DNA from: Melioribacter roseus
Lineage (GTDB): Bacteria; Bacteroidota; Ignavibacteria; Ignavibacteriales; Melioribacteraceae
Length of the DNA: 48,266 bases
Reading direction: 5' to 3'
Assembly (NCBI GenBank): GCA_020726285.1
Contig: DYSW01000003.1
Coordinates: 94,990-143,255, forward strand
Numbering within the stretch: the stretch's first letter is position 1; every line of letters begins with the position of its first letter. The position numbers and the translations under genes are program-made. The notes under the pieces were generated by a model, which did no database searches, was not told the origin of the DNA, and saw nothing but the letters and a program-made list of their open reading frames with translations. This document shows positions 1 to 48,266 of this stretch, piece after piece.

Positions 1-462
1 ATTTACAGCAAGAAAACTCAGTTTTGCAAATTTACTTGATAGAGAATCTGCAACATCAAATTTATATCTGTACCAAATTCCGTCGTCGTATCTTTCAGGA
101 ACAGTTGGGAAAGTGTGCATTGTGTTTTCAACTGCTGGAATTGATTTCGGTTCAAGTGCTGAATCGTCATAATCAACTTGCCAAAGTGGTTCGTTATTTT
201 GGATTGTTTGTATAGTTGCTTCGGTTCGTTCGGATAATGTTAAATCGGGTGTAGAAGTAAACCGCAATTTTTTCCATTCACCACGCAAATCAAGAATTGT
301 GCGATTTTGTTTTTCGAACGATGGAAGTGGCATTCCATTCTGAAAAGGAATTTCAACTCCATTTATTGTTTGCAAATCAAGAGTTTTTTGTAATGTCGCT
401 GTGTTTTGTGCCAACAAATTTGAAAATACAAAAAACAGAAGAATTGTAATAGTTTTTCTCAT
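1..462 (-). CDS. Secreted glycoside hydrolase family 2-like protein, N-terminal fragment
   Basis: The gene runs off the left edge of the window. The ATG at 462 is preceded by a GGAG ribosome site and opens 154 codons. The product starts with a signal peptide (MRKTITILLFFVFSNLLA, cleavage before QN). It continues with an LDLRGEWKKL segment near residue 55 and a DDGIWYRYKFDV segment near residue 130. These resemble the start of the family 2 sugar-binding jelly-roll domain of beta-galactosidases and beta-glucuronidases (a 'dLnGeW' strand, then 'G.aWYrr.F'). The catalytic barrel is outside the window, so the substrate cannot be named. The sugar transporter gene just upstream on the same strand fits a carbohydrate-use locus. 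Family assignment is probable, activity unknown. Confidence 0.6.
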   Translation of the reverse strand, partial: MRKTITILLFFVFSNLLAQNTATLQKTLDLQTINGVEIPFQNGMPLPSFEKQNRTILDLRGEWKKLRFTSTPDLTLSERTEATIQTIQNNEPLWQVDYDDSALEPKSIPAVENTMHTFPTVPERYDDGIWYRYKFDVADSLSSKFAKLSFLAVN

Positions 463-504
463 CTCTACTCCAAGAATATATTTAGTAATTATTTAAAATT
501 AATG

Positions 505-1986
505 TCAATCATCAACTCTTACTACAAGAATTGATGCCAACAACATTGATGTTCCGCCAATAATTAATGCTGAAATTGCTTCTCCAGCAAAAACATTTTT
601 TACAACAAAACCAAGAATTGAAGCTGCAGTAATTTGAGGTAAAACAATGAAGAAGTTAAAAATACCCATATAAACACCTAATTTTTTCTGCGGAAGTGAA
701 CCAGTTAAAATTGCATAAGGCATTGCAAGAATTGATGCCCACGCTAAGCCAATTCCCAATTCTGAAATCATCAGCATTTTTGGGTCGGTGATAAAATAAA
801 AAGAAATTAAGCCAATTGCACCAGCTATTAAACTAATAGAATGGACAATTTTCCGTGAATATTTTTTTGCTAAAAACATTAACACAAATGCCATTATGGC
901 TGCAAAACCGTTGTAAACTGACATTAGAATTCCAACCCAATTTGCTCCTTCATTATAAAGGACAGATTTTGTGTCAGTTGCTCCATAAATATGATGTGTA
1001 ACAGCTGGCGTTGTGTAAATCCACATTGCAAAAAGTGCAAACCAAGAAAAAAATTGCACGACTGCAAGTTGTTTCATTGTTTTTGGCATTTGATACAAAT
1101 CAGTCAAAATTTCTATGAAAGCATTCTCGGATTTTTTCAGATTCACCATAATACTTGCTAAAATCTGAAGAAATCCAAATCCCATTATACTCCAAAATAG
1201 AAGTTTTAATCCATAGTCAAGTGTGAAAAATTGCTGCGAAATAAAAAAGAAATAAGCTCCAGAAATCATCCAAATTATTCCTTTATTTAAGAAATTAGGA
1301 ATTCCTTTTTCGCGACTATCTTCTGATTTTACTTTTTCAGATTGTTCGAATGATTCCAATTCTTTTGGGGAATATTCTTTTGTAGAAAAAATGGTGTAAA
1401 GAATAGATAGAAGAAAAACTGCTCCGCCAAAATAGAAAGAATATTTAACCGATTGTGGAATTTCATTTTCAGCAGCAACATTCGAAATTCCCAACCAATT
1501 TGTAAGAATATACGGCAATGCTGAAGCAATTACTGCTCCCATTCCAATAAAGAAAGATTGCATCGAAAAGCCAATTGTTCGCTGTTCGTCGGGTAAATTA
1601 TCACCAACAAAAGCTCGAAAAGGTTCCATTGTAATATTAATTGAACCATCCATCATCCAAAGCATTCCAGCTGCAATCCACAGAGTTGGTGAATTTGGTA
1701 TAATCAGAATTGCAATTGATGATAAAATCGCTCCAACTAAAAAATACGGTCGTCTTCTTCCTAATTTTCCCCAAGTATTATCGCTCATATATCCAATAAT
1801 TGGCTGAATAATTAAACCCGTAAATGGTGCGGCAATCCAAAGAATAGGAATATCATCAATATTAGCTCCAAGTGTTTCAAAAATTCGGCTTACATTAGCA
1901 TTTTGCAAAGCAAATCCAAATTGTAAACCAAAAAAACCAAAACTCATATTCCAAATTTGCCAGAACGATAGGGACGGTTTTTTCAT
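505..1986 (-). CDS. MFS sugar transporter of the GPH/SLC45-like type
   Basis: A 493-residue inner-membrane protein with about 12 hydrophobic segments, the usual size of a major facilitator transporter. The loop after the second segment carries GRRRPYF (residues 76-82), preceded by QPIIGYMSDNTWG. This is the signature loop of the sucrose/maltose-type GPH and SLC45 transporters, which usually import di- or oligosaccharides with a cation. A hydrophilic insertion of about 35 residues near 203-238 looks like the central cytoplasmic loop. The start is an ATG behind AAGGAAAAAGC. It lies 42 bp upstream of the family 2 hydrolase-like gene on the same strand, so the two probably form an import-and-hydrolysis pair. 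The transported sugar is not deducible. Confidence 0.8.
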   Translation of the reverse strand: MKKPSLSFWQIWNMSFGFFGLQFGFALQNANVSRIFETLGANIDDIPILWIAAPFTGLIIQPIIGYMSDNTWGKLGRRRPYFLVGAILSSIAILIIPNSPTLWIAAGMLWMMDGSINITMEPFRAFVGDNLPDEQRTIGFSMQSFFIGMGAVIASALPYILTNWLGISNVAAENEIPQSVKYSFYFGGAVFLLSILYTIFSTKEYSPKELESFEQSEKVKSEDSREKGIPNFLNKGIIWMISGAYFFFISQQFFTLDYGLKLLFWSIMGFGFLQILASIMVNLKKSENAFIEILTDLYQMPKTMKQLAVVQFFSWFALFAMWIYTTPAVTHHIYGATDTKSVLYNEGANWVGILMSVYNGFAAIMAFVLMFLAKKYSRKIVHSISLIAGAIGLISFYFITDPKMLMISELGIGLAWASILAMPYAILTGSLPQKKLGVYMGIFNFFIVLPQITAASILGFVVKNVFAGEAISALIIGGTSMLLASILVVRVDD

Positions 1987-2215
1987 GCTTTTTCCTTAAA
2001 TAATGTGGGTAAAAATAAGAAAATTTCAATTTCCAATTGAATAATATGTATTTGAAAAGATTGGAATTATTAACATGTAAGTACTAATATATTTCAAGAT
2101 TTGTCTTCAACAAAAAGTTAAACTACAAAAAAAATATGTTATGTATAATTTACAGATGGATTTTTCATTCTTTTTCGTTAATTATTGAGTTCAAAAAATG
2201 AAAGTTCAAATTCTG

Positions 2216-2779
2216 ATGAAAATTGTAATAATTGATAATTATGATTCGTTTACATACAATCTATTTCAATATTTTAAGCATTTTAAGAATGATGTAATTG
2301 TTGTTAAAAACAATGAAGTCGATTGCGATTCAGATATAATTAAATTTGCCGATAAACTTGTCTTTTCTCCGGGACCTGGGAAACCAAATGAATCTGGAAA
2401 TACTTTCTCGATTTTGGATAATTACAAAGCTTCAAAATCAATTTTAGGAGTTTGTTTGGGTCATCAGATAATTGCAGAATATTTTGGGGCAAAAATTGAA
2501 CAACTCGAAAATCCTTTACACGGAAAAGCTAAACAGATAATCCATAACGGACAAATCTATACCAGATTAAAACAAAATACAGTTGTTGGACTTTATCATT
2601 CTTTATTTGTATCGAAATTGAATTTTCCGAATGATTTAATAATTGAATCTGAAACTGAATCTGGAATAATTATGGGAATTTGTCATAAAAAATATGATTT
2701 GGTTGGTGTGCAATTTCATCCTGAATCTATTTTAACTGAAAATGGTTTGGAAATGATAAAAAATTGGATATCAAATTGA
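2216..2779 (+). CDS. pabA: Aminodeoxychorismate/anthranilate synthase glutamine amidotransferase
   Basis: Class I glutamine amidotransferase of about 187 residues. It releases ammonia from glutamine for the chorismate-using partner. The protein opens with MKIVIIDNYDSFTYNL, the usual start of PabA/TrpG. The catalytic Cys is in GVCLGHQ (residue 80) and the His/Glu pair is in HPES (168 and 170). An ATG 18 bp upstream at 2198 would add MKVQIL; neither start has a clear ribosome site, and the internal one was preferred because it fits the family. The gene overlaps the fused pabB-pabC gene that follows, so its job here is p-aminobenzoate synthesis for folate. In some bacteria the same subunit also serves anthranilate synthase. 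Confidence 0.9.
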   Translation: MKIVIIDNYDSFTYNLFQYFKHFKNDVIVVKNNEVDCDSDIIKFADKLVFSPGPGKPNESGNTFSILDNYKASKSILGVCLGHQIIAEYFGAKIEQLENPLHGKAKQIIHNGQIYTRLKQNTVVGLYHSLFVSKLNFPNDLIIESETESGIIMGICHKKYDLVGVQFHPESILTENGLEMIKNWISN

Positions 2780-4548
2780 TTTTATTAACTGAAATTTTAG
2801 AGAAAATTGAGAAAAAAATCGGGAATGCACTTTTTTATTCCCAAAAAAAAGGGAAGTATTTAAGTGCAATTTATTGTGAAAATCCATATAGAATTGTAAA
2901 AGCAAACACAAAATCTGAAGTAATTGAGCTGATAAGCGAATTAGATTTTATTCAAGAATCTGACGAATTTGCAATTGTTCAAATTCCTTATGAAATTGGA
3001 TTTTTCCTAAATCCAATTAATATTCCAAATGAATTAGAAATTGAATCTTTGCAAATAAATTTCTACAAAAAGGAAAATGTGTTCGAATTTGATGAAAATG
3101 AGATTTCTTTTGAAGGAATTGGTGAACTTATTAACATAAATCGGCAAATTAGCAATTTTCATCTTCCAACAGATAACGATAAATACACAGAAAATATTCA
3201 AAAAATAAAAAGACATCTGAAAGAAGGAAACACGTATCAAATTAATTACACTGAAATTGGTGAATTTGATTTCAACGGAAATATGAAATCACTTTTTGCT
3301 AATGGAATTTTTAAGCAATCGGCTGAATATTGTTCAATTATAAACAACGAGAGTGAATTTGTTATTTCATTTTCACCGGAATTGTTTTTTAGTACGGATT
3401 TTTCCCAAATTTTTGTAAAACCTATGAAAGGAACATTTCCCCGAAATAAAAATGTTTTGATAGATGAAAAGAATAAATCAGAAAATGTGATGATAGTTGA
3501 TTTATTGAGAAATGATTTAGGTAAAATTGCAAAAATTAACTCTGTGAAAATCCAAAATTTATTTGAATTGGAAGAATATGAAACACTATTTCAGCTTACT
3601 TCAACAATTTCTGCGAAACTTATAAAACCAAGCATTTCTGAGATTATATTCAATTTATTTCCGTCGGGTTCAATAACTGGTGCTCCGAAAATCAGTTCGA
3701 TGAAAATAATAAGTGAAATTGAAAATAAATCACGTGGAATTTATACTGGCGGAATAGGTTTTGTGCGAAAGAGAAAATCAATATTTAACGTTTCAATCAG
3801 AACTGCTGTAATTAGCAAAGAAACAAAAAAAGGGAAGTTTGGATTAGGAAGCGGAATAGTTTGGGATAGTATTTCTAATTTAGAATACGATGAAGTTCTA
3901 TTAAAAGGTAAATTTCTTACTGAAAGAACATTTTATTTCGAGCTGTTGGAAGCAATATTATTCGAAAATGGTGAATATTTTTTACTCTCAGAACATTTGA
4001 ATAGAATGCAAAAAAGTAGCAAGGAATTCTTATTTAATTTTAATGTTGATAAAATTCTATCAAAAATTAATGAGTTGAAATTGAATTTTACGTCAGATAA
4101 AAAATATAAAGTTAGAATAATGATGAATAAATGGGGAGAAATTCGAACAGAATTTTCAGAAATTGAAGAAAATCCACACGAAATTCGCGGAAAAATTAAA
4201 ATTTGTGCATCTGAAAGAAATTTCACCTTATTCCAACACAAAACAACTTTTCGTCCTTGGGAAAAAATCTACGTAAGAAATAAAAATCTTGGATTTGTAG
4301 AAACAATTTTTGTAGATAAAAACGGGTTTTTACTCGAAGGTGCAATCTCGAATATAATCTTAAAGAAAAACGGGAAATATTATACTCCCGAAGCCAAAAA
4401 TATTCTAAATGGGATTTATCTAAATCATTTTATGAAAAACGAGAATGTTGAAAAACTTAAAATTCATAAATCTGAACTTGTTAATTTTGATGAGATATTT
4501 ATATGCAATTCAGTCAGAAAAATGCAAAAAGTGAACATTATTGAATAA
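2776..4548 (+). CDS. pabBC: Fused aminodeoxychorismate synthase component I and aminodeoxychorismate lyase
   Basis: One 590-residue chain carries two consecutive steps of p-aminobenzoate synthesis. Residues 1 to about 380 are a chorismate-binding domain with GNTYQINYTE, MIVDLLRNDL and GSITGAPKI. The motif PMKGTFPR supplies Lys218, the nucleophile that marks PabB; anthranilate synthase has Ala there (PIAGT). Residues from about 385 are a class IV aminotransferase-fold lyase (PabC) with the PLP lysine in HKTTFR (Lys489) and a late GFLLEGAISNI motif. No ATG occurs before about codon 170, so a TTG start is needed. The TTG at 2776 overlaps the pabA stop (TTGA), which suggests translational coupling; a second TTG lies at 2764. 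The product supplies p-aminobenzoate for folate. Confidence 0.88.
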   Translation: MILLTEILEKIEKKIGNALFYSQKKGKYLSAIYCENPYRIVKANTKSEVIELISELDFIQESDEFAIVQIPYEIGFFLNPINIPNELEIESLQINFYKKENVFEFDENEISFEGIGELININRQISNFHLPTDNDKYTENIQKIKRHLKEGNTYQINYTEIGEFDFNGNMKSLFANGIFKQSAEYCSIINNESEFVISFSPELFFSTDFSQIFVKPMKGTFPRNKNVLIDEKNKSENVMIVDLLRNDLGKIAKINSVKIQNLFELEEYETLFQLTSTISAKLIKPSISEIIFNLFPSGSITGAPKISSMKIISEIENKSRGIYTGGIGFVRKRKSIFNVSIRTAVISKETKKGKFGLGSGIVWDSISNLEYDEVLLKGKFLTERTFYFELLEAILFENGEYFLLSEHLNRMQKSSKEFLFNFNVDKILSKINELKLNFTSDKKYKVRIMMNKWGEIRTEFSEIEENPHEIRGKIKICASERNFTLFQHKTTFRPWEKIYVRNKNLGFVETIFVDKNGFLLEGAISNIILKKNGKYYTPEAKNILNGIYLNHFMKNENVEKLKIHKSELVNFDEIFICNSVRKMQKVNIIE

Positions 4549-4625
4549 TAAATAGCATTCCTACTAAATATTTAACACTGTGTAGCGAATCATTTTTTAT
4601 CTTTCCTTAAAAAAAAAGAGAAATT

Positions 4626-5642
4626 ATGAAAATTGGAATTTTAACAGCTGGCGGAGATTGTCCCGGAATAAATGCTGCAATCCGAAGCGTTGGAAAAACG
4701 GCAATTTTGAATTATGGAATGGAAGTATGCGGAATTTCAGATGGTTTTAGAGGATTATTGACAAAGAAAATTACATCAATAAATGAAGAAATTTTATCGG
4801 GATTATTAACACTTGGTGGAACAATTCTTGGGACTTCACGTGAAAAACCATTCCAAAAATCGGATATTGACGAGCATGATAAACCACAGATTATCAAAGA
4901 GAATTACAAAAAACTTGGTTTTGATGCTCTTGTTATAATTGGTGGAAATGGAACAATGAAAACTGCTCAATTACTTCAGGAAGAAGGAATAAACGTTGTG
5001 GGAATTCCTAAAACAATTGATAATGATGTTTGGGGAACTGATATTACATTCGGATTTGACACTGCATTTTCTATTGCGACTGATGCGATAGATAGACTTC
5101 ACACAACTGCAAACTCGCATAATAGAATTATGATAATTGAGGTTATGGGACATAACGCTGGTTGGATTGCACTTTATTCTGGAATTGCAGGCGGAGGAGA
5201 TGCAATTTTAATTCCCGAACTTGGCTATAATGAGAATGATTTAGCCGAATTTCTTATTGAAAGAGATAAATCGAACAAAAAATATTCTATTGTAGTTGTT
5301 GCTGAAGGTCTAAAATTGCCGGAAAGTAAAAAATCGCCAGGAAGATATTTTGCAAAAAGAATTCGTACAATTACTGGTTTAGAAACTCGCGAAACAATTC
5401 TTGGATATGTACAAAGAGGTGGAACTCCAACTCCAACAGACAGAGTTTTAGCAACAAGATACGGTTCTGCCGCTGTTGATTTGTTAGTTGAGGGTAATTT
5501 TGGGAAAATGGTTGCTCTTAAAAATGATAAAATTGTTCCAATTGATTTGAAAGAAGTCGCTGGGAAAATAAAGGTAGTTAGTAAAAACCATCCGTTAATA
5601 AAAAAATCTAAAGGAATTGGCATTTTTTTAGGGAGTAAATAA
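4626..5642 (+). CDS. pfkA: 6-phosphofructokinase with a mixed ATP/PPi-type signature
   Basis: Phosphorylates fructose 6-phosphate to fructose 1,6-bisphosphate in glycolysis, using ATP or pyrophosphate. The 338-residue length is normal for the PfkA family. MKIGILTAGGDCPGINAAIR is the nucleotide/phosphate-binding start, PKTIDND (128-134) holds the catalytic Asp, and MGHNAGW (174-180) and ETRETILGYVQRGG bind substrate. Residue 109 of GGNGT is Gly, as in ATP enzymes, while Lys129 of PKTIDND is the residue typical of PPi enzymes. The G plus K combination is the 'group III' pattern, whose members differ in donor. The gene overlaps ppk1 by one base (TAATG), linking it to polyphosphate metabolism. 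Confidence 0.92.
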   Translation: MKIGILTAGGDCPGINAAIRSVGKTAILNYGMEVCGISDGFRGLLTKKITSINEEILSGLLTLGGTILGTSREKPFQKSDIDEHDKPQIIKENYKKLGFDALVIIGGNGTMKTAQLLQEEGINVVGIPKTIDNDVWGTDITFGFDTAFSIATDAIDRLHTTANSHNRIMIIEVMGHNAGWIALYSGIAGGGDAILIPELGYNENDLAEFLIERDKSNKKYSIVVVAEGLKLPESKKSPGRYFAKRIRTITGLETRETILGYVQRGGTPTPTDRVLATRYGSAAVDLLVEGNFGKMVALKNDKIVPIDLKEVAGKIKVVSKNHPLIKKSKGIGIFLGSK

Positions 5643-7687
5643 TGGAAAATTACATTCCAAAAGAAATAAGTTGGTTGTATTTTAATCAAAGAGTTTTACA
5701 AGAATCGATGGACCAAACTGTACCGCTTGCCGAAAGAGTAAAATATATTGGAATTTATTCAAATAACCTTGATGAATTTTACAGAGTTCGAGTTGCGGTT
5801 TTGAAAAGATTATCCAAATTGGGGAAAAATGCGGTTTCAATAATCGGTTATGATCCAAAGGAAACACTTGCTGAAATTCAAAAAATCACTAAGCAACTTG
5901 ACAAACAATTCCAGGAATCTCATTTAGTTTTGCTTGAAGATTTGAAATCAAAAAATATTTATTTTAAAAATGAGAAAGAACTTACACCTAAACAGACCGA
6001 ATTTGTAGAAAATTATTTTAATATGAATATTCGAGATAAATTAATTCCATTGATAATTACTAAAGAACTAAAATCAATTAGTCTGAATGATGGCGAAATT
6101 TATCTTGCTGTAGAACTTATCACCGAAAAAGAAGAAAATCTGTATTTTATTGTTGATATTCCAACAAAAATATTCCCTCGTTTTTTGATTTTACCTTCAG
6201 AAAACAATAAAAAGGAATTAATTTATCTTGATGATGTTGTACGATTGGGTTTACCTCAAATATTCAATTCATTTGAGCCAAAATTAATTGAAGCATATAC
6301 AATCAAAATTACAAAAGATGCCGAACTCGATATCGAAGAAGACGTTTCGGCAAGTTATTTGGATAAAATTTACGACAGTTTGAACAGAAGAAAACAAGCA
6401 AGTGCTGTCCGTCTTGTCCACGATAAAAATATGCCATCTGAATTCAGAAAGATTTTGATAAATTTGTTCCATTTTTCCAAAAATGATGCACTTGTTGCTG
6501 GCGGAAGATATCATAATTTCAAAGATTTTATGAAATTCCCAGCACTTTTTGAACAAAAAGATACAAATCCTATTTTTAATCAAATTCAGAAAAAAATATT
6601 TTTACAAAAGGGAAATATATTTGACAAGATATCTGAAAAGGATATTTTATTACATTTTCCATATCATCCTTTTTCGCATTTTATTGACTTACTTCGTGAA
6701 TCAGCAATTGACCCGCGAGTTCGTTCAATAAAAGTAACGCTTTATCGTTTGGGCGGAAATTCAAGTATTATAAAAACGTTGATTTATGCAGCCAAAAATG
6801 GTAAAAATGTAACAGCTGTAATTGAGTTACAAGCCCGTTTCGATGAAGTTCAGAATTTGGATTGGAGCGAACAACTTTCTAGTGAAGGTGTAAAAGTAAT
6901 TTTGGGTGTTCCGGGTTTGAAAGTTCATTCCAAACTTGTATTAATTACAAGAAAAGAAAGAGGAAAGGAAACAAAAATTGCTGCAATTGGAACCGGGAAT
7001 TTCAACGAAGATTCTTCAAAACTTTATACTGATTTTATCCTTTTAACCGGAGATAGAAAAATAACAAATGATGTAACGAAAGTGTTTGAATTTTTGAAAA
7101 GAAATTACAAAAAACCGCAATTTAATCATCTTGTTGTCTCTCCTTTTACAATGAGAAATAAAATTAGAACGCTAATTAAAAATGAAATTAAAAACGCTCA
7201 AAATAAAAGAAAAGCTTTTATTTATGTAAAATTGAATAATATGGATGATTATGAAATAATTGAATTACTTTATAAAGCATCACAAATGGGTGTAAAAGTA
7301 GTGCTATTAGTTCGCGGTATGTTTTCAATGGTAATTGGGCAGAAAAATGTTTCTGATAAAATTGAAGCACGTGGAATTATTGATAGATTTTTAGAACATT
7401 CCCGAAGTTATATTTTCTGCAATAATAATAATCCACAAGTATTTATTGGTTCTGCTGATTGGATGACAAGAAATATTGATCGCCGCGTGGAAGTAACGGT
7501 TCCTATTTATGCGAATGAGTTAAAAAAACAAATTATTGAAATATTTGAAATTCACAGAAAAGACAATACAAAATCACGAGATTATAGTATTTCAAATTTC
7601 AATAAGTATTTTACAAATGAAGATACATTTTGTAGAGCCCAAATTGAAGTACATAGATATTTATCGGAATCTGAAGAAAATTCGTAG
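5642..7687 (+). CDS. ppk1: Polyphosphate kinase 1
   Basis: Reversibly transfers the gamma-phosphate of ATP to inorganic polyphosphate. The 681-residue length is typical. It has the N-terminal segment ISWLYFNQRVLQE, the head domain to about residue 310, and two phospholipase D-like catalytic domains. The autophosphorylated histidine is His429 in GLKVHSKL and the second catalytic histidine is His586 in LEHSRSY; a GTGNFNEDSSKLYTD motif lies between them. Its start codon shares one base with the pfkA stop (TAATG), so translation is coupled to phosphofructokinase. That pairing is suggestive if the phosphofructokinase uses PPi, but this is inference. The transcript ends at the hairpin at 7711-7737. 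Confidence 0.95.
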   Translation: MENYIPKEISWLYFNQRVLQESMDQTVPLAERVKYIGIYSNNLDEFYRVRVAVLKRLSKLGKNAVSIIGYDPKETLAEIQKITKQLDKQFQESHLVLLEDLKSKNIYFKNEKELTPKQTEFVENYFNMNIRDKLIPLIITKELKSISLNDGEIYLAVELITEKEENLYFIVDIPTKIFPRFLILPSENNKKELIYLDDVVRLGLPQIFNSFEPKLIEAYTIKITKDAELDIEEDVSASYLDKIYDSLNRRKQASAVRLVHDKNMPSEFRKILINLFHFSKNDALVAGGRYHNFKDFMKFPALFEQKDTNPIFNQIQKKIFLQKGNIFDKISEKDILLHFPYHPFSHFIDLLRESAIDPRVRSIKVTLYRLGGNSSIIKTLIYAAKNGKNVTAVIELQARFDEVQNLDWSEQLSSEGVKVILGVPGLKVHSKLVLITRKERGKETKIAAIGTGNFNEDSSKLYTDFILLTGDRKITNDVTKVFEFLKRNYKKPQFNHLVVSPFTMRNKIRTLIKNEIKNAQNKRKAFIYVKLNNMDDYEIIELLYKASQMGVKVVLLVRGMFSMVIGQKNVSDKIEARGIIDRFLEHSRSYIFCNNNNPQVFIGSADWMTRNIDRRVEVTVPIYANELKKQIIEIFEIHRKDNTKSRDYSISNFNKYFTNEDTFCRAQIEVHRYLSESEENS

Positions 7688-7710
7688 AATAATTTATTAG
7701 TGTAATATAA

Positions 7711-7737
7711 AAAAGGTTGGGTAACCAACCTTTTTTA
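7711..7737. terminator. Bidirectional intrinsic terminator between ppk1 and ftcD
   Basis: The perfect inverted repeat AAAAGGTTGG-GTAA-CCAACCTTTT is followed by a T run on the plus strand and, because of its A-rich left arm, by a T run on the minus strand as well. It lies between two convergent genes, so it can terminate both. Confidence 0.9.
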
Positions 7738-7743
7738 TTAAAA

Positions 7744-9573
7744 TCATTTCATTTTGGAAAGAACAAGTTCATCAATTTCAGTAGTTAATTTTTCACTTTC
7801 TGATTTCAATATCTCGCATTTAGCACGCATTTTTGCTATAAAATCTTGGTCTTTAATATCTTTTAGATTTATTAAAACATTGTAAATTCCACCAATAACG
7901 CCAGTTTTTGCAATTTGTGCTCCAACACCAACATCAGTAATCGAATTTATATTCCCGAATTTAGCAACAACACCAGAAAGTTTCAGAATTTCTAAACTTA
8001 GTTCTGCAGTATTAAGAGGAACTAAAACTGCTTCTTTCAAACCTTGTTGCATCGCAATTTCTCTTACATGCTTTTCAGCATCGGTTTGTTGTGGTAAACG
8101 TTTTGCATCCATAAATGAATTAAATGCGTTTGTGTCATCATCTACAGCAACAAGAAGTAAATTTTTAATTGTTTGAGCTTTTTCAGCAACTTTAGTTAGA
8201 ATTTCATCGATATTTTCAGTCCCAAATTTGAAAGTAGTTAAATTACTTACCATCGAAATTAATGAAGCACCAAGTGAACCAGCGAGCGCCGCAATAGAAC
8301 CGCCGCCTGGAGCGGGCGATTCCCGAGAAACTTCGTCCATAAAATTGATTATTGTTTTAAAAACTAGTGCAGATTTATCATATTTCGGTAATCCAAGCAC
8401 GCGTTCTTCAATTACAAAATCAGATACATCGCGTAAACCAAGCGATTGAACAGCAGTTTCAATTATGTCTGTAATTGGAATTCCCGTTGATTTACCTTGT
8501 TTATTTAAGTAGTATTTACCTGTTTCATAAAGTGCTTTGAATGGAATCATTCCTACAATTTCACTTCCAGTTACAACAAGTCCGCGTTCAGCAGCTAAAA
8601 TTCGAGCTGCTTCCAAAACATCGTGAGTTGAGGTTACGTTAAAATCAGTTAAATTTATTGAGATTTGAGCACGGTCATATTTATCAACCATCCAACCAAT
8701 TGCTTTTGTATTTCTAAAAAGTCCAGGTTTTTTTACTGATTCCCCTACGGGTGAAAATGGATTGATAGAATTAAGTTTAAGTAGTTCAACCAAATCGTAA
8801 TTGTGTTCTTTTTTACAATGTTCAATTGTTTCTTCAATTGATTTTCCATCGAAATCGCAACTTCCGCACGGATAATTTCCCAATGTATATTTTAAGATTT
8901 TTCCGCCTTTGTGATAATATGGTTTTGAAACTGGACGACGAGCAGAACGTCCTTTTTCTCTTAATTCAAAAGCAATATCGGTAGCATAATTTTTTTCACG
9001 AGTGTTTAATGTTATATTGTATGCAATTAAGAATTCACGAACACCAATTACTGTTGCACCGGATTTTTTGTTAAACTCAGCTTTTCCAAAATCGGGCAAC
9101 CAATTTTCATCTTTCAGTTTTGCTTCCAAACCTTCATATTCTCCTTTACGAATTACTGCAAGATTTACTCTTTCAGTTTTTTGAGCAGATTTTTCGTAAA
9201 GATAAACGGGAATATTCAATTCTTCGGCAACTTTTTTTGCAACTCGTTTAGAGAGTTCAATTGTTTCTTCCATTTCTACTCCACTAACTGGAATAAACGG
9301 ACAAACATCTGTTGCTCCCATTCGAGGATGCGAACCTTTGTGTTTTGACATATCAATTAATTCGGAAGCTTTTTTAATAGCTAAAAATGAAGCAATTTCA
9401 ACATTTTCGGGTGAACCAATAAAAGTTACAACAGTTCGGTTCATATCAAAACCGGGGTCAACATCTAAAAGTTTTATCCCTTTTACACTTTCAATTTCAT
9501 GAGTTATTTTTTTAATTATCTCAGAATTTCTTCCTTCAGAAAAATTTGGGACACATTCAATTAGTCTTTCCAT
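7744..9573 (-). CDS. ftcD: Bifunctional glutamate formimidoyltransferase / formimidoyl-THF cyclodeaminase
   Basis: A 609-residue fusion that moves the formimino group of formiminoglutamate (from histidine breakdown) to tetrahydrofolate, then deaminates and cyclises it to methenyl-THF. Residues 1-180 are the transferase N-subdomain, with MERLIECVPNFSEGR and catalytic His82 in GSHPRMGATD. The second subdomain runs to about 390, and the cyclodeaminase from about 403 with ESPAPGGGS. Between the subdomains, residues 212-285 form an insertion with C236-x2-C239-x12-H252-x4-H257, a C2H2-like potential metal site. It is longer than the mammalian fusion (about 540 residues). A strong AAGGAG site precedes the ATG. 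No other histidine-degradation genes are in the window. The start overlaps the upstream lipoprotein gene by 17 bp. Confidence 0.93.
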   Translation of the reverse strand: MERLIECVPNFSEGRNSEIIKKITHEIESVKGIKLLDVDPGFDMNRTVVTFIGSPENVEIASFLAIKKASELIDMSKHKGSHPRMGATDVCPFIPVSGVEMEETIELSKRVAKKVAEELNIPVYLYEKSAQKTERVNLAVIRKGEYEGLEAKLKDENWLPDFGKAEFNKKSGATVIGVREFLIAYNITLNTREKNYATDIAFELREKGRSARRPVSKPYYHKGGKILKYTLGNYPCGSCDFDGKSIEETIEHCKKEHNYDLVELLKLNSINPFSPVGESVKKPGLFRNTKAIGWMVDKYDRAQISINLTDFNVTSTHDVLEAARILAAERGLVVTGSEIVGMIPFKALYETGKYYLNKQGKSTGIPITDIIETAVQSLGLRDVSDFVIEERVLGLPKYDKSALVFKTIINFMDEVSRESPAPGGGSIAALAGSLGASLISMVSNLTTFKFGTENIDEILTKVAEKAQTIKNLLLVAVDDDTNAFNSFMDAKRLPQQTDAEKHVREIAMQQGLKEAVLVPLNTAELSLEILKLSGVVAKFGNINSITDVGVGAQIAKTGVIGGIYNVLINLKDIKDQDFIAKMRAKCEILKSESEKLTTEIDELVLSKMK

Positions 9574-11236
9574 GTTTCTCCTTATTAAATTTTAAGTTAA
9601 CATCAGTTATTGGCCAACGAGGACGCACATTTATTGTATCTTGAATAAATGTAAATGGTTCAGCAAAAGCAAATGGAAATGGTTTCCCATTGTCAAAAAC
9701 GCAATTCCCATTTTTATCACAAAACGCAAATATTTGATATTTTGATGGCAAAATTTTGTCGAACTGATATTTGTTTTTTAGAACTTTTGTTTTGTAAGAA
9801 TTGTTTTTTTCAGTAGATTTTAATATTACGAAGACATCTACGGAATCTTTTACATTTTCAACTTTTCCAGAAAGTGATACAAAATCTAGACTACTAAGCG
9901 TTTCAACAGATTTTGTAAAAGAAGTATCTCCGTAATTTCCAGCAGCATCTTTAATATTTTGAAGATTTACAATTATTTTGATTTCAGATTGTTGTTTCAA
10001 TTCATTTTTAAGATGAATCTGAAATTCAGCATCATTTACTTTTTTTGTGGAAAATTCTAATTGTTTTCCAAGAAAATCATAAATCGTTGTATTTTTTACT
10101 AATTCTAATTCAGAAATTCCTTCATCAAAAAGAAAGGTGAAATAGGGAAGTAGGTAATCAATTTTCTCTTGATTCGCAAAATTAATACTGAGAATTTTAG
10201 GCTTATTTGTGTCAGATTTTTCATTGAAATAAATAAGATTAACTGATTTCGTAGACAAATTTCCGTATTTATCTGAAAAATTCTTAGTTATCAAATAGTT
10301 TTTATTTGTAGAAATTATTGAATCTGGAAAACTGACTAGCAATTTTTCCTTTTTGGAATTTCCTTTGTATTTATAAACAAAAGGGAAAGACATATTTCTT
10401 GTAGAATCGTAAATTTCCACAAAAGCCGAATCGTAAGTTGAACTATCAGTAATTTCTGAAAAAGTGAGTTGAAAATGATGATTATCTGTCATCACAACTT
10501 CTTCAAGTCTCGGTTTTGTTGTATCAAAATCTGAGAAAATGAATTTTACAGTTTCAGATATTGCAGAATCAGAGATGAAAAAATCAGATTTAGTAATTGA
10601 AATTTTATCAGAATTAATGTCAAAACGGCTATTGTTGTTGTTATCCTGAATAGCAAAAATATTGTAATTACCAGTTTTAAGACTTCCGAAATTGAAATTG
10701 CCATTTAGATTTGGAAGGGAAATGTAATCTGCATTTTTACTTAGGTTGAACAAAGAATCGACTAATTTATAAGCAAAGATTTTTGTATTATCAGGAAAAT
10801 GTCCGAATATCTGCCCAGAAATTTTGCCGTTATCAATTTTATTCCCTGTTGAAAATGCTAAATTGAAAGCATTTTTCATCTTGTTTTTATTATTCAAGTC
10901 AGTTATTTCAGTAGAAATAGAAATTGAGTAAGTTGTGTTAATTCGTAAAGTATCCGAAAAATACAATCGAACAGAAGTTCCACTCCAATCAAATTCATCA
11001 ATAATAATTGCAGGAGAAATAAAGAAAGCAGTTCGAAATTTGTTTTTATCCACATATTCTGAGAATTCAAATTCAAAATAATTGTTAGAAAAATTCAAAT
11101 CACCATCTTGTGGAAAGGAATAGGTAATTTCTGGTGGAATATTATCTATTGGTCCACCTTCTGGAGCTACTTTTTTTGCACAACCAAAAGCAAAATAAAT
11201 TATAAAAAGTAAAATTATTGTTGTGTTTTTCGCCAT
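9557..11236 (-). CDS. Ig-like domain lipoprotein (SbsA/Big_5 type)
   Basis: A 559-residue envelope lipoprotein of unknown role. The signal peptide ends in a lipobox FAFGC with the lipidated Cys at 19. It is followed by APEGGPIDNIPPEI, the hallmark start of a family in which a SbsA-type bacterial Ig-like domain sits just after the lipid anchor. The segment PQDGDLNFSNNYFEFEFSEY (about 42-61) fits the first strands of that domain. The rest is rich in beta-strand, with repeated blocks such as TKPRLEEV and TNKPKILSINF that look like further Ig-like domains, and a C-terminal segment resembling a carboxypeptidase-regulatory-like beta sandwich. It overlaps mltG by 22 bp and ftcD by 17 bp, so the three are co-translated. 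A structural or cell-surface role is plausible but unproven. Confidence 0.7.
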   Translation of the reverse strand: MAKNTTIILLFIIYFAFGCAKKVAPEGGPIDNIPPEITYSFPQDGDLNFSNNYFEFEFSEYVDKNKFRTAFFISPAIIIDEFDWSGTSVRLYFSDTLRINTTYSISISTEITDLNNKNKMKNAFNLAFSTGNKIDNGKISGQIFGHFPDNTKIFAYKLVDSLFNLSKNADYISLPNLNGNFNFGSLKTGNYNIFAIQDNNNNSRFDINSDKISITKSDFFISDSAISETVKFIFSDFDTTKPRLEEVVMTDNHHFQLTFSEITDSSTYDSAFVEIYDSTRNMSFPFVYKYKGNSKKEKLLVSFPDSIISTNKNYLITKNFSDKYGNLSTKSVNLIYFNEKSDTNKPKILSINFANQEKIDYLLPYFTFLFDEGISELELVKNTTIYDFLGKQLEFSTKKVNDAEFQIHLKNELKQQSEIKIIVNLQNIKDAAGNYGDTSFTKSVETLSSLDFVSLSGKVENVKDSVDVFVILKSTEKNNSYKTKVLKNKYQFDKILPSKYQIFAFCDKNGNCVFDNGKPFPFAFAEPFTFIQDTINVRPRWPITDVNLKFNKEKHGKTN

Positions 11237-12237
11237 TTTCTGTATTCATCCACTTTTTGTTGATGTTGAGAATAATTTCTGGAAAAGTCATGACCGCCAG
11301 TTCCATCTGCAACAAAATAAATATAATCTACTTTTGCTGGGAAAAGTGCTGCATAAATTGCCTCTTTACCAGGATTATTAATTGGATTTGGTGGAAGTCC
11401 GACATATTTATATGTATTGTAAGGTGAATTTATTGCCAAATATTTGTAATAGATTTTGTTTGTTGGCAACTTATCGCGGATTAGATATTGAATTGTTGGG
11501 TCAGCTTGAAGTGCAATTCCTTTTTGTAATCTATTATGGTAAACAGCGGAAATTGTATCAAATTCTGAAATGCGATTAGATTCTCCATCAATTATTGAAG
11601 CTAAAGTAAGAACTTGATGTCTTGTCATTTTAATTTTAAGCATTTGATTTTGAACTAATTCTGAATTGAAAATTTTGTCATTCTCATATTTTAGCTTTTC
11701 AATAATGTCTTTTGTTGTACATTCTCCACTAAAAAAATATGTATTAGGAAGAAGATAACCTTCGGCAGTAATTGCATAAATTCCTATTGAGCGTAAAAAT
11801 TTACGATTTTTTGACAATTGTAAAAATTCATTTGTTTGGATTCCTAATTTTGAATTTAACAATTTAGCCATTTTTGGTTGCCAAATTCCTTCGGGAATTG
11901 TTACAGAAACTTGACGATTTTCATCGCCACGTAGAAACTTTGAGAGAATACTAAAATAAGTTTCGCCAGAATGTAGGACATAAATACCGGCTCTTATTTT
12001 GGTTTGACTTCCGGAAATAAATCCAGCAATTTTGAAACCATCAATACTTCTAATAAGTTTTCGCTCAAATAGATTATTTGCAACAATTTTAAGAGTTTCA
12101 CCACGTTTAATTTTGAATTCAACAAGTTGGTTTTGTGGGAAATAATTGGGCATAAAAAGATATAAATACAAAAAAAATGAAAGAAGAATAAAGATGAAAA
12201 TTGGTAAGCCAACAAAATAAATATTCTTATTTTTCAT
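11215..12237 (-). CDS. mltG: Endolytic murein transglycosylase MltG (YceG family)
   Basis: An inner-membrane enzyme that cleaves nascent glycan strands and is proposed to set the end of peptidoglycan polymerisation. The ATG at 12237 has an AGG ribosome site (GCAGGTTACTT) and gives 340 residues: a transmembrane segment at about 8-28, a LysM-like region (FKIKRGETLKIVANN) and the YceG catalytic domain. The catalytic Glu219 lies in LASIIDGESNR, close to Glu218 of the E. coli enzyme, followed by YHNRLQKGIALQADPT and LPPNPINNPG. The reading frame is open for 34 more codons upstream inside tsaD, but those residues are unlike the family. It overlaps tsaD by 11 bp. Confidence 0.92.
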   Translation of the reverse strand: MKNKNIYFVGLPIFIFILLSFFLYLYLFMPNYFPQNQLVEFKIKRGETLKIVANNLFERKLIRSIDGFKIAGFISGSQTKIRAGIYVLHSGETYFSILSKFLRGDENRQVSVTIPEGIWQPKMAKLLNSKLGIQTNEFLQLSKNRKFLRSIGIYAITAEGYLLPNTYFFSGECTTKDIIEKLKYENDKIFNSELVQNQMLKIKMTRHQVLTLASIIDGESNRISEFDTISAVYHNRLQKGIALQADPTIQYLIRDKLPTNKIYYKYLAINSPYNTYKYVGLPPNPINNPGKEAIYAALFPAKVDYIYFVADGTGGHDFSRNYSQHQQKVDEYRKWRKTQQ

Positions 12238-13252
12238 AAGTAACCTGCAAGAAATGGTTTGAATGTATTGATGGAAAAGCATTTTCTGAAAGTGAAAATC
12301 TAAATCCTTGCTCAAAAAGTTGTTTGCCACGTAAAGCAATCATTGCCGCATTATCTCCGCAAAACTCTGGGGAAGGAATTACAACTTTCTTATCATATAT
12401 TTTACCAAGTTTAATAAAACTTTCTTTAATTCTCTGATTTGCTGCAACACCGCCAACAATTGAAATTGAATTAACTTTAAATTGTTTAATTGCTTTTTCA
12501 CATTTAGAAATTAAAGCATTGGTTACTGCTTCTTGAAAGGCAAATGCTATTCCAGCTTTTTTATCATCAGGAATATGATTTGGGAAATTCTTTTGGATAT
12601 GTCTTAAAACTGAAGTTTTTAAGCCGCTGAATGAAAAATCAAATTCATTTTTTGTTTTTGCTATTGGAAAAGTTAACTCGGTTTTTGATGAAGAATTAGC
12701 CAAAAACTGTATTTTCGGTCCGCCAGGATATTCTAAATTCAACATCTTTCCAACTTTATCGAATGCTTCGCCGGCTGCGTCATCAATTGTAGTACCAAGT
12801 TTGTAAATTTCGGTTTCACTTTTCACAAGAAGAAGAAGAGTATGTCCACCAGAAACAACTAAATTTAACATAGGAAAAGTTGGTTTGTCATCCATCAAAA
12901 AACCAGAAAAAATGTGTCCTTCAATATGATTTACGGGTACAAAAGGTTTGTTTAGAGAAAGTGAAAGTCCTTTTGCAAAAGATAACCCAACTAAAAGTGC
13001 ACCAATTAAACCAGGTCCAGCAGTTGCTGAAATAACATCAATTTGATTTAGAGAAATATTAGATTTTTGTAGAGCTTGTTTGAAAAGTGGTAAAATAATT
13101 TGTAGATGAGCTCTACTTGATAATTCTGGAATAACACCACCGTAATTGGAATGAAATTGTTGAGAAGCAACCAAGTTTACAAGCAAAATGTTATTAGAAA
13201 TAATTGCAACCGAAGTTTCGTCGCACGAACTTTCAATTCCTAAAAAAATCAT
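12227..13252 (-). CDS. tsaD: tRNA N6-adenosine threonylcarbamoyltransferase
   Basis: The catalytic subunit that puts the threonylcarbamoyl group on A37 of tRNAs reading ANN codons (t6A). From the ATG at 13252 the protein has 341 residues and opens MIFLGIESSCDETSVAII. The metal-binding histidines are in NHIEGHIFSG (109 and 113), and SGGHTLL and FSFSGLKTS are also present. The start overlaps the proline dehydrogenase stop by one base (TAATG), so the longer upstream reading (MVYHKKFVFVQI) is only the neighbour's tail. Essential in most bacteria. Its partners TsaB, TsaC and TsaE are not in this window. Confidence 0.95.
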   Translation of the reverse strand: MIFLGIESSCDETSVAIISNNILLVNLVASQQFHSNYGGVIPELSSRAHLQIILPLFKQALQKSNISLNQIDVISATAGPGLIGALLVGLSFAKGLSLSLNKPFVPVNHIEGHIFSGFLMDDKPTFPMLNLVVSGGHTLLLLVKSETEIYKLGTTIDDAAGEAFDKVGKMLNLEYPGGPKIQFLANSSSKTELTFPIAKTKNEFDFSFSGLKTSVLRHIQKNFPNHIPDDKKAGIAFAFQEAVTNALISKCEKAIKQFKVNSISIVGGVAANQRIKESFIKLGKIYDKKVVIPSPEFCGDNAAMIALRGKQLFEQGFRFSLSENAFPSIHSNHFLQVTYEK

Positions 13253-14154
13253 TATTTGAACGAAAACAAACTTTTTGTGATATACCAAGCAAGTTGTGGA
13301 TTTTCATGCAATCTTCTTACTGAATACTCGTACCATTTTACTCCAAAAGGCACGTATATTCTGATTTTATGTCCATCGTTGTTTATTCTATTACGCAAAT
13401 CTTCTCTTACTCCGTAAAGCATTTGGAATTCGTAATTAGATTTTTCAACATGCTTTTCGCGTAAAATGCCATAACTTTTATTTACCAAAAATTCATCATG
13501 TGTCGCAATTCCAACATAATTTTTGTTGTCAAGCATTTTATTTAAAATTATAAGAAAATTCTTATTGATTTCATCGCGATTTATAATTGCAATTTCGGGC
13601 GATTCAACATAAATTCCTTTGCATAATCTATAATTGGTTCCGATTGTGTTCAAATTCGCAACATCTTCGTAAGTTCTGTTCAAATATGCTTGAACAACAA
13701 TACCAACATTTTCCGGATAATTTTTCTTTAACTTTTTGAAAAGGTTAATAGTTAAATCAATAAAAGGCGAGTTTTCCATATCAATTCTAACAAAATTGTT
13801 GAAAGATGCGGCTTTTTTAACTAAACCTTCAACAAGATTATAACAAATATCTGGGTTAATTCCCAAACCAAGAGAAGTTGGTTTGATGGAAAGATTTGCA
13901 TTCAGATTTTCAGTATGAATTAAATCAAGAACTTGTAAGCATTCTCTTTGTGTTTGTGATGCTTCTTCAAGGTTGGTTATTGCCTCACCAAGAACATCAA
14001 TTGTTGCAAGAATTCCTTTAGAATTTAATTCTTTAACAACACGTAAAGCGTCATTTAATGTTTCTCCAGCAACATATTTTTTTGCAAAAATATGAACGAT
14101 AGATTTTGGTAATAGTTTTACAAAATTAACAATAGCTTGATTAATTATTTTCAT
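13252..14154 (-). CDS. Proline dehydrogenase
   Basis: A monofunctional FAD-dependent proline dehydrogenase of 300 residues, which oxidises proline to pyrroline-5-carboxylate. It is a TIM-barrel protein with NLSIKPTSLGLG near 90, VRIDMENSPF, QAYLNRTYED, RLCKGIYVE and GIATHDE. The C-terminal helix has YVPFGVKWYEYSVRRL followed by ENP, the classic proline-binding and flavin-site signature with the Arg-Arg pair. The pyrroline-5-carboxylate dehydrogenase partner is not here. It sits between coaE and tsaD, sharing one base with the latter. Ornithine aminotransferase (39765-40979) makes the same product, but far away in this window. Confidence 0.9.
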   Translation of the reverse strand: MKIINQAIVNFVKLLPKSIVHIFAKKYVAGETLNDALRVVKELNSKGILATIDVLGEAITNLEEASQTQRECLQVLDLIHTENLNANLSIKPTSLGLGINPDICYNLVEGLVKKAASFNNFVRIDMENSPFIDLTINLFKKLKKNYPENVGIVVQAYLNRTYEDVANLNTIGTNYRLCKGIYVESPEIAIINRDEINKNFLIILNKMLDNKNYVGIATHDEFLVNKSYGILREKHVEKSNYEFQMLYGVREDLRNRINNDGHKIRIYVPFGVKWYEYSVRRLHENPQLAWYITKSLFSFK

Positions 14155-14217
14155 TTATTCTCCGATTGCCGGTTAGATTTTAGATCTCCTCAAAACACAA
14201 CCACGAGATTTACTCTT

Positions 14218-14808
14218 TTAGATTTTACGAATTAAATTTAAAAAGAACAATACATTATTCTCAAGTTTTTCAATTGTATCATCATTTTGAATTACAAAAT
14301 CCGCTAAACTAGTTTTTGTTTCTTCAGGGAATTGACTATCGATTCTTTGTTTAATTTCACCATAAGTTGTTTCCTCTCGGTCAAGCACTCTACGAATTCG
14401 CATTTCTTCAGGTGCTGTAATTGTTAGAATGTAATTAAACATAGCTTCGATTTTAGATTCAAAAATAAGTGCTGATTCAACGCAAACAATTTCTTCTTTT
14501 TCAAATTCCTTGTGAATTTTTTCTTCAAGAGAAGAAATAACTTTTGGATGTACAATTGTGTTTAGAATATGCATATTTTCTTTGTTCGAAAAAATTAATC
14601 CAGATAGAAATTCTTTATTTATTTTTCCATTTACATAAACTTCTTCGCCAAATTCAATTATCAAATCCCGTTTAATTTCTTCATCAGAATCCATAACTTC
14701 TTTAGCTATTGGGTCAGAATATAAAATAGGGATTCCAGCTTTCTGAATTATTTTGGAGGCAACCGATTTTCCGCTCCCAATTCCACCAGTAATCCCAATT
14801 ATTTTCAT
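14218..14808 (-). CDS. coaE: Dephospho-CoA kinase
   Basis: Last step of coenzyme A synthesis: ATP-dependent phosphorylation of the 3'-hydroxyl of dephospho-CoA. At 196 residues it has normal length, with the P-loop GGIGSGKS (8-15), the SDPIAKEV segment that carries the catalytic Asp, and a lid region with RRVLDRE. It begins 17 bp after the rny stop on the same strand. The 63 bp after it, before the proline dehydrogenase gene, hold nothing recognisable. Confidence 0.95.
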   Translation of the reverse strand: MKIIGITGGIGSGKSVASKIIQKAGIPILYSDPIAKEVMDSDEEIKRDLIIEFGEEVYVNGKINKEFLSGLIFSNKENMHILNTIVHPKVISSLEEKIHKEFEKEEIVCVESALIFESKIEAMFNYILTITAPEEMRIRRVLDREETTYGEIKQRIDSQFPEETKTSLADFVIQNDDTIEKLENNVLFFLNLIRKI

Positions 14809-14825
14809 CTCAATTTCTCTTCTTT

Positions 14826-16388
14826 TTATTTTGCGTAAGCTATTTTTCTAATTTCTCTTATAACTGTAATTTTTATTTGTCCTGGATATTCTAGTTCATC
14901 TTGAATCTTTTGTGAAATGTCGTAAGCTAATTGATCAGAATATTCATCATCTACTTTCTCCGGTTCAACTACAACTCTAATTTCTCGGCCAGCCTGAATA
15001 GCATATGTTTTAGAAACTCCTTCAAAAGAATTAGCAAGATTCTCGAGGTTTTCCAATCGTTTGATGTAACTTTCTAAAGATTCTCTCCTTGCACCAGGTC
15101 GGGCACCGCTAATTGAATCAGCAGCTTGCACCAAAGAAGCATAAGGAGTTTCCATTTCAATATCTTCGTGATGTGAACCAACAGCGTTAATAACTGCTTT
15201 GTGTTCCTTGTATTTTTGTACTAAATCCATTCCAAGAAGTGCGTGCGGACCTTCTATACTTTTATCCAATGTTTTACCAATGTCATGCAAAAGTCCACTG
15301 CGTTTAGCAATATTGATATCCAAATCTAACTCAGCAGCCATAAAACCGCACAAATAAGCAACTTCTAAACTATGTTGTAAAAGATTTTGCCCGTAGCTTG
15401 AACGATATTTCATCTTTCCGACATGTTTAATTAATTCTGGATGTAAACCGTGTAATCCAAGTTGAATTATAGTGTTTTCGCCTTCTTTGTAAATTTCTTC
15501 ATCTAATTCTTCAGTTACTTTTTGTACGACTTCTTCTATTCTTGTTGGATGAATTCTTCCGTCGTTTATCAATCTTTCTAAAGCAATTTTAGCAATTTCG
15601 CGGCGATATTGGTCGAAACCAGATAAAATAACAGCTTCGGGAGTATCATCCACAATTACGTCAATTCCAGTAGCTGATTCGAACGCACGAATATTTCTAC
15701 CTTCACGACCTATAATTCTTCCTTTCATTTCATCAGATTGAATTTGAACAACCGAAACAGTTGTTTCAACCGAATGGTCAACAGCGGTTCTTTGAATAGC
15801 ATTTACAACGATTTTCTGAGCTTCTCGTTTAGCTTCTGTTTTAGCTTGTTCACGAATTTCGCGAACATATTGCAAAGATTCTGATTTTGCTTTTTCTATT
15901 AGGTTTTCAATTAACATAGCTTTTGCTTCTTCAGAAGTAAGTTGAGCAATTTTTTCTAGTTTTTCGTTTTGTTCTTGTAGAATTTGATCTAAGTTCGAAT
16001 TTTTCTTTTCCCAATGTTCTCTTTTTGATTCAAGAGATTGAGTAATTCTATCGATTTCTTTTTCCTTGTTATTTATTTGTTCGAGACGTTTGTCAATTTG
16101 TTCTTCACGTTGTTCTAACTTTTTTTCGTAGTTCGTAAAGTTTTGGTTTCTTCTATTGGATTCAACATCAAATTCTTGTTTCTTCTTTAACCATTCGTCT
16201 TTTACTTCAAGTAATTTTTCTTTTTTAAGATTTGTGGCTTCACGTTCAGCATCTTTTAGCAAAGCTTCAGTTTGTATTTTAACTCTTTCTGTGCCACTTT
16301 TCCCAACTTTTGCATTAATAATCCAACCTAAATAAAATGCAATTCCACCACTAAAAATTACAACCAATAAATAATATAAAACTTCCAT
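14826..16388 (-). CDS. rny: Ribonuclease Y
   Basis: A membrane-anchored endoribonuclease that starts mRNA decay in bacteria lacking or supplementing RNase E. The 520 residues comprise an N-terminal membrane helix (about 3-25), a long charged coiled coil (about 35-195), a KH domain with GRIIGREGRN (223-232) and an HD domain with catalytic LLHDIGK (His368, Asp369), followed by SHHEDIE and the conserved C-terminus. The ATG has a GGAGAAGAA site. It lies downstream of zapA and the probable 6S RNA on the same strand, so the RNA may be processed from or terminate ahead of the rny transcript. Confidence 0.96.
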   Translation of the reverse strand: MEVLYYLLVVIFSGGIAFYLGWIINAKVGKSGTERVKIQTEALLKDAEREATNLKKEKLLEVKDEWLKKKQEFDVESNRRNQNFTNYEKKLEQREEQIDKRLEQINNKEKEIDRITQSLESKREHWEKKNSNLDQILQEQNEKLEKIAQLTSEEAKAMLIENLIEKAKSESLQYVREIREQAKTEAKREAQKIVVNAIQRTAVDHSVETTVSVVQIQSDEMKGRIIGREGRNIRAFESATGIDVIVDDTPEAVILSGFDQYRREIAKIALERLINDGRIHPTRIEEVVQKVTEELDEEIYKEGENTIIQLGLHGLHPELIKHVGKMKYRSSYGQNLLQHSLEVAYLCGFMAAELDLDINIAKRSGLLHDIGKTLDKSIEGPHALLGMDLVQKYKEHKAVINAVGSHHEDIEMETPYASLVQAADSISGARPGARRESLESYIKRLENLENLANSFEGVSKTYAIQAGREIRVVVEPEKVDDEYSDQLAYDISQKIQDELEYPGQIKITVIREIRKIAYAK

Positions 16389-16405
16389 TTCTTCTCCGTG
16401 AAAAT

Positions 16406-16588
16406 ACTCCGCACTACTAGGTTGTTTTTAGAACCATATTTTAGTTAATGTGGGAAAAACCCAGAGCTTTTTAACGTCCACTGGCATCCAATATGATGCT
16501 TCGGAAAACCGAATGAGGCCTGTAATACGCTCAATAAATCACTAACCCATTATTTAGTTTTTCGTTCTTTTTTAACCGGCAGTGCGGT
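16406..16588 (-). ncRNA. ssrS: Probable 6S RNA
   Basis: The gap between zapA and rny is 210 bp with no open frame, and its two ends pair. Reading the minus strand, CCGCACT near 16587-16581 pairs perfectly with AGTGCGG at 16415-16409. Inside are GTTAGTG against CACATTAAC, then GAGC against GCTC around a large interior loop, and apical hairpins TTCGG-TTTT-CCGAA and GCATC-ATATTG-GATGC. A roughly 180-nt rod with a closing stem, an open central bulge and apical hairpins is the shape of 6S RNA, which binds the housekeeping RNA polymerase holoenzyme. Synteny supports it: ssrS follows zapA in many bacteria. No covariance search was possible, so the ends are approximate. Confidence 0.7.
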
Positions 16589-16598
16589 AAATTTATAA

Positions 16599-16895
16599 TT
16601 ATTGATCGATTGATAATCCATTTTGGGAGAGTAAAAGCTGAATTTTTTTAATTCTTTCGCGTGATTGTATACTAAATTCTTTGAAATTATTTCTTTCAGT
16701 AAATAAATCGTACGTAATATTCAGAGCCGCTAAAACTGCAACTGTTTCATTTGTTTGCTCTGGCATTTCTTTTTTAGTCTCTATCATAATATCATCTAAA
16801 TAGTACGCTAATTGTGACGCAAATTCTTCATTGTCAACAAGTAGTGAATAGTCTTTGCCAAAGATATTTATTTTAAGCTTTTTTTTGTCGGACAT
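16599..16895 (-). CDS. zapA: Cell division protein ZapA
   Basis: A 98-residue FtsZ-associated protein that bundles protofilaments. The N-terminal region KLKINIFGKDYSLLVDNEE is the ZapA beta-strand head, and the C-terminal half is a coiled coil (NETVAVLAALNITYDLFTER), the dimer/tetramer helix. The start is the ATG at 16895; a TTG one codon earlier (16898) would add one residue. It follows a small coiled-coil gene and precedes the probable 6S RNA, a neighbourhood known from other phyla. Confidence 0.88.
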   Translation of the reverse strand: MSDKKKLKINIFGKDYSLLVDNEEFASQLAYYLDDIMIETKKEMPEQTNETVAVLAALNITYDLFTERNNFKEFSIQSRERIKKIQLLLSQNGLSIDQ

Positions 16896-16911
16896 CAATC
16901 AACCATATTTT

Positions 16912-17205
16912 TTATGAACTCAGATGTGTATCAATTTTCGAAATCAACTTATCAATTCTCTCCTTAATTGAGTCTCTCTCTTCCGAACTTAAGTTTAATC
17001 CAGCGTGTGTGGATTTTGTTGCTTTGAAATCATCTAAAGCTTCTTTCAAAGCTTTATTTTTCAACTCTAATTTAATATTTTCTTCTTTAATCTTTTGAAA
17101 TTCTTCTTTTAAATCGAAGTGCTTCTGAAGAAGATTGAATAAACTTTTTTCTAGAAAAGTAAGTTCATCTAAAAATAATTGTTTCGTTTCATCAAAATTA
17201 TTCAA
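16912..17205 (-). CDS. Small coiled-coil protein, ZapB-like
   Basis: A 97-residue protein that is almost wholly charged helix; leucine heptads run from about residue 8 to 60, and a short C-terminal helix (ERDSIKERIDKLISKIDTHL) follows. It has no methionine codon at all. A TTG directly after the pheT stop is the likely start, because AGAGG lies 7 bp before it. Position between pheT and zapA and the coiled-coil character suggest a ZapB-type division factor, but the sequence is too low in complexity to prove homology. Confidence 0.65.
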   Translation of the reverse strand: MNNFDETKQLFLDELTFLEKSLFNLLQKHFDLKEEFQKIKEENIKLELKNKALKEALDDFKATKSTHAGLNLSSEERDSIKERIDKLISKIDTHLSS

Positions 17206-19605
17206 TTAGTTTCCTCTTAATTCGGCTTTTAGTTCAGTTTTTACCTTTTCTATAGCCTGCCAAAATTCTTTGTCAACTTCTTCTTCGGTTAATGTTCTTT
17301 GTTCGTTGTAGTAATCTAATTGGAAAGCAAGACTTTTCATGTTTTTCCCAATCGCTTCACCTTCAAAAATATCAAATAACTTTATATTTTTCAATAGGTT
17401 CGAGCTACCTTTTTTAATTACTTTTTCTACTTCTTCAGATGTAACTGATTTTTCAATGATAAACGCCATATCTTTTTGTATTTTTGGAAATTTAAGTAGT
17501 GTCTTAAATTTTCGTTCTTCTGCTTCCATTTCCAAATTATTTATACTCGTTTCGAAAGCAAAAACATCTTGCTTTACATCAAAAAACTTGCAAATATCTG
17601 ATTTTACTTTACCACCTTTTCCAATTTCCTTTTGTTCAATTTTAAGTATAAATCCATATTCAAAATGATAATTTGCTTCCGTAAAATACTCAAATCTAAT
17701 TTTTTTATTTGGAATAATATTTTGTACGAGAGATTCTGCAATTCCTTTTAATGAATAAATATCAAATTTTTCTTTTGATTGGTACCATTCTCCGTTGGCT
17801 GAAAATCCTGTTATAGCAAATAATACGGAATCGATTTCTTGAAAATCTGTAAAATTCACAATTTCGGGTTTAATCTGATTGAAAACATGTCCAATTTCAT
17901 AAAGTTTTAGATTATTTTCCTTTACTTTTAGATTACGAGAAATTGTTTGCAACATTCCAGCAAAAAGTGTTGGTCGTGCGTGTGTCATTTCACTACTTTG
18001 CGGGTTCAATAAATTAATTGGATTTCCTAATTTTTCAGCCGTTTCCTTATTCAAAAGGGAATTGGTAATTATTTCGTTTAAATCTAATCCAACAAAAATA
18101 TCTCTAACTTTTTCGCGTAGTGAAGTTTGGTCAACTTTTTTATTTAATGTTACATTTATTCGAACAATTTCGGGAATATTTTCAAAACCATAAATTCTTG
18201 CAACTTCTTCAATTAAATCTATTTCACGCTCAATATCTGGGCGTGATAACGGAATTTTGATTTTTAGAAAATCGTTGTTATCAGATAGAAAGACAAAGCC
18301 AAGTTTCAGAAAAATATCTTTTATTGTATTTTTTTCAATTGAGTAACCAAGAATTTTATAAATTCTTGCAAACCGAACTTCAACAATTTTTTCTTCAATT
18401 GGATTTGGGTAAACATCTAAAAATCCATCTAAAATACTACCACCAGCAATTTGCTGAATAAGTTGAGCTGCTCTTTTTGCTGCCCAAATTGTTACTTCTG
18501 GATTTGTCTTTCTTTCAAATCTGTAAGAAGCGTCGGTAGAAATTCCTAATTGTTTGGCTGTTTTTCTTATTGAAGATTGATTAAAAAATGCAGATTCAAT
18601 TAAAATATTTTTTGTATTTGGTGTTACTTCGCTGTTTTCACCACCCATAATTCCAGCAATTGCAACCGGTTTTTCAGCATCATAAATCATCAAATTATTT
18701 GATTTCAGTTTGTGTGATTTTGAATCGAGTGTGATAAATGTTTCATTTTCTGAAGCATTTTTTATAATAATTGTTCTTTGCGAAAGATTATCCAAATCGA
18801 AAGCGTGTAGTGGCTGACCAATTTCGTACATTACATAATTTGTAACATCCACAATATTGTTAATTGAACGAAGTCCAATTGTTTTTAATCTATCTTTTAA
18901 CCATTTGGGAGATTCCTGAATTTTAACATCTTTCATCAAAATTGCAGAATATCTAGGGCAATCAGAAGAATTCTCAATTATAACTTTTGCAAAGTCAGTA
19001 ATATTCTTAGTAATTGGTTGATAATTAATTTCAGGTAATTTTATATTTTTGTTGAATAAAGCCGCAAGATCGCGGGCAACTCCAATATGACTTAAAGCAT
19101 CAGCTCGATTTGGTGTTATTGATATTTCGAAACTCACATCATCCAATTGTAAATGTGAAGCAATATTTTTTCCAATTTCTGCACTTTCATCGAAGATAAT
19201 AATTCCAGAATGATTTTCACTTAAACCCAATTCTGATTCTGAACAAAGCATTCCTTCAGAATTAACACCACGAATTTTAGCTTTTTTAATCTCGAAATTA
19301 CCATTTGGAACAATTGCACCAACTTTAGCGAATGCTACTTTTTGTCCCTTTGCAACATTTGAAGCTCCGCAAATTACATTAAAAATTGAATTTCCATCAC
19401 TTACAGAACAAATCGAAAGGTGATCAGAGTCTGGATGTTTTTCACTTGATTCTACAAATCCAACAACTATGTTGTTAAATTTAGATTTATAATCAATTAT
19501 TTCTTCAACTTCTAATCCACTTGCTGTAAGTTTTTCTTCAATTTTATTGATTGAAACATCAGATAAATCTATGTAATCATTTAGCCATTTTAATGAAATA
19601 AGCAC
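17206..19605 (-). CDS. pheT: Phenylalanyl-tRNA synthetase beta subunit
   Basis: With PheS it forms the alpha2beta2 enzyme that charges tRNA-Phe. The 799 residues include the tRNA-binding EMAP/OB domain (about 40-150, with HPDSDHLSIC and KGQKVAFAKVGA), the B3/B4 editing domain (with FEISITPNRADALSHIG), the B5 domain, a catalytic-like core and the C-terminal ferredoxin-fold anticodon domain (LKFPKIQKDMAFIIE). The start is GTG at 19605 behind GGAG with an 8-bp spacer; no ATG fits. It begins 13 bp after pheS, and its stop is immediately followed by the next gene's TTG. Confidence 0.97.
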   Translation of the reverse strand: MLISLKWLNDYIDLSDVSINKIEEKLTASGLEVEEIIDYKSKFNNIVVGFVESSEKHPDSDHLSICSVSDGNSIFNVICGASNVAKGQKVAFAKVGAIVPNGNFEIKKAKIRGVNSEGMLCSESELGLSENHSGIIIFDESAEIGKNIASHLQLDDVSFEISITPNRADALSHIGVARDLAALFNKNIKLPEINYQPITKNITDFAKVIIENSSDCPRYSAILMKDVKIQESPKWLKDRLKTIGLRSINNIVDVTNYVMYEIGQPLHAFDLDNLSQRTIIIKNASENETFITLDSKSHKLKSNNLMIYDAEKPVAIAGIMGGENSEVTPNTKNILIESAFFNQSSIRKTAKQLGISTDASYRFERKTNPEVTIWAAKRAAQLIQQIAGGSILDGFLDVYPNPIEEKIVEVRFARIYKILGYSIEKNTIKDIFLKLGFVFLSDNNDFLKIKIPLSRPDIEREIDLIEEVARIYGFENIPEIVRINVTLNKKVDQTSLREKVRDIFVGLDLNEIITNSLLNKETAEKLGNPINLLNPQSSEMTHARPTLFAGMLQTISRNLKVKENNLKLYEIGHVFNQIKPEIVNFTDFQEIDSVLFAITGFSANGEWYQSKEKFDIYSLKGIAESLVQNIIPNKKIRFEYFTEANYHFEYGFILKIEQKEIGKGGKVKSDICKFFDVKQDVFAFETSINNLEMEAEERKFKTLLKFPKIQKDMAFIIEKSVTSEEVEKVIKKGSSNLLKNIKLFDIFEGEAIGKNMKSLAFQLDYYNEQRTLTEEEVDKEFWQAIEKVKTELKAELRGN

Positions 19606-19618
19606 TTAAAAATCTCCG

Positions 19619-20608
19619 TTAAAACTGTTTCAAAAATCGTTTATCATTATCAAAAAAGATTCTAATATCATCTATTCCATATTTAAGCATCGTCATTCTT
19701 TCAATTCCTAAACCAAAAGCATAACCACTGTAATCTTCTGAATCAATTCCATTAAATTCCAAAACATTTGGATCAACCATTCCACAACCTAAAATTTCTA
19801 ACCATCTACCGGGTTTTCCTTTAGGTTGCCACCAAATATCAACTTCGGAACTAGGTTCTGTAAATGGGAAAAAACTTGGGCGGAAACGATATTTAACATT
19901 TTCGCCGAAATATTGCTTTGTAAAATAAATTAAAGTTCCAGTTAACTCAGCAAAAGTAACATCTTTATCTATAAATAAACCTTCAACTTGATGAAATAAA
20001 CAATAACTTTTTGCACTTATAGCTTCGTTTCTATATACTTTACCAGGGATTAATGCACGAATTGGCGGTTTAGTTGATTGCATTAATCTTGCTTGAACGG
20101 GAGAAGTGTGTGTGCGAAGTAGAAAAGTTTTATTAACAAAAAAAGTATCTTGCATATCTCTTGCAGGGTGATCTTCTGGAAAATTTAAGGCTTCAAAATT
20201 GTAATAATCTGATTCGAGTTCTGGTCCGTCATATATAGAAAAGCCTAATCCTTTAAAAATATCCTTAATTTCAAGTAAAGTTTGATTTAATATATGCTTT
20301 GTACCTAAATTTTCTATTTTGGGTGGAAGTGTTAAATCCAAATTAAATGAAGATTCTAAATTTTTGGATGAATAATGTCCAAAATGTTTTTCAAAAATTG
20401 CATTTAATTCATTCTTTGTTTGATTTAACAATTGCCCATATTTGGGCTTTTCATCTTTAGGAAGTTGTTTAAAATCGTCAAAAAGTTCTGCAATAAAACC
20501 TTTTCTGCTAAAATACTTATTTCGGATTTCTTCAAAAATATCTTTTTGAGTAGCAGTTTCAATTTCAGAATTAAAATTTTTTACTATTTGTTCAATTTTA
20601 TCAAGCAT
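19619..20608 (-). CDS. pheS: Phenylalanyl-tRNA synthetase alpha subunit
   Basis: The catalytic subunit of PheRS; 329 residues is normal. An N-terminal coiled coil (about 1-85) binds tRNA, followed by the class II core. Motif 2 is around RNEAISAKSYCLFHQVEGL, the phenylalanine pocket includes RPSFFPFTEPS, and motif 3 is AFGLGIERMTMLKYGI. There is no obvious ribosome site. The ATG is 21 bp downstream of a hairpin plus T run that ends or attenuates the rplT transcript. Confidence 0.97.
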   Translation of the reverse strand: MLDKIEQIVKNFNSEIETATQKDIFEEIRNKYFSRKGFIAELFDDFKQLPKDEKPKYGQLLNQTKNELNAIFEKHFGHYSSKNLESSFNLDLTLPPKIENLGTKHILNQTLLEIKDIFKGLGFSIYDGPELESDYYNFEALNFPEDHPARDMQDTFFVNKTFLLRTHTSPVQARLMQSTKPPIRALIPGKVYRNEAISAKSYCLFHQVEGLFIDKDVTFAELTGTLIYFTKQYFGENVKYRFRPSFFPFTEPSSEVDIWWQPKGKPGRWLEILGCGMVDPNVLEFNGIDSEDYSGYAFGLGIERMTMLKYGIDDIRIFFDNDKRFLKQF

Positions 20609-20628
20609 ATTTATATATCAAAAAGTTT

Positions 20629-20674
20629 AAAAAATACCCTCAAAAAATAGTGAAAAATGCTATCTCTGAGGGTA
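20629..20674 (-). terminator. Intrinsic terminator or attenuator between rplT and pheS
   Basis: On the minus strand, TACCCTC (20674-20668) pairs with GAGGGTA (20641-20635). A weaker inner ATAG/CTAT pairing forms within the loop, and TTTTTT follows immediately. It lies 6 bp after the rplT stop and only 21 bp before the pheS start, so it could end the ribosomal-protein operon or attenuate read-through into pheST. Confidence 0.85.
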
Positions 20675-20679
20675 ATAAA

Positions 20680-21027
20680 TTATTTAGAAACGAACTTTAC
20701 AATTTCTGTAAATGCGTCTGGATGATCGACTGCTAAAGCCGCAAGAGTTTTTCTGTTAACAGAAATTCCTGCTTTAAACATATCATTTATAAATTTTGAA
20801 TAACTTGTGCCGTTATTTCGTGCACTAGCATTAATGCGAGTTATCCATAATTTTCTGAATTCACGTTTTTTATTTTTTCTATGTGTGTAAGCATGTTGAA
20901 GACCTTTTTCAACTGTACCTTTTGCCACAGTGTACACGTTACCACGTGCACCCCAATTGCCTTTAGCTTCATTAAGGACTTTTTTTCTTTTTTCACGTGA
21001 AGCTACGTGATTGTTAGTTCTAGGCAT
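20680..21027 (-). CDS. rplT: 50S ribosomal protein L20
   Basis: A 115-residue 23S rRNA-binding protein needed early in large-subunit assembly. It has the basic long N-terminal helix and the conserved KLWITRINASARNNGTSYSK segment, near the usual length of 115-120. It starts behind AGGAG, 8 bp after rpmI. In other bacteria L20 represses its own operon by binding mRNA; no clear operator was recognised here. Confidence 0.98.
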   Translation of the reverse strand: MPRTNNHVASREKRKKVLNEAKGNWGARGNVYTVAKGTVEKGLQHAYTHRKNKKREFRKLWITRINASARNNGTSYSKFINDMFKAGISVNRKTLAALAVDHPDAFTEIVKFVSK

Positions 21028-21035
21028 TTTTTCTC

Positions 21036-21230
21036 CTAATTTTGAATCATAATTTTAACTCTTTTCGAATCTGCAGCGGAAACTAATGTAGCTTGTCTTA
21101 AGTTTCTCTTCCTTTTGGTAGATTTTTTGGTAAGAATGTGTGATTTGAACGCTTTATTACGTTTAATCTTTCCAGTACCAGTTGATCTAAAGGTTTTTGC
21201 TGCACCACGATTGCTTTTCATTTTGGGCAT
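21036..21230 (-). CDS. rpmI: 50S ribosomal protein L35
   Basis: A 64-residue, very basic ribosomal protein. [20 protein letters not shown] and the [10 protein letters not shown] segment are characteristic. An AAGGTG site precedes the ATG. It lies between infC and rplT, the standard order. Confidence 0.97.
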
Positions 21231-21247
21231 AACTTTACACCTTTTGT

Positions 21248-21775
21248 TTATTTTTTCTTTTTATTCTTTCCTGGTATCACGATAGCATACATCGTTTTAC
21301 CTTCTGATTTAATCTCTTGTTCAACTTGTGCAATATCAACAAGTTTTTCTAAAAATTTCTCAAGTAGTCTTTGTCCAATTTCTTTATAAGCCAATTCTCT
21401 TCCTTTAAAAATAATAGTAATTTTAACTTTATTTCCTTCATCAAGAAAGCCAATTGTATGTCGAAGTTTAAATTCAAAATCGTGTGTGTCGGTATTTGGG
21501 TGAAGTCTAATTTCTTTTAATACAGAAACGACTTGATTTTTCTTTTGAACTTTTTCTTTTTTCTGTAATTCGTAAACAAGTTTACCATAATCAATAATTT
21601 TACAAACAGGAGGTACAGCATTTGGAGCGATTTCTACTAAATCGAGTTCCAATTCTTTAGCCCTTTCCAAAGCTTTTCTAGTTGGTGATAATCCAACTTG
21701 TTCTCCATTTTCATTAATTAAACGAATTTCTTTTACATCTATTTCGTAATTTATACGGTAAGTTATTTTAGCGAT
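21248..21775 (-). CDS. infC: Translation initiation factor IF-3, non-canonical AUC start
   Basis: IF-3 binds the 30S subunit, prevents 70S assembly and checks the initiator tRNA-start codon pair. The C-domain is obvious ([27 protein letters not shown]). The first ATG/GTG/TTG in frame (TTG at 21670) would delete the conserved N-domain. The frame stays open upstream, encoding [20 protein letters not shown] and GEQVGLSP, which match the IF-3 N-terminus. The only sensible start is ATC at 21775-21773, four bases after GGAGG, giving 175 residues (family norm about 170-180). AUU, AUC or AUA starts are known for infC and underlie its autoregulation. The gene starts 18 bp after the thrS stop. Confidence 0.95.
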
Positions 21776-21778
21776 ACT

Positions 21779-21784
21779 ACCTCC
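21779..21784 (-). promoter_or_regulatory. Ribosome binding site deciding the infC AUC start
   Basis: GGAGGT on the minus strand is the strongest Shine-Dalgarno sequence in the gap after thrS. Its core ends four bases before the ATC codon at 21775 and is in the right place for no other usable start codon, so it fixes the infC start. Confidence 0.8.
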
Positions 21785-21793
21785 ATCTTGTTG

Positions 21794-23731
21794 TTAAATT
21801 TTATGTTTAATTTCTTGTGAAATTTTAGTAATAAACTCATCTAAAGGTTCTTTGCCTAAGTCTCCGACTTTATGTTTTCTTACAGAAACAACATTTTCAT
21901 TCATTTCTTTTTCACCAACTACTAACATGTAGGGAACTTTTTGTGTTTCCCAATCTCGGATTTTGTAACCAACTTTTTCACTTCGTGTATCTAGTTCTAC
22001 TTTTATTTTGTTTTTCTTTAATTCATTATAAACATTTTCTGCATATTCTGAAAATTTTTCAGAAATAGGAATTACAATAGTTTGTATTGGTGCCAGCCAA
22101 GTTGGAAAATCGCCAGCAAAATGTTCAATAAGTATTCCTATAAATCTTTCTAGAGACCCGAAAGGTGCTCTGTGAATTACAACTGGTCTATGTTTTTGTC
22201 CATCACTTCCGATGTATTCCAAATCAAATCTTTCAGGCATAACATAATCTATTTGTACTGTACCTAATTGCCATCTTCTTCCTAAAACATCTTTTACCAT
22301 AAAATCAATTTTTGGTCCATAAAATGCCGCTTCTCCCAACTCTACTTTATACTGAAGTTGCATTTCATCAGCAGCTTCTTGAATTTCGCGTTGTGCTCTT
22401 TCCCAAAGACGAATATCCCCGCCATATTTTTCTTCGTTATTGTCTCTAAAAGAGAGTTGAGTTGTAAAGTTTTCGAATCCGAAAGTACTGAAAACTACCT
22501 TAATAAGTTCGATTACTTTAATAACTTCATCTTTAAGTTGATCTTCGCGAACAAAAAGGTGTGAATCATCTTGTGTAAAACCGCGAACCCGTGTAATTCC
22601 ATTTAATTCACCAGATTGCTCGTATCTATAAACAGTTCCATATTCAGCATAACGAATTGGTAAATCACGATAACTTCTCGGTTTTGAAGCGTAAATCTGA
22701 AAATGATGCGGACAATTCATAGGTTTTAATAAATATTCTTCGTCAGTATCTTGGAATTTTATTGGTGGAAATTGTGAATCTTTATAATAAGGATAATGTC
22801 CGCTCGTTTTGTAAAGTTCAATATTTCCGATATGTGGAGTGATTACTGGCTGATAACCGCGTTTTAGTTGCTCTTCGCGTAAAAAATCAACCAAAGTTTC
22901 TCTAATTGTCGCTCCTTTTGGCAGCCAAACTGGCAAACCTTGTCCAATTTTTGGAGAAATCATAAATAATTCTAAATCTTTGCCTAATTTTCTGTGATCG
23001 CGTTTTTTTGCTTCTTCGAGCATGAAAAGATGATCATCAAGCATTTGCTTTTTTGGGAATGAAATTCCGTAAATTCTTTGTAATCTGTCTCGCTTTTCAT
23101 CGCCACGCCAATATGAGCCAGAAATCGAAATTAGTTTAATGTACTTAATTCTATCGGTAGAAGGAACGTGCGGACCAGTACATAAGTCAGTAAAATCTCC
23201 TTCGTGATAAAGACTTATAACCTCGTTGGTTTCATCTAATTCGCTGATTAACTCCAACTTGTATTTATCATCAATTTTTGTAAAAAATTCTAATGCTTCA
23301 ACTTTTGATAGTTCTTCACGCTGGAAAAAACTCTCATTAGTTGCTAATTCAAGCATTCGATTTTCAATTTTTTCAAGAATTGTTTCAGTTATTTGAGAAT
23401 TAATGTCAATATCATAATAAAACCCCGAATCGATTGCAGGACCAACTCCGAATTTGGCTTCTGGGAAAATTGATTTTACTGCGTGTGCCATTAAATGCGA
23501 AGTTGAATGCCAATAAGTTTTCTTTCCTTCATCGTCATTAAAAGTAAGAATTTGAATATCGGAATCTTGTGTAATTGGGGAATTTAGGTCTTTGATTTTT
23601 CCATTAACTTTAGCAACAAGTGCTTCTTTTGCAAGCCTTTCTGAAATATCTTTTGCAATTTGAAATGAAGTAACATTTATTGGATATTCGCGAACGCTGT
23701 TATTTGGTAGAGTGATTTTAATTGTATTCAT
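21794..23731 (-). CDS. thrS: Threonyl-tRNA synthetase
   Basis: Charges tRNA-Thr. The 645 residues comprise a TGS domain (1 to about 63), the editing domain with HSTSH (His75, His79), a class II catalytic core and a C-terminal anticodon-binding domain. The core has the zinc ligand Cys in KPMNCPHH, motif 2 in YRYEQSGELNGITRVRGFT, and motif 3 in HRAPFGSLERFIGIL. The anticodon domain starts near LAPIQTIVIPI. It is the first protein gene of thrS-infC-rpmI-rplT. Two tRNA genes lie 43 bp and more upstream on the same strand. No ribosome site is evident. Confidence 0.97.
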   Translation of the reverse strand: MNTIKITLPNNSVREYPINVTSFQIAKDISERLAKEALVAKVNGKIKDLNSPITQDSDIQILTFNDDEGKKTYWHSTSHLMAHAVKSIFPEAKFGVGPAIDSGFYYDIDINSQITETILEKIENRMLELATNESFFQREELSKVEALEFFTKIDDKYKLELISELDETNEVISLYHEGDFTDLCTGPHVPSTDRIKYIKLISISGSYWRGDEKRDRLQRIYGISFPKKQMLDDHLFMLEEAKKRDHRKLGKDLELFMISPKIGQGLPVWLPKGATIRETLVDFLREEQLKRGYQPVITPHIGNIELYKTSGHYPYYKDSQFPPIKFQDTDEEYLLKPMNCPHHFQIYASKPRSYRDLPIRYAEYGTVYRYEQSGELNGITRVRGFTQDDSHLFVREDQLKDEVIKVIELIKVVFSTFGFENFTTQLSFRDNNEEKYGGDIRLWERAQREIQEAADEMQLQYKVELGEAAFYGPKIDFMVKDVLGRRWQLGTVQIDYVMPERFDLEYIGSDGQKHRPVVIHRAPFGSLERFIGILIEHFAGDFPTWLAPIQTIVIPISEKFSEYAENVYNELKKNKIKVELDTRSEKVGYKIRDWETQKVPYMLVVGEKEMNENVVSVRKHKVGDLGKEPLDEFITKISQEIKHKI

Positions 23732-23773
23732 ATTATTATAGTTTCATAAGAAAAATTTGGATTTTTCGTAAAT

Positions 23774-23850
23774 TGGTGGGTTCTATAGGAGTCGAACCTA
23801 TGACCTTCTGCACGTCAAGCAGACACTCTAACCAACTGAGCTAAGAACCC
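23774..23850 (-). tRNA. tRNA-Val(GAC)
   Basis: A complete cloverleaf of 77 nt. The acceptor GGGTTCT pairs with AGAACCC, the D arm is GCTC..GAGT, the anticodon stem TCTGC/GCAGA encloses TTGACGT (anticodon GAC), and the T arm is CATAGGTTCGACTCCTATAG. A discriminator A and the CCA end are encoded. Confidence 0.95.
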
Positions 23851-23878
23851 TAAGTTTGTAACTTTTGTAAAATATTTG

Positions 23879-23964
23879 TACCGAGAATCGGGCTCGAACC
23901 GATACGGGAGTGTCCTCCCACAGGATTTTAAGTCCTGTGCGTCTACCTATTCCGCCACCCCGGC
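23879..23964 (-). tRNA. tRNA-Leu(TAA)
   Basis: A class II tRNA of 86 nt. The anticodon stem CAGGA/TCCTG encloses CTTAAAA (anticodon TAA), and a long variable arm GGGAG-GACA-CTCCC and the T loop GGTTCGAGCC are present. The acceptor stem GCCGGGG pairs with TCTCGGT with several G-U pairs, and CCA is not encoded, unlike the two other tRNAs in the window. Confidence 0.94.
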
Positions 23965-24029
23965 ACTAAAAATAAAACAAAAAACAAGGCTCAAAAAATA
24001 ATAAAATTTTCTAATAAAGCAATAAATGG

Positions 24030-24566
24030 TTATTTTTTTTCTTGAGCAAGTATGGTATTATAAAAATCATCTTGAATATTTAATGCCTCTTTACTAAAGA
24101 AAAACCGATATTCAACCGAACCATCAACATCAAAAAACACTTTATCAGACATTAACATTTCTTCAAAAAATATTTCTGTAACTTCAAAAAAGATTGTTTC
24201 TGATACTCCACGAACACCTTCATTTTTAAATGTAGATTTCATAGTTATATCAAATTCTTCTTTATAATTACCTAAATCTATTGCTACTTTTTTTATTCGT
24301 GGAAAAGTGTAGCCTTCAAACTTAAGTGAAATAATAAATTTTTTCCCTAGTTCTGTTTTTTCAAAATTATATTGAACATATTGTGAATATGGAACATCTT
24401 CAGTGGGATTTTGGAATCTAAACCACTCAGTGGTTATGGTATAGTATTCAGAATTAATTTTATTATAAATTATATTCTTATTTATTCCTTGCGAACAACT
24501 GACTAATAAAGTGGCAATTATTGCAAAGATAAAATGAAAATTATTTATTCTTTTTAAAATCTTCAT
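24030..24566 (-). CDS. Small lipoprotein of unknown function
   Basis: A 178-residue protein with a signal peptide whose lipobox is LLVSC (Cys24), so probably anchored in the envelope. The mature part is mostly beta-strand with alternating hydrophobic residues, without cysteines or recognisable catalytic motifs, and resembles no family I can name. It lies alone between the antiporter operon and the tRNA genes. The 122 bp upstream are very AT-rich, with no promoter I can point to. Confidence 0.6.
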   Translation of the reverse strand: MKILKRINNFHFIFAIIATLLVSCSQGINKNIIYNKINSEYYTITTEWFRFQNPTEDVPYSQYVQYNFEKTELGKKFIISLKFEGYTFPRIKKVAIDLGNYKEEFDITMKSTFKNEGVRGVSETIFFEVTEIFFEEMLMSDKVFFDVDGSVEYRFFFSKEALNIQDDFYNTILAQEKK

Positions 24567-24688
24567 TGATATTTGGTTTTTTGGCTTGTGAGAAAAATTA
24601 ATAAAATATTTTTAATTGTAAAATTTAATTAATATTTATTGAAATGAAAGTAAAGTATTTTTTTATGCTTTTTTTTAACAATTCTAAA

Positions 24689-26365
24689 TTAACTATTACT
24701 TATCATTTTTAAGATTTCGGCTTGAGTTTTAGCAGAAATCATTTTTTTAGAAAATTCAATATTTTCAAAAGTTTTTGCAATTTTAGAAAGAAGTTCCAAT
24801 TGAATTTCATTTTTATTTGATGGAGTAAGTAATAGAATAATAATTCTACTTAAATTGTTATCATTTGCTTCAAAATCAATTCCATTTTTTGTAATTGCAA
24901 GTGCTATAAACGGTTCTTTTATTTCAATTTTTGCATGCGGTAATGCAAGAAAATTGGCAATCCCAGTCGGGAATAAATCTTCACGTTTCATTACTTGAGA
25001 GAATATAAAATCTTTATCGAGATTTAGTTCTTTTGCAGCGACTGAAGCTAATTCAAAAATAACTTCTTCCTTTGTTGTTGCTTTTGAAAAAAGTATGAAT
25101 TTTTCTTTTATCAAATTATCAAATTTTGATTTGTCTTTCTCTTTTAAGAAGAATTTCATAAATGGTGCACTTGTAATTGAAGTAACCAAAGCCATAATTA
25201 CTAAAGCCACGAAAACCTCTTCATTAATAATTCTAACTTGTAAGGCTAAAATGCTTAGAATTATTCCCATTTCACCTCGAGCACTCATTCCAAATCCAAT
25301 TGCTAAAGCTTCATTCTTCTTTAATCCGCTTAAATATGAACCAATACCTGCTCCAAATACCTTTACGAAATATCCTAAAAATATGATTATCAAAATAATT
25401 GGAAGATTAAAACTTGCTATAAAATTAATTTTTAATCCAATCGAAACGGCGAAAATTGGACCAAATATATTTGAAACAAATTGATGAACTATATCGTGAG
25501 TTTGTTCTTTTAAGTGAACAGAATCCCCAATTGCAATTCCAATAATAAAAGCTCCGAAAATTGCATGAATTCCAATAAATTCTGTGAAAGCTGAGCTGAA
25601 TAATCCTAAAATTAGAATGAAATTTAATATTCCACCAGGATATGATACTTTTGTTTGTAAAAAGGGAATTATGTAATTGAATAATTTTTTGCCTATTGTT
25701 AGTGAAAATCCAATAAAAAGTAAGGTTAATGTTATTGTTGTTGAAAATGGGACTGAACTTGAAGTATTTGCAATTGAACCCAACAATAGTGAAAAAATTA
25801 ACCAAGCAGCCAAATCATTCAACATTGCTGATGAAATAATAATAAATCCGACTTGTGATTTGAAGATTTTCAAATCCATCAAAATTTTTGCAATTACAGG
25901 TAATGCTGAGATTGAAAGTGCTGCTCCCATAAATAAAGCAAAAGTTAGATTTGAATTAGAGACAACAATACCAAAGAGATTTGGAAAGTAATAAGAAATT
26001 AAAAATCCAATTAAAAACGGAATTACTAGGCTAAAAAAACTTGTATAAATTGCTTTTTTCCCATGACTTAGCACAACAGCTAAATCAACCTCCAAACCAG
26101 AAATTAGAAGTAAAAGGACAACAGATAAAGTAATAATTCCGTTTAATGCAATATTTACTTCTTCACTATGATTAAAAATGTAGTTGTAAGAATCTGGGAA
26201 AATAGCACCAAAAATTGTTGGACCTAGAATAATTCCAGCAATAATTTCACCAATAATTGCGGGTTGCTTTATTAAGTTGAATAATTCCCCAAATACTTTA
26301 GCGAACAACAACATTATAGCAATGCTGAATAAAAAGACAGTAATATGTTCGGATGAAAAGTGCAT
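24689..26365 (-). CDS. CPA2-type cation/proton antiporter with C-terminal PTS EIIA domain
   Basis: Residues 1 to about 405 are a 12-13 segment antiporter of the KefB/NapA (CPA2) family. ISGLEVDL (88-95), a MLNDLAAW motif with Asp184 in the ion-binding region, and GMSARGEMGIIL (359-370) are characteristic. Residues from about 418 to 558 form a PTS EIIA domain of the fructose/Ntr type, with the phosphorylatable His477 in ALPHAKI. No TrkA-N (NAD-binding) domain is present, so EIIA probably replaces it as the regulatory module. The gene shares one base (TAATG) with the upstream universal stress protein gene. It probably exchanges Na+ or K+ for H+, gated by phosphorylation state; that control is inference. 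Confidence 0.85.
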   Translation of the reverse strand: MHFSSEHITVFLFSIAIMLLFAKVFGELFNLIKQPAIIGEIIAGIILGPTIFGAIFPDSYNYIFNHSEEVNIALNGIITLSVVLLLLISGLEVDLAVVLSHGKKAIYTSFFSLVIPFLIGFLISYYFPNLFGIVVSNSNLTFALFMGAALSISALPVIAKILMDLKIFKSQVGFIIISSAMLNDLAAWLIFSLLLGSIANTSSSVPFSTTITLTLLFIGFSLTIGKKLFNYIIPFLQTKVSYPGGILNFILILGLFSSAFTEFIGIHAIFGAFIIGIAIGDSVHLKEQTHDIVHQFVSNIFGPIFAVSIGLKINFIASFNLPIILIIIFLGYFVKVFGAGIGSYLSGLKKNEALAIGFGMSARGEMGIILSILALQVRIINEEVFVALVIMALVTSITSAPFMKFFLKEKDKSKFDNLIKEKFILFSKATTKEEVIFELASVAAKELNLDKDFIFSQVMKREDLFPTGIANFLALPHAKIEIKEPFIALAITKNGIDFEANDNNLSRIIILLLTPSNKNEIQLELLSKIAKTFENIEFSKKMISAKTQAEILKMISNS

Positions 26366-27195
26366 TATCTAACAATCAACAAATTTGTAGGGATATTAAT
26401 AAATGAGTAATCTACTTCGTGCGGAAATAATTTATCAAGAAAAGTTATATTTTGCTTTGGTTGATTTACTACAAATAAATCAGCTTTATTGGTTTTTGCG
26501 TAATTGCTTGCTTCCCAACCTTCTTTTCCATACAAACATACAATTTTTGGCTCAAGAATTGGCAAATTCAACTCTTTAATGAAGAAATTCATTTTAATTT
26601 CTTCATCTTCAAGCCATTGCTTTCTCAATTCTTCAATGTCTGCAATTGTTGTAGAATCTTGCAAAGTATAGGCTAGTCCCAGAGCATTTAATTCACGCAG
26701 AAGAACAAATTCTTCAGCATTTTGAAGTAAAGCAAAATTGTGTGCTAATTGTATGGTTCGTTCTCCATCTGATGAAAAATCAGTAGAAACGTAAATTTTA
26801 TTGATTTTTTGCGGATTTTCAGAAGGTGAAGTAAGAACTAAAACTGAGCATCTTGCTTGTCGCATCAATTTTCGGGCAACAGAACCAAAATATTTTTTGA
26901 TAAGATTTTCCTTTTCCAATGCGCCAGCAAGCAACAAATCTACATTATTTTTTTCTGCTGATTTGATGATTGAATCAGCTATTTCGCCAGAAACCCAATC
27001 AACAATTATTTTGGATTTCTCAATTCCGACTGAATTTATCAAATCATCAAGTCTAATCTCAGTTTCGGTGGTTTTATTTCCATTGTGAATTAAAACTAAA
27101 TCGGAATTTGTTAAGTCTGAAAGTCTTTTAGCTTCACATAAAAGAGCTTTTCTAGTTGGTGAAAATGAAACTGCTAAACCAATTTTAGTGAACAT
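26365..27195 (-). CDS. Tandem universal stress protein
   Basis: A 276-residue protein with two UspA domains. The first (1 to about 138) carries the nucleotide-binding type motif in AGALEKENLIKKYFGSVARK, the second (about 142-276) lacks the glycine-rich motif. Such tandem proteins often pair with transporters and bind ATP or AMP to sense energy state. The stop overlaps the antiporter start (TAATG), so the pair is translationally coupled and the protein probably modulates the antiporter. It begins 21 bp after the homoaconitase-like gene. Confidence 0.85.
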   Translation of the reverse strand: MFTKIGLAVSFSPTRKALLCEAKRLSDLTNSDLVLIHNGNKTTETEIRLDDLINSVGIEKSKIIVDWVSGEIADSIIKSAEKNNVDLLLAGALEKENLIKKYFGSVARKLMRQARCSVLVLTSPSENPQKINKIYVSTDFSSDGERTIQLAHNFALLQNAEEFVLLRELNALGLAYTLQDSTTIADIEELRKQWLEDEEIKMNFFIKELNLPILEPKIVCLYGKEGWEASNYAKTNKADLFVVNQPKQNITFLDKLFPHEVDYSFINIPTNLLIVR

Positions 27196-27216
27196 TTTTT
27201 ATCTCGAATAAATCTG

Positions 27217-29196
27217 TTAAATTCTATTCTTCACCCAATTTTCCAAACCACCTTCCACAATTATGCTTTGAGCTGTTGAACTTATTGGTACAAATTGATA
27301 TTCTTTTCCATCAAAAATCATTTTTGAATTTACAAAGTCAATCTTAATTCTGTTTTCTATTCTTATTGTCAATTCAATATTTGACGAATAGATTACACGT
27401 AAATCTTTTAGTAAATCTTCTTGTTCAAGCAAAAGATAGCCATTATTAAAACCATTTCGTTTGTACGTTTGCGAAAATGTGCCAGCAATAACAAGTTGAA
27501 TTCCGCGATACATTAATGCAGTGGCAGCTTGTTCGCGTGAACTTCCGGTACCGAAATTATATCCGCTTACCAAAATATCATTTTTTTGAGCAATTTCACC
27601 AAATTTCGTATCGTAGTTTTCCATCACTACTTTTGCTTGTTCCTCGTGCGAAAAATCGTCATTGTAAGTATATTTTCCTGGATAAATTCCGTCAGTATTC
27701 ATATTATCTTTATCGCAGAAAAGAATATTTCCCTCAATAATTTCTGGAAATCCATCAAGTATTTCAGTTGTTCCTGTTTGAATTGATTTTTTGGAATTTA
27801 GAGTAATTTCTTTAATTAATATTGATTTTGACAATTTGAAAGGTGAAGCAATTTTTCCTTGAATTGCAGATTCAGCAACAACTGCTGGCGAAGCAAGATA
27901 AGCATCTGCATTTGGTGAACCCATTCTTCCCTTAAAATTTCGGTTTGTTGCGGAAATTCCAACTTCGCCATCTTCAAGTAAACCAGTTCCCAAACCAATA
28001 CAAGGTCCACAACCTGGTGGCAAAATTGTTGCCCCAGATTTTACAATTGTTTGCCAATAACCTAATTCTTCAGCTTTTGCCTGAACTTCACTCGAAGCCG
28101 CAGCAACATAAAACTGAACTCCTTCGGCAATTATTTTATTTTCAAGAACTTTTGCAGCTTCAACAATATCTTCCAATCTGCTATTTACGCACGAAACAAG
28201 ATAAGCTTTATTGATTTTAATCTCTTTGCTTTCTAAATCACTAGCAGAATTCATTACTTTTACTGTTTGCGGACCAGAAATTGAAGGTTCAATTGATGAT
28301 AAATTTAAAGTTAATACTTGTGAATAAAAAGCATTTTCATCTGGTTGAAAATAATTTAATTCATTTTTCAATATTTCAATCGATTTAGAATTTAGTCTTG
28401 GATTTTCACCATTTTTGGAATCAATATCAGATTTTACACCTTGCAAACCGCGACTTTGCAAAAACTCAGCTCGTTTTGTAAGCCAATCAATTGTAACTTC
28501 ATCGATAGGAAAAACACCTGCCAAAGCTCCCCATTCTGTTGTCATATTTGCAATAGATAATCTTTGGTCGATTGAAAGATTTTTAATTCCATCTCCACAA
28601 AATTCAATAGCGTGATTCAAAACTTCATCTTTATTAAAAACACCAGAAAGAACAATAATTACATCTTTTCCAGTAACACCTGGACGAAGATTTCCGTTCA
28701 ATTCCACTTTGGAAATTGGAGGAATTTCCCACCAAGTTTTGCCAGTTGCCCAGACCGAAGCAGCATCCGTACGAACAATTGGAGTTCCCAAAACGCCTAA
28801 ACCGCCGTACATGTTTGAATGGCTATCGGAAGCGACAACTAAAGTTCCAGGAAAAGCATAACCTTCTTCAACCATTATTTGGTGACCGATTCCACGACCA
28901 GCGGGATAAAAATCGGCTCCAACCGAATTTGAGAAATCTTCAATTTTCTTGTATTTCTCAAGATTTTTTTCTGATTTATCTTGAATATTGTGGTCTAAAG
29001 TGTGTACAACTTGTCGTGGATTGAATAATTTTGTAGCTCCGATGCTTTTAAATTTTGGAATTACAGCACCAGTATTGTCGTGCGTCATTACGAAAGAAGG
29101 TTGGATTGTAACAATTTCTCCACTTTGTACTTTATGATTTTCTGAAAGTCCAAGTGAGTATTTCTGAACAATTTTTTCAATAAAATTTTGTGGCAT
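27217..29196 (-). CDS. Aconitase-superfamily hydratase resembling fungal homoaconitase (Lys4)
   Basis: A single-chain [4Fe-4S] hydro-lyase of 659 residues. The cluster cysteines are Cys336 (LVSCVNSR) and Cys396/Cys399 (PGCGPCIG), and the swivel domain has GTGSSREQA (549-557). Segments HNIQDKSEKNLEKYK, YPAGRGIGHQIMVEEGYAFP, ATGKTWWEIPP and INTDGIYPGKYTY-like NTDGIYPGKYTY closely match what I recall of yeast Lys4, which converts homocitrate to homoisocitrate in alpha-aminoadipate lysine synthesis. Canonical AcnA or AcnB lack these blocks and are longer. No lysine-pathway gene is nearby, and the protein could be this organism's aconitase. The downstream genes are a stress protein and an antiporter. 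Confidence 0.8.
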   Translation of the reverse strand: MPQNFIEKIVQKYSLGLSENHKVQSGEIVTIQPSFVMTHDNTGAVIPKFKSIGATKLFNPRQVVHTLDHNIQDKSEKNLEKYKKIEDFSNSVGADFYPAGRGIGHQIMVEEGYAFPGTLVVASDSHSNMYGGLGVLGTPIVRTDAASVWATGKTWWEIPPISKVELNGNLRPGVTGKDVIIVLSGVFNKDEVLNHAIEFCGDGIKNLSIDQRLSIANMTTEWGALAGVFPIDEVTIDWLTKRAEFLQSRGLQGVKSDIDSKNGENPRLNSKSIEILKNELNYFQPDENAFYSQVLTLNLSSIEPSISGPQTVKVMNSASDLESKEIKINKAYLVSCVNSRLEDIVEAAKVLENKIIAEGVQFYVAAASSEVQAKAEELGYWQTIVKSGATILPPGCGPCIGLGTGLLEDGEVGISATNRNFKGRMGSPNADAYLASPAVVAESAIQGKIASPFKLSKSILIKEITLNSKKSIQTGTTEILDGFPEIIEGNILFCDKDNMNTDGIYPGKYTYNDDFSHEEQAKVVMENYDTKFGEIAQKNDILVSGYNFGTGSSREQAATALMYRGIQLVIAGTFSQTYKRNGFNNGYLLLEQEDLLKDLRVIYSSNIELTIRIENRIKIDFVNSKMIFDGKEYQFVPISSTAQSIIVEGGLENWVKNRI

Positions 29197-29291
29197 ATTT
29201 TCCCATAATTAAATTATTAAAAACAATTTATAAAAAGTTATATAAATATAATTCGAGAATTACGAATTTATACCAACCTAATATCTTAAAA

Positions 29292-29795
29292 ATGGGGGAA
29301 TGGAAATGGACAAAATTTTTCAATTTCAGTCGGTTTTGAATATTCGGATTTCAGATAATAATTCTCACAATTCTTTTTCAAATTCTTGGCGTTTTTGGTG
29401 TCGGGCAATTTGAATTAAATTATTATAACATTTCAATTTTACAATTAATATTAATACTTCCTTACATATTCTTTTCTTGGCTTCAAGTTACAATTATTAC
29501 AGAAATGGGCGATTTTTATTCCACAGATGTAATTTTATATAGAAATCAAAATCTTAATAGAGTCGGATATTATAGGTTTATTCGTCATCCACAATATCTT
29601 TTTCAGTTACTTACAAATATTTTAGCTGGGTTAATTTTACTTAATGTATTTGTTTTATTAACAAGTCTTTTTTTAGAATTACCGTTGCTAATTATGCGAG
29701 CAAAATTAGCAGATAAAATTCTACTTCAAAAATTTGGGAATGAAGCTGTTGAATATCAAAAAACGAGTTCATTTTTAATACCAACGTTTAAATAA
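29292..29795 (+). pseudogene. ICMT/phospholipid-methyltransferase family gene broken by an in-frame TGA
   Basis: From the ATG at 29292 the frame reads MGEWKWTKFFNFSRF, then TGA at 29337-29339. It continues without interruption through hydrophobic segments (IIILTILFQILGVFGV and ILQLILILPYIFFSWL) into GYYRFIRHPQYL and a C-terminal LLQKFGNEAVEYQK. The RHPQY motif and the FG..xxEY tail are typical of isoprenylcysteine carboxyl methyltransferase-like membrane enzymes, which use S-adenosylmethionine. The only later ATG (29505) would remove the first two membrane segments. The gene is probably inactivated by one substitution, unless a non-standard start after the TGA is used or the TGA is an assembly error. 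Confidence 0.55.
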
Positions 29796-29826
29796 TTTTT
29801 AATCTCTATCATATTTCATATTTTTG
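29796..29826 (+). promoter_or_regulatory. Putative Bacteroidetes-type promoter of the NifX-like gene
   Basis: TTTT (29796-29799), 19 bp, then TATTTTTG (29819-29826) match the TTTG-N19-TAnnTTTG consensus at all but one base. Transcription would begin near 29830-29833, just before the leader hairpin and about 58 bp before the NifX-like ATG. Confidence 0.5.
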
Positions 29827-29828
29827 CC

Positions 29829-29868
29829 CTCTCAAATCTATCAACTCGGAACTTTGCTGAGAGTTCCG
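29829..29868 (+). promoter_or_regulatory. Leader hairpin with an alternative pairing before the NifX-like gene
   Basis: CGGAACT (29847-29853) pairs with AGTTCCG (29862-29868) around an 8-nt loop. CTCTCA (29829-29834) can instead pair with TGAGAG (29858-29863), which overlaps the first helix. No T run follows on either strand, so it is a leader structure and not a terminator. The gene's AAAAGGATAAAAA ribosome site follows. Confidence 0.45.
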
Positions 29869-29888
29869 TAAAAAGAAAAGGATAAAAA

Positions 29889-30209
29889 ATGAATAGAAAA
29901 AACATTGCTTGTGGAGTAGAAGAAAGTGGTTTGATGTGGAAAGGGCATTTCGGTATTTCGCCATATTTTGATATTTACGATGAAAATAAAATATTTGTAG
30001 AAAGAAGATTAAATCCATACGGAACCGCATCTGGTTCGCATAATCACCATGATAATCCAATGTTAATAATTGAATTTCTTTCAGATTGTGGAATTTTTGT
30101 AGCCAAAAGAATGGGACAAGAAAGTATAATAAAATTAGAAGAGAAATTTGGAATAAAACCAATACTTACAGAATTACTAGATTCGAAAGAAGTTATGAAA
30201 TTAATATAG
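29889..30209 (+). CDS. NifX/NifB C-terminal-like (dinitrogenase iron-molybdenum cofactor) domain protein
   Basis: A 106-residue single-domain protein. GHFGISPYFDIYDEN followed by a His-rich segment (SHNHHDNP, about 49-56), then IIEFLSDCGIFVAKRMGQES and a C-terminal helix, is the layout of the NifB/NifX/MTH1175 domain. This RNase H-like fold binds Fe-S or FeMo-cofactor precursors. No nitrogen-fixation gene is nearby, so a general role with iron-sulfur cofactors is likelier; the family includes many uncharacterised members outside nitrogen fixation. It has its own promoter-like site and leader hairpin, and its stop is 5 bp from the convergent nuclease gene. Confidence 0.75.
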   Translation: MNRKNIACGVEESGLMWKGHFGISPYFDIYDENKIFVERRLNPYGTASGSHNHHDNPMLIIEFLSDCGIFVAKRMGQESIIKLEEKFGIKPILTELLDSKEVMKLI

Positions 30210-30214
30210 AAAGG

Positions 30215-30820
30215 TTATGAGTTCTTGGTTAATTTTGAAATTTCGTCACGTAAACTAGCGGCTCTTTCATAATCTTCCTTCTCAATCGCATCTTTCAGTT
30301 GTTTTTCAAGATATGAAATATTAGCTTGGGAAGAAGCTATATGTGAAATAAATTCATCATTAACAGAATCTTTTTCCAACTTTTCTGCCGATTTAGAAAT
30401 TATTGTATCGCTACTTGGAACAAATCCCGTTCTATCAATGACTGTAGAATTCATATAAATGGGAGATTTTGTGCGAACAGCAACGGCAATTGCATCACTT
30501 GGTCGTGAATCAATATCAATTGTTAATCCTGAAAGTTCCAAAATTAATTTAGAATAAAATGTTCCTTCAATAATTTCATCTATAAATACTTCTACTACTA
30601 TTGCTCCAAGTTCGTTGATAACTGATCTTAGTAAATCGTGTGTTAAAGGACGAGGAGGTTTGATGTTTTCAAGAATTGCTGCAATTGATTGTGCTTCGAA
30701 AGAACCAATCACAATTGGAATTCTTCTAGGACCAAAAACTTCCTTCAGCAGGAGAGCATAACCGCCGCCTGCTGAAGCTGAAGCTGAAATTCCTATTATT
30801 TCTACTTGTACTTTGCTCAT
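30215..30820 (-). CDS. Bifunctional nuclease family (DUF151) protein with UVR motif
   Basis: 201 residues in two parts. Residues 1 to about 135 form the BFN/DUF151 domain (RRIPIVIGSFEAQSI, RPLTHDLL, SRPSDAIAVAVR). Residues 168-198 form a UVR motif (LEKQLKDAIEKEDYERAASL), the helical hairpin by which UvrB and UvrC interact. BFN-domain proteins have been reported to have RNase and DNase activity in plants; the bacterial role is poorly defined. It follows etfA by 5 bp on the same strand and lacks an obvious ribosome site, which suggests co-transcription. Confidence 0.85.
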   Translation of the reverse strand: MSKVQVEIIGISASASAGGGYALLLKEVFGPRRIPIVIGSFEAQSIAAILENIKPPRPLTHDLLRSVINELGAIVVEVFIDEIIEGTFYSKLILELSGLTIDIDSRPSDAIAVAVRTKSPIYMNSTVIDRTGFVPSSDTIISKSAEKLEKDSVNDEFISHIASSQANISYLEKQLKDAIEKEDYERAASLRDEISKLTKNS

Positions 30821-30825
30821 AATAC

Positions 30826-31785
30826 TTATTTTTTAAGTTCTTCAATCAATTTTGGAACAATTTCGAAGGCGTCACCAGCAATTCCGTAATCTGCCGCAGC
30901 AAAAATTGGTGCTTCGGAATCTTTATTAATTGCAACAATATATTTTGATGATCTCATTCCCGCCAAATGTTGAATTGCACCTGAAATTCCAACAGCAATA
31001 TATAAATTTGGTGAAACTGTTTTTCCTGTTTGTCCAACTTGATCTCCGTGAGGTCTCCATCCTGCATCAACTGCAGCACGTGATGCTCCAACGGCACCAT
31101 TCATAATTTTTGCCAATTCTTCTAGCATTGCAAAGTTATCAGCAGCTTGTAACCCTCGTCCGCCTGAAACAATTATTGAGGCTTCGGCAACATCAATTTT
31201 ATCATTATTTTGCTTTAATTCTGTAACTTTTGTTGCAAGGTTAACATTCAAAATTTCTTTGATTTTCACTTCGGCATTTGTTCCATTTCCTTCACCAAGT
31301 GGGAAAGTATTTGGACGAATAGTAAAAATCTTAGTTGATTTTGTTAATTTTACTTCTGCAAGTGCTTTGCCACCGTAAATTGGGCGAGTTGCTATTATCT
31401 CACCATTTTGAATATTTAATTCAACACAGTCCATTGCTAAGCTCGTATCAAGTTGAATTGCAATGTGTGGTGCTAAGTCTTTTGCCATTGAAGAATTTGC
31501 AAAGAAAAGTAAATCAGCATTAACTTCTTTAGCATATTCTGAAAGAGTTTGTGCATATCCAGTTGTAGAATATAAAGCCAAATCTGCACTTTTTAAATGT
31601 GTAATGTTAGAAATACCATAATTTGAAATTGAATTTAAATTCGTAATTTCATTACCAATTACTACTGCTTCTGATGAAATTCCTAACTGTTCGGCAAAAA
31701 GTGAACCAGCTTTTACTGCTTCCAATGAAGATTTTTTAATTTCACCGTTTCTTTGTTCAACGAATACTAAAATTTTGTTCGACAT
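30826..31785 (-). CDS. etfA: Electron transfer flavoprotein alpha subunit
   Basis: The FAD-binding subunit of the ETF heterodimer, which passes electrons from acyl-CoA and other dehydrogenases to the quinone pool. At 319 residues it has the usual length. The C-terminal FAD domain contains SGGRGLQAADNF (207-218), GASRAAVDAGWRPHGDQVG and GQTGKTVSPNLYIAVGISGA (251-270). It has a GGAGAG ribosome site 9 bp after etfB. No acyl-CoA dehydrogenase lies in the window, so its donors are elsewhere. Confidence 0.96.
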   Translation of the reverse strand: MSNKILVFVEQRNGEIKKSSLEAVKAGSLFAEQLGISSEAVVIGNEITNLNSISNYGISNITHLKSADLALYSTTGYAQTLSEYAKEVNADLLFFANSSMAKDLAPHIAIQLDTSLAMDCVELNIQNGEIIATRPIYGGKALAEVKLTKSTKIFTIRPNTFPLGEGNGTNAEVKIKEILNVNLATKVTELKQNNDKIDVAEASIIVSGGRGLQAADNFAMLEELAKIMNGAVGASRAAVDAGWRPHGDQVGQTGKTVSPNLYIAVGISGAIQHLAGMRSSKYIVAINKDSEAPIFAAADYGIAGDAFEIVPKLIEELKK

Positions 31786-31794
31786 TTTGCTCTC

Positions 31795-32541
31795 CTATAT
31801 TACTTTAGCTTCTTCTTTTAATAAACGAACTAATTCCGGAATAGCAGATGAATCCTTTCCGAGAATTTTACCTGCTTGTTTCTGAGCTGGTTTTTTAAGT
31901 CTAATTAACTCAACACCTATTTCAGAAACCGTTACTTCCTTTTCGTCAATTACTTTCTTTTTTGCTGCCATAATTCCTTTTAGAGAAGCATAACGCGGAT
32001 CATTCAATCCTTTTTGAGCAGTAATTACTGCTGGCAAACTTGTTTCAACAACTTCACGTCCACCTTCAATTTCTCTTTCAGCAACAATTTTGTTACCATT
32101 CAAATTGAATGAAACAGCAACCGAAACTGAATTGAAACCAAGAATTTCAGCAACTAATTGTCCGACAATTCCATTATCACCGTCAATTGATTGTTTTCCA
32201 AGAAATACCAAATTAGCTTCTTGCAATTTAATTTCTTCAGCAATTAATTTAGCCGTTGAAATTGAATCTCGAAAAGCATTAGTTTTAAGTAAAATTCCAC
32301 TATCAGCTCCCATTGCAAGTCCTTTTCTGATTGTTTCTTTTACTTCATCACCACCAACGCTCACTAAAACAACATCTGCACCAATAGAATCTTTAATTTT
32401 TAGAGCTTCTTCAAGTGCAAATTCATCATAAGGATTTAAAATGAAAGAAACACCATTTTGATCGATATTTTTTTCATCAGCTCCAATATTAATTTTAGCC
32501 GCTGAATCAGGAACGTGGCTTACACAAACAACAATTTTCAT
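31795..32541 (-). CDS. etfB: Electron transfer flavoprotein beta subunit
   Basis: A 248-residue partner of EtfA that binds AMP. MKIVVCVSHVPDSAAKINIG, ILNPYDEFALEEALKIK, FLGKQSIDGDNGIVGQ and the ETSLPAVITAQKGLNDPRYAS segment with its conserved Pro-Arg-Tyr are typical. A GGAGGAACA site precedes the ATG. First gene of etfB-etfA-nuclease. The 105 bp shared with the divergent clpS gene contain a TATATTTG on the minus strand (32628-32621), but no TTTG at the right spacing. Confidence 0.96.
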   Translation of the reverse strand: MKIVVCVSHVPDSAAKINIGADEKNIDQNGVSFILNPYDEFALEEALKIKDSIGADVVLVSVGGDEVKETIRKGLAMGADSGILLKTNAFRDSISTAKLIAEEIKLQEANLVFLGKQSIDGDNGIVGQLVAEILGFNSVSVAVSFNLNGNKIVAEREIEGGREVVETSLPAVITAQKGLNDPRYASLKGIMAAKKKVIDEKEVTVSEIGVELIRLKKPAQKQAGKILGKDSSAIPELVRLLKEEAKVI

Positions 32542-32646
32542 TGTTCCTCCATTAATGTTAATTCATTAATTATTATTTTGACAATTAAAGATAAATATCT
32601 TTATTTATTGATTCAAAAATCAAATATAAACTAAAAGAAATACAAA

Positions 32647-32937
32647 GTGATATTAATATCTTTGGAAGTAGAAAGACCAAAAATTGATGAAAAGGTTAGT
32701 ACAACAACCGATTTTCCGTATATTGTAATTTTATTTAATGATGATTATCATTCTTTTGATGAAGTAATTATTCAATTAATAAAAGCATTAAAATGTGATT
32801 TTAATACAGCAAAGAATTTTGCTTTTCAAGCACATGTAAACGGGAAAACAGCAATTTACAACGGAAGTTTAGCAAAATGCTTGCAAATTTCTTCTGTTTT
32901 AGCTCAAATTGCTTTGAATACTGAAATTGAAACATAG
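32647..32937 (+). CDS. clpS: ClpS-like protease adaptor
   Basis: A 96-residue adaptor that hands N-degron proteins to ClpA/ClpC-ClpP. The core YIVILFNDDYHSFDEVIIQL with NDD (31-33) and the later HVNGKTAIY (His63) supplies the residues that hold the N-terminal amino acid. The length is normal. No ATG precedes the core; the start is GTG at 32647 or TTG at 32662, neither with a strong ribosome site. It lies 18 bp before the YchF-like gene. A ClpA or ClpC partner is not in the window. Confidence 0.85.
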   Translation: MILISLEVERPKIDEKVSTTTDFPYIVILFNDDYHSFDEVIIQLIKALKCDFNTAKNFAFQAHVNGKTAIYNGSLAKCLQISSVLAQIALNTEIET

Positions 32938-32955
32938 ATAAATTATTGGAGAATT

Positions 32956-34035
32956 ATGCAAATTGGTTTGATAGGTTTAGAAAGTAGCGGAAAGACTAAG
33001 TTATTTACAACGTTAGCCGGAATTGAGTACAACATTGAAAAAAGTACTGAAAATGCTTCGGTTGAAGTTGTAAAAGTTCCAGATTCAAGATTAGATATTT
33101 TAACAGAAATGTTTAATCCAAAGAAGAAAGCAAATGCAACAATAGAAGTCTATGATTTTCCAGGTTTGCGAACAAGTGATGATGGAAAAGTGAGAATAAC
33201 AAATGCATTTCTTCAAAATGTGAGGAATAATGATGCACTTTTTTATGTGGTCAGAGGATTTGAAAATCCATCAGTTCCGCATCCGTTAAACAAAATAAAT
33301 CCTTATAACGATATTCAATTTCTTGAAACTGAATTTCTACTTTCTGATTTGGCATTTCTCGAAACACATTTAGCAAGGTTAAATAAGGATTTTCTGAAAA
33401 GTAAAGATGAAAAAATGAAGAAAGAAATTGAAGTTATTACAAAATGCCTTCATCATACAGAAGAAGAAAAACCACTAAGAACTTTGGAAATTGATTCTTC
33501 AGAAAAAAGAGTACTTTCAGGATATCAACTTTTAACGTTAAAACCACTTGCAGTGGCTATTAATTTTGATGAAAACTCAATTCCCGAGGTTGAGAATATT
33601 ATTTCTGATATACAAAAAAAAGTAAACCAAAGCGGGATTTCAGTAATTCCATTTTTTGCAGAAATTGAATATGAAATGTCGCAACTTGAAGATGAAGATA
33701 AAAATATATTTATGACTGATTATGGAATTGAAGAATCAGCGTTAGCAAAAATACTACGAACTTCGTATGACATTTTGGGATTGCAATCATTTTTTACAGT
33801 TGGTGAAGATGAATGTAGAGCTTGGACAATTAAAAAAGGTTCAACAGCACAAGAATCTGCTGGAGCAATTCATACAGATTTTTATAATAAATTTATTCGT
33901 GCCGAAGTTGTTTATTACGATGATTTTCTGAAATATAAGACTTTTGCAAAATGTAAAGAAGCTGGAGTTTGGCGTTTAGAAGGAAAAGAATACATAGTTC
34001 GCGATGGCGATATTTTAAATATTAGACACAATTAG
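32956..34035 (+). CDS. YchF/Obg-family nucleotide-binding protein, divergent
   Basis: A 359-residue protein of the YchF (Ola1) branch of the Obg family, which hydrolyses ATP or GTP and binds ribosomes. It has an N-terminal P-loop, a coiled-coil insertion (about 130-180) and a C-terminal TGS-type domain (FTVGEDECRAWTIKKGSTAQ, then HTDFYNKFIRAEV). The P-loop is GLESSGKT (7-14) instead of the usual GLPNVGKS, and the G3 motif is DFPGL. The typical G4 specificity motif is not evident (AINFDEN at the expected place). The missing NxxG-style loop suggests a paralogue and not the housekeeping YchF. It has a GGAGAATT site and sits between clpS and pepD. Confidence 0.8.
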   Translation: MQIGLIGLESSGKTKLFTTLAGIEYNIEKSTENASVEVVKVPDSRLDILTEMFNPKKKANATIEVYDFPGLRTSDDGKVRITNAFLQNVRNNDALFYVVRGFENPSVPHPLNKINPYNDIQFLETEFLLSDLAFLETHLARLNKDFLKSKDEKMKKEIEVITKCLHHTEEEKPLRTLEIDSSEKRVLSGYQLLTLKPLAVAINFDENSIPEVENIISDIQKKVNQSGISVIPFFAEIEYEMSQLEDEDKNIFMTDYGIEESALAKILRTSYDILGLQSFFTVGEDECRAWTIKKGSTAQESAGAIHTDFYNKFIRAEVVYYDDFLKYKTFAKCKEAGVWRLEGKEYIVRDGDILNIRHN

Positions 34036-34044
34036 AGGTTAAAA

Positions 34045-35499
34045 ATGCAATCAAATGAAATTAAAAATTTAAGTCCAACACTTTTATGGCAGTATTTTTA
34101 CGAAATCACTCAAATTCCTCGCCCATCAAAAAAAGAGGAAAAAATTAGAAAATACGTTCGGGAATTTGCCGAAAAAAATAATTTCTTTTACAAAGAAGAT
34201 AAAGTTGGAAACATTGTGATAAATGTTCCAGCAACAAAGGGATATGAAAATCGCGAAATTATTATCCTTCAGGGACATCTTGACATGGTTTGTGAAAAAA
34301 ATAATGATAAAATTCACGATTTCGAAAATGATCCACTAACTGTTTATGTTGATGGCGATTGGGTTACAGCAGATGGAACAACTCTTGGAGCCGATAACGG
34401 AATTGGAGTTGCAGCAGCGATGGCAATTGCGACTGACCCAGATGTTGAACACGGATCTTTGGAACTTTTAATGACAATTGATGAAGAAACTGGCATGACA
34501 GGGGCAAATGAAATTTCAACAGATTTTTTAAAAGGTAATATTCTACTAAATCTCGATTCAGAAGAAGATGGAGCTTTTTATGTTGGATGTTCTGGAGGAG
34601 TTGATACGATGGGGAAATTATCTGTAAGATTTGAAGAAAATTCAACAAATTATTTACCTGTAAAAATTGAAGTAACAAACTTACTTGGTGGGCATTCTGG
34701 TTTGGATATTCATCGCGGCAGAGCAAATGCAATTAGAATACTTGCTCAATTTCTAACAAAAATTGGAACAATTGACCACAAATTGGTAACAATCAACGGC
34801 GGATCATTGCGAAATGCGATTCCACGAGAAGCTGAAGTTACAATTCTAATTCAAAATTCAGATTTACAAACTTTGAATAATTTAGCAGAAGTTTTTCAAA
34901 AAGAAATCAGAAAAGAATACAATAAAAAGGATTTGGACGCGATTATTCGTGTTACTGAATTAGCTGAAAAAGTAGAGAAATTTATTAATGATGAAGATGC
35001 AAGTAAAATTGTTTTATTGTTAAATAGTTTACCTCACGGAGTTTTTGCGATGAGTGCTGATATTGAAAATTTAGTAGAAACTTCTACTAATTTAGCAACT
35101 ATTCGTCTTTCAGAAAATGATTTGATTATTAGTACAAGTCAGCGAAGTTCTAACCAATTTGCAAAAGAAAACATAGCCACAAAAGTAGCTTCTATTTTTC
35201 AGCTTGCTGGTGCAGAAATAAGAAAAGGTGATGGTTATCCTGGTTGGTTACCAAATATGGATTCTAAAATTCTTAAACTTGGGAAAGAAATATTCGAAAA
35301 AAAATATTCTAGAAAACCTGAAATTAAAGCAATTCACGCTGGTTTAGAATGCGGAATTCTCAGTTCCAAATTCCCAAAAATGGATATGATTTCTTTCGGA
35401 CCTACTATTGAAGGAGCACATTCACCTCACGAACGTGTAAATATTAATGATGTTGATAAATTTTATATGTTACTTAAAAATATGTTAAATAATATTTAA
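34045..35499 (+). CDS. pepD: Aminoacyl-histidine dipeptidase (PepD, M20 family)
   Basis: A zinc-dependent cytosolic dipeptidase of 484 residues, the usual PepD length. The metal ligands include His78 and Asp80 in QGHLDMV, Asp117 in LGADNGIG, and the catalytic Glu147-Glu148 pair in TIDEETG. LDSEEDGAFYVGCSGG and GGHSGLDIHRGRANA (lid-domain substrate contacts) and a late GPTIEGAHSPHERV with a metal-binding His are also present. Its start is 9 bp after the YchF-like gene behind AGAGG. It recycles dipeptides such as those left by proteasome-like or Clp proteolysis; that link to clpS is inference. Confidence 0.93.
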   Translation: MQSNEIKNLSPTLLWQYFYEITQIPRPSKKEEKIRKYVREFAEKNNFFYKEDKVGNIVINVPATKGYENREIIILQGHLDMVCEKNNDKIHDFENDPLTVYVDGDWVTADGTTLGADNGIGVAAAMAIATDPDVEHGSLELLMTIDEETGMTGANEISTDFLKGNILLNLDSEEDGAFYVGCSGGVDTMGKLSVRFEENSTNYLPVKIEVTNLLGGHSGLDIHRGRANAIRILAQFLTKIGTIDHKLVTINGGSLRNAIPREAEVTILIQNSDLQTLNNLAEVFQKEIRKEYNKKDLDAIIRVTELAEKVEKFINDEDASKIVLLLNSLPHGVFAMSADIENLVETSTNLATIRLSENDLIISTSQRSSNQFAKENIATKVASIFQLAGAEIRKGDGYPGWLPNMDSKILKLGKEIFEKKYSRKPEIKAIHAGLECGILSSKFPKMDMISFGPTIEGAHSPHERVNINDVDKFYMLLKNMLNNI

Positions 35500-35502
35500 A
35501 GA

Positions 35503-35546
35503 TTGCTTGTGCAATTCCCGTTTTTAGCGGGAATTGCATTAAGCAA
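35503..35546 (+). promoter_or_regulatory. Long hairpin between pepD and the LysE-type exporter gene
   Basis: GCAATTCCCG (35511-35520) pairs perfectly with CGGGAATTGC (35528-35537) around TTTTTAG, and a second helix TTGCTT/AAGCAA (35503-35508, 35541-35546) extends it. No T run follows; the LysE-type ATG is 6 bp beyond. It may act as a weak terminator, a processing barrier, or a structure that hides the next start site. Confidence 0.55.
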
Positions 35547-35552
35547 AATAAT

Positions 35553-36356
35553 ATGATAACAAGTTTAATATCCTTACTTTTTCTTGGTATTTTTGCTGGA
35601 ATTATTTTCTCAGTCCCAATTGCTGGACCAATTGCAATTTTAGTAGTAACAAATTCTCTTCAAAAAAAGATTCGATTTGTTACCAGAATTGCTTTAGGAA
35701 GTTCAGTAGTTGAATTTTTATATGTTTTTATTGCAATGTTCGGAATTACAAATTTTCTTAAATACTATGATTTTCTCATTCCATATCTTTTCATTTTTGG
35801 TGGATTACTTATCATTTTTATTTCGATTAGACTTTTTAGAACAAAAATTGAAATGAAAAAATTTGACGAAGAAAAAATTACTTTTGATGAACAAAAAGGT
35901 GGTTTTAGAACGGGAATTATGGTAAATCTTACAAATCCTACATTGTTCTTTGGCTGGCTAACATCATCATTTTTATTACTAACTTTTGCATCTTCAATTG
36001 GGCTAAATACTGGCGGAATCGAAAAAATAATTGGAAAGAATATCGATACGTTAAATTATTATACTCACGAATCAATTAACAAAGTTTCACCGCAAATTAA
36101 CCAAATAGAATTTTCTGAATCTGAAGATGATGAAAATCTTCCAACAAGAAAGACTTTAGTACTTAGTTTAACATTTTCGTTTGGTGTTGCTATTGGCGGA
36201 TTTATCTGGTTCGTATTCTTATCGAGATTGCTGGTTCAATTTATTCATAAAATTAAAATGAATTATCTAAACAATTTCATAAAAACACTTAGTATGTTTT
36301 TAGTTGGAATTTCTGTCTATTTTATGTATTTAGGAATTAGATTCTTCATTAAATAA
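35553..36356 (+). CDS. LysE-type amino acid or metabolite exporter
   Basis: A 267-residue membrane protein with about six hydrophobic segments. The first helix ends in PIAGPIAILVVTNSLQ, the family's PGP-like start, and the GFRTGIMVNLTNPTLFFGWL segment matches the NPKA/NP motif of LysE/RhtB exporters. A hydrophilic loop of about 55 residues (roughly 150-205) is longer than usual. No substrate can be assigned. It has no clear ribosome site, and its start lies 6 bp after a large hairpin. The stop falls in the loop of another hairpin (36333-36370). Confidence 0.75.
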   Translation: MITSLISLLFLGIFAGIIFSVPIAGPIAILVVTNSLQKKIRFVTRIALGSSVVEFLYVFIAMFGITNFLKYYDFLIPYLFIFGGLLIIFISIRLFRTKIEMKKFDEEKITFDEQKGGFRTGIMVNLTNPTLFFGWLTSSFLLLTFASSIGLNTGGIEKIIGKNIDTLNYYTHESINKVSPQINQIEFSESEDDENLPTRKTLVLSLTFSFGVAIGGFIWFVFLSRLLVQFIHKIKMNYLNNFIKTLSMFLVGISVYFMYLGIRFFIK

Positions 36357-36370
36357 CAAAATCTAATTCC
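36333..36370. terminator. Hairpin at the convergent ends of the LysE-type and eIF2B-like genes
   Basis: GGAATTAGATT (36333-36343) and AATCTAATTCC (36360-36370) form a perfect 11-bp stem around a 16-nt loop that contains the exporter stop codon. It lies between convergent genes, a position for a bidirectional terminator, but neither strand carries a clean T run. Confidence 0.5.
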
Positions 36371-36376
36371 CAAATT

Positions 36377-37156
36377 CTACTCTTCAATGATTAGATGTGT
36401 AACTAAATCTTTGGGAATTTCCTCAAAATAATGATTTTCAGCAATTCTAAAATTGCACGCTTCACCGTAAATTTCCAAATTACTATGAATACTTTGCATT
36501 AGAGTTTTTTCTCGCGAGAATTTCGATTTTTCTGATAAAACAATAAACGGTTTATTATAATATTTGCACAAAATTGCTAAATTCTTAGAACCAATTTTGT
36601 TTATCACGTTTTGATTTTCCAAAATCTTATCTGTTCCAATTATGCACAAATCAGATTTTTCAACAAATTTGGAATGCATAGCTTCTGTAATTAGAGAGAC
36701 ATTATCCGAAAATTCTGATAGTTTGTTTGCTAATAATCTTCCTTCATTTACAGGTCTACTTTCAGAAATATAATATTCTAAATCTGGAAAATCTTTTACT
36801 GCAAGTTCAAGCACAGAAAGCAGAGTTTTACTATTAGAAATTGTGATGATTTTTGCTTTTGGAAAAAGATGTGGTTTCAAATTCAAATAAATTCCAAGAA
36901 AAACATTTTGTCTGTTTTTTTCAAAATCAAGTAAATACTGAAGGTAATTTTTATTTTCAATTCGACTTAATTTATCGAAATAATCTTCAATAGCTGCGTA
37001 AGGGCGAAAATGATTTCTTAAAATGACTATAAAATCTGAAATATCGTCATTCTTCTCAAATTCAACTCTAAGAAAAGTATTTATTTTAAGTAGTAATTCT
37101 AAACTACCAGATTTATTGTCGCCAAGTATTTTTGCTAGAGATAAGTTAGTTTCCAT
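36377..37156 (-). CDS. eIF2B/MtnA/ribose-1,5-bisphosphate isomerase-like protein
   Basis: A 259-residue protein of the initiation factor 2B-like sugar-phosphate isomerase family. Its C-terminal two thirds has ITISNSKTLLSVLELA, YYISESRPVNEGRLLANKL, IIGTDKILENQNVINKIGSK and KPFIVLSEKSKF, in the family order. The Asp of the family active site is present (Asp176), but the Cys found in MtnA and ribose-bisphosphate isomerases is missing: the strand reads TISNSKT where enzymes have a Cys (as in THCNS). The start is the ATG at 37156; a TTG at 37171 is also open. It overlaps the stress protein gene by 11 bp. It may act on a sugar phosphate or may be a regulatory relative. Confidence 0.75.
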   Translation of the reverse strand: METNLSLAKILGDNKSGSLELLLKINTFLRVEFEKNDDISDFIVILRNHFRPYAAIEDYFDKLSRIENKNYLQYLLDFEKNRQNVFLGIYLNLKPHLFPKAKIITISNSKTLLSVLELAVKDFPDLEYYISESRPVNEGRLLANKLSEFSDNVSLITEAMHSKFVEKSDLCIIGTDKILENQNVINKIGSKNLAILCKYYNKPFIVLSEKSKFSREKTLMQSIHSNLEIYGEACNFRIAENHYFEEIPKDLVTHLIIEE

Positions 37157-37622
37157 TTTGGTTAAATTCAAATCCTTTAATTGGTTCGCGTAAAGTTAAA
37201 ACTGGACAAGGAGCTTTTCGAACAACTTTTTCAGCAGTGCTACCAAAGAAAATGTGTTCAATACCTGTGTGTCCGTGAGTTGCGATAATTATCAAATCGG
37301 CATCAATTTCTCTTGCAGTTTCGTTGATTTGAGAAAATGGTCTTCCAGTTTTTATAATTATTTCCCAATCAACTTTATCAGAAATATTTGATTCAGCAAG
37401 AATCTTTAATTCAGATTTCGCTTTTTCAGCCAAATCTTCTTGATGAGAAATTGGAATTACTTCACCAAAAGAAAAATCTGTTGGGTAAATAATAGGTTCA
37501 AAAACATAAACCAAATAGATTTTAGAATTCATCTTTTGTGCGAATTCAGAAGCATATTCCAAAGCTTTTTTTGAATAATCAGAAAAGTCGATAGGAACCA
37601 TAATTTTTTTAATTGTAAACAT
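37146..37622 (-). CDS. Universal stress protein UspA family
   Basis: A single UspA domain of 158 residues. It starts MFTIKKIMVPIDFSDYSKKA and has an ATP-binding-type motif ATHGHTGIEHIFFGSTAEKV (115-134), followed by APCPVLTL. Such proteins bind ATP or AMP. The gene has an AGGAGG site and lies between a HisA-like and an eIF2B-like gene on one strand, which makes it a possible nucleotide-sensing part of that operon. Confidence 0.9.
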   Translation of the reverse strand: MFTIKKIMVPIDFSDYSKKALEYASEFAQKMNSKIYLVYVFEPIIYPTDFSFGEVIPISHQEDLAEKAKSELKILAESNISDKVDWEIIIKTGRPFSQINETAREIDADLIIIATHGHTGIEHIFFGSTAEKVVRKAPCPVLTLREPIKGFEFNQNGN

Positions 37623-37630
37623 AAAACCTC

Positions 37631-38383
37631 CTAATTGAATAGTCCTTGTTCAGCTTGTCGCCATAATTTCTGGCAAGAAAATCTATTTTCGTATAAAGCT
37701 CTGCCGATAATTGCAGCATCAACTCCAGATTCTACTTCAGCCTGAAGCAAAAGTAAATCTTCGTAAGTTGTAATGCCACCACTATGTGTAACTTTTATTC
37801 CAGTTTCAAGAGCAATAGTTCGAGAAAGTTCAATATTTGCTAGTCCAAGCATTCCATTTCTTGCAATATCAGTAACTATAAATCTTTCAACTCCCATTTC
37901 TTTCATTTCGGAAGCAATTTTCAAAGGTAATTTTCCACTTCTATCATGTCTGGAATGAACAAGTACTTCGTTTTCACGAACATCAATTGCTGCTGAAATT
38001 CTTGATGGACCAAATTTATCTAAGATTTTTAAGAATTCCTTTTTATCATCAAAAAAAAGTGAACCAACAACAAGTCTGTAAACACCAAGGTCAAATAAAA
38101 TTTCTGCCGTTTCTAATGAATGAATTCCACCACCATATTCTATTGGAATTACAACACTTTGACACATTTCTCCAATGATTTCAAAATTTCTATTCTCTGC
38201 TTGATGCACAGCATCAAAATCAACAACATGAAGGATTTTTGCGTTTTCTGTTCTCCAAATCATAGCCATTTCTAATGGATCATTGCCATAATTTGGCGTA
38301 TTTAATTCTGGAATTCCTTGTACAATTCTTACAGTTTTTCCGTATTTAATGTCTATTGATGGAATAATCAGTAGTCTTTTCAT
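37631..38383 (-). CDS. HisA-like phosphoribosyl isomerase
   Basis: A 250-residue TIM barrel of the HisA/HisF family. The N-terminal IPSIDIKYGKTVRIVQG carries the catalytic Asp (Asp11), the first phosphate site is in EYGGGI, and the C-terminal half has FIVTDIARNGMLG (Asp172) and SGGITTYEDL. In histidine synthesis HisA isomerises ProFAR by an Amadori rearrangement. Here no other his gene is present, and the phosphate motif reads ARNGMLGLAN where HisA has SRDGTL.GPN, so a different substrate is possible. It is first in an operon with a stress protein and an eIF2B-like protein. No ribosome site is evident. Confidence 0.8.
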   Translation of the reverse strand: MKRLLIIPSIDIKYGKTVRIVQGIPELNTPNYGNDPLEMAMIWRTENAKILHVVDFDAVHQAENRNFEIIGEMCQSVVIPIEYGGGIHSLETAEILFDLGVYRLVVGSLFFDDKKEFLKILDKFGPSRISAAIDVRENEVLVHSRHDRSGKLPLKIASEMKEMGVERFIVTDIARNGMLGLANIELSRTIALETGIKVTHSGGITTYEDLLLLQAEVESGVDAAIIGRALYENRFSCQKLWRQAEQGLFN

Positions 38384-38567
38384 TTATAATGTTTCGATTT
38401 TATTTTTCTAAAGTTAGCAATAATAAAAACCAAATGTTATTTAATTAATAAGAAATTTCGTGTAGTTATAATAATTTACAAATTATTAATATGAATTAAT
38501 TTTTTTTCGATAAACAAATTCTTAAATTAAACATCAATAAAAAAGTTAATTAAAAAATGGAGTCCTT

Positions 38568-39455
38568 ATGAAAAAAATCTTCACAATACTAAGCATAGTA
38601 TTGGCAATTAATATTGCAAACGCACAAAAAACAGATTTAATATTTTCTGAATACATTGAAGGAAGTAGCAATAATAAAGGTCTTGAAATCTATAATGGAA
38701 CAGGAAATACTGTAGATCTAAGTCAATATTCAATAAAACAATCTGTAAATGGTGGCGATTGGCAATATACTCACACTTTTCCTGCTGGAGCAACATTAGC
38801 AAATGGAGCTGTTTGGGTAATTATTACTAGTCAAGTTGACCCAGCACTATTTCCGGCAGCAAATGCTAATGAAGTACTTTCTTATCCAAGTGTAACACAC
38901 CACAATGGTGATGATGCAAGAGCTTTAGTAAAAGGTGAAACAATTATTGATGTGATTGGAATTCCAACAGAAGACCCAGGTGATGGTTGGTCAGTTGCGG
39001 GAATAGCAAACGCTACTAAAGATCATACTTTAGTTAGAAAATCTTCTGTAACAGGTGGAAATATAAATTGGACTGCAGCATCTGGTACAAATTCTACTGA
39101 TTCAGAATGGATTGTTTACGAAGTAAATGACTTTTCACACTTAGGAACACATTCTATGTCAGTTGGAATTGATGATAATGGAGTTCAAGTTGAAACATAT
39201 TCTTTAAGCCAAAACTACCCAAATCCTTTTAACCCAAGTACTCAAATCAACTTTAGTTTAGCAGAAAATGGATTTGTAAGTTTGATAGTGTTTAATATGT
39301 TAGGACAAAAAGTAGCAACATTGATAAGCAGAGAAATGACAAGTGGCGTACACAACTTTAACTTTGATGCAAGCAATTTGTCAAGTGGAATTTATTTCTA
39401 CACGCTTAAATCTGCTAACTTCTCAGCTACTAAGAAAATGATTCTGATGAAATAA
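38568..39455 (+). CDS. Secreted lamin-tail domain protein with T9SS sorting domain
   Basis: A 295-residue exported protein. The signal peptide is residues 1-19 (cleavage ANA-Q). A lamin-tail (LTD) domain runs from about 22 to 195, starting DLIFSEYIEGSSNNKGLEIY and rich in beta strands. The C-terminal domain from 213 has SQNYPNPFNPSTQI, then VFNMLGQKVATL, LSSGIYFYTLKS and KKMILMK. This is a type A sorting domain read by the type IX secretion system, the NPFNPST form being common in Ignavibacteria and relatives. It has an ATGGAGTCCTT ribosome site. It is likely released or attached at the cell surface; the function of the LTD domain is unknown, though it often accompanies surface nucleases. Confidence 0.88.
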   Translation: MKKIFTILSIVLAINIANAQKTDLIFSEYIEGSSNNKGLEIYNGTGNTVDLSQYSIKQSVNGGDWQYTHTFPAGATLANGAVWVIITSQVDPALFPAANANEVLSYPSVTHHNGDDARALVKGETIIDVIGIPTEDPGDGWSVAGIANATKDHTLVRKSSVTGGNINWTAASGTNSTDSEWIVYEVNDFSHLGTHSMSVGIDDNGVQVETYSLSQNYPNPFNPSTQINFSLAENGFVSLIVFNMLGQKVATLISREMTSGVHNFNFDASNLSSGIYFYTLKSANFSATKKMILMK

Positions 39456-39525
39456 TCCTAAATAAGTTGGGACAAGCAGTAACTATCAATCAGAAAAAAC
39501 TTGTAATTATTTAATATTTTATCAT

Positions 39526-39567
39526 AAAACCTCTGAAGGAAAAAATCTTTTAGAGGTTTTTTCTTTT
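39526..39567 (+). terminator. Intrinsic terminator after the lamin-tail gene
   Basis: AAAACCTCT (39526-39534) pairs with AGAGGTTTT (39552-39560), followed by TTCTTTT. It lies 71 bp after the stop codon. Confidence 0.85.
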
Positions 39568-39599
39568 CATCGCAAAGTATCTAATCTATAACTACTTTT

Positions 39600-39630
39600 T
39601 TTGAATTCTGATTACTTAGCAATATATTTT
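39600..39630 (+). promoter_or_regulatory. Bacteroidetes-type promoter of tRNA-Glu
   Basis: TTTG (39600-39603), exactly 19 bp, then TATATTTT (39623-39630) match TTTG-N19-TAnnTTTG at seven of eight element positions scored per box. The tRNA begins 20 bp after the downstream box, so initiation near 39637 gives a short leader. Confidence 0.6.
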
Positions 39631-39650
39631 CATCCTAATTTTAAAAAAAT

Positions 39651-39727
39651 GGCATATTCGTCTAGTGGTTTAGGACGCCGCCCTCTCAAGGCGGAGATCA
39701 CGGGTTCGAATCCCGTATATGCTACCA
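39651..39727 (+). tRNA. tRNA-Glu(CTC)
   Basis: A complete 77-nt cloverleaf. The acceptor GGCATAT pairs with ATATGCT, the anticodon stem CCGCC/GGCGG encloses CTCTCAA (anticodon CTC), and the T arm ACGGGTTCGAATCCCGT is standard. CCA is encoded. A promoter-like site lies 20 bp upstream, and rocD begins 37 bp downstream. Confidence 0.95.
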
Positions 39728-39764
39728 TTTCAATCAATAATAATCAAAATAAATAGGATAAATC

Positions 39765-40979
39765 ATGAATTCTCAATATTTCATAGAGTTAGAAGGCAAA
39801 TTTGGTGCTCATAATTATCATCCACTTCCAGTCGTACTTTCAAAAGGTGAAGGTGCTTTTGTTTGGGATGTAGAAGGAAAACAATATTTCGATTTTCTTT
39901 CAGCATATTCTGCAGTAAATCAAGGCCATTGCCATCCAAAAATAATTAAAGCATTAATTGAACAAGCACAAACACTAACATTAACTTCGCGTGCATTTTA
40001 TAATGATAAACTTGGTCCTTATGAAAAATTTATTACTGAATATTTCGGATATGATAAAGTTCTGCCAATGAATTCAGGAGCAGAAGCCGATGAAACAGCG
40101 TTAAAATTAGCAAGAAGATGGGGATATGATAAAAAAGGAGTTGCAGAAAATCAAGCAAAGATAATTGTTTGTGATGGCAATTTTCACGGAAGAACAATTA
40201 CAATTATTTCAATGTCAACTGACCCAGATTCATTTAAGGGATTTGGTCCTTATACTCCTGGTTTTGAATTTATTCCATATAACGATATTCCAGCATTAGA
40301 AAAAGCTCTCGAAGATGAAAATGTAGTTGGATTTTTAGTCGAACCAATTCAAGGTGAAGCTGGTGTTTTTGTTCCTGATGAGGGATATTTGAAAAAAACT
40401 TACGATTTGTGTAAATCGAAAAATGTACTTTTTATTGCAGATGAAGTTCAAACTGGAATTGCAAGAACTGGAAAAATGCTTGCTTGCGATCACGAAGGAG
40501 TTCGCCCAGATGTTTTAATTCTTGGGAAAGCACTTTCTGGTGGAGTGATGCCAATTTCCGCAGTTTTAGCTGATGATGAAATTATGCTTGTAATTAAACC
40601 AGGTGAACACGGTTCAACTTTTGGCGGAAATCCTCTCGCGGCTAAAGTTGCAGTTGCTGCTTTGGAAGTTGTGAAAGAAGAAAATCTTGCAGAAAAAGCC
40701 GAATATCTTGGGCGAATTTTTAGAGAAGAATTGAAATCTTTTAATCATCCAATGGTTGAATTGGTACGCGGAAAAGGTTTGTTAAATGCAATTGTAATTA
40801 AACCAACTAACGGAAAAGAAGCATGGGATGTTTGTGTTAAAATGTCTGAAAATGGGCTTTTAGCAAAACCAACTCACCAACATATTATTCGTTTTGCTCC
40901 TCCTTTGGTAATTACTGAAGAACAACTCCGCGAAGCAATCCAAATTATTAAAAAATCGCTAAACGAAGTTCTGAATTAA
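39765..40979 (+). CDS. rocD: Ornithine aminotransferase
   Basis: A PLP enzyme that converts ornithine and 2-oxoglutarate to glutamate semialdehyde and glutamate. At 404 residues it has the family length. [58 protein letters not shown] and the PLP lysine Lys255 in ILGKALSGG are characteristic of RocD; the SRAFYND and GEAGVF-type contacts favour ornithine over N-acetylornithine. AGGATAAATC precedes the ATG. It may work with proline dehydrogenase (13252-14154), since both feed the glutamate semialdehyde/pyrroline-5-carboxylate pool. Confidence 0.93.
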
Positions 40980-41082
40980 GGTTAAGGCTTAGATTAAGAG
41001 AAAATAGATTAAAAACCCTTTTTTGATTTTCTATTTTAGCTATATGTAATTAGAAATCAGTTAACTAACTGGAATAATTTAT

Positions 41083-41123
41083 AAGATGTTCAATCCATTT
41101 TTGTGTTGAACATCTTTTTTTTA
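41083..41123 (+). terminator. Intrinsic terminator after rocD
   Basis: AAGATGTTCAA (41083-41093) pairs with TTGAACATCTT (41106-41116) as a perfect 11-bp stem, followed by a run of T interrupted once. It lies about 100 bp after the rocD stop. Confidence 0.9.
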
Positions 41124-41192
41124 TTTTTTTCAAAGGTGAGGTATTGAAGCAGAAAAGCAGTTTAAATTTAAGACTAAGTCTAAAAACTAAAA

Positions 41193-41300
41193 CGTGCGGG
41201 AATGACGAAAGTGTTAATTCGATAATTCAAAAACAACCGAAGTAGTTAGAATATGGTTTATCCTTTTTTACAACAATTACAAAAGTAATTGGATAATACT
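41193..41300 (+). repeat. Direct repeat R1 flanking msrB
   Basis: About 108 bp starting near CGTGCGGGAATGACG. It aligns by eye at roughly 80-85% with R2 (41974-42080) through shared stretches such as AAAAACAAC.GAAGT.GTTAG, TTTATC and AAAGTAATT. Both copies keep an AATTA...TAATT mini-hairpin. It has no coding potential I can support. Confidence 0.7.
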
Positions 41301-41351
41301 AAGTTGAAACACTAAATTCTAAATTTTGAACTCTTAACTATCAAAAGCTCA

Positions 41352-41771
41352 TTATTTTTTAATAAAATCTAATGAAATTGAGTTAACACAATGTCGCAAA
41401 TTCTTTTCTGTGAACCACTCTCCAATAAATACGTGACCAAGATGTGCTCCGCAATTTGCACAAACAATTTCTGTCCGCCTTCCATCTGCATCTGGAATTC
41501 TTTTTATTGAGCATTGAATTTCATCATCAAAACTAGGCCAGCCACAGTGCGAATCAAATTTATCTTCAGATTCAAATAACGGCGTTCCACATCTTTTGCA
41601 TGTGTAAATCCCTTTTTCTTTATTATCAAGAAATTTTCCAGTAAATGGCTTTTCAGTTGCTTTATATATTATTACTTTTTCTTCTTCGGGCGAAAGTTGC
41701 TTGAATTTCATGGGTTTTTCCTGCGAAATAATAACAATTGATATTAACATTAAGAGAATGAGCTTTTTCAT
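41352..41771 (-). CDS. msrB: Peptide-methionine (R)-S-oxide reductase, exported
   Basis: Repairs methionine-R-sulfoxide in oxidised proteins. From the ATG at 41771 it has 139 residues: a hydrophobic signal-like N-terminus (MKKLILLMLISIVIIS), then the MsrB fold. Zinc is held by two CxxC pairs (Cys58/61 in TCKRCG, Cys104/107 in CANCG), and the catalytic cysteine is Cys128 in NLRHCVNSI, with Cys76 in SHCGWPSF as a candidate resolving residue. The signal suggests a periplasmic or envelope enzyme. The frame stays open for 77 codons upstream, but that stretch is the remnant of another gene in a different frame, so it is not part of MsrB. Confidence 0.92.
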   Translation of the reverse strand: MKKLILLMLISIVIISQEKPMKFKQLSPEEEKVIIYKATEKPFTGKFLDNKEKGIYTCKRCGTPLFESEDKFDSHCGWPSFDDEIQCSIKRIPDADGRRTEIVCANCGAHLGHVFIGEWFTEKNLRHCVNSISLDFIKK

Positions 41772-41776
41772 ATTTA

Positions 41777-41877
41777 TCACTTTAGTAAAACCATTTTTTT
41801 GTTTCAGCGAAAACTTGTCCAGATTTGTCGAGGTTTCTGCTGTGCAATGTGTAGAAATAAATACCCGAAGGCAATTG
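41777..41877 (-). pseudogene. Remnant of a T9SS sorting-domain C-terminus
   Basis: On the minus strand, frame two of msrB's upstream region reads LPSGIYFYTLHSRNLDKSGQ followed by VFAETKKWFY and a stop. This matches the last strands of a T9SS sorting domain (compare LSSGIYFYTLKS in the lamin-tail protein). The tail looks one A short in a seven-A run: adding one base gives TKKMVLLK and a stop at 41777. A stop codon lies directly upstream of the fragment, so only about 31 residues survive. It lies 6 bp before the msrB start. Confidence 0.7.
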
Positions 41878-41907
41878 TTAATTGAAAATTGAAAATTTAT
41901 AATTGAT

Positions 41908-41943
41908 AATGTTTTATCTAAGAAAATGATTCTGCTTAAATAG
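41908..41943 (+). pseudogene. Short T9SS tail remnant on the opposite strand
   Basis: The plus strand reads NVLSKKMILLK and a TAG stop. CTAAGAAAATGATTCTG (41918-41934) is identical over 17 bases to the lamin-tail gene at 39430-39446, where it encodes the last residues of the sorting domain. A stop 18 bp upstream cuts the frame, so only the tail is left. Confidence 0.55.
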
Positions 41944-41973
41944 TAAGAATCCGCAAGTTTCCGTCTAAAAGCA

Positions 41974-42080
41974 CGTCGGAATGACGGAATCCGATAATTC
42001 ATAATAACAAAAACAACTGAAGTGGTTAGTATCTGATTTATCTTTTTTACACCAATTATTAAAGTAATTAGATGATATTA
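41974..42080 (+). repeat. Direct repeat R2 flanking msrB
   Basis: Second copy of the repeat at 41193-41300, in the same orientation about 780 bp away. It begins CGTCGGAATGACGG. Small indels separate the copies. msrB and two T9SS tail remnants lie between them. Confidence 0.7.
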
Positions 42081-42299
42081 TTACTTTTAAATCGTTAATA
42101 TATTTCCCAAAGTCTCATAATCAAGTTATATGTCCTAAATTCAGAAAATTAGTTCAAGTTTAAGTTTACGAGAATTATGATAAATAATTTTAAAAAACAA
42201 AAATGCGATAAAAATAGTCTTATTTCAGAATAATGGGATATAGAGCCAAAAACAAAGAAAATAAAAAAGACGTTAGGTATTATCTGGGGAATTATTTAA

Positions 42300-42321
42300 T
42301 ATATTTGCATTCGATTTGGAG
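42300..42321 (+). promoter_or_regulatory. Putative promoter box and ribosome site of the lpd operon
   Basis: TATATTTG (42300-42307) fits the TAnnTTTG downstream box, but no TTTG lies 19 bp before it; TTAG at 42273-42276 is the nearest partner at 23 bp. GGAG (42318-42321) is 10 bp before the lpd ATG. Confidence 0.4.
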
Positions 42322-42331
42322 AAAATAATTT

Positions 42332-43735
42332 ATGCAAAACAAATTTGATTTAGCAATTTTAGGCGGAGGTCCAGCGGGATATGTTGCCGCAATTCGAGCT
42401 TCGCAACTTGGTTTTAATACGATAATAATTGATAAAAGTACACTTGGTGGAGTTTGCTTGAATTGGGGTTGTATTCCAACAAAAGCTCTGTTAAAAAGTG
42501 CTGAATATTTTGATATTTTAAAAAATAGAGCAAATGAATTTGGAATTATTGCCGAAAATGTAGATTTCGATTTCAAAAAGATAATTAAACGAAGTAGGGA
42601 AGTTTCAACGCGAGTTTCAAAAGGTGTGGAATTTCTGATGAAAAAGAACAAAATTACTCACGTAAAAGGTTTTGGACGATTCCGAGATAAAAATTCAATC
42701 GAAATAATTGATGATAATGGAAACGTCACCGAAATAGTAAATTTTGATAAAATCATTATTTCAACTGGAGCTTCGCCAATTCTTCTTCCTAATATTCCCG
42801 TAGATAGAAAAAATATAATCACAAGTCGAGAAGCACTTCAACTTGATAAATTGCCTAAAGAAATGATAATTATTGGAGCCGGAGCAATTGGCGTTGAGTT
42901 TGCTTATTTCTATTCAACTTTGGGCACCAAAGTTACAATTATAGAAATGAAAGATAAAATCGTTCCGAATGAAGATTCTGAAATATCAGATTTGCTTGAA
43001 AAAACATTCAAGAAGAAAGGAATTTCAATTTTTACGTCAACAAAAGTGGACAAAGCCGAAGTTAAAAATGGAAAAGTAGAAGTTTCAATCGAAAAAAATG
43101 GAAAATCTCAAATTTTGCAATCCGAAGTTGTATTAAATGCAATTGGTGTAAAAGGAAATATTGAAGGATTTGGCTTAGAAAAAATTGGTTTAAAAACAGA
43201 AAAAAGCTCAATTATGGTTGATAAAAGCACATTTCAGACAAACGTTGATGGAGTATTTGCCGTTGGCGATGTTATTGGTCCGCCATTTCTTGCTCACGTT
43301 GCTTCAGCCGAAGCGATATCTTGCGTAGAAAAAATGAAAGGAATTCACACAATTCCAATTGACTACAACTCAATTCCAGCTTGCACTTACACAAATCCGC
43401 AAATAGCAAGTATTGGATTTTCTGAAGAAAAAGCAATTTTGCAAGGTTACAAAGTGAAAGTAGGTAAATTTCCATTTTCTGCAAGTGGAAAAGCAACTGC
43501 AATTGGCGAAAGAGAAGGTTTTGTGAAACTGATTTTTGATAAAGAATATGGCGAATTGCTCGGAGCTTCCATAATTGGAGCAGAAGCGACAGAATTGATT
43601 GCCGAACTTGGAATTGTGAAGTCGCTCGAAGGAAATTACGAATCAATTCTAAAAACAATTCACGCACATCCAACCTTATCGGAATCGATAATGGAAGCTG
43701 CAGGAAATGCTTATGACGAAGCAATTCACATTTGA
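42332..43735 (+). CDS. lpd: Dihydrolipoyl dehydrogenase (E3)
   Basis: The flavoprotein that reoxidises dihydrolipoyl groups of E2 and reduces NAD+. At 467 residues it has the usual length. It starts with the FAD-binding GGGPAGYVAA (11-20), has the redox disulfide Cys42/Cys47 in GGVCLNWGCIPTKAL, an NAD-binding IIGAGAIGVEFA, the second FAD motif VFAVGDV and the C-terminal catalytic His in HAHPTLSESIMEA. Its end overlaps lipB. It heads lpd-lipB-E1-E2, so it is dedicated to, or shared with, that complex. Confidence 0.97.
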   Translation: MQNKFDLAILGGGPAGYVAAIRASQLGFNTIIIDKSTLGGVCLNWGCIPTKALLKSAEYFDILKNRANEFGIIAENVDFDFKKIIKRSREVSTRVSKGVEFLMKKNKITHVKGFGRFRDKNSIEIIDDNGNVTEIVNFDKIIISTGASPILLPNIPVDRKNIITSREALQLDKLPKEMIIIGAGAIGVEFAYFYSTLGTKVTIIEMKDKIVPNEDSEISDLLEKTFKKKGISIFTSTKVDKAEVKNGKVEVSIEKNGKSQILQSEVVLNAIGVKGNIEGFGLEKIGLKTEKSSIMVDKSTFQTNVDGVFAVGDVIGPPFLAHVASAEAISCVEKMKGIHTIPIDYNSIPACTYTNPQIASIGFSEEKAILQGYKVKVGKFPFSASGKATAIGEREGFVKLIFDKEYGELLGASIIGAEATELIAELGIVKSLEGNYESILKTIHAHPTLSESIMEAAGNAYDEAIHI

Positions 43736-44450
43736 GGAAAAGATTCAAAAAACAATTACATATTGTAATTTGGGTTTAATGCCTTATTCCGATGCGTGGG
43801 AATTGCAGAAAACGTTGTATCAAATGCGGTTGGAAAAGAAAATATCAGATATTCTTTTGCTTTTAGAACACCCGAACACTTACACTTTGGGAAAATCTGC
43901 AAACGAAAAAAACATTATCGGAAGTGAAGAATTTCTACGAAAATGGGATTTTAAGATTTTCAATATCGACCGCGGTGGCGATGTTACTTATCACGGTCCT
44001 GGACAAATCGTTGGTTATTTAATTTTCGATTTGAACGACTGGCAGCATGATTCCCACAAATATTTGCGATTGATTGAAGAATCGATTATCCAAACTTGTG
44101 AAAAATATAATCTTGCAACTGGAAGAAAAGAAAAATACACAGGTGTTTGGATTGAAGAAAGAAAAATCTGTGCTATTGGAGTAAAAATAAGTAGATGGAT
44201 TACAATGCACGGTTTTGCATTAAACGTAAATACAAATCTCAATTTGTTCAAAGGAATTATTCCATGTGGAATAAACGATAAAGATGTAACTTCGCTCGAA
44301 AGGGAATTAAATAGAAAATTTGATATCGAACAAGTTAAAATTGAACTAAGTGAACAAATTAAGAATCTATTCCAGTTTGATGAAGTAAATGAAATATCAA
44401 AAAATGAACTTTTTGATAGAATTAATGGAGAAAAAAATGAAGAAATTTGA
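43713..44450 (+). CDS. lipB: Lipoyl(octanoyl) transferase
   Basis: Moves octanoyl groups from acyl carrier protein to lipoyl domains, the first step of de novo lipoylation. From the ATG at 43713 it has 245 residues; this start has AGGA 7 bp upstream, while the ATG at 43707 is only 1 bp from it. RGGDVTYHGPGQIVGY, Lys158 in CAIGVKISRWITMHGFALN and the catalytic Cys185 in IPCGINDKDVTSL are the family hallmarks. It overlaps lpd by 23 bp and E1 by 14 bp. Its position inside the operon links attachment of the cofactor to synthesis of the complex. LipA is not in the window. Confidence 0.96.
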   Translation: MTKQFTFEEKIQKTITYCNLGLMPYSDAWELQKTLYQMRLEKKISDILLLLEHPNTYTLGKSANEKNIIGSEEFLRKWDFKIFNIDRGGDVTYHGPGQIVGYLIFDLNDWQHDSHKYLRLIEESIIQTCEKYNLATGRKEKYTGVWIEERKICAIGVKISRWITMHGFALNVNTNLNLFKGIIPCGINDKDVTSLERELNRKFDIEQVKIELSEQIKNLFQFDEVNEISKNELFDRINGEKNEEI

Positions 44451-46458
44451 AAAATTAAAAAATAAACAATTACTTAAAATTTTAGAAGAAATGTTGTTTT
44501 CGCGAACGTTCGATTACAAAATTATGAACTTGCTCCGACAAGGAAAAGCAAGTTTTCTGATTGCTGGTTCTGGACACGAAGCCATTCAAATAGCAATGGG
44601 AAAAATTCTTAAACCAAAACTCGATTGGGCTTATCCATATTATCGCGATATGGCTTTTATGTTGGCTTTGGGACAAACTCCGCAAGATGTAATGTTGCAA
44701 ATGTTAGGAAAAGCCGATGACCCAGCAAACGGCGGAAGACAAATGCCAAATCATTATGGAAGTAAGGAGTTTAACGTTCCTTCGCAATCTTCGCCAACCG
44801 GAACGCAGTTTTTACAAGCAGTTGGAACTGCATTAGCATTTCAGAAAATTGGTGAAAATCGTATTGTTTACGTAAGTTCTGGCGATGGAACAACAAGTCA
44901 AGGTGAATTCCACGAAGCAGTAAATTGGGCTTCTCGCGAAAAATTGCCTGTAATTTTCGTAATTCAAAATAACGGTTGGGCAATTTCAGTTCCAGTGCAA
45001 AATCAAACAGCGGGAAAAGATTCTTCAATTGTTGAGATGATGAAAGGTTATGAAAATCTGTTGCGAATCAAATTTGATGGAACAGATTACGTAGAATCGT
45101 GGGAAGTTGCACAAAAAGCATATCAATACGCTGAAAGTGGAAAAGGTCCAGTTTTATTAGAAGCAGAAGTTGTACGTTTACTTTCACATTCATCTTCTGA
45201 TGATCAAGGAAAATATCGACCGAAAGATTCGCTTGAAGCTGACTTAAAACGCGATCCAATTCTGAAAATAAAGCATAAATTATTATCTGAAAATGAAATA
45301 ACAGAAGAAGATTATCGCAATCTCGAACAAAAAGTTAAACAAGAAATTGATGAAATTGCAGATTGGGCTTTATCTCAACCAGATCCAATTGCCGAAACTG
45401 CCGAAAGATTTGTTCTTGATGAAAGTGGTTTAGCTGAAAGTTTGGAATATGAAAAATCTATTCCAAATGGAAATAAAGTTGTGATGGTTGATGCAATAAA
45501 TCACGCACTTCACGAAGAAATGGCAAAAAACGAGAGAATTTACGTATTTGGGGAAGATGTTGCCGATGGAAAAGGTGGAGTTTTTACGGCAACAAAAGGT
45601 TTGTCGAACAAATTTGGTGAAACAAGAGTTTTCAATTCGCCATTAGCTGAAGCAAGTATTGAAGGAGTTGCAACGGGAATGGCATTAACTGGTTTGAAAC
45701 CTTGCGTCGAAATTCAGTTTGCTGATTATATTTGGCCTGCTTTTATGCAAATGAGAGATGAACAAGTTACTTATCGTTATCGCTCGAATAATGTTTGGAA
45801 ATCGCCAGTTGTAACACGCGTTCCTGTTGGTGGATTTATAAACGGCGGACTTTATCACAGTCAGACAATTGAAGGAATATTTGCACATTTGCCTGGAATT
45901 TTGATTGCTTATCCATCAAATGCTTCTGACGCAAAAGGTTTGCTGAAAACTGCTCTTCGGTTAGATGACCCTGTTCTTTTCCTCGAGCACAAAGCACTTT
46001 ATCGCCAATCTTATGCTTCTTCGCTTGAACCAGACGAAAATTATCTTTTACCATTTGGCAAAGCAAATATTTTTAGAGATGGAACTGATTTAACAATTGT
46101 TACTTACGGTGCAATGGTTCACGAATCAAATTTTGCAGCTAAAAAACTAGCCGACGAAGGATATTCTATTGAAATTGTCGATATTCGAACAATCTTTCCG
46201 CTAGATAATGAATCAATATTCAATTCGATAAAGAAAACGGGAAAAGTTGCAATTATTCACGAAGATACATTAACTGCTGGTTTTGGAGCAGAAATATCCG
46301 CAAGAATTTCAGAATTTGCTTTCGAATTGTTAGATGCTCCAATCAAAAGAATTGCCGCAAAGGACACTTTTATTCCATATCACACAAATTTAGAAAGAGC
46401 AATTTTGCCAACGCGAGATAGAATTTTTAACGAATTGAAATCACTTTTAGCATATTAG
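44437..46458 (+). CDS. 2-oxoacid dehydrogenase E1, fused alpha and beta subunits
   Basis: The thiamine-diphosphate-dependent decarboxylase of the complex. The ATG at 44437 follows GGAG by 6 bp, giving 673 residues. Residues 1 to about 335 form the alpha half, with GDGTTSQGEFHEAVNW (149-164) and QNNGWAIS (177-184) as the ThDP/Mg2+ motif. Residues from about 345 form the beta half, with VFGEDVADGKGGVF, SPLAEASIEGVATGMALTG and HEDTLTAGFGAEI. The fusion is common in Bacteroidota and Chlorobi and most resembles branched-chain E1, but pyruvate is not excluded. It lies between lipB and E2. Confidence 0.9.
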   Translation: MKKFEKLKNKQLLKILEEMLFSRTFDYKIMNLLRQGKASFLIAGSGHEAIQIAMGKILKPKLDWAYPYYRDMAFMLALGQTPQDVMLQMLGKADDPANGGRQMPNHYGSKEFNVPSQSSPTGTQFLQAVGTALAFQKIGENRIVYVSSGDGTTSQGEFHEAVNWASREKLPVIFVIQNNGWAISVPVQNQTAGKDSSIVEMMKGYENLLRIKFDGTDYVESWEVAQKAYQYAESGKGPVLLEAEVVRLLSHSSSDDQGKYRPKDSLEADLKRDPILKIKHKLLSENEITEEDYRNLEQKVKQEIDEIADWALSQPDPIAETAERFVLDESGLAESLEYEKSIPNGNKVVMVDAINHALHEEMAKNERIYVFGEDVADGKGGVFTATKGLSNKFGETRVFNSPLAEASIEGVATGMALTGLKPCVEIQFADYIWPAFMQMRDEQVTYRYRSNNVWKSPVVTRVPVGGFINGGLYHSQTIEGIFAHLPGILIAYPSNASDAKGLLKTALRLDDPVLFLEHKALYRQSYASSLEPDENYLLPFGKANIFRDGTDLTIVTYGAMVHESNFAAKKLADEGYSIEIVDIRTIFPLDNESIFNSIKKTGKVAIIHEDTLTAGFGAEISARISEFAFELLDAPIKRIAAKDTFIPYHTNLERAILPTRDRIFNELKSLLAY

Positions 46459-46467
46459 GAGAAAAAA

Positions 46468-48021
46468 ATGATCGAAAAAATTTTAATGCCCAAAATGGGC
46501 GAAAGTGTGATGGAAGGAACAATCATCAAATGGCACAAAAAGATTGGGGAATCTGTAAAAAAAGATGAAATTCTCTTTGAAATTAGCACAGATAAAGTTG
46601 ATACCGAAGTTCCATCGCCAGTTGATGGAATTCTAAAAAAAATTGTATTGAATGAAAACGAAACAGCCGAAGTAAATACAATTGTGGCAGAAATCGAAAC
46701 TGAATCTCAATTGCCAATTTCAAATGCCAAATTACATATTATCAATGAGCAATTTTCTATTAATAATGAATCAACACAACTGACCGACAACCAATTACAA
46801 ATAATTGAAATTCCAATGCCCAAAATGGGCGAAAGTGTGATGGAAGGAACACTTATCAAATGGCACAAAAAGATTGGGGAATCTGTAAAAAAAGATGAAA
46901 TTCTCTTTGAAATTAGCACAGATAAAGTTGATACCGAAGTTCCATCGCCAGTTGATGGCTTTTTGGATGAAATTTTAGTTGAAGAAAATCAAACTGCAGA
47001 AGTTGGAGTAATTATTGCGAAAATCTCAACTTCACAAACTGAAAAAACACAATCACATCAAACAAAAATTACTAATGAACAATTGCAAATTACAAATTCC
47101 AAATTACCATTGACAAACAGATTTTATTCTCCAGTTGTTTTAAATATTGCACAAAAAGAAGGAATTTCATTCAAAGAAATTGAAAAAATTCAAGGAACTG
47201 GAATACAAGGTAGAGTAACGAAAAAGGATATACTAAATTACCTCGAAAATCGTGAAAATTTGCCAAAAGATGAAAATCAACAAACTGCAAGCCAATTCCA
47301 AATTACGAATAGCAAATTGGAAACAACTGAAATTCCTATGGATAATATTCGTAAGAAAATTATGAATCACATGATTGCCAGTCGCAATATTTCTGTTCAC
47401 GTTTCCGAAGTGATGGAAGTTGATATGACTATAATTCATAATTTCATCAATCATAATCGAGAAAAATTCCAATCTGAAGGAATAAAACTCACATACATGG
47501 CATTTATTTCATTTGCTGTTGCAAAAGCGCTAAAGAAATACCCGTTGATGAATTCATCGTTAAATGTGGAAAAGATAATTCAGAAAAATTCTGTAAATCT
47601 TGGGATTGCCGTTGCAGTTGAACCAAATGGTTTGATTGTTCCGAACATAAAAAGTGCCGAAAATCTAAATATTCGTGGTATGGCAAAATCAATTTCTGAG
47701 TTGAGTTCAAAAGCGAGAACCAAAAAACTTTTACCAGATGATGTTGTTGATGGAACTTTTTCCATAACAAATTATGGTGTTTTCGGTGCATTATTTGGAA
47801 CTCCGATAATTAATCAGCCTGAAGTTGGAATATTGGGAGTTGGAGCAGTTGTAAAACGCGTTGTTGTTTTAGAAACTGAAATTGGCGACCAAATTGCAAT
47901 AAAACCGATGATGTATTTGTCATTAAGTCACGACCATAGACTTGTAGATGGAATGTTGGGCGGAATGTTTCTAAAAGAAGTGAAAGAAATCCTTGAAAAA
48001 TTTGATGTTAAGAATGTTTAG
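46468..48021 (+). CDS. 2-oxoacid dehydrogenase E2 (dihydrolipoyl acyltransferase) with two lipoyl domains
   Basis: The core acyltransferase of the complex, 517 residues. Lipoyl domain 1 is residues 3-78 (lipoyl lysine Lys43 in STDKVDTE) and lipoyl domain 2 is 113-188 (Lys153). The peripheral-subunit-binding domain is about 220-260 (FYSPVVLNIAQKEGI and GTGIQGRVTKKDIL), and the catalytic domain runs from about 286 with His490 and Asp494 in SHDHRLVDG. Three linkers (about 79-112, 189-219, 263-287) are Gln/Asn/Ile-rich and share a repeated peptide. The start has AGGAG upstream and the gene follows E1 by 9 bp. Substrate type is as uncertain as for E1. Confidence 0.95.
   Translation: MIEKILMPKMGESVMEGTIIKWHKKIGESVKKDEILFEISTDKVDTEVPSPVDGILKKIVLNENETAEVNTIVAEIETESQLPISNAKLHIINEQFSINNESTQLTDNQLQIIEIPMPKMGESVMEGTLIKWHKKIGESVKKDEILFEISTDKVDTEVPSPVDGFLDEILVEENQTAEVGVIIAKISTSQTEKTQSHQTKITNEQLQITNSKLPLTNRFYSPVVLNIAQKEGISFKEIEKIQGTGIQGRVTKKDILNYLENRENLPKDENQQTASQFQITNSKLETTEIPMDNIRKKIMNHMIASRNISVHVSEVMEVDMTIIHNFINHNREKFQSEGIKLTYMAFISFAVAKALKKYPLMNSSLNVEKIIQKNSVNLGIAVAVEPNGLIVPNIKSAENLNIRGMAKSISELSSKARTKKLLPDDVVDGTFSITNYGVFGALFGTPIINQPEVGILGVGAVVKRVVVLETEIGDQIAIKPMMYLSLSHDHRLVDGMLGGMFLKEVKEILEKFDVKNV
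46485..46628 (+). repeat. Internal direct repeat, lipoyl domain 1 copy
   Basis: 144 bp that recur at 46815-46958, offset 330 bp in the same frame. The only differences I see are two bases in one codon (46522 and 46524; Ile versus Leu). It spans the first two thirds of the lipoyl domain including the lysine codon. Confidence 0.9.
46708..46734 (+). repeat. 27-bp linker repeat, copy 1
   Basis: Begins CAATTGCCAATTTC and encodes QLPISNAKL in the first E2 linker. It aligns without gaps with the copies at 47080 and 47293. Confidence 0.65.
46815..46958 (+). repeat. Internal direct repeat, lipoyl domain 2 copy
   Basis: Second copy of the 144-bp repeat at 46485. Sequence before it and after GTTGATGG (46951-46958) is not conserved between the domains. 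Confidence 0.9.
47080..47106 (+). repeat. 27-bp linker repeat, copy 2
   Basis: Begins CAATTGCAAATTAC and encodes QLQITNSKL in the second E2 linker. It differs from copy 1 at about four positions. Confidence 0.65.
47293..47319 (+). repeat. 27-bp linker repeat, copy 3
   Basis: Begins CAATTCCAAATTAC and encodes QFQITNSKL in the third E2 linker. Each of the three linkers carries one copy. Confidence 0.65.
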
Positions 48022-48080
48022 GATCACTATTGTCCGATAAAAATAAAAAAATGAGAGAAAATCTTTCGCTAACAGCTGAA

Positions 48081-48096
48081 ATCCGCCGCGGCGGAT
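48081..48096. repeat. GC-rich 16-bp perfect palindrome
   Basis: ATCCGCCGCGGCGGAT is self-complementary and very GC-rich in an AT-rich region. It is followed directly by GGAATGACG, the 9-mer also found in R2 and, shifted by one base, in R1. This looks like a dispersed intergenic repeat element and not a terminator, since no T run follows. Confidence 0.6.
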
Positions 48097-48157
48097 GGAA
48101 TGACGTAACTTAAAAATATTTTCTTAAGTTGACAGCATTGTTTTGTAAACTCAACAG

Positions 48158-48196
48158 GGGAGTATTCAATTGCCAAATGATGCTCCCTATATTTTT
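48158..48196 (+). terminator. Putative terminator of the 2-oxoacid dehydrogenase operon
   Basis: GGGAGTATT (48158-48166) pairs with GATGCTCCC (48179-48187) with two G-T pairs, around a 12-nt loop, followed by TATATTTTTTATT. It lies about 137 bp after the E2 stop. Confidence 0.65.
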
Positions 48197-48198
48197 TA

Positions 48199-48229
48199 TT
48201 TGACAAACTGGTTTTTTTTATTAAATTTG
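48199..48229 (+). promoter_or_regulatory. Bacteroidetes-type promoter, perfect consensus
   Basis: TTTG (48199-48202), exactly 19 bp, then TAAATTTG (48222-48229) match TTTG-N19-TAnnTTTG at every position. It lies just after a terminator-like hairpin and 29 bp before an ATG, so the context is right for initiation near 48236. Confidence 0.65.
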
Positions 48230-48258
48230 GTTAGTGATTATTAACTAACAAGTGAATT

Positions 48259-48266
48259 ATGACAAC
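48259..48266 (+). CDS. Possible start of the next gene, truncated by the window edge
   Basis: An ATG at 48259 stands 29 bp after a perfect promoter match, with AAGTGAATT just before it. Only two full codons (Met-Thr) are inside the window, so nothing can be said about the product. Confidence 0.35.

What the first reader, a model, noticed from the sequence alone, without database searches (positions are those of the whole stretch)
36377..38383. HisA-like, universal stress protein and eIF2B-like cassette: candidate undescribed sugar-phosphate pathway
Two different ribose-phosphate isomerase folds flank a nucleotide-binding stress protein on one strand, with gaps of 8 bp and an 11-bp overlap. 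Both isomerase-like proteins depart from known enzymes: the HisA-like protein has ARNGMLGLAN in its phosphate site and no his neighbours, and the eIF2B-like protein lacks the family's active-site Cys but keeps the Asp. eIF2B-like enzymes include ribose-1,5-bisphosphate isomerase of archaeal AMP salvage. The cassette could process or sense a phosphoribosyl metabolite under energy stress.
Basis: inference. Interest (0 to 1): 0.6.

Follow-up and report, generated by a model that had tools for sequence, protein, structure and literature searches.

The report
Retired histidine enzyme in stress cassette
Across an order of bacteria (Ignavibacteriales), the original histidine-making enzyme HisA seems to have been replaced by an imported one and kept, with its key catalytic residue changed, beside a stress protein and a second altered isomerase; the set looks more like a metabolite sensor than a pathway, but its function is untested.

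Summary
The three ORFs are real. hisA-like and usp are linked in every ortholog examined (79/79 distinct loci), usually with a cyclic-nucleotide-binding gene between them (70/79; missing in the window's genus), and the eIF2B-like gene follows in 33/79. The HisA-like protein is not this genome's ProFAR isomerase: the genome has no hisD, hisF, other hisA, trpF or trpC. Most relatives carry a separate canonical hisA-hisF. By tree, signature and a published hint, it descends from the vertical Chlorobi/Rhodothermota-type HisA, displaced by a horizontally acquired his operon and kept in 21 of 22 relatives that lack hisD. All 91 members carry N at the catalytic Asp175/176 position and R (one K) at substrate-stacking Trp145 (D and W in all 32 intact HisA compared), while D11, D134 and phosphate motifs stay. 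The eIF2B-like protein likewise has Ser at the catalytic Cys in 40/40 members, keeping Asp and ligand residues. Best reading: two ligand-binding 'pseudo-isomerases' plus nucleotide-binding proteins form a sensor or regulatory cassette. Linkage and substitutions are shown, origin is supported by tree; ligand and output are inferred.

The parts
37631..38383 (-). HisA2: HisA-like (beta/alpha)8 barrel, displaced vertical HisA
   Evidence: PF00977 201.8 bits; TIGR00007 203.5 bits against cut-off 228.95; orthologs in the order; tree; AlphaFold model pLDDT 85, PDB best match PriA/HisA
37856..37858 (-). Asn176 codon (AAT) at the position of catalytic Asp175 of M. tuberculosis PriA / Asp176 of Salmonella HisA
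   Evidence: N in 87/87 order members and 4/4 of sister family f13; D in 18/18 his-type HisA of the same subfamily and 14/14 canonical Ignavibacteriales HisA
37949..37951 (-). Arg145 codon (AGA) at the position of substrate-stacking Trp145
   Evidence: R in 86/87 (one K) and 4/4; W in 18/18 and 14/14
37146..37622 (-). Universal stress protein (Usp)
   Evidence: PF00582 123.3 bits; present downstream of hisA2 in 79/79 distinct loci with enough sequence
36377..37171 (-). Short eIF2B/RBPI/MtnA-fold protein; TTG start at 37171 or ATG at 37156
   Evidence: PF01008 101.9 bits; AlphaFold pLDDT 92.9, matches archaeal eIF2B-like protein, eIF2B and RBPI; 33/79 distinct loci have it downstream of usp
36836..36838 (-). 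Ser112 codon (TCT) at the position of the catalytic Cys of MtnA/RBPI
   Evidence: S in 40/40 members; aligns with Cys of the genome's own MtnA, L233
37623..37630 (-). 8-bp spacer where relatives carry a ~185-aa cNMP-binding gene (absent here)
   Evidence: Relatives L041-L057 and f13 loci have hisA2-cNBD-usp; 70/79 loci; own genome has only a distant 27%-identical CNB protein elsewhere

Best explanation
The cassette is a ligand-sensing module, not a pathway. Its first gene is the lineage's original HisA, displaced when the ancestor gained a his operon by horizontal transfer, then retained and changed: the general acid Asp became Asn and the substrate-stacking Trp became Arg, while the base Asp11, Asp134 and both phosphate-binding motifs stayed. 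It should bind a (bis)phosphorylated ribose-type compound without isomerising ProFAR. The last gene is an eIF2B/RBPI-fold protein in which the nucleophilic Cys is fixed as Ser but the sugar-phosphate residues remain, so it too should bind rather than turn over its ligand, as human eIF2B-alpha does with sugar phosphates. Usp, and in most relatives a cNMP-binding protein, add nucleotide binding. Together they would report phosphoribosyl or adenylate status to a partner not yet identified. Shown here: linkage, substitutions, purifying selection, independence from his and trp synthesis, origin by tree. Inferred: ligand identity, absence of catalysis, physical interaction, output.
For: Linkage in all 79 distinct loci tested, also in sister family f13. 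N176 in 91/91 and R/K145 in 91/91 against D and W in 32/32 intact HisA. Full-length HisA2 in 73/77 relatives; 21 of 22 genomes without hisD keep it; trpF and IGPS absent in the own genome. Tree: HisA2 plus f13 (96/98) inside the subfamily that holds his-operon HisA of other families (95/96), apart from canonical Ignavibacteriales HisA (98/91). PMC8305728 infers that the I. album and M. roseus his operon came by HGT, and notes that Chlorobi-Rhodothermota HisA have an extra C-terminal peptide. PMC13055916: PriA Asp11/Asp175 catalytic; Trp145 stacks ProFAR. PDB titles: 5a5w, HisA D7N D176A with ProFAR; 5yfs, RBPI C135S in complex. eIF2B-like S112 40/40, D181, R139, N191, K192 kept. Sugar phosphates bind eIF2B-alpha in the ancestral catalytic pocket (PMC8187479). 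Ka/Ks 0.07-0.18.
Against: No binding or activity data exist. D11, D134 and T171 (T or C) remain, so another reaction on a related substrate is possible; Asn could stand in for Asp in a different chemistry. The eIF2B-like gene is absent from many loci, so it may be an accessory. No output partner is conserved. Shared operon does not prove shared function; in the window's genus one member (cNBD) is missing at this site.
Confidence: 0.5

Rival explanations
1. HisA2 is a neofunctionalised enzyme that acts on a different phosphorylated substrate with Asp11/Asp134 chemistry, and the linked genes only regulate or accompany it.
For: D11, D134, T/C171 and D172 invariant or nearly so, phosphate motifs intact; PriA paralogs such as SubTrpF2 and AdeK show that HisA-family enzymes change function with changes at the same set of positions (PMC13055916).
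Against: The general acid shared by HisA and PriA is replaced in every member; no conserved enzyme of a recognisable pathway sits in the operon; Usp and cNMP-binding are regulatory folds.
Confidence: 0.33
2. It is an ordinary HisA (or bifunctional PriA/TrpF-type) enzyme that still works despite its sequence.
For: PF00977 and fold match; it is the only HisA in this genome.
Against: No hisD, no hisF, no trpF, no IGPS in the genome; D176N and W145R fixed; scores below the TIGR00007 cut-off; canonical HisA coexists in most relatives.
Confidence: 0.05
3. The genes are co-transcribed by chance of local genome order and have no common function; HisA2 has some unrelated structural or moonlighting role.
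For: The eIF2B-like gene is elsewhere in one family; other class families keep differently degenerate HisA homologs beside dap genes or a PorZ-like gene.
Against: hisA2 and usp stay adjacent or one gene apart in 79/79 distinct loci while flanking genes change.
Confidence: 0.12

Closest known systems
Chlorobi/Rhodothermota-type HisA (ProFAR isomerase), PF00977/TIGR00007
   Same: Same subfamily by tree and by the C-terminal ENxFxCQxxW segment; D11, D134, T171 and phosphate motifs.
   Different: D176N, W145R, GIPE loop 1, outside his operons, kept where hisD is missing.
Actinobacterial PriA and its paralogs (SubTrpF2, AdeK; PMC13055916)
   Same: HisA-family proteins that shifted function through changes at Trp145 and other substrate positions.
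   Different: HisA2 also loses the general acid (Asp175 equivalent), has no trp link, and belongs to a different subfamily from a different phylum.
Ribose-1,5-bisphosphate isomerase / MtnA (PF01008)
   Same: Fold; Asp, Arg, Asn-Lys and Glu of the pocket kept in the eIF2B-like protein.
   Different: Catalytic Cys is Ser in 40/40; shorter N-terminal part; the genome has a separate canonical MtnA.
Human eIF2B-alpha (PMC8187479) and archaeal eIF2B-like 1vb5
   Same: Members of the same fold; eIF2B-alpha, a non-catalytic one, binds sugar phosphates in the ancestral catalytic pocket.
   Different: Bacterial, no eIF2 or GEF subunits, linked to Usp and HisA2.

Membership tests
HisA (ProFAR isomerase) | (beta/alpha)8 HisA/HisF fold and PF00977 | tested here: met
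HisA (ProFAR isomerase) | TIGR00007 equivalog cut-off 228.95 bits | tested here: not met
   203.5 bits
HisA (ProFAR isomerase) | General base Asp (D11) and Asp134 (PriA Asp130) | tested here: met
   87/87 order members
HisA (ProFAR isomerase) | Catalytic Asp175/176 | tested here: not met
   N in 91/91
HisA (ProFAR isomerase) | Trp145 that stacks ProFAR | tested here: not met
   R or K in 91/91
HisA (ProFAR isomerase) | Histidine pathway in the genome | tested here: not met
   no hisD, no hisF
HisA (ProFAR isomerase) | ProFAR isomerase activity | not testable with these tools
   needs assay or complementation
PriA / TrpF | Fills a trpF gap in a trp pathway | tested here: not met
   trpF and IGPS both absent in own genome
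HisF2/AglZ/WbuZ | NCBIfam equivalog cut-off | tested here: not met
   96.8 against 310 and 95.2 against 299.7 bits
RBPI / MtnA isomerases | Catalytic Cys | tested here: not met
   Ser112 in 40/40
RBPI / MtnA isomerases | Catalytic Asp and pocket R, N, K | tested here: met
   D181, R139, N191, K192 invariant
RBPI / MtnA isomerases | NCBIfam equivalog cut-offs | tested here: not met
   72.3 against 314.1; 51.9 against 279
Universal stress protein | PF00582 over cut-off | tested here: met
   123.3 bits

The most novel reading that the evidence does not exclude
An undescribed, order-wide bacterial metabolite-sensing cassette built on two retired isomerases, a displaced HisA and a Cys-to-Ser eIF2B/RBPI-fold protein, that bind phosphoribosyl or sugar phosphates and act with Usp and a cNMP-binding protein: a bacterial parallel to sugar-phosphate sensing by eukaryotic eIF2B.
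Probability: 0.35. Interest if true: 0.75.

Novelty: new variant of a known kind. Interest (0 to 1): 0.6.

Why it matters
It appears to be a case where horizontal acquisition of a pathway freed the original enzyme for a new role that then became fixed across an order, even in species that lost the pathway. Annotation pipelines may call it HisA, which would give false histidine-pathway genes in Ignavibacteriales that lack the pathway. If the sensor reading holds, eIF2B-type sugar-phosphate sensing has a bacterial counterpart.

Tried and rejected
Considered and rejected: (1) genuine HisA: his pathway missing and catalytic residues changed. (2) PriA-like TrpF replacement: tested with PF00697 and PF00218; own genome lacks both. 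(3) WbuZ/HisF2 amidation protein: far below cut-offs. (4) Pseudogene: Ka/Ks 0.17 and order-wide retention. (5) Horizontal origin of HisA2: the tree puts it with the vertical subfamily; the canonical his operon of the order is the transferred one per PMC8305728. (6) A fuller pathway around it: the acyl-CoA dehydrogenase upstream is next to hisA2 in only 24 of 79 loci, so not taken as a core part.

Full report
Observation. Pfam assigns His_biosynth, Usp and IF-2B far over cut-off. The HisA-like protein falls below the curated TIGR00007 score (203.5 against 228.95) and the eIF2B-like protein far below every isomerase equivalog.

Place. The window lies in a 2.06-Mb draft genome of 140 contigs, completeness 100% by the tool's table. 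The nearest public relative is a 'Melioribacter roseus' MAG, SulCav_AS07-7, and nearly all named relatives found are Ignavibacteriales or filed under a parent group.

Not this genome's histidine enzyme. The genome has no hisD. Its only full PF00977 protein is this one; the rest are weak partial hits to other barrels. It also lacks trpF and IGPS, so a PriA-type dual role is excluded by pathway context. Of 77 relatives (own genome included), 73 have a full-length ortholog at 49-100% identity; G002 and the fragmentary G023 are incomplete genomes, while G066 and G074 lack it. hisD is missing in 22 of 77, and 21 of those 22 keep the HisA-like gene. Relatives that make histidine mostly carry a second, canonical HisA at 27-37% identity beside hisF, with the normal DG and GW motifs. 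I call the window protein HisA2.

Conserved linkage. In 79 distinct HisA2 loci with enough downstream sequence, usp follows in 79, a ~185-aa cyclic-nucleotide-binding protein (PF00027) in 70, always before usp, and the eIF2B-like gene in 33 (order shown). The window's genus lacks the cNMP-binding gene at this site, and the own genome has only a distant homolog (27%) elsewhere. An acyl-CoA dehydrogenase gene is directly upstream on the same strand in 24 loci. In family f3 the eIF2B-like gene is elsewhere in the genome. The short eIF2B-like family is found in 50 of 77 relatives, and in a phylum-wide sample in 20 genomes of the order and 4 of the class only.

Changed active sites. Across 87 distinct HisA2 of the order and 4 of sister family f13, position 176 is Asn in all and position 145 is Arg (one Lys). 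In 18 subfamily HisA from other families and 14 canonical Ignavibacteriales HisA they are Asp and Trp without exception. The 18 were picked as having an intact site, so for them this is a definition rather than a test; the 14 canonical ones are an independent comparison. Published numbering from M. tuberculosis PriA makes Asp11 and Asp175 catalytic, and says Trp145 stacks on ProFAR with Asp130 and Thr170 holding the loop (PMC13055916). D11, D134 and D172 are invariant, T171 is T or C, and GG and GR phosphate motifs are retained. The AlphaFold model (pLDDT 85) matches PriA and HisA, including 5a5w, titled Salmonella HisA D7N D176A with ProFAR: a double mutant altered at both catalytic positions that still holds substrate. 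For the eIF2B-like protein, position 112 is Ser in 40/40 and aligns with Cys of the genome's own MtnA (L233); Asp181, Arg139, Asn191 and Lys192 are invariant. Its model (pLDDT 92.9) matches the P. horikoshii eIF2B-like protein, human eIF2B and RBPI, among them 5yfs, titled RBPI C135S in complex with a ribose ligand. Both proteins thus carry, fixed across the family, substitutions resembling those crystallographers use to trap ligands. That is suggestive of binding without turnover, not proof.

Origin. A maximum-likelihood tree puts HisA2 and f13 together (96/98) in a well-supported subfamily (95/96) with HisA of other class and phylum families, several of them beside hisF; canonical Ignavibacteriales HisA form a separate clade (98/91). 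Subfamily members share the C-terminal ENxFxCQxxW segment. Independently, PMC8305728 reports that Chlorobi and Rhodothermota HisA carry an extra C-terminal peptide that the HisA of Ignavibacterium album and Melioribacter roseus lack, and infers horizontal transfer of their whole his operon. In the passages I read, that paper does not mention a second HisA. The simplest history is that HisA2 is the displaced vertical HisA, freed by the incoming operon and then changed; a duplication with later transfer of the operon is not excluded.

Mechanism. Ka/Ks between the window and its nearest species is 0.17 (hisA2), 0.18 (usp) and 0.07 (eIF2B-like), so the genes are kept for a function. I favour a sensor or regulatory module that reads phosphoribosyl, sugar-phosphate or adenylate status (confidence 0.5). 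[quoted passage not shown] The main rival is a new enzymatic activity using D11/D134 (0.33). Ligand, interaction partners and output are not shown.

Wider pattern, not followed far. Other class families keep differently changed HisA homologs in other conserved settings, which hints that HisA retirement and reuse is recurrent in this superphylum.

Noticed in passing
L200, L201, L202, L206, L207, L208, L211, L212 (class families f5, f14, f20, f24): HisA homologs, most with other changed catalytic positions (D11 to E or, in L207, R; L201 looks intact), next to a PfkB-like kinase and, in most, dapB, dapA and dapD: a second conserved setting for a possibly retired HisA.
   Followed up: partly
L204, L205, L210 (class families f8, f15): HisA homologs with D176 to V and T171 to Q; in L205 and L210 downstream of a PorZ-like type IX secretion propeller protein (PF21544 hit for L205).
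   Followed up: no
L101, L102, L103: HisF-like proteins of relatives lacking the first catalytic Asp, probably the HisF2/AglZ/WbuZ amidation type.
   Followed up: no
38568-39455: Divergently transcribed Lamin-tail-domain protein with a type IX secretion sorting domain.
   Followed up: no
L041:1477-2679: Receiver-plus-GAF protein directly downstream of the eIF2B-like gene on the same strand in L041; a gene of the same cluster follows in L044. A possible output partner in some species.
   Followed up: no

Follow-up and report, generated by a model that had tools for sequence, protein, structure and literature searches.

Why do the two lipoyl domains encoded by one E2 gene of Melioribacter roseus carry 144-bp stretches that are almost the same, while the rest of each domain and the flanking linkers have diverged? 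An earlier note on this DNA had read the pattern as recent gene conversion or slipped duplication confined to the lysine-bearing part, and had proposed the locus as a site of copy-number change or assembly collapse. The window (the whole 48,266-nt stretch analysed here) belongs to a 2.06-Mb draft genome of 140 contigs (G000), and its last genes are lpd, lipB, a fused E1 gene and the E2 gene:

42332-43735, + strand: lpd (E3), operon partner of E2
43707-44450, + strand: lipB, operon partner of E2
44389-46458, + strand: fused E1 alpha-beta, operon partner of E2
46468..48021, + strand: E2 gene, dihydrolipoamide acyltransferase, 517 aa (ORF, Pfam and NCBIfam sucB TIGR01347)

The E2 product contains, in order, two Biotin_lipoyl domains, E3_binding and 2-oxoacid_dh (Pfam, each above its gathering score), with TDKV in both lipoyl domains and SHDHRLVDG in the catalytic domain, which we take to be the lipoyl-lysine DK motif and the DHRxxDG catalytic motif respectively. 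It scores 392 against NCBIfam sucB TIGR01347 (cut-off 379), and the adjoining E1 matches as a PDH E1, with a score under the cut-off. By domain content this is a 2-oxoacid dehydrogenase E2 of the ordinary two-lipoyl-domain kind, with domains inherited from family ancestors. No second full E2 was found in the window genome, the sole other match spanning 60 residues at 30% identity; the sister genome (G001) carries a second, distant E2 (L041, 36% identical), as do many relatives. The contig stops 245 bp past E2 and the sister contig stops 7 bp past its own E2; the stretch 3' of E2 (48022-48266) was checked for being a repeat and has no second copy in the assembly.

Each of the lipoyl domains (D1 and D2) divides into a core and a tail:

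46485..46628, + strand: D1 core, probable donor; 142 of 144 bases equal to 46815-46958, dS to the sister D1 core like that of the rest of the gene
46629..46701, + strand: D1 tail, unconverted; D1-like by profile, 8 of 72 bases different from the sister D1 tail
46815..46958, + strand: D2 core, probable recipient; D1-D2 core dS 0.037
46959..47031, + strand: D2 tail, unconverted and of ancestral D2 type; D2-like by profile, 28 of 72 bases different from the D1 tail

When the gene was compared with itself at a lag of 330, the sole mismatches within 46485-46628 were at 46522 and 46524, both in a codon that reads ATC (Ile) in D1 and CTT (Leu) in D2 (46852-46854), and the first mismatches outside the tract were at 46484 and 46629. 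The 24-codon tails share 61% of their bases, and the linkers around the two domains are unlike each other. All 42 codons for residues identical between the cores match, versus 23.7 expected from operon codon usage (chance of a 42/42 match ~1e-12, as the product of per-codon probabilities). Thus the earlier description stood in full: two stretches near-identical over 142 of 144 bases with both mismatches in one codon, identity at every other comparable synonymous site, and diverged tails and linkers. The identity of the cores is far above chance or shared constraint. The differing codon was considered as an unconverted relic of the old D2, which is unsupported: Leu at this codon occurs in the window's own D2 and in no other of 122 D2 domains, versus 34 of 122 D1 domains. 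It may reflect two later changes in the one codon or a different donor allele, and tells against the conversion reading given below.

Is such identity common among relatives? Searching 164 genomes of the order Ignavibacteriales gave 140 matches to the C-terminal part of E2, of which 138 were examined (G044 and G048 were left out, their E2 matches lying at contig ends). By the lipoyl domain HMM, 122 of the 138 carry two domains and 16 carry one; G043 and G104 among the latter are cut by a contig end and were excluded from the single-domain count, leaving 14 true single-domain genes among 136 fully readable ones. Three lipoyl domains were found by this HMM in none of the 138 genomes, a third motif seen in G007 being unconfirmed by it. 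G062, in which a contig end truncates the first domain, was kept in the core comparison (122 genes) and stood outside the re-pairing and profile tests (121 genes); L043 and L044, the same sequences as G136 and G112, belong to the 84-row set used for tail identity and codon usage and were left out of the 138.

Among the 122 two-domain genes the window ranked first in: i) core identity (0.986; the other 121 had a mean of 0.746, sd 0.043 and maximum 0.901, with tails averaging ~0.59); ii) synonymous-codon identity of the cores (1.00; others mean 0.527, sd 0.095, maximum 0.78); iii) the longest exact D1-D2 run (104 nt; next 50, 38 and 35 nt). It alone had every comparable synonymous codon identical, and the runner-up was G002, of the same genus. 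The comparison of copy number and within-gene identity among relatives, which the earlier note had called for, thus found two domains in 122 of 138 genomes and the highest identity in the window. The shorter exact runs elsewhere suggest older conversion patches. D1-D2 core identity within a genome was also ~2 percentage points above that of domains re-paired between genomes (reached by 0 of 2000 GC-matched re-pairings), and the tail showed a similar small excess (reached by 4 of 2000 re-pairings for amino acids and by none of 2000 for DNA). As the re-pairing test ignores kinship and the tail excess is similar, these figures hint weakly at a general concerted evolution of lipoyl domains in the order.

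When did the cores become identical? Between the window and its sister, dS was 0.371 in the D1 core, 0.389 in the catalytic part and 0.378 over the whole gene, versus 0.037 between the D1 and D2 cores of the window. With a tenth of the sister distance separating the two cores in the same codons, their identity postdates the split, at sites that are free to change. This bears on a constraint at the nucleotide level, by which a regulatory or RNA element would hold both cores identical, an idea that might draw on the core being more conserved than the remainder of the domain in every relative. Yet the D1 core departs from that of the sister at 8 of 42 synonymous codons, and in the other 121 two-domain genes a mean of only 53% of such codons agree between the two cores; the sister comparison contradicts such a constraint unless it is new to this lineage, and we give it next to no chance.

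The tails date the second domain itself. The D2 tail is D2-like by profile (+15.0 in one scoring, +9.8 in another), its dS to the D1 tail is 1.13, and 28 of 72 bases separate these two tails whereas the D1 tails of window and sister are 8 of 72 apart, so that D2 predates the sister split. A slipped or tandem duplication, in which a single-domain E2 like that of the sister gained D2 by copying D1, would account for the near-identical cores and for the single D1-type domain in the sister, but the copied unit should then have a young tail and linker, whereas the D2 tail is old and of D2 type, and two domains are present in 122 of 138 relatives, G002 and G003 of the same genus included. We regard this half of the earlier proposal as extremely improbable and have set it aside.

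An artefact of assembly, with the two copies collapsed or falsely made alike, deserves a hearing in a 140-contig draft, since assemblers can stumble over exact repeats of 104 nt. However, the copies keep their codon difference, which means that they were resolved separately, as well as distinct flanks on both sides; moreover two domains are the family norm, and none of the 138 genomes has three. Such an artefact is therefore very unlikely, and the suspicion of assembly collapse in the earlier note found no support.

Recent gene conversion of the lysine-bearing core, after the sister split, is in our judgement highly probable, and this reading of the earlier note, with its restriction to the lysine-bearing part, is well supported by codon identity, dS and rank among the 122 genes. 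Tested for gene conversion, the pair combined silent identity above the paralogue norm, silent sites free to change and a recipient flank that is older. The gene would have started as an E2 with two lipoyl domains, inherited from family ancestors; after the split, a tract of 144 bp or more, the core of one domain, would have overwritten its counterpart, most likely D1 onto D2. The agent would be homologous recombination within or between gene copies, presumably of RecA type, and the outcome two nearly equivalent lipoyl arms. In the window genome no other close E2 was a candidate donor. The tract ends where D1-D2 similarity drops in relatives too, as is expected if conversion needs homology.

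The direction D1 onto D2 appears most likely, as D1 is as far from the sister D1 as the rest of the gene is. Conversion in reverse, D2 onto D1, draws on amino-acid profiles: in a leave-one-out test the D1 cores of the window, G002 and G003 and the single domain of the sister were D2-like, with D1 tails that were D1-like. However, the divergence of the D1 core from the sister D1 equals the gene average, so that no surplus of a paralogous kind can be accommodated unless the two cores were already alike at the split, and we consider the reverse direction unlikely. The D1 and D2 cores of the genus may already have been alike before the sister split, which makes the direction uncertain. D2-like D1 cores also occurred in two sets of tree neighbours (G036, G145, G151 and G156; G030, G121 and G122). 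Overall, D2-like scores fell to 14 of 121 D1 cores and to 5 of 121 D1 tails, and these five tails all lie outside the sets named. The profiles suggest, short of proof, older core-only conversions from D2 to D1.

What became of the same gene in the sister? Its E2 product is 423 aa long and has a single lipoyl domain, whose tail marks that domain as D1-type, and relative to the window the gene lacks one stretch:

46792..47079, + strand: 288 nt (96 codons) absent in the sister G001 (alignment and junction)

The deletion is in frame and clean, with ends at 46792 in CAATTACAAAT and at 47080 in CAATTGCAAAT, one in each linker and alike at 10 of 11 bases; both sit in the degenerate heptanucleotide repeats of which the linkers of this lineage consist. 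Had an assembler collapsed the 144-bp repeat, the D2 tail would now follow directly on the D1 core; the sister keeps the D1 tail and linker 1, which speaks for a real event, and the missing D2 reads as a true deletion there. The locus is thus a site of copy-number change, as the earlier note had suggested, by way of short linker repeats and not of the 144-bp repeat.

On a tree of the E2 C-terminal part (FastTree only), the distribution of the 14 single-domain genes calls for 10 changes, six or more of them on well-supported branches, with gain and loss indistinguishable by count. Tail scores point to retention of D1 in G001, G010, G102 and five members of genus g19, and of D2 in G094 and G157; those of G017, G118, G140 and G155 favour neither. 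In the C-terminal part itself (47321-48018), the window shows 11 changes from the family consensus versus 3 in the sister (27 unpolarised), and a branch of 0.19 versus 0.036; this part seems to have evolved faster in the window.

The deletion ends direct attention to the linkers, identified by lag-7 self-match and pattern matches:

46702..46807, + strand: linker 1, from a degenerate 7-bp repeat (CAATTRC-like)
47032..47121, + strand: linker 2, with a CAATTGCAAATTACAAATTCCAAATTACC array
47238..47329 (approximate ends), + strand: linker 3, with a CAATTCCAAATTACGAATAGCAAATT array

Lag-7 self-match over the window linkers was 0.487 versus 0.327 in codon shuffles (z 5.9), and the z values for the sister, G002 and G003 were 5.0, 0.2 and 0.0 respectively. 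The linker peptides of the window and the sister (QLPISNAKL, NEQLQITNSKLPLTN and similar) are such as a 7-bp repeat of the CAATTRC kind yields, and all three inter-domain linkers appear to derive from it. A first lag-7 scoring covered 56 of 84 genes, the linker motifs not being located in the others; a second covered all 138, of which four had z > 4. After G120 (a run of N) was discarded, these were the window, the sister and G040, whose heptamer differs (GCATCCA-like). CAATTRC-like E2 linkers were thus confined, among the 138 genes, to the window species and its sister. Between these two, linker 1 had dN 0.14 and dS 0.19 and linker 3 had dN 0.23 and dS 0.34, versus dN 0.009 in the D1 core; the linkers change in amino acids nearly as fast as at silent sites, unlike the D1 core.

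The repeat is spread beyond E2. The window genome contains 53 matches to the test pattern (six of them in the E2 gene) versus four for the control pattern in reverse, and pattern matches outnumbered those of the control in each of the eight further genomes scanned, which argues that short arrays are common in the family. Twenty other array sites of the window genome were read. L106:549-590 and L107:261-300 are in-frame arrays (NYQLSIINYQLPSG) within the C-terminal tails of two further proteins, tails that are alike and may be of the type IX secretion kind, which they resemble; L104, L105, L111 and L117 have no covering frame of 100 codons; the remaining sites are loose pattern matches within ordinary frames, on either strand.

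Thus in two sister genomes the same E2 gene appears to have met two fates since their split, its arms being homogenised in one and one arm deleted in the other. This is ordinary repeat turnover, here unusually clear, and it warns that lipoyl-domain trees can be disturbed by conversion. With arm number having changed independently six or more times in one set of orthologues, the order offers natural experiments on why E2 has one, two or three lipoyl domains. As a tentative and rather doubtful extension to the Ignavibacteriales, the lysine-bearing core might be a recurrent conversion module while the tail keeps arm identity, and the heptanucleotide arrays of the linkers might be joints for arm loss that help set arm number.

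How does the locus compare with known systems? A literature search, with most subscription journals outside its reach, returned no report of lipoyl-domain gene conversion, and a search on lipoyl-domain number, linker deletion, heptanucleotide or tandem repeats and intragenic conversion returned no report of this case. Experiments deleting or adding lipoyl domains in E. coli have been published. Like the window E2, E. coli AceF has tandem similar lipoyl domains in one gene, joined by flexible linkers, with cores more alike than tails (82-90% versus 71-79% identity among its three domains). However, its cores share at most 33 of 40 synonymous codons, whereas those of the window share all comparable ones and are 98.6% alike; and the window linkers, derived from a 7-bp repeat, are not Ala-Pro-rich, unlike those of multi-lipoyl E2s such as AceF. 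The three-domain region is matched in 5373 of 5426 E. coli genomes, in all 5373 over at least 80% of its length. E. coli strain 463, the weakest among the matches listed, has a shortened aceF (566 aa; L123:1501-3201) in which D2 runs into mid-D3, and this may be a natural deletion or an assembly slip. Across species, lipoyl domain number in E2 is given as varying from one to three (PMC6270654).

The window arrays share a 7-bp period, degeneracy and short length with STRR-like short heptanucleotide repeats, a label that comes from cyanobacteria, and are likened to them by form alone; the strand of the repeat used in E2 reads without stops in every frame. Unlike those, they occupy in-frame positions in each of the three linkers of a central enzyme. 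Gene conversion among internal repeats is well known as an event, and the enzyme is a familiar one; the mildly new elements are the linkers of heptanucleotide origin and the core-only pattern with its recurrence. As in concerted evolution of internal repeats elsewhere, a homogenised tract is bounded by loss of similarity and set between older flanks, with no difference in principle.
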